From contig QQUD01000685.1 in the NCBI GenBank assembly GCA_008501785.1, positions 1 through 9,262 of the forward strand: 9,262 nt of DNA, written 5' to 3'. Under the pieces are notes generated by a model that made no database searches, was not told the DNA's origin, and was given only the letters and a program-made list of their open reading frames with translations. Below are positions 1 through 9,262 of this stretch, piece after piece (position 1 is the stretch's first letter; each line of letters starts with the position of its first letter). A program made the translations under genes and the position numbers. Origin of the DNA: Chloroflexota bacterium. GTDB lineage: Bacteria > Chloroflexota > Anaerolineae > Promineifilales > Promineifilaceae.

Positions 1-21
1 GTGAATAAAGGCGCAGAGAAA

Positions 22-123
22 AATCACAAATTTCACGAACGGACGAATGTGGCGAAGAATAAGAAGATAGGTAAATTCGTGCAATTCGCTAAATTTGTTT
101 ATTCGTGATTCAAATTCGTGATT
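22..123. repeat. Intergenic short-unit repeat (ATTCGTG family)
   Basis: The stretch before the first gene has no plausible coding region and is made of repeated ATTCGTG-like units. The 12-mer ATTCGTGATTCA is present twice, at 101-112 and 114-125, with related units at 75-81 and 84-90. The left part (22-39) reads as the imperfect reverse complement of 102-123, so the whole could fold back on itself. This is seen directly. That it is a dispersed genomic repeat is inference. No convincing sigma-70 promoter with a matched -35 and -10 was found in 1-177, although the downstream operon must be transcribed from here or from further left. Confidence 0.55.
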
Positions 124-177
124 CATTTTTTTTGCCCAGACATATAGACAAGCATCAATATAAGATAAACGAGGTTT

Positions 178-1005
178 ATGATGACAGTAAATATTTCTCC
201 AGATGATATTCATGAAGTTGTGAAAGATAGATACGGCCGTATTGCCGAAACATTTCAACCCGAAGTCAGTGCAGCATGTTGCGGTCCCGATGCCAGTGAG
301 GCGTCTTGCTGTGGCGACGAAAGCGATGCACTGTTTACCAATTTGTACAATGCAGACACCAGCTGGCTGCCAGAAGATGTAACTGGGCTGTCGCTTGGCT
401 GTGGGGATCCGATTACACTGGCTGCATTGGAACCAGGACAAACAGTACTCGATCTAGGATCAGGTGGCGGCATTGATTGTTTTATGGCTGCCAGACAAGT
501 TGGCGAAACCGGCTCTGTAATTGGCGTGGACATGACATCTGCCATGATTGAAAAAGCCAATCGAAATAAAGAAAAAGTTGGCTTGACCAACGTTGAGTTT
601 CGGCTCGGCCAAATTGAACAGATGCCGGTGGCAGATAATTCGGTGGATGTAATTATTTCGAACTGCGTGATTAATTTGAGTCCAGACAAAACGGCCGTTT
701 TCCGTGAAGCATTCCGTGTGCTCAAACCAGGAGGTAAACTAGCTGTCTCCGACATGGTGACACAAGGTAAATTCAACGAGCAAGAGCGCTCAGACATGGC
801 GGCGTGGACAGGCTGCATCACCGGAGCTGAAGATGTTGCGGACTATGTGGCAGCAATGCGAACGGCCGGTTTCACAGATGTTTCTGTACGCGACAAAGCA
901 AATCCTGAGGTTGAATTGGCAAATGTTGAACCGAATGATGAAAAGGCCAGGGTTTTTAGTGGGCGGGTAACGGCCGTTAAGCCAAATGCGAGTGCTGTTT
1001 CATGA
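178..1005 (+). CDS. arsM: Arsenite S-adenosylmethionine methyltransferase (ArsM)
   Basis: Cytosolic class I methyltransferase that transfers methyl groups from SAM to trivalent arsenic, giving methylated and finally volatile arsines. Numbered from the ATG at 178, the SAM-binding motif I is DLGSGGGID at 92-100, with acidic residue D118 ending the next strand and the late motif VLKPGGKL at 181-188. The three cysteines that bind As(III) in characterised ArsM enzymes have clear counterparts: C75 in GCGDP, C163 in SNCVINLSP and C213 in GCITGA. The N-terminus also carries two Cys-Cys pairs (34-35, 44-45). Length 275 aa is normal for bacterial ArsM. Two ATG codons stand in tandem (178, 181); the GAGG at 171-174 is only 3 nt from the first and 6 nt from the second, so 181 may be the true start. 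Its stop overlaps the next start as ATGA, implying translational coupling. No arsR is visible upstream. Confidence 0.93.
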
Positions 1006-1658
1006 GCAGTCCAACCCTCCCCGCCAAGTTAACCAAATCTCAAATACCGGAAGTGTATCGTGGAAAAGCGGCCGTTTACGATGTTTGGGGCAAGTTAACT
1101 GAATCAAAAGCGCAAGATCGCTGCCTGGATCTGGCAAACATCCAAGACGGCGAGGCCATTTTGGAAGTCGCTGTTGGCACAGGTTTATCCTTCCAACGCG
1201 TTTTGCGGCAAAATCCCTCTGGCATCAACGAAGGCATCGATTTGAGTCCGGCCATGTTGGCAAAGGCAAAAGAAAAGGCGCTGAAAACAGGCGTGACCAA
1301 TTACAATTTACAAATGGGAGACGCCTATCAACTTGATTATCCAGATGCATCTTTTGATTTGCTGATCAATAATTACATGTTCGACTTGCTGCCCAAATCT
1401 GATTTTCAATCAATCTTACAAGAATTTTACCGTGTGCTGCGTCCCGGTGGGCGTCTTGTTTTACTAAACATGACGAAAGGGGAACGCTGGTATCAGCAGG
1501 TTTGGAATGCCATTTATCGTATCCAACCTTCGTGGATAGGCGGCTGTCGCGGCGTGGCCTTGCTCGATCATGTTCATACGGTTGGATTCCAGCAGGTGCA
1601 TCGGGAATTCATCAGCCAAATGGCGTTTCCATCTGAGGTGATTTATGGCGTCAAGTGA
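1002..1658 (+). CDS. Class I SAM-dependent methyltransferase, UbiE-like, in ars-type operon
   Basis: A 218-aa single-domain methyltransferase of the UbiE/Methyltransf_11-type Rossmann fold. Visible motifs are motif [10 protein letters not shown] at 53-61, acidic D80 in [10 protein letters not shown], the [14 protein letters not shown] strand at 118-131 and VLRPGGRL at 145-152, followed by a C-terminal half with GGC and FPSEV. It lacks the three-cysteine arsenic site of ArsM, so it is unlikely to be a duplicate of that enzyme; the substrate cannot be read from the sequence. The ATG overlaps the arsM stop by 4 nt and has no Shine-Dalgarno sequence of its own, so it is probably translated by reinitiation. 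Its 3' end overlaps the next gene by 14 nt. The arrangement implies a linked role in arsenic or metalloid handling, but that is inference; a quinone or lipid methyltransferase remains possible. Confidence 0.85.
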
Positions 1659-1980
1659 AAGCATTCCACTCGTCTGCTTGCTTCCTGATAATGCACTCGC
1701 TACACGGAAGGACGAGTTGAAAACGGCCGTATTCAGCCACATTCAGGAAAGCCGTGACTTACCAGATGGCATTGCTTATCGCTTTCCCGGCAACGAAGAA
1801 TGGGCAGCACGGCTAGTGGCGTTCATTAACGCAGAACGACAATGCTGTTCATTTATCCACTTTGAATTGAGCTTTGAGCCAGAACAAGGCCCTATTTGGT
1901 TAACAATGCGAGGTGGTGAAGGGGTAAAAGCATTTATCTTAGCTGAAATGCAGTTTTTGTTAGATGAGCCTTCACCATAG
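1645..1980 (+). CDS. Small Cys-Cys protein, third gene of the ars-type unit
   Basis: A 111-aa soluble protein without signal peptide or membrane segment. The most distinctive part is residues 56-95: an amphipathic stretch leading to ERQCCSF (C67, C68), then alternating hydrophobic strands FELSFEP and GPIWLTMRG, and GGEGVKAF. Another cysteine is C11. I have a sense that proteins with this ER-CC-F pattern are met in mercury and arsenic loci, usually unnamed, but cannot cite a family. The vicinal cysteines and position directly after two methyltransferases suggest binding of a soft metal or trivalent arsenic; this is inference. The start is supported by GAGGTG at 1634-1639, 5 nt before the ATG, located inside the preceding gene, which it overlaps by 14 nt. 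It is the last gene of the unit. Confidence 0.75.
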   Translation: MASSESIPLVCLLPDNALATRKDELKTAVFSHIQESRDLPDGIAYRFPGNEEWAARLVAFINAERQCCSFIHFELSFEPEQGPIWLTMRGGEGVKAFILAEMQFLLDEPSP

Positions 1981-1994
1981 AGAAAACAAGAGAT

Positions 1995-2062
1995 ATAGGA
2001 TGCAGATAAACGCAGGTTTAAGAGCAAAAATCTGCGTTTATCTGCGTTAATCTGCGTCCTAT
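1995..2062. repeat. Fold-back repeat of CTGCGT units between convergent genes; possible bidirectional terminator
   Basis: Three tandem TCTGCGT units (2031-2037, 2041-2047, 2051-2057) face an inverted copy. The arm at 2002-2015 (GCAGATAAACGCAG) is the perfect 14-bp reverse complement of 2032-2045 with a 16-nt loop. In the alternative register, 1995-2015 matches the reverse complement of 2042-2062 at 19 of 21 positions. It sits exactly between the stops of the convergent ars unit and ssb, so it may end transcription from both sides, although neither side has a clean T-run. Whether it is a dispersed repeat family needs the genome. Confidence 0.65.
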
Positions 2063-2083
2063 TATTCTTTCTCCGACAAACTC

Positions 2084-2512
2084 CTAGAACGGAATATCAT
2101 CTTCTTCTTGAGCGGGTGCTGTATCGCTGTAACCTTCACCACCAGCAGCGCCACCGCCATCTTCACGACTACCAATAAAGCGAACAGTATCTGCAACAAT
2201 CTCAAAAGAAGACCCCACTGTACCATCTTGCCTCGTATACAAACGTGGCCCACCAGTTTGTGGATCAGGCCGAATTCGACCTTCTACCAATACCTGCCGT
2301 CCACGGCTCAAGTATTGATTGGCACTCTCAGCCTGCCGCCCCCAAACACTAACGCGAAACCATGTAGTTTCTTGAGTTGGTTCTCCGGTCGTTTGATTTG
2401 TCCAACGGCGAGAGGTAGCAATACTAAAATTGGTAACGGCTCGGCCATCCGGCATATACCGCATTTCAGGGTCACCGCCCAAATTTCCTACAACAATAAT
2501 TTTTTGATACAT
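2084..2512 (-). CDS. ssb: Single-stranded DNA-binding protein
   Basis: Binds single-stranded DNA during replication, recombination and repair, and recruits partner proteins through its C-terminal tip. The 142-aa protein has an OB-fold from 1 to about 110, with GNLGGDPE at 9-16, aromatic DNA-contact candidates W37 and W51, TWFRVSVWG at 50-58, GRQVLVEGRI and a closing FEIVADTVRFIG strand. A short Gly/Ala/Glu-rich linker follows and the chain ends in the canonical acidic tip DDIPF (138-142). It is shorter than E. coli SSB (178 aa) because the linker is short. The start is fixed by AAGGAG on the minus strand (ATG at 2512-2510). It stands alone: no rpsF or rpsR next to it, unlike the common rpsF-ssb-rpsR arrangement. 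Confidence 0.96.
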   Translation of the reverse strand: MYQKIIVVGNLGGDPEMRYMPDGRAVTNFSIATSRRWTNQTTGEPTQETTWFRVSVWGRQAESANQYLSRGRQVLVEGRIRPDPQTGGPRLYTRQDGTVGSSFEIVADTVRFIGSREDGGGAAGGEGYSDTAPAQEEDDIPF

Positions 2513-2549
2513 GCAACACGCTCCTTTTCATCAATCTATGACACGTTTT

Positions 2550-2579
2550 AATATAGAACAATCGCGGCAGAACTGCCAA
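2550..2579 (-). promoter_or_regulatory. Sigma-70-type promoter for ssb (proximal)
   Basis: On the minus strand TTGGCA (2579-2574, five of six matches to TTGACA) is followed after 18 nt by TATATT (2555-2550, five of six matches to TATAAT). Transcription would start near 2543, giving a leader of about 30 nt with the ssb ribosome site. Predicted from sequence only. Confidence 0.6.
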
Positions 2580-2651
2580 ATCGTACCATGCTTTTGTGTG
2601 AATCAAAAATAGGCTAAATTGTTCCGGTAACGCCCAGTGCCATCGACTATA

Positions 2652-2680
2652 ATTATAGCACATCTGTTCTATTTTTCCAA
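2652..2680 (-). promoter_or_regulatory. Second, distal promoter toward ssb with extended -10
   Basis: On the minus strand TTGGAA (2680-2675) is followed after 17 nt by a perfect TATAAT (2657-2652), preceded by TG one base upstream (extended -10, TGCTATAAT). The -10 lies in the 12-bp palindrome CTATAATTATAG (2647-2658), which could be an operator. Transcripts from here would have a leader of about 130 nt before ssb. Confidence 0.5.
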
Positions 2681-2800
2681 AAAACAAATCACAGCAAACA
2701 GGCGAAAACGGCCGTTTTATTTGCACAAAATTATTCAGTTAAAACCTGTATTTTATTGGCTAATTCCAGCACACAAAACAATTTTACACGACATTACACA
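2681..2800. other. AT-rich intergenic stretch with one palindrome copy
   Basis: Together with the ssb promoters and the gdh terminator this fills the 366-nt gap between ssb and the first gdh gene. The only distinct signal here is ACGGCCGT at 2708-2715 within AAAACGGCCGTTTT, the single intergenic copy of the iterated palindrome. A 60-codon frame at 2637-2819 has no ribosome site and an AT-rich, low-complexity product, so I do not call it. Confidence 0.5.
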
Positions 2801-2804
2801 CAAA

Positions 2805-2834
2805 AAAGAGGTACAGTAAAAACTGTACCCCTTT
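2805..2834 (-). terminator. Intrinsic terminator of the downstream gdh gene
   Basis: An 8-bp stem (2810-2817 with 2822-2829, loop of four) extends by a further four pairs beyond one mismatch (2805-2808 with 2831-2834). Read on the minus strand it runs straight into CTTTTTTG. It lies about 45 nt after the gdh stop at 2879. Confidence 0.85.
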
Positions 2835-2878
2835 GTATTAAATTTTGCAACTAAACTTTCAAAATCACGACTAAAAGT

Positions 2879-4129
2879 TTAGACCCAACCACGCAGCCGC
2901 ACGGCTTCAGCAACACGATCAATTGCCACCAGATAAGCAGCAACGCGATTGTCAACCTTCTTCCGCTGTGCCATGTTATGCACCGCGTGGAATGCGGTGG
3001 TGATATTCAGGTCTAACCGATCGTGCACCATTTTCTCATCCCAGTAGAACTGGTAGCCATTTTGCACCATTTCAAAGTACGAAACAATCACGCCACCAGC
3101 ATTACACAAGAAGTCAGGGATAATATAAATGCCCTTATCATTGAGAATATTGTCGGCTTCTGGCGTTGTCGGGCCATTTGCCAATTCAGCCACAATTTTA
3201 GCCTTAACATTGTCTGCATTTTGGCTGGTGAGCTGATTTTCAATAGCACCTGGGATCAAGACATCGACATCCAATTCCAGCAATTCAGAATTTGTGATGT
3301 TGTCTGTGCCAGGACAGTCGATCACTTTGCCAGTCTGACGCAAATGATCTTCAATTACCGCCGGGTCCAATCCATTTGGATTATAAATACCACCAAATTC
3401 ATCACTAACGGCTACAACTTTCATACCAAACTGGTTGGTTCCCAAAATGTGTGCAAAGGAGCCGACATTGCCATAGCCTTGAACGGCCGCTGTCGCGCCT
3501 TCTAAATTCATATCAAGCAATTTGGCTGTTTCACGAATGGTGAACAGGCCGCCCATGGCTGTCGCAGGAGTACGCCCTGCAGAACCGCCCAGGGTCAAAG
3601 GCTTGCCCGTGATCACACCGGCTTCTTTGCGACCAGTAAGCGTTTCATACTCATCCAACATCCAAGACATGATTTGAGGATTGGTGTTTACGTCAGGAGC
3701 TGGCACATCTTGGTTGATGCCCACATAGCGAGCAATGTTGCGCATGAAACCACGGCTGAGACGTTCCAATTCACCCTGGGACATTTCACGTGGGTTACAT
3801 ATGACGCCACCTTTTCCACCGCCCAACGGAATGTCGGAAACGGCCGTTTTCCAGGTCATCCACGCCGCCAATGCACGAACCGTATCAATCGTCTCATCAG
3901 GGTGGAAGCGAATACCGCCCTTTGCTGGACCACGTGCATCATTATATTGCACACGGAAACCACGAAACGTCTTAGTCGTGCCGTCATCCATATGAACTGG
4001 AATTGAAAAATGGAACTCCCGCATCGGCTCACGCAAAAATGCATGCATATCGGGGTCCAACTGTAGAACTTGCGCTGCCTCATCGAGCTGCGCTTGCGCA
4101 ATAGCAAATGGGTTTAAATTTTCCTTCAT
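2879..4129 (-). CDS. gdhA: Glutamate dehydrogenase, canonical paralog
   Basis: Hexameric cytosolic enzyme that interconverts glutamate and 2-oxoglutarate plus ammonia, linking nitrogen and carbon metabolism. The 416-aa protein has an N-terminal substrate domain (1 to about 180) and a Rossmann cofactor domain. Catalytic residues align with the clostridial enzyme: K70 in GPAKGGIR, K94, the active-site K106 in PLGGGKGGV and D146 in DVPAPDVNTN. S350 in VSYFEMVQN matches the glutamate-specific serine, arguing against leucine or phenylalanine dehydrogenase. The dinucleotide motif is GYGNVG at 218-223; acidic D243 at the end of the next strand suggests NAD preference. The motif LDVDVLIPGAIEN (286-298) is canonical. 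The ATG at 4129 is preceded by GGAG about 13 nt away, longer than usual, but an in-frame stop and no other start codon lie just upstream. It follows the second gdh gene at 215 nt with that gene's terminator in between, so it needs its own promoter. Confidence 0.95.
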   Translation of the reverse strand: MKENLNPFAIAQAQLDEAAQVLQLDPDMHAFLREPMREFHFSIPVHMDDGTTKTFRGFRVQYNDARGPAKGGIRFHPDETIDTVRALAAWMTWKTAVSDIPLGGGKGGVICNPREMSQGELERLSRGFMRNIARYVGINQDVPAPDVNTNPQIMSWMLDEYETLTGRKEAGVITGKPLTLGGSAGRTPATAMGGLFTIRETAKLLDMNLEGATAAVQGYGNVGSFAHILGTNQFGMKVVAVSDEFGGIYNPNGLDPAVIEDHLRQTGKVIDCPGTDNITNSELLELDVDVLIPGAIENQLTSQNADNVKAKIVAELANGPTTPEADNILNDKGIYIIPDFLCNAGGVIVSYFEMVQNGYQFYWDEKMVHDRLDLNITTAFHAVHNMAQRKKVDNRVAAYLVAIDRVAEAVRLRGWV

Positions 4130-4281
4130 CGGATTGTAAAATCTCCAAAATTAGTGGGTTATTTCTATCAAAACAATGTTTTTAATAGCTTACACCACGA
4201 GTTTCATAGATTCTTGTCTCTGTGTCAAGTGTATTGTGTCATTGCAGACTCATACTAAACATATGATGAAAATAACAAAAA

Positions 4282-4309
4282 AAGGACCTGAGCGTTTACT
4301 CAGGTCCTT
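4282..4309 (-). terminator. Intrinsic terminator of the upstream gdh gene
   Basis: A perfect 11-bp stem (4282-4292 with 4299-4309, six-base loop) is followed on the minus strand by a run of seven T. It lies about 35 nt after the stop at 4345 and before the next gdh gene, so it separates the two paralogs transcriptionally. Confidence 0.93.
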
Positions 4310-4344
4310 AAATGAAGAGAAGTGAAGCTCAAATCGTTCCAAGA

Positions 4345-5595
4345 TCAGACCCAACCACGTAGTCGAACTGCCTCAGACACACGGTCAACAGCAACCAGAT
4401 AGGCAGCTTCGCGGTTATTGATTCTATGTCTTTCAGCCATTTCGTGAACAGCATGAAAAGCAACAGTCATCTTCTGGTCGAGACGTTCATGAACCATTTC
4501 TCTTGGCCAGTAAAATTGGTAGGCATTTTGCACCATTTCAAAATAGGACACTGTAACACCACCTGCGTTGCATAAGAAGTCAGGAACCACATATACATTG
4601 TTCTTGAACAAAATGGTATCAGCAGCGGGGGTTGTCGGGCCATTAGCCAATTCAGCAACAATTTTTGATGTGATTCTGTCCGCATTGCGCTCGGTAATCA
4701 CATTTTCTAGCGCCGAAGGGAACTGCACAAAAACATCCAGCTCTAACAGTTCATCATTTGAGATGAGATCAACGCCAGGATATTGGGTGACAGTTCCAGC
4801 CTCTTTCTTAAAACGCATCATCTCTTCAGCGTCAAACCCTTTCGGGCTATAAATGCCACCACGTGAGTCGCTTACTGCCACAATCTTCATACCAAGGATT
4901 TCTTGTGCTAATTGGTGCGCAAATGTACCAGCGTTACCATATCCTTGAATTGCGGCCGTTTTTCCTTTTAGATCAATATTCATCATCTTGGCCGCTTCAC
5001 GCACGGTGTAAATACCACCACGGGCGGTTGCATCACCTCGTCCGGCTGACCCACCCAGCGGCAGCGGTTTGCCAGTAATGACACCCGGTTCACGATGCCC
5101 GACCAACGCCTCATATTCATCCATCATCCAGGCCATAATTTGCGGATTAGTGTAAACATCAGGTGCGGGCACGTCTCTGGTCAGGCCAATAGAGCGGGCA
5201 ATATTACGTATGTATCCACGACTCAGCCGTTCCAATTCAGCCTCGGACAGTTCGCGTGGGTCGCAAATGACGCCGCCTTTACCACCACCGAGGGGAATAT
5301 TGACAACGGCCGTTTTCCAAGTCATCCACGCGGCTAAAGCACGAACCGTATCAATTGTCTCTTCCCAATGAAAGCGGAGGCCGCCCTTTGCCGGGCCGCG
5401 TGCATCATTGTATTGCACGCGATAACCGCGAAATGTGCGAGTCGTGCCATCATCCATTCGTACAGGAATACTGAAATGGAATTCTCGCATCGGTTCACGC
5501 AAAAATGCATGCATGTCCGGGTCTAGTTGCAACAATTCTGCAGCACGATCTAACTGGGCCTGAGCAATCGCAAATGGATTCAGGTTCTCGCTCAT
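4345..5595 (-). CDS. gdhA: Glutamate dehydrogenase paralog with an altered cofactor-domain motif
   Basis: Second Glu/Leu/Phe/Val dehydrogenase, 416 aa, same length as its neighbour and collinear without gaps; I count roughly 70% identity by eye, about 83% in the first 150 residues and clearly less in the Rossmann half. It keeps K70, K94, K106, D146 (in [10 protein letters not shown]), GYGNAG at 218-223, D243 and S350, so it should bind glutamate and be catalytic. Unusual: 286-298 reads [13 protein letters not shown], with F289 where the paralog and most of the family have Asp, and Q291, F292, S294. The frame stays open upstream to 5682, but the start is placed at 5595 because AAGGAG lies 9 nt before it and the protein then aligns from residue 1 with the paralog. 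Tandem gdh pairs with one regulatory subunit are known in Thermus thermophilus (GdhA/GdhB); a similar heteromer is possible but not shown. Confidence 0.94.
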
Positions 5596-5604
5596 TCGAA
5601 CACT

Positions 5605-5610
5605 CTCCTT
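5605..5610 (-). promoter_or_regulatory. Ribosome binding site that sets the gdh start at 5595
   Basis: AAGGAG on the minus strand, 9 nt upstream of the ATG at 5595-5593. It rules out the longer reading that starts at 5682, whose extra 29 residues have no counterpart in the adjacent paralog. Confidence 0.85.
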
Positions 5611-5848
5611 TTTTGAGGATATAAGGGTTTTACGAAAATTAAACAAAACGCACAACAATGCATGGCTGCAATATAGGCACATTGTACAAAATCATTCTGG
5701 TACTCGTAAACTACCAAATGTTACCCTTTATCAATTTCTTCTTATTGTTTCGCACATTTCTCCCTGTTCATAGCTGGTGAAATCTGGAATCTGGCGGTAA
5801 ACTTGCCCTGTGCTTTTGTTAAGGAATGGGACTTAAATTAGTTCGTCA

Positions 5849-5882
5849 AGATTGGTTCAATCTTCGGAGATTGAACCAATCT
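5849..5882. repeat. Perfect 15-bp inverted repeat with 4-nt loop
   Basis: AGATTGGTTCAATCT (5849-5863) and its exact reverse complement (5868-5882) are separated by TCGG. Neither strand continues into a T-run, so it is not a typical intrinsic terminator. It lies about 75 nt before the DUF92 start and about 255 nt upstream of the gdh start. It could be a small palindromic mobile repeat (MITE/REP type), an operator or an RNA leader hairpin; the sequence alone does not decide. Confidence 0.8.
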
Positions 5883-5957
5883 AAATGGGCAAGTTATAGA
5901 ATTCTCATTCCTAATTCAATGGGCAAACGACAAACATAAAAACATACTAGGCAACAC

Positions 5958-6764
5958 ATGAATTTCACGAACCAACAATTACTTATAGCATTTCTCCTCA
6001 GCAGTTTTATCGTGGCTTTGGCTTATTGGCGCGGTTCGCTCTCCCGCTCCGGCGCGGGTGGTGCCATGATTGTGGGAACTTTGACATTTGGTTTAGGCGG
6101 TTGGGTGTGGGGTGTCTTGTTAGGCATTTTTTTTGTGAGTTCCAGCCTGTTATCCCACTACAAAGAACAAGAGAAACAAGCGGCATCTGAAAAATTTGAT
6201 AAAGGACATCGGCGCGATTTTGGGCAGGTGATGGCAAATGGTGGATTAGGTGCTGTGGTTGCTTTGTTTCATGCGATTTGGCCGTCACCGCTGTGGCTTG
6301 CTTTTTTTGTCGGTGTGATGGGCACCGTAACAGCCGATACCTGGGCAACTGAATTAGGTACATTGAGTAAACAGCCCCCACGATTGATCACAACTAGACG
6401 AATTGTTGAAGTCGGTACGTCGGGAGGCGTTTCGCTGTTGGGAACGGCCGTTTCCGCCGCTGGCGGCTTACTCATTGGGTTGGCAACAGGACTACTCGCG
6501 GGGCAGTTCCTCTGGCTTTTTGCATTGATTGGCACGATTGGCGGACTATCTGGCTCTCTTTTTGATAGTTTGTTGGGCGCGACCGTTCAACGCGTGTATT
6601 ATTGTGAGATACGCCAGAAAGAAACAGAGAAGAAGCTAAACCCTCTGGGAGAACTTAACAACCCAATTCGTGGATGGGCGTGGATGAGTAATGACATGGT
6701 AAATATGCTTTCTTCTATTATTGGAGGTGGACTTGCCATTCTTTTCTTTTCGTTTCTGATGTGA
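5958..6764 (+). CDS. DUF92/TIGR00297 family integral membrane protein (VTE6-like)
   Basis: A 268-aa polytopic membrane protein with about six hydrophobic segments (near 7-24, 34-66, 94-125, 155-180, 182-205 and 246-267). Family signatures are visible: SRSGAGGAMIVGTLTFGLGG at 29-48, the cytosolic loop KGHRRDFGQVMANGG at 82-96, DTWATELG at 127-134, GTSGGVSLLGT at 153-163, SLFDSLLGATVQ and NDMVN near the C-terminus. The plant member VTE6 acts as a phytyl-phosphate kinase in tocopherol synthesis; the bacterial members are mostly uncharacterised, so a role with polyprenyl or phytyl phosphates is inference. The ATG at 5958 has only a weak AGG about 6 nt upstream. The downstream WD40 gene follows after 71 nt on the same strand and may be cotranscribed. 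Length is typical for the family. Confidence 0.88.
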   Translation: MNFTNQQLLIAFLLSSFIVALAYWRGSLSRSGAGGAMIVGTLTFGLGGWVWGVLLGIFFVSSSLLSHYKEQEKQAASEKFDKGHRRDFGQVMANGGLGAVVALFHAIWPSPLWLAFFVGVMGTVTADTWATELGTLSKQPPRLITTRRIVEVGTSGGVSLLGTAVSAAGGLLIGLATGLLAGQFLWLFALIGTIGGLSGSLFDSLLGATVQRVYYCEIRQKETEKKLNPLGELNNPIRGWAWMSNDMVNMLSSIIGGGLAILFFSFLM

Positions 6765-6835
6765 TATTTAAGCGGATTACCTTTCCCCAGACAAAACAGC
6801 GTTTTGTTCTACGATTTGATTGAACAGGAGCAGCA

Positions 6836-7765
6836 ATGGTTAGCGAGAAGTGCCCCACTGGTTTTACTCTTCGGCACACAATGAAAGCAAATAACCGGGC
6901 TATCACACGTATCGCCTGGTCGCCAGACGGCCGTTTACTGGCATCTGCCTCTTATGACCAAACCGTTCGTATTTGGAATACCGAAACTGGGCAACAAGAG
7001 AAGGAGCTGTACGGATACAGTGGCTCGGTTTTTACAGTTTGCATTACCCCAGACGGCCGTTATGCCGTTTCTGCTTCTAAAAGCGCGTTAAAAGTATGGG
7101 ACCTGACAGGGCAAACTCGCTCGCGCACTTTACGCGGTCACAGCGATTACATTTATGCAGTTGCTGTCACCCCAGACGGCTGTTTTGCCCTCTCCGGCGC
7201 TTACGACACCACAGTTCGGGTCTGGGATTTAACCACCAACAAAGAACATTTAGTACTCGAAGGGCATTCAGGTCGTGTTGGAGCGGTTGCAGCGGCACCA
7301 AATGGTCAAACTTTGGTTTCTGGCGCAAGTGATGCCCGCGTTCGTTTATGGAACATTTCAACAGGCAAATCTACGGCTACGCTCAGCGGTCACAAAGGTG
7401 AAATTCTATCGGTTGCGGTTAGCCCCGCAGGGCACTGCCTCGCGTCGGCCGCTCACGATGGCGATGTGCGTCTTTGGCATCTTGATACAGGAGAAGCTCA
7501 GGGTGTATTAGATGAACATACCAAACCAGTAACGGCCGTTTCATTTTCTGCAGATGGTCAACTACTCGCCTCAAAATCTGCTGATGGCACAGTAAGATTG
7601 TGGCGAACCGACACGTGGAATTGTGTTGCTGTTCTTGAAGAACGTCATTCGACATTTGCGTTTTCAGGGCTCGCCTTTCATCCTCACCAGCCCATTTTGG
7701 CCACATTAGGTGATAAGGATAAAACCATCCGAATCTGGAATCTTGACACGTCTATGCTGTTATAA
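6836..7765 (+). CDS. Seven-repeat WD40 beta-propeller protein
   Basis: A 309-aa protein made almost wholly of seven WD40 repeats, enough for one closed propeller: about 18-58, 59-99, 100-141, 142-183, 184-225, 226-267 and 268-309. Most repeats show the GH dipeptide (H102, H144, H186), a (S/T)PDG-type turn (30-32, 72-74, 113-115) and the terminal W near IWN/VWD/LWH (W47, W88, W130, W172, W214, W256, W301). The first two repeats and the seventh are the most divergent at the GH position. There is no signal peptide, membrane helix, kinase or peptidase domain, so it is probably a cytosolic interaction scaffold; its partner is unknown. AGGAG lies 5 nt before the ATG. It sits 71 nt after the membrane-protein gene and 162 nt before the sensor kinase gene. 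Confidence 0.93.
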   Translation: MVSEKCPTGFTLRHTMKANNRAITRIAWSPDGRLLASASYDQTVRIWNTETGQQEKELYGYSGSVFTVCITPDGRYAVSASKSALKVWDLTGQTRSRTLRGHSDYIYAVAVTPDGCFALSGAYDTTVRVWDLTTNKEHLVLEGHSGRVGAVAAAPNGQTLVSGASDARVRLWNISTGKSTATLSGHKGEILSVAVSPAGHCLASAAHDGDVRLWHLDTGEAQGVLDEHTKPVTAVSFSADGQLLASKSADGTVRLWRTDTWNCVAVLEERHSTFAFSGLAFHPHQPILATLGDKDKTIRIWNLDTSMLL

Positions 7766-7927
7766 ATATCATCATCCGCAATTTTGCATCATATCCCGGT
7801 AACAAAAACACACGCATCCATTAATAACGTATTTTTAATGGGATAGAAACACATCTCGTGCATAATACAATAATGAAAAACAGTAGCAAGTTCGCTATTA
7901 TCACTAAATTGCAATTTGAGGAAAACA

Positions 7928-9262
7928 ATGCCTTCCAGTAACAACTCACCCAAGACGGAAGCGCAGAATCAACGCCACATTATTACAACAATCGTCGATC
8001 AAACCTTACACTTTATACGCGATTATCCAATTTTGCGCCGTTGGCTAGACATGTCAACAGATACACTTGCTTCGTTAAGTGTAACGGCCGTTTTCCCCGA
8101 ATTAACAGGCAGCGAAGCGACTATTCACCAATTAGCAGACAATCCAGGTGCTGTATGCTCGTTCACTCAATTGCAACGACTAACAACGCTTGGCAACCGC
8201 CATTTCGACTTACAAATCGAACCTGCACGTGACCATCCAATAGCTGCCTATCAAGTTACGCTCATTTTGCGCGATCAAGAAACGATAGAATCTGATTTAT
8301 ACGCGAATGATGCGGGACACGGCCGTTCCGAAATGGTCAAACTCGCCCAACACAACCGCACCCTCAATCTACTCAATCGTGCCAGTCGCATCCTCACCGA
8401 AACGCTTGATGTCACCGAAGTCTTAGAACGCCTGTTACAAGTCGCTACCCAAATTATTGGTGCTGCCGCTGCCTCTGTATGGCTGTGGGAAAACGAGACA
8501 TCCGATTGGCTAATTTGTCAGGCTGCCTTTCATCCTGGCAGTGCAGACAGATTAGTTAATCAACGTGTGCAGCGCGGGCAGGGCATTGCCGGTTGGGTTG
8601 CCAAAACTGGCGAGAGTGCTGTTGTCGGCAACACCAATCTCGACCAGCGATTTACACCTAAAATTGATGCGCAAAGCGGATTCACAACCGACTCGTTAAT
8701 CGCCGTTCCGCTACAAACTAGGGGCAAAATCATTGGTGTGTTGGAAGTAGTGAACAAACTAGAAGGCATGTTCGAAAATGACGATTTAACGGTCGTCGAA
8801 ACATTAGCCGCTTCTGCATCTATTGCCATCGAAAACGCCTCACTTGTAGAAACCATGCGCCAGCAAATGACTGATCTGCAAGCGCGTAATGAAGAATTAG
8901 ACGCATTTGACCACACCGTCGCACATAACCTGCAAAATCCAGTTGCACTAATCCTTGGTTTTGGCGATATTTTGCACCTGGCTGACGATCTGCAGGCAGA
9001 TCAGCAGCAGAAAGCCCTCGCCTCCATTGTAGCTAATGCTCGTAAAATGAGTAACATCATTAACGACCTACTGCTGCTCTCCAGCGTGCGTAAAAGCGAG
9101 ATGGACACCGAGCCTTTGGACACCGCAGCACTGGTTGATGCAGCCATGCAGCGCCTCGAGCAAAAAATCAAAGAAACCCGCGCTGAAATAATTGTGCCCA
9201 CAAGTTGGCCTGTTGCATTAGGGCATCCCGGTTGGATAGAAGAAGTATGGGAAAATTACATT
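7928..9262 (+). CDS. Sensor histidine kinase (PAS-like, GAF, HisKA), 3' truncated by window end
   Basis: An uninterrupted frame of 445 codons runs from the ATG at 7928 (GAGG at 7918-7921, 6 nt spacing) off the window end. Residues about 30-125 look like a divergent PAS-type sensor domain (FPELTGSE at 56-63 and a strand pair near QVTLILRD). A GAF domain spans about 160-308, with QGIAGWVAKTGE, a SLIAVPL strand and GVLEVVNK. A short helical linker leads to the HisKA dimerisation domain with the phospho-acceptor H333 in VAHNLQNPV; the residue after His is Asn rather than the more common Asp or Glu. The end, WIEEVWENYI, is the very start of the HATPase N-box, so the ATP-binding domain lies beyond the window. 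No transmembrane segment precedes GAF, so it is a soluble sensor. The cognate response regulator is not visible. Confidence 0.92.
   Translation, partial: MPSSNNSPKTEAQNQRHIITTIVDQTLHFIRDYPILRRWLDMSTDTLASLSVTAVFPELTGSEATIHQLADNPGAVCSFTQLQRLTTLGNRHFDLQIEPARDHPIAAYQVTLILRDQETIESDLYANDAGHGRSEMVKLAQHNRTLNLLNRASRILTETLDVTEVLERLLQVATQIIGAAAASVWLWENETSDWLICQAAFHPGSADRLVNQRVQRGQGIAGWVAKTGESAVVGNTNLDQRFTPKIDAQSGFTTDSLIAVPLQTRGKIIGVLEVVNKLEGMFENDDLTVVETLAASASIAIENASLVETMRQQMTDLQARNEELDAFDHTVAHNLQNPVALILGFGDILHLADDLQADQQQKALASIVANARKMSNIINDLLLLSSVRKSEMDTEPLDTAALVDAAMQRLEQKIKETRAEIIVPTSWPVALGHPGWIEEVWENYI

What the first reader, a model, noticed from the sequence alone, without database searches (positions are those of the whole stretch)
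233..8326. ACGGCCGT is a highly iterated palindrome, a possible HIP1 analogue outside cyanobacteria
Thirteen exact copies in 9.3 kb, roughly one per 700 bp, against about 0.14 expected for an octamer with equal base frequencies. Copies occur in seven of the eight gene or gap contexts examined, on genes of both strands and once between genes, mostly with flanking A on the left and T on the right (AACGGCCGTT). Seen directly. Because unrelated proteins all use it, the pressure must act on DNA, not protein. Possible causes are methylation, repair or recombination bias, chromosome organisation or a binding protein; these are inference.
Basis: partly seen in the sequence, partly recalled or inferred. 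Interest (0 to 1): 0.78.

Follow-up and report, generated by a model that had tools for sequence, protein, structure and literature searches.

The report
Self-spreading DNA palindrome in Chloroflexota
In the bacterial relatives sampled, an eight-letter DNA palindrome fills most of the places where the proteins allow it, and its copies sit at a flip in base composition that suggests some enzyme works outward from them; the role of a similar word in cyanobacteria is still debated.

Summary
The window is Chloroflexota, nearest to MAGs labelled Anaerolineae. ACGGCCGT reaches 991-2102 copies/Mb in 27 of 56 genomes of the order and at most about 120/Mb in 234 sampled genomes of the class outside it. 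It is a highly iterated palindrome (HIP), as HIP1 is in cyanobacteria.

New here: (1) Saturation: 730 of 765 Thr-Ala-Val tripeptides are encoded through it; ln odds are 4.7-5.1 in each reading frame. (2) Dialects: relatives use TCGGCCGA, GCGGCCGC, TGCCGGCA or bare CGGCCG. (3) A cusp: the 8-mer dialects sampled are flanked at four-fold sites by G-rich DNA 5' and C-rich DNA 3', decaying over 100-300 bp; control palindromes are not. Plasmid-borne cyanobacterial HIP1 shows the same sign, weaker.

Thirteen of the 27 lack any PF00145 match, against a universal m5C methyltransferase. Best reading: an unidentified sequence-specific reader starts a local strand-polar repair or recombination process; additive selection for a binding site is the main rival.

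The parts
233..240 (.). ACGGCCGT in arsenite-methyltransferase-like gene (178-1005 +), frame x-Gly-Arg
691..698 (.). ACGGCCGT, same gene, frame Thr-Ala-Val
970..977 (.). ACGGCCGT, same gene, frame Thr-Ala-Val
1723..1730 (.). ACGGCCGT in unassigned ORF 1645-1980 (+), Thr-Ala-Val
   Evidence: no Pfam match
2708..2715 (.). ACGGCCGT between genes (ssb-like 2084-2512 - and glutamate dehydrogenase 2879-4129 -)
3840..3847 (.). ACGGCCGT in glutamate dehydrogenase paralogue 1 (-), Lys-Thr-Ala-Val
5306..5313 (.). ACGGCCGT at the equivalent Lys-Thr-Ala-Val of glutamate dehydrogenase paralogue 2 (4345-5682 -)
6444..6451 (.). ACGGCCGT in DUF92 membrane-protein gene (5958-6764 +), Thr-Ala-Val
6927..6934 (.). 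ACGGCCGT in WD40 gene (6836-7765 +), Asp-Gly-Arg
7053..7060 (.). ACGGCCGT in WD40 gene, Asp-Gly-Arg
7532..7539 (.). ACGGCCGT in WD40 gene, Thr-Ala-Val
8084..8091 (.). ACGGCCGT in GAF/HisKA sensor kinase gene (7916 to beyond window end, +), Thr-Ala-Val
8319..8326 (.). ACGGCCGT in the same gene, His-Gly-Arg

Best explanation
ACGGCCGT is the highly iterated palindrome of one order of Chloroflexota (class Anaerolineae by MAG labels; the order's name is not told by the tools). SHOWN, in the stretches sampled: it is driven close to saturation at DNA level. Most places where the protein permits it by synonymous choice carry it. The preference is similar in all three reading frames, holds between genes, and depends little on other copies in the same gene unless they lie closer than about 60 bp. 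The word differs between lineages (ACGGCCGT, TCGGCCGA, GCGGCCGC, TGCCGGCA, bare CGGCCG). The four 8-mer dialects each sit at the centre of a local strand-composition cusp, with G-rich DNA on the 5' side and C-rich DNA on the 3' side on both strands, decaying over about 100-300 bp. INFERRED: a sequence-specific, dyad-symmetric reader (specificity exchangeable, rest of the machinery conserved) acts at the copies. It starts a short, strand-polar process outward from the site, most likely nicking or cutting followed by 5'-to-3' excision and resynthesis (mismatch repair or recombination entry). That process favours alleles that complete the word, so the word propagates itself, and it leaves the flanking skew as its trace. 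The inferred half is the most likely mechanism, not a demonstrated one.
For: Genome-wide counts: 27 of 56 genomes of the order at 991-2102 per Mb, and none above about 120 per Mb among 234 sampled others of the class. Saturation in 27 genomes plus the window: TAV 730/765, xGR 515/585, xRPx 226/335; in 20 low genomes 34/67, 25/159, 7/123. At positions with the same peptide in low-ACGGCCGT orthologues: 58/59, 71/80 and 62/75, against 5/16, 1/42 and 2/36 in those orthologues. ln odds against codon-usage expectation in the three frames: 4.77/4.79/5.06 pooled, 4.70/4.94/4.98 in G004; two control octamers in G004 give -0.80 to 0.12. ln odds by distance to the nearest other copy in the same gene: 3.1 (<30 bp), 3.9 (30-60), 4.3-4.7 (60 bp to 5 kb), 4.0 where the gene has no other copy. 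Cusp, 4-fold GC skew at 12-30 bp with bootstrap intervals: G004 .375 [.337-.408], 888 sites of other ACGGCCGT genomes .309 [.277-.343], G034 .462, G023 .378, G019 .308, G040 (TGCCGGCA) .271 [.170-.373]. 3129 control palindrome sites in the other genomes are about 0, as is GCCGGC in G004.028 [-.038 to .091]. Intergenic sites.132 [.100-.159], n=162. Absent at the aligned place in orthologues lacking the word when proteins are 60-89% identical. Cyanobacterial HIP1 on plasmids, 534 sites.115 [.060-.169]; 1111 control sites .012 [-.029 to .053].
Against: No reader protein was identified. Genomes with the bare hexamer (G028, G052, G053, G035) show over-representation (ln odds 1.8-3.8) with little skew in G028 (.055) and G052 and only moderate skew in G053 and G035 (.23 and .17 at 12-20 bp), so a strong cusp is not needed for over-representation. 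AT skew is near 0 beyond about 20 bp and A>T closer in, where simple cytosine deamination of the exposed strand would predict T>A. At 1-2 bp the GC skew of G004 has the opposite sign (-.43). Unique and shared sites have similar skew, so a gain of sites in pre-existing G|C contexts is not excluded. In pairs of 90% identity or more the partner without the word still has skew .247, from only 239 positions. Genes with no other copy show slightly lower, not higher, preference. Ordinary additive selection for a binding site would also give saturation. The cyanobacterial skew is weaker, comes from plasmids only, and is not clear in every plasmid (Tolypothrix and pSYSM, 19 and 32 sites).
Confidence: 0.45

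Rival explanations
1. Additive selection for a binding site of an abundant nucleoid-associated or chromosome-organising dimer. It nucleates at the palindrome and spreads outward, preferring G-rich DNA on the 5' side; the flank skew is then part of the selected site.
For: Saturation is per-site and depends little on neighbours, with weakening below about 60 bp, as for a footprint. Palindromic symmetry with exchangeable specificity. G is the commonest base at -3 and -4 in most positive genomes. Unique and shared sites have similar skew.
Against: The skew reaches 200-300 bp at low amplitude and is a general G-richness, not one motif, which is long for a bound site. Some 3,000-15,000 sites per genome would each need a selective effect of 2Ns near 5 (inference).
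Confidence: 0.25
2. Methylation-linked HIP in the sense of Elhai 2015: an orphan cytosine methyltransferase for GGCC or CGGCCG marks the strand, and methyl-directed mismatch repair fixes mutations that create the site.
For: In cyanobacteria HIP words coincide with methyltransferases (PMC4390886, parts read as told in the full report). The constant CGGCCG core in most dialects would suit one. The cusp suits nick-directed excision. MutS is widespread (45 of 56).
Against: No PF00145 match in 13 of 27 genomes above 900/Mb. No PF01555 match better than 1e-10 in 5 of 27; 4 of these (G002, G003, G004, G036) also lack PF00145. G004 and G036 show full rpoB and MutS matches and G003 partial ones, so plain incompleteness is a poor excuse. 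The G-methylC rule predicts a flanking G if the outer C is methylated and no flank preference if an inner C is, but the flank is A, T or G by lineage. The model's set-point of about one site per kb predicts falling preference near other sites, which is seen only below 60 bp.
Confidence: 0.15
3. A DNA-uptake (transformation) signal with lineage dialects, accumulated by biased uptake and recombination as in Neisseriaceae and Pasteurellaceae.
For: Density, dialects around a constant core and clade-wise distribution resemble DUS dialects (PMC3630211, passages seen, abstract among them).
Against: The words are perfect palindromes. The advantage does not fall with other copies within the 60 bp to 1 kb scale of a transforming fragment. 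No receptor or competence gene was sought here.
Confidence: 0.1
4. Ordinary codon or amino-acid bias, or recent duplication of a repeat.
For: None found.
Against: Similar ln odds in three frames and controls near or below zero in the same genome, occurrence between genes, flanks differing at the copies in the window, enrichment confined to one order among the genomes sampled.
Confidence: 0.01

Closest known systems
HIP1 (GCGATCGC) and alternate HIPs of cyanobacteria (Elhai 2015, PMC4390886)
   Same: Palindromic GC-rich octamer in coding and non-coding DNA. Density 991-2102/Mb here, against 300-2700/Mb in that paper's Table 2. Lineage variants that change the outer bases (TCGATCGA there; A/T/G outer pair here). 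Similar per-site preference: pAQ7 HIP1 ln odds 4.2-5.4.
   Different: Another phylum and another word. No conserved cytosine methyltransferase found. The flank cusp is about three times that at plasmid HIP1. One-off variants are not in general excess, whereas the paper calls them common in many cyanobacteria; in both, the end positions are the likeliest to vary.
DNA uptake sequence dialects of Neisseriaceae (PMC3630211)
   Same: Many copies of a short word, a constant core with lineage-specific flanks, clade-wise distribution.
   Different: Palindromic; no diminishing return near other copies beyond 60 bp; no competence link tested.
Chi, KOPS and similar oriented G-rich guide sequences (recalled, no call)
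   Same: G-rich strand polarity that points at a landmark (GGTGG and GGGGG are the two most polarised 5-mers).
   Different: General G-richness around thousands of local centres, not one motif pointing to one terminus.

Membership tests
Highly iterated palindrome (HIP) | Perfect palindromic octamer that is the most over-represented word of the genome | tested here: met
   Window; top 8-mer of the G004 sample at 744 against 27.8 (order 3); top palindromic 8-mer in 20 of the 80 loci, including the first 13 by identity
Highly iterated palindrome (HIP) | Genome-wide density of hundreds to thousands per Mb | tested here: met
   27 of 56 genomes at 991-2102/Mb, 3 more at 421-514; the window's own genome could not be counted
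Highly iterated palindrome (HIP) | Occurs in all reading frames and between genes | tested here: met
   G004 frames 368/235/101, 42 intergenic; in the window itself two frames and one intergenic copy
Cyanobacterial HIP1 | Sequence GCGATCGC with GATC core | tested here: not met
   The word is ACGGCCGT (GGCC core); dialects TCGGCCGA, GCGGCCGC, TGCCGGCA
Methyltransferase-linked HIP (Elhai model) | A cognate orphan cytosine methyltransferase in every high-HIP genome | tested here: not met
   PF00145 in 14 of 27; neither PF00145 nor PF01555 better than 1e-10 in 4 of 27. Unknown families and assembly gaps are not excluded; the paper itself reports four high-HIP1 strains without a CGATCG enzyme
Methyltransferase-linked HIP (Elhai model) | Methylation of the word in vivo | not testable with these tools
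   No kinetics data available
DNA uptake sequence | Preferential uptake of DNA bearing the word | not testable with these tools
   Needs a transformable strain

The most novel reading that the evidence does not exclude
HIPs of two phyla are landing sites of one general kind of self-writing, strand-polar DNA maintenance machinery with an exchangeable sequence reader. The G-to-C skew cusp around the copies is its footprint. The machinery writes its own recognition word into nearly every place the proteome tolerates, and even enriches the tripeptides that encode it.
Probability: 0.35. Interest if true: 0.93.

Novelty: new variant of a known kind. Interest (0 to 1): 0.8.

Why it matters
HIP1 was described in 1995 (Robinson et al., seen as a citation in PMC6604393) and its function is still open. 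This shows a comparable system in a second phylum, apparently without a conserved cytosine methyltransferase, and with lineage dialects. It supplies three measurable handles: the saturation level, the short-range weakening (about 60 bp) and the GC-skew cusp, which is also visible at plasmid HIP1. Models that set a density of about one site per kb do not fit the flat dependence on distance; models with a local strand-polar process do. The work also warns that a single DNA word can reshape protein composition: TAV tripeptides occur at 2.67 per 1000 residues in 27 positive genomes plus the window, against 0.48 in 20 low ones.

Tried and rejected
Conserved m5C methyltransferase: PF00145 in 26 of 56 genomes, and in 14 of the 27 above 900/Mb. 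Clustering the fetched enzymes at 35% identity gave no group shared by all; only 30 fetched loci per family, mostly one per genome, were clustered. The largest PF01555 cluster holds 17 of 30, including low and other-dialect genomes. Vsr-type repair: 8 of 56 genomes, 6 of the 27, so not general. Hairpin or cruciform: exact dyad complementarity of flanks is weak (z 2.9 at distance 1, otherwise between -2.7 and 1.2), so no extended inverted repeat. One-sided (replication-linked) skew: in 19 G004 stretches the left side is G-rich in 18 and the right side C-rich in 19; no origin map was made. Regular spacing: roughly exponential with a deficit below 100 bp (103 of 725 against 136 expected), CV 1.09. 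Near-miss depletion: inner one-base variants are below the order-3 expectation in 15 of 18 cases, but that expectation is itself inflated by the word's own tetramers, so I do not lean on it. Site-specific conservation: copies are kept in about 90% of residue-conserved orthologue pairs of 60-89% identity, against 16-20% for control 8-mers, but saturation explains this, so I do not claim it as separate evidence. A HIP-free stretch of 6.9 kb in G004 (L246) holds long ORFs; not annotated further. Xu et al. 2018 (NAR) is not held, and I know it only from its citation in PMC6604393.
Full report
OBSERVATION. The window holds 13 exact ACGGCCGT at the places given (shuffles mean 0.12, maximum 2). No other palindromic 8-mer occurs more than twice. 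Twelve copies are coding, in two frames, on genes of both strands; one lies between genes. Each of the 12 positions in the window's ORFs where the protein permits the octamer has it.

WHERE IT COMES FROM. The glutamate dehydrogenase at 2879-4129 is 88% identical to that of MAG SJ142 (JADLAX01, labelled Anaerolineae) and 76-85% to those of L002-L018, MAGs labelled Anaerolineae, Chloroflexi, Ardenticatenaceae, Promineifilum and the like. A quick tree puts it beside L001 and L002, both rich in the word (the fork joining it has support 90, not starred). The window's own genome is not held, so everything genome-wide below concerns relatives.

GENOME-WIDE AND CLADE-WIDE. Among the 56 held genomes of the order of G001, 27 carry 991-2102 ACGGCCGT per Mb (for example G001 12,866 and G004 14,867 in 7.7 Mb each), 3 carry 421-514, and 26 carry fewer than 200 (sizes rounded by the tool). 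The reversed control word occurs 40-459 times in each of the 27. In 249 genomes sampled from the class, 15 belong to the order; the highest of the other 234 is about 120 per Mb. In a 377 kb sample of G004 the word stands at 744 against 8.2 (order 1) and 27.8 (order 3). Of 18 one-base variants at inner positions 15 are below the order-3 expectation and 3 at or slightly above it; that expectation is raised by the word itself, so the depletion is not firm. T at position 1 and A at position 8 are about twice expectation.

DIALECTS. On a quick rpoB tree of 46 rows, all 23 of the 27 rich genomes that have a row fall in one group of 30 (SH-aLRT 92). The other seven rows there are a Promineifilum-like subclade (G015, G021, G043, G045, G046), G012 and G027, where the word is reduced or lost; several forks are open. 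In a neighbouring group of seven (support 80), G034 and G023 use TCGGCCGA and G019 uses GCGGCCGC (KCGGCCGM 11,584, 8,144 and 12,431 copies; which of the two by samples), and G040 uses TGCCGGCA (3,665 copies against 14 of ACGGCCGT). G028, G052, G035 and, without a row, G053 over-use the hexamer CGGCCG.

SATURATION. In proteins of 150 residues or more from 27 rich genomes and the window, 730 of 765 Thr-Ala-Val tripeptides are encoded as ACG GCC GTN, 515 of 585 [NDHY]-Gly-Arg and 226 of 335 permissible x-Arg-Pro-x carry the word. In 20 low genomes (G035 and G052 at 421 and 514/Mb among them) the figures are 34/67, 25/159 and 7/123. TAV itself occurs at 2.67 per 1000 residues against 0.48. Where a low-ACGGCCGT orthologue has the same peptide, so that the protein is unlikely to be the cause, the word fills 58/59, 71/80 and 62/75; the orthologues have 5/16, 1/42 and 2/36 (rows are not independent, and four of the 17 low genomes there use another dialect). 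As ln odds against codon-usage expectation the preference is 4.77, 4.79 and 5.06 in the three frames pooled, and 4.70, 4.94 and 4.98 in G004. With the larger samples it is 4.1-4.6 for GCGGCCGC in G019, 4.0-5.1 for TCGGCCGA in G034 and G023, and 3.2-4.0 for TGCCGGCA in G040. It is 4.2-5.4 for HIP1 on plasmid pAQ7 and 3.3-4.6 on stretches of five other cyanobacterial plasmids. Two control octamers in G004 give -0.80 to 0.12. By distance to the nearest other copy in the same gene the ln odds are 3.1 (<30 bp), 3.9 (30-60 bp), 4.3-4.7 (60 bp to 5 kb), and 4.0 where there is no other copy. So the pressure is per site, local and nearly blind to the protein.

THE CUSP. At four-fold degenerate third positions of G004 genes, G and C are balanced overall (.372/.370). 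At 13-21 bp upstream of a copy they are .548/.220, and at 13-21 bp downstream .228/.524. GC skew toward the site falls from .68 (3-5 bp) through .41 (12-20) and .17 (31-45) to .05 (201-300) and .02 (301-500); at 1-2 bp it is -.43. Pooled over 940 sites of other positive sources it is .67.34.13 and .07 at the first four of those distances; 3129 control palindrome sites give about 0. The four 8-mer dialects show it, including TGCCGGCA with a different core.271 [.170-.373] at 12-30 bp. In-genome controls were informative for G004 (GCCGGC .028 [-.038 to .091]) but too few in G040 (10) and G019 (1). Bare-hexamer genomes show little to moderate skew (G028 .055 [.006-.108]; G053 .23 and G035 .17 at 12-20 bp). 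Intergenic copies show it.132 [.100-.159], n=162. In orthologue pairs of 60-89% identity the place without the word has none (-.024 to .008); in pairs of 90% or more it still has .247, from only 239 positions. Cyanobacterial HIP1 on plasmids of six strains, 534 sites, has .115 [.060-.169] at 12-30 bp and intervals above zero in every bin to 300 bp; 1111 control sites give .012 [-.029 to .053]. Single plasmids are noisy, and Tolypothrix and pSYSM show no clear cusp. The bias is a general G-richness, strongest for GG, GGG, GGGG and GGTGG. AT skew is near zero beyond about 20 bp and A>T closer in. I know of no print mention of such a cusp; the one search aimed at it (HIP1, GC skew, palindrome, GCGATCGC) lists 10 of 132 papers, none of the ten holding 'GC skew'. 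The library lacks most subscription journals.

METHYLATION. PF00145 is found in 26 of 56 genomes and in 14 of the 27 rich ones. PF01555 has no match better than 1e-10 in G002, G003, G004, G036 and G041, of which the first four also lack PF00145. Recall of single-copy markers in the 27 is imperfect (rpoB 24, MutS 21), so absence in one genome means little. But G004 and G036 show both markers, and 13 of 27 without PF00145 are more than gaps of that size would give. Vsr is in 8 of 56. A methyltransferase of another family, or a PF01555 enzyme missed in five assemblies, is not excluded.

MECHANISM. A word that spreads at a similar rate into most permitted places, with weakening only at footprint distance, and that sits at the centre of opposite strand biases, is best explained by something that recognises the palindrome and works outward from it on both strands. 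Nicking or cutting followed by 5'-to-3' excision leaves single strands with their 3' ends at the site; these are the strands found G-rich. That fits, but pure cytosine deamination would also raise T, which is not seen, so the chemistry is open. A spreading DNA-binding protein with selected flanks is the main rival.

COMPARISON. By density, palindromy, frame independence and variants of the outer bases this belongs with HIPs as described by Elhai 2015 (PMC4390886; read: outline and abstract, Results parts 1-3 of 4, section 3.4 part 1 of 2, section 3.5). It is not HIP1 (different word). It fails the methyltransferase part of that model, as far as tested. An earlier paper notes that very few bacterial genomes have octamers as frequent as HIP1 (PMC3497702, passages seen; given there as unpublished). 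Searches for HIP1 or highly iterated palindromes with Chloroflexi, Chloroflexota or Anaerolineae, and for ACGGCCGT, brought no report of this one (listings). DUS dialects (PMC3630211, passages seen) are the nearest other parallel; molecular drive of frequent words was proposed from uptake sequences (PMC1939737, passages seen).

LIMITS. ORFs were called by a simple longest-frame rule. Most genomes are fragmented MAGs without completeness values. Pairs of orthologues are not independent. Large single-genome statistics rest on G004. Reading ln odds as 2Ns assumes equilibrium. Cyanobacterial data are plasmid-only.

Noticed in passing
window 2879-4129 and 4345-5682: Two tandem glutamate dehydrogenase paralogues on the minus strand; paralogue 2 groups with L025-L027 and L029, paralogue 1 with the main set, so the pair looks old.
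   Followed up: partly
window 178-1658: Two SAM methyltransferase genes overlapping by 4 bp, the first an arsenite-methyltransferase type by plasmid homologues (45-50% identity in the five rows listed).
   Followed up: no
L064 (Candidatus Aquidulcis MAG): GGCC nearly absent (4 in 21 kb) with CGCGCGCG at 43 copies, suggesting GGCC restriction avoidance.
   Followed up: no
G027: A genome inside the ACGGCCGT group with the word lost (about 33/Mb) and TGCCGGCA mildly raised (about 189/Mb, ln odds 1.7-2.5) but no cusp at 14 sites: possibly a word switch in progress or in decay.
   Followed up: partly
L246:10597-17472 (G004): Longest HIP-free stretch in the G004 sample (6.9 kb), overlapping ORFs of 841, 1556 and 1209 aa; possibly recently acquired DNA.
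   Followed up: no
G011, G020, G019, G023: The word extends one more base in some genomes: next flank A in 93% and 95% (G011, G020), C in 64% (G019), T in 67% (G023), counted per flank.
   Followed up: no
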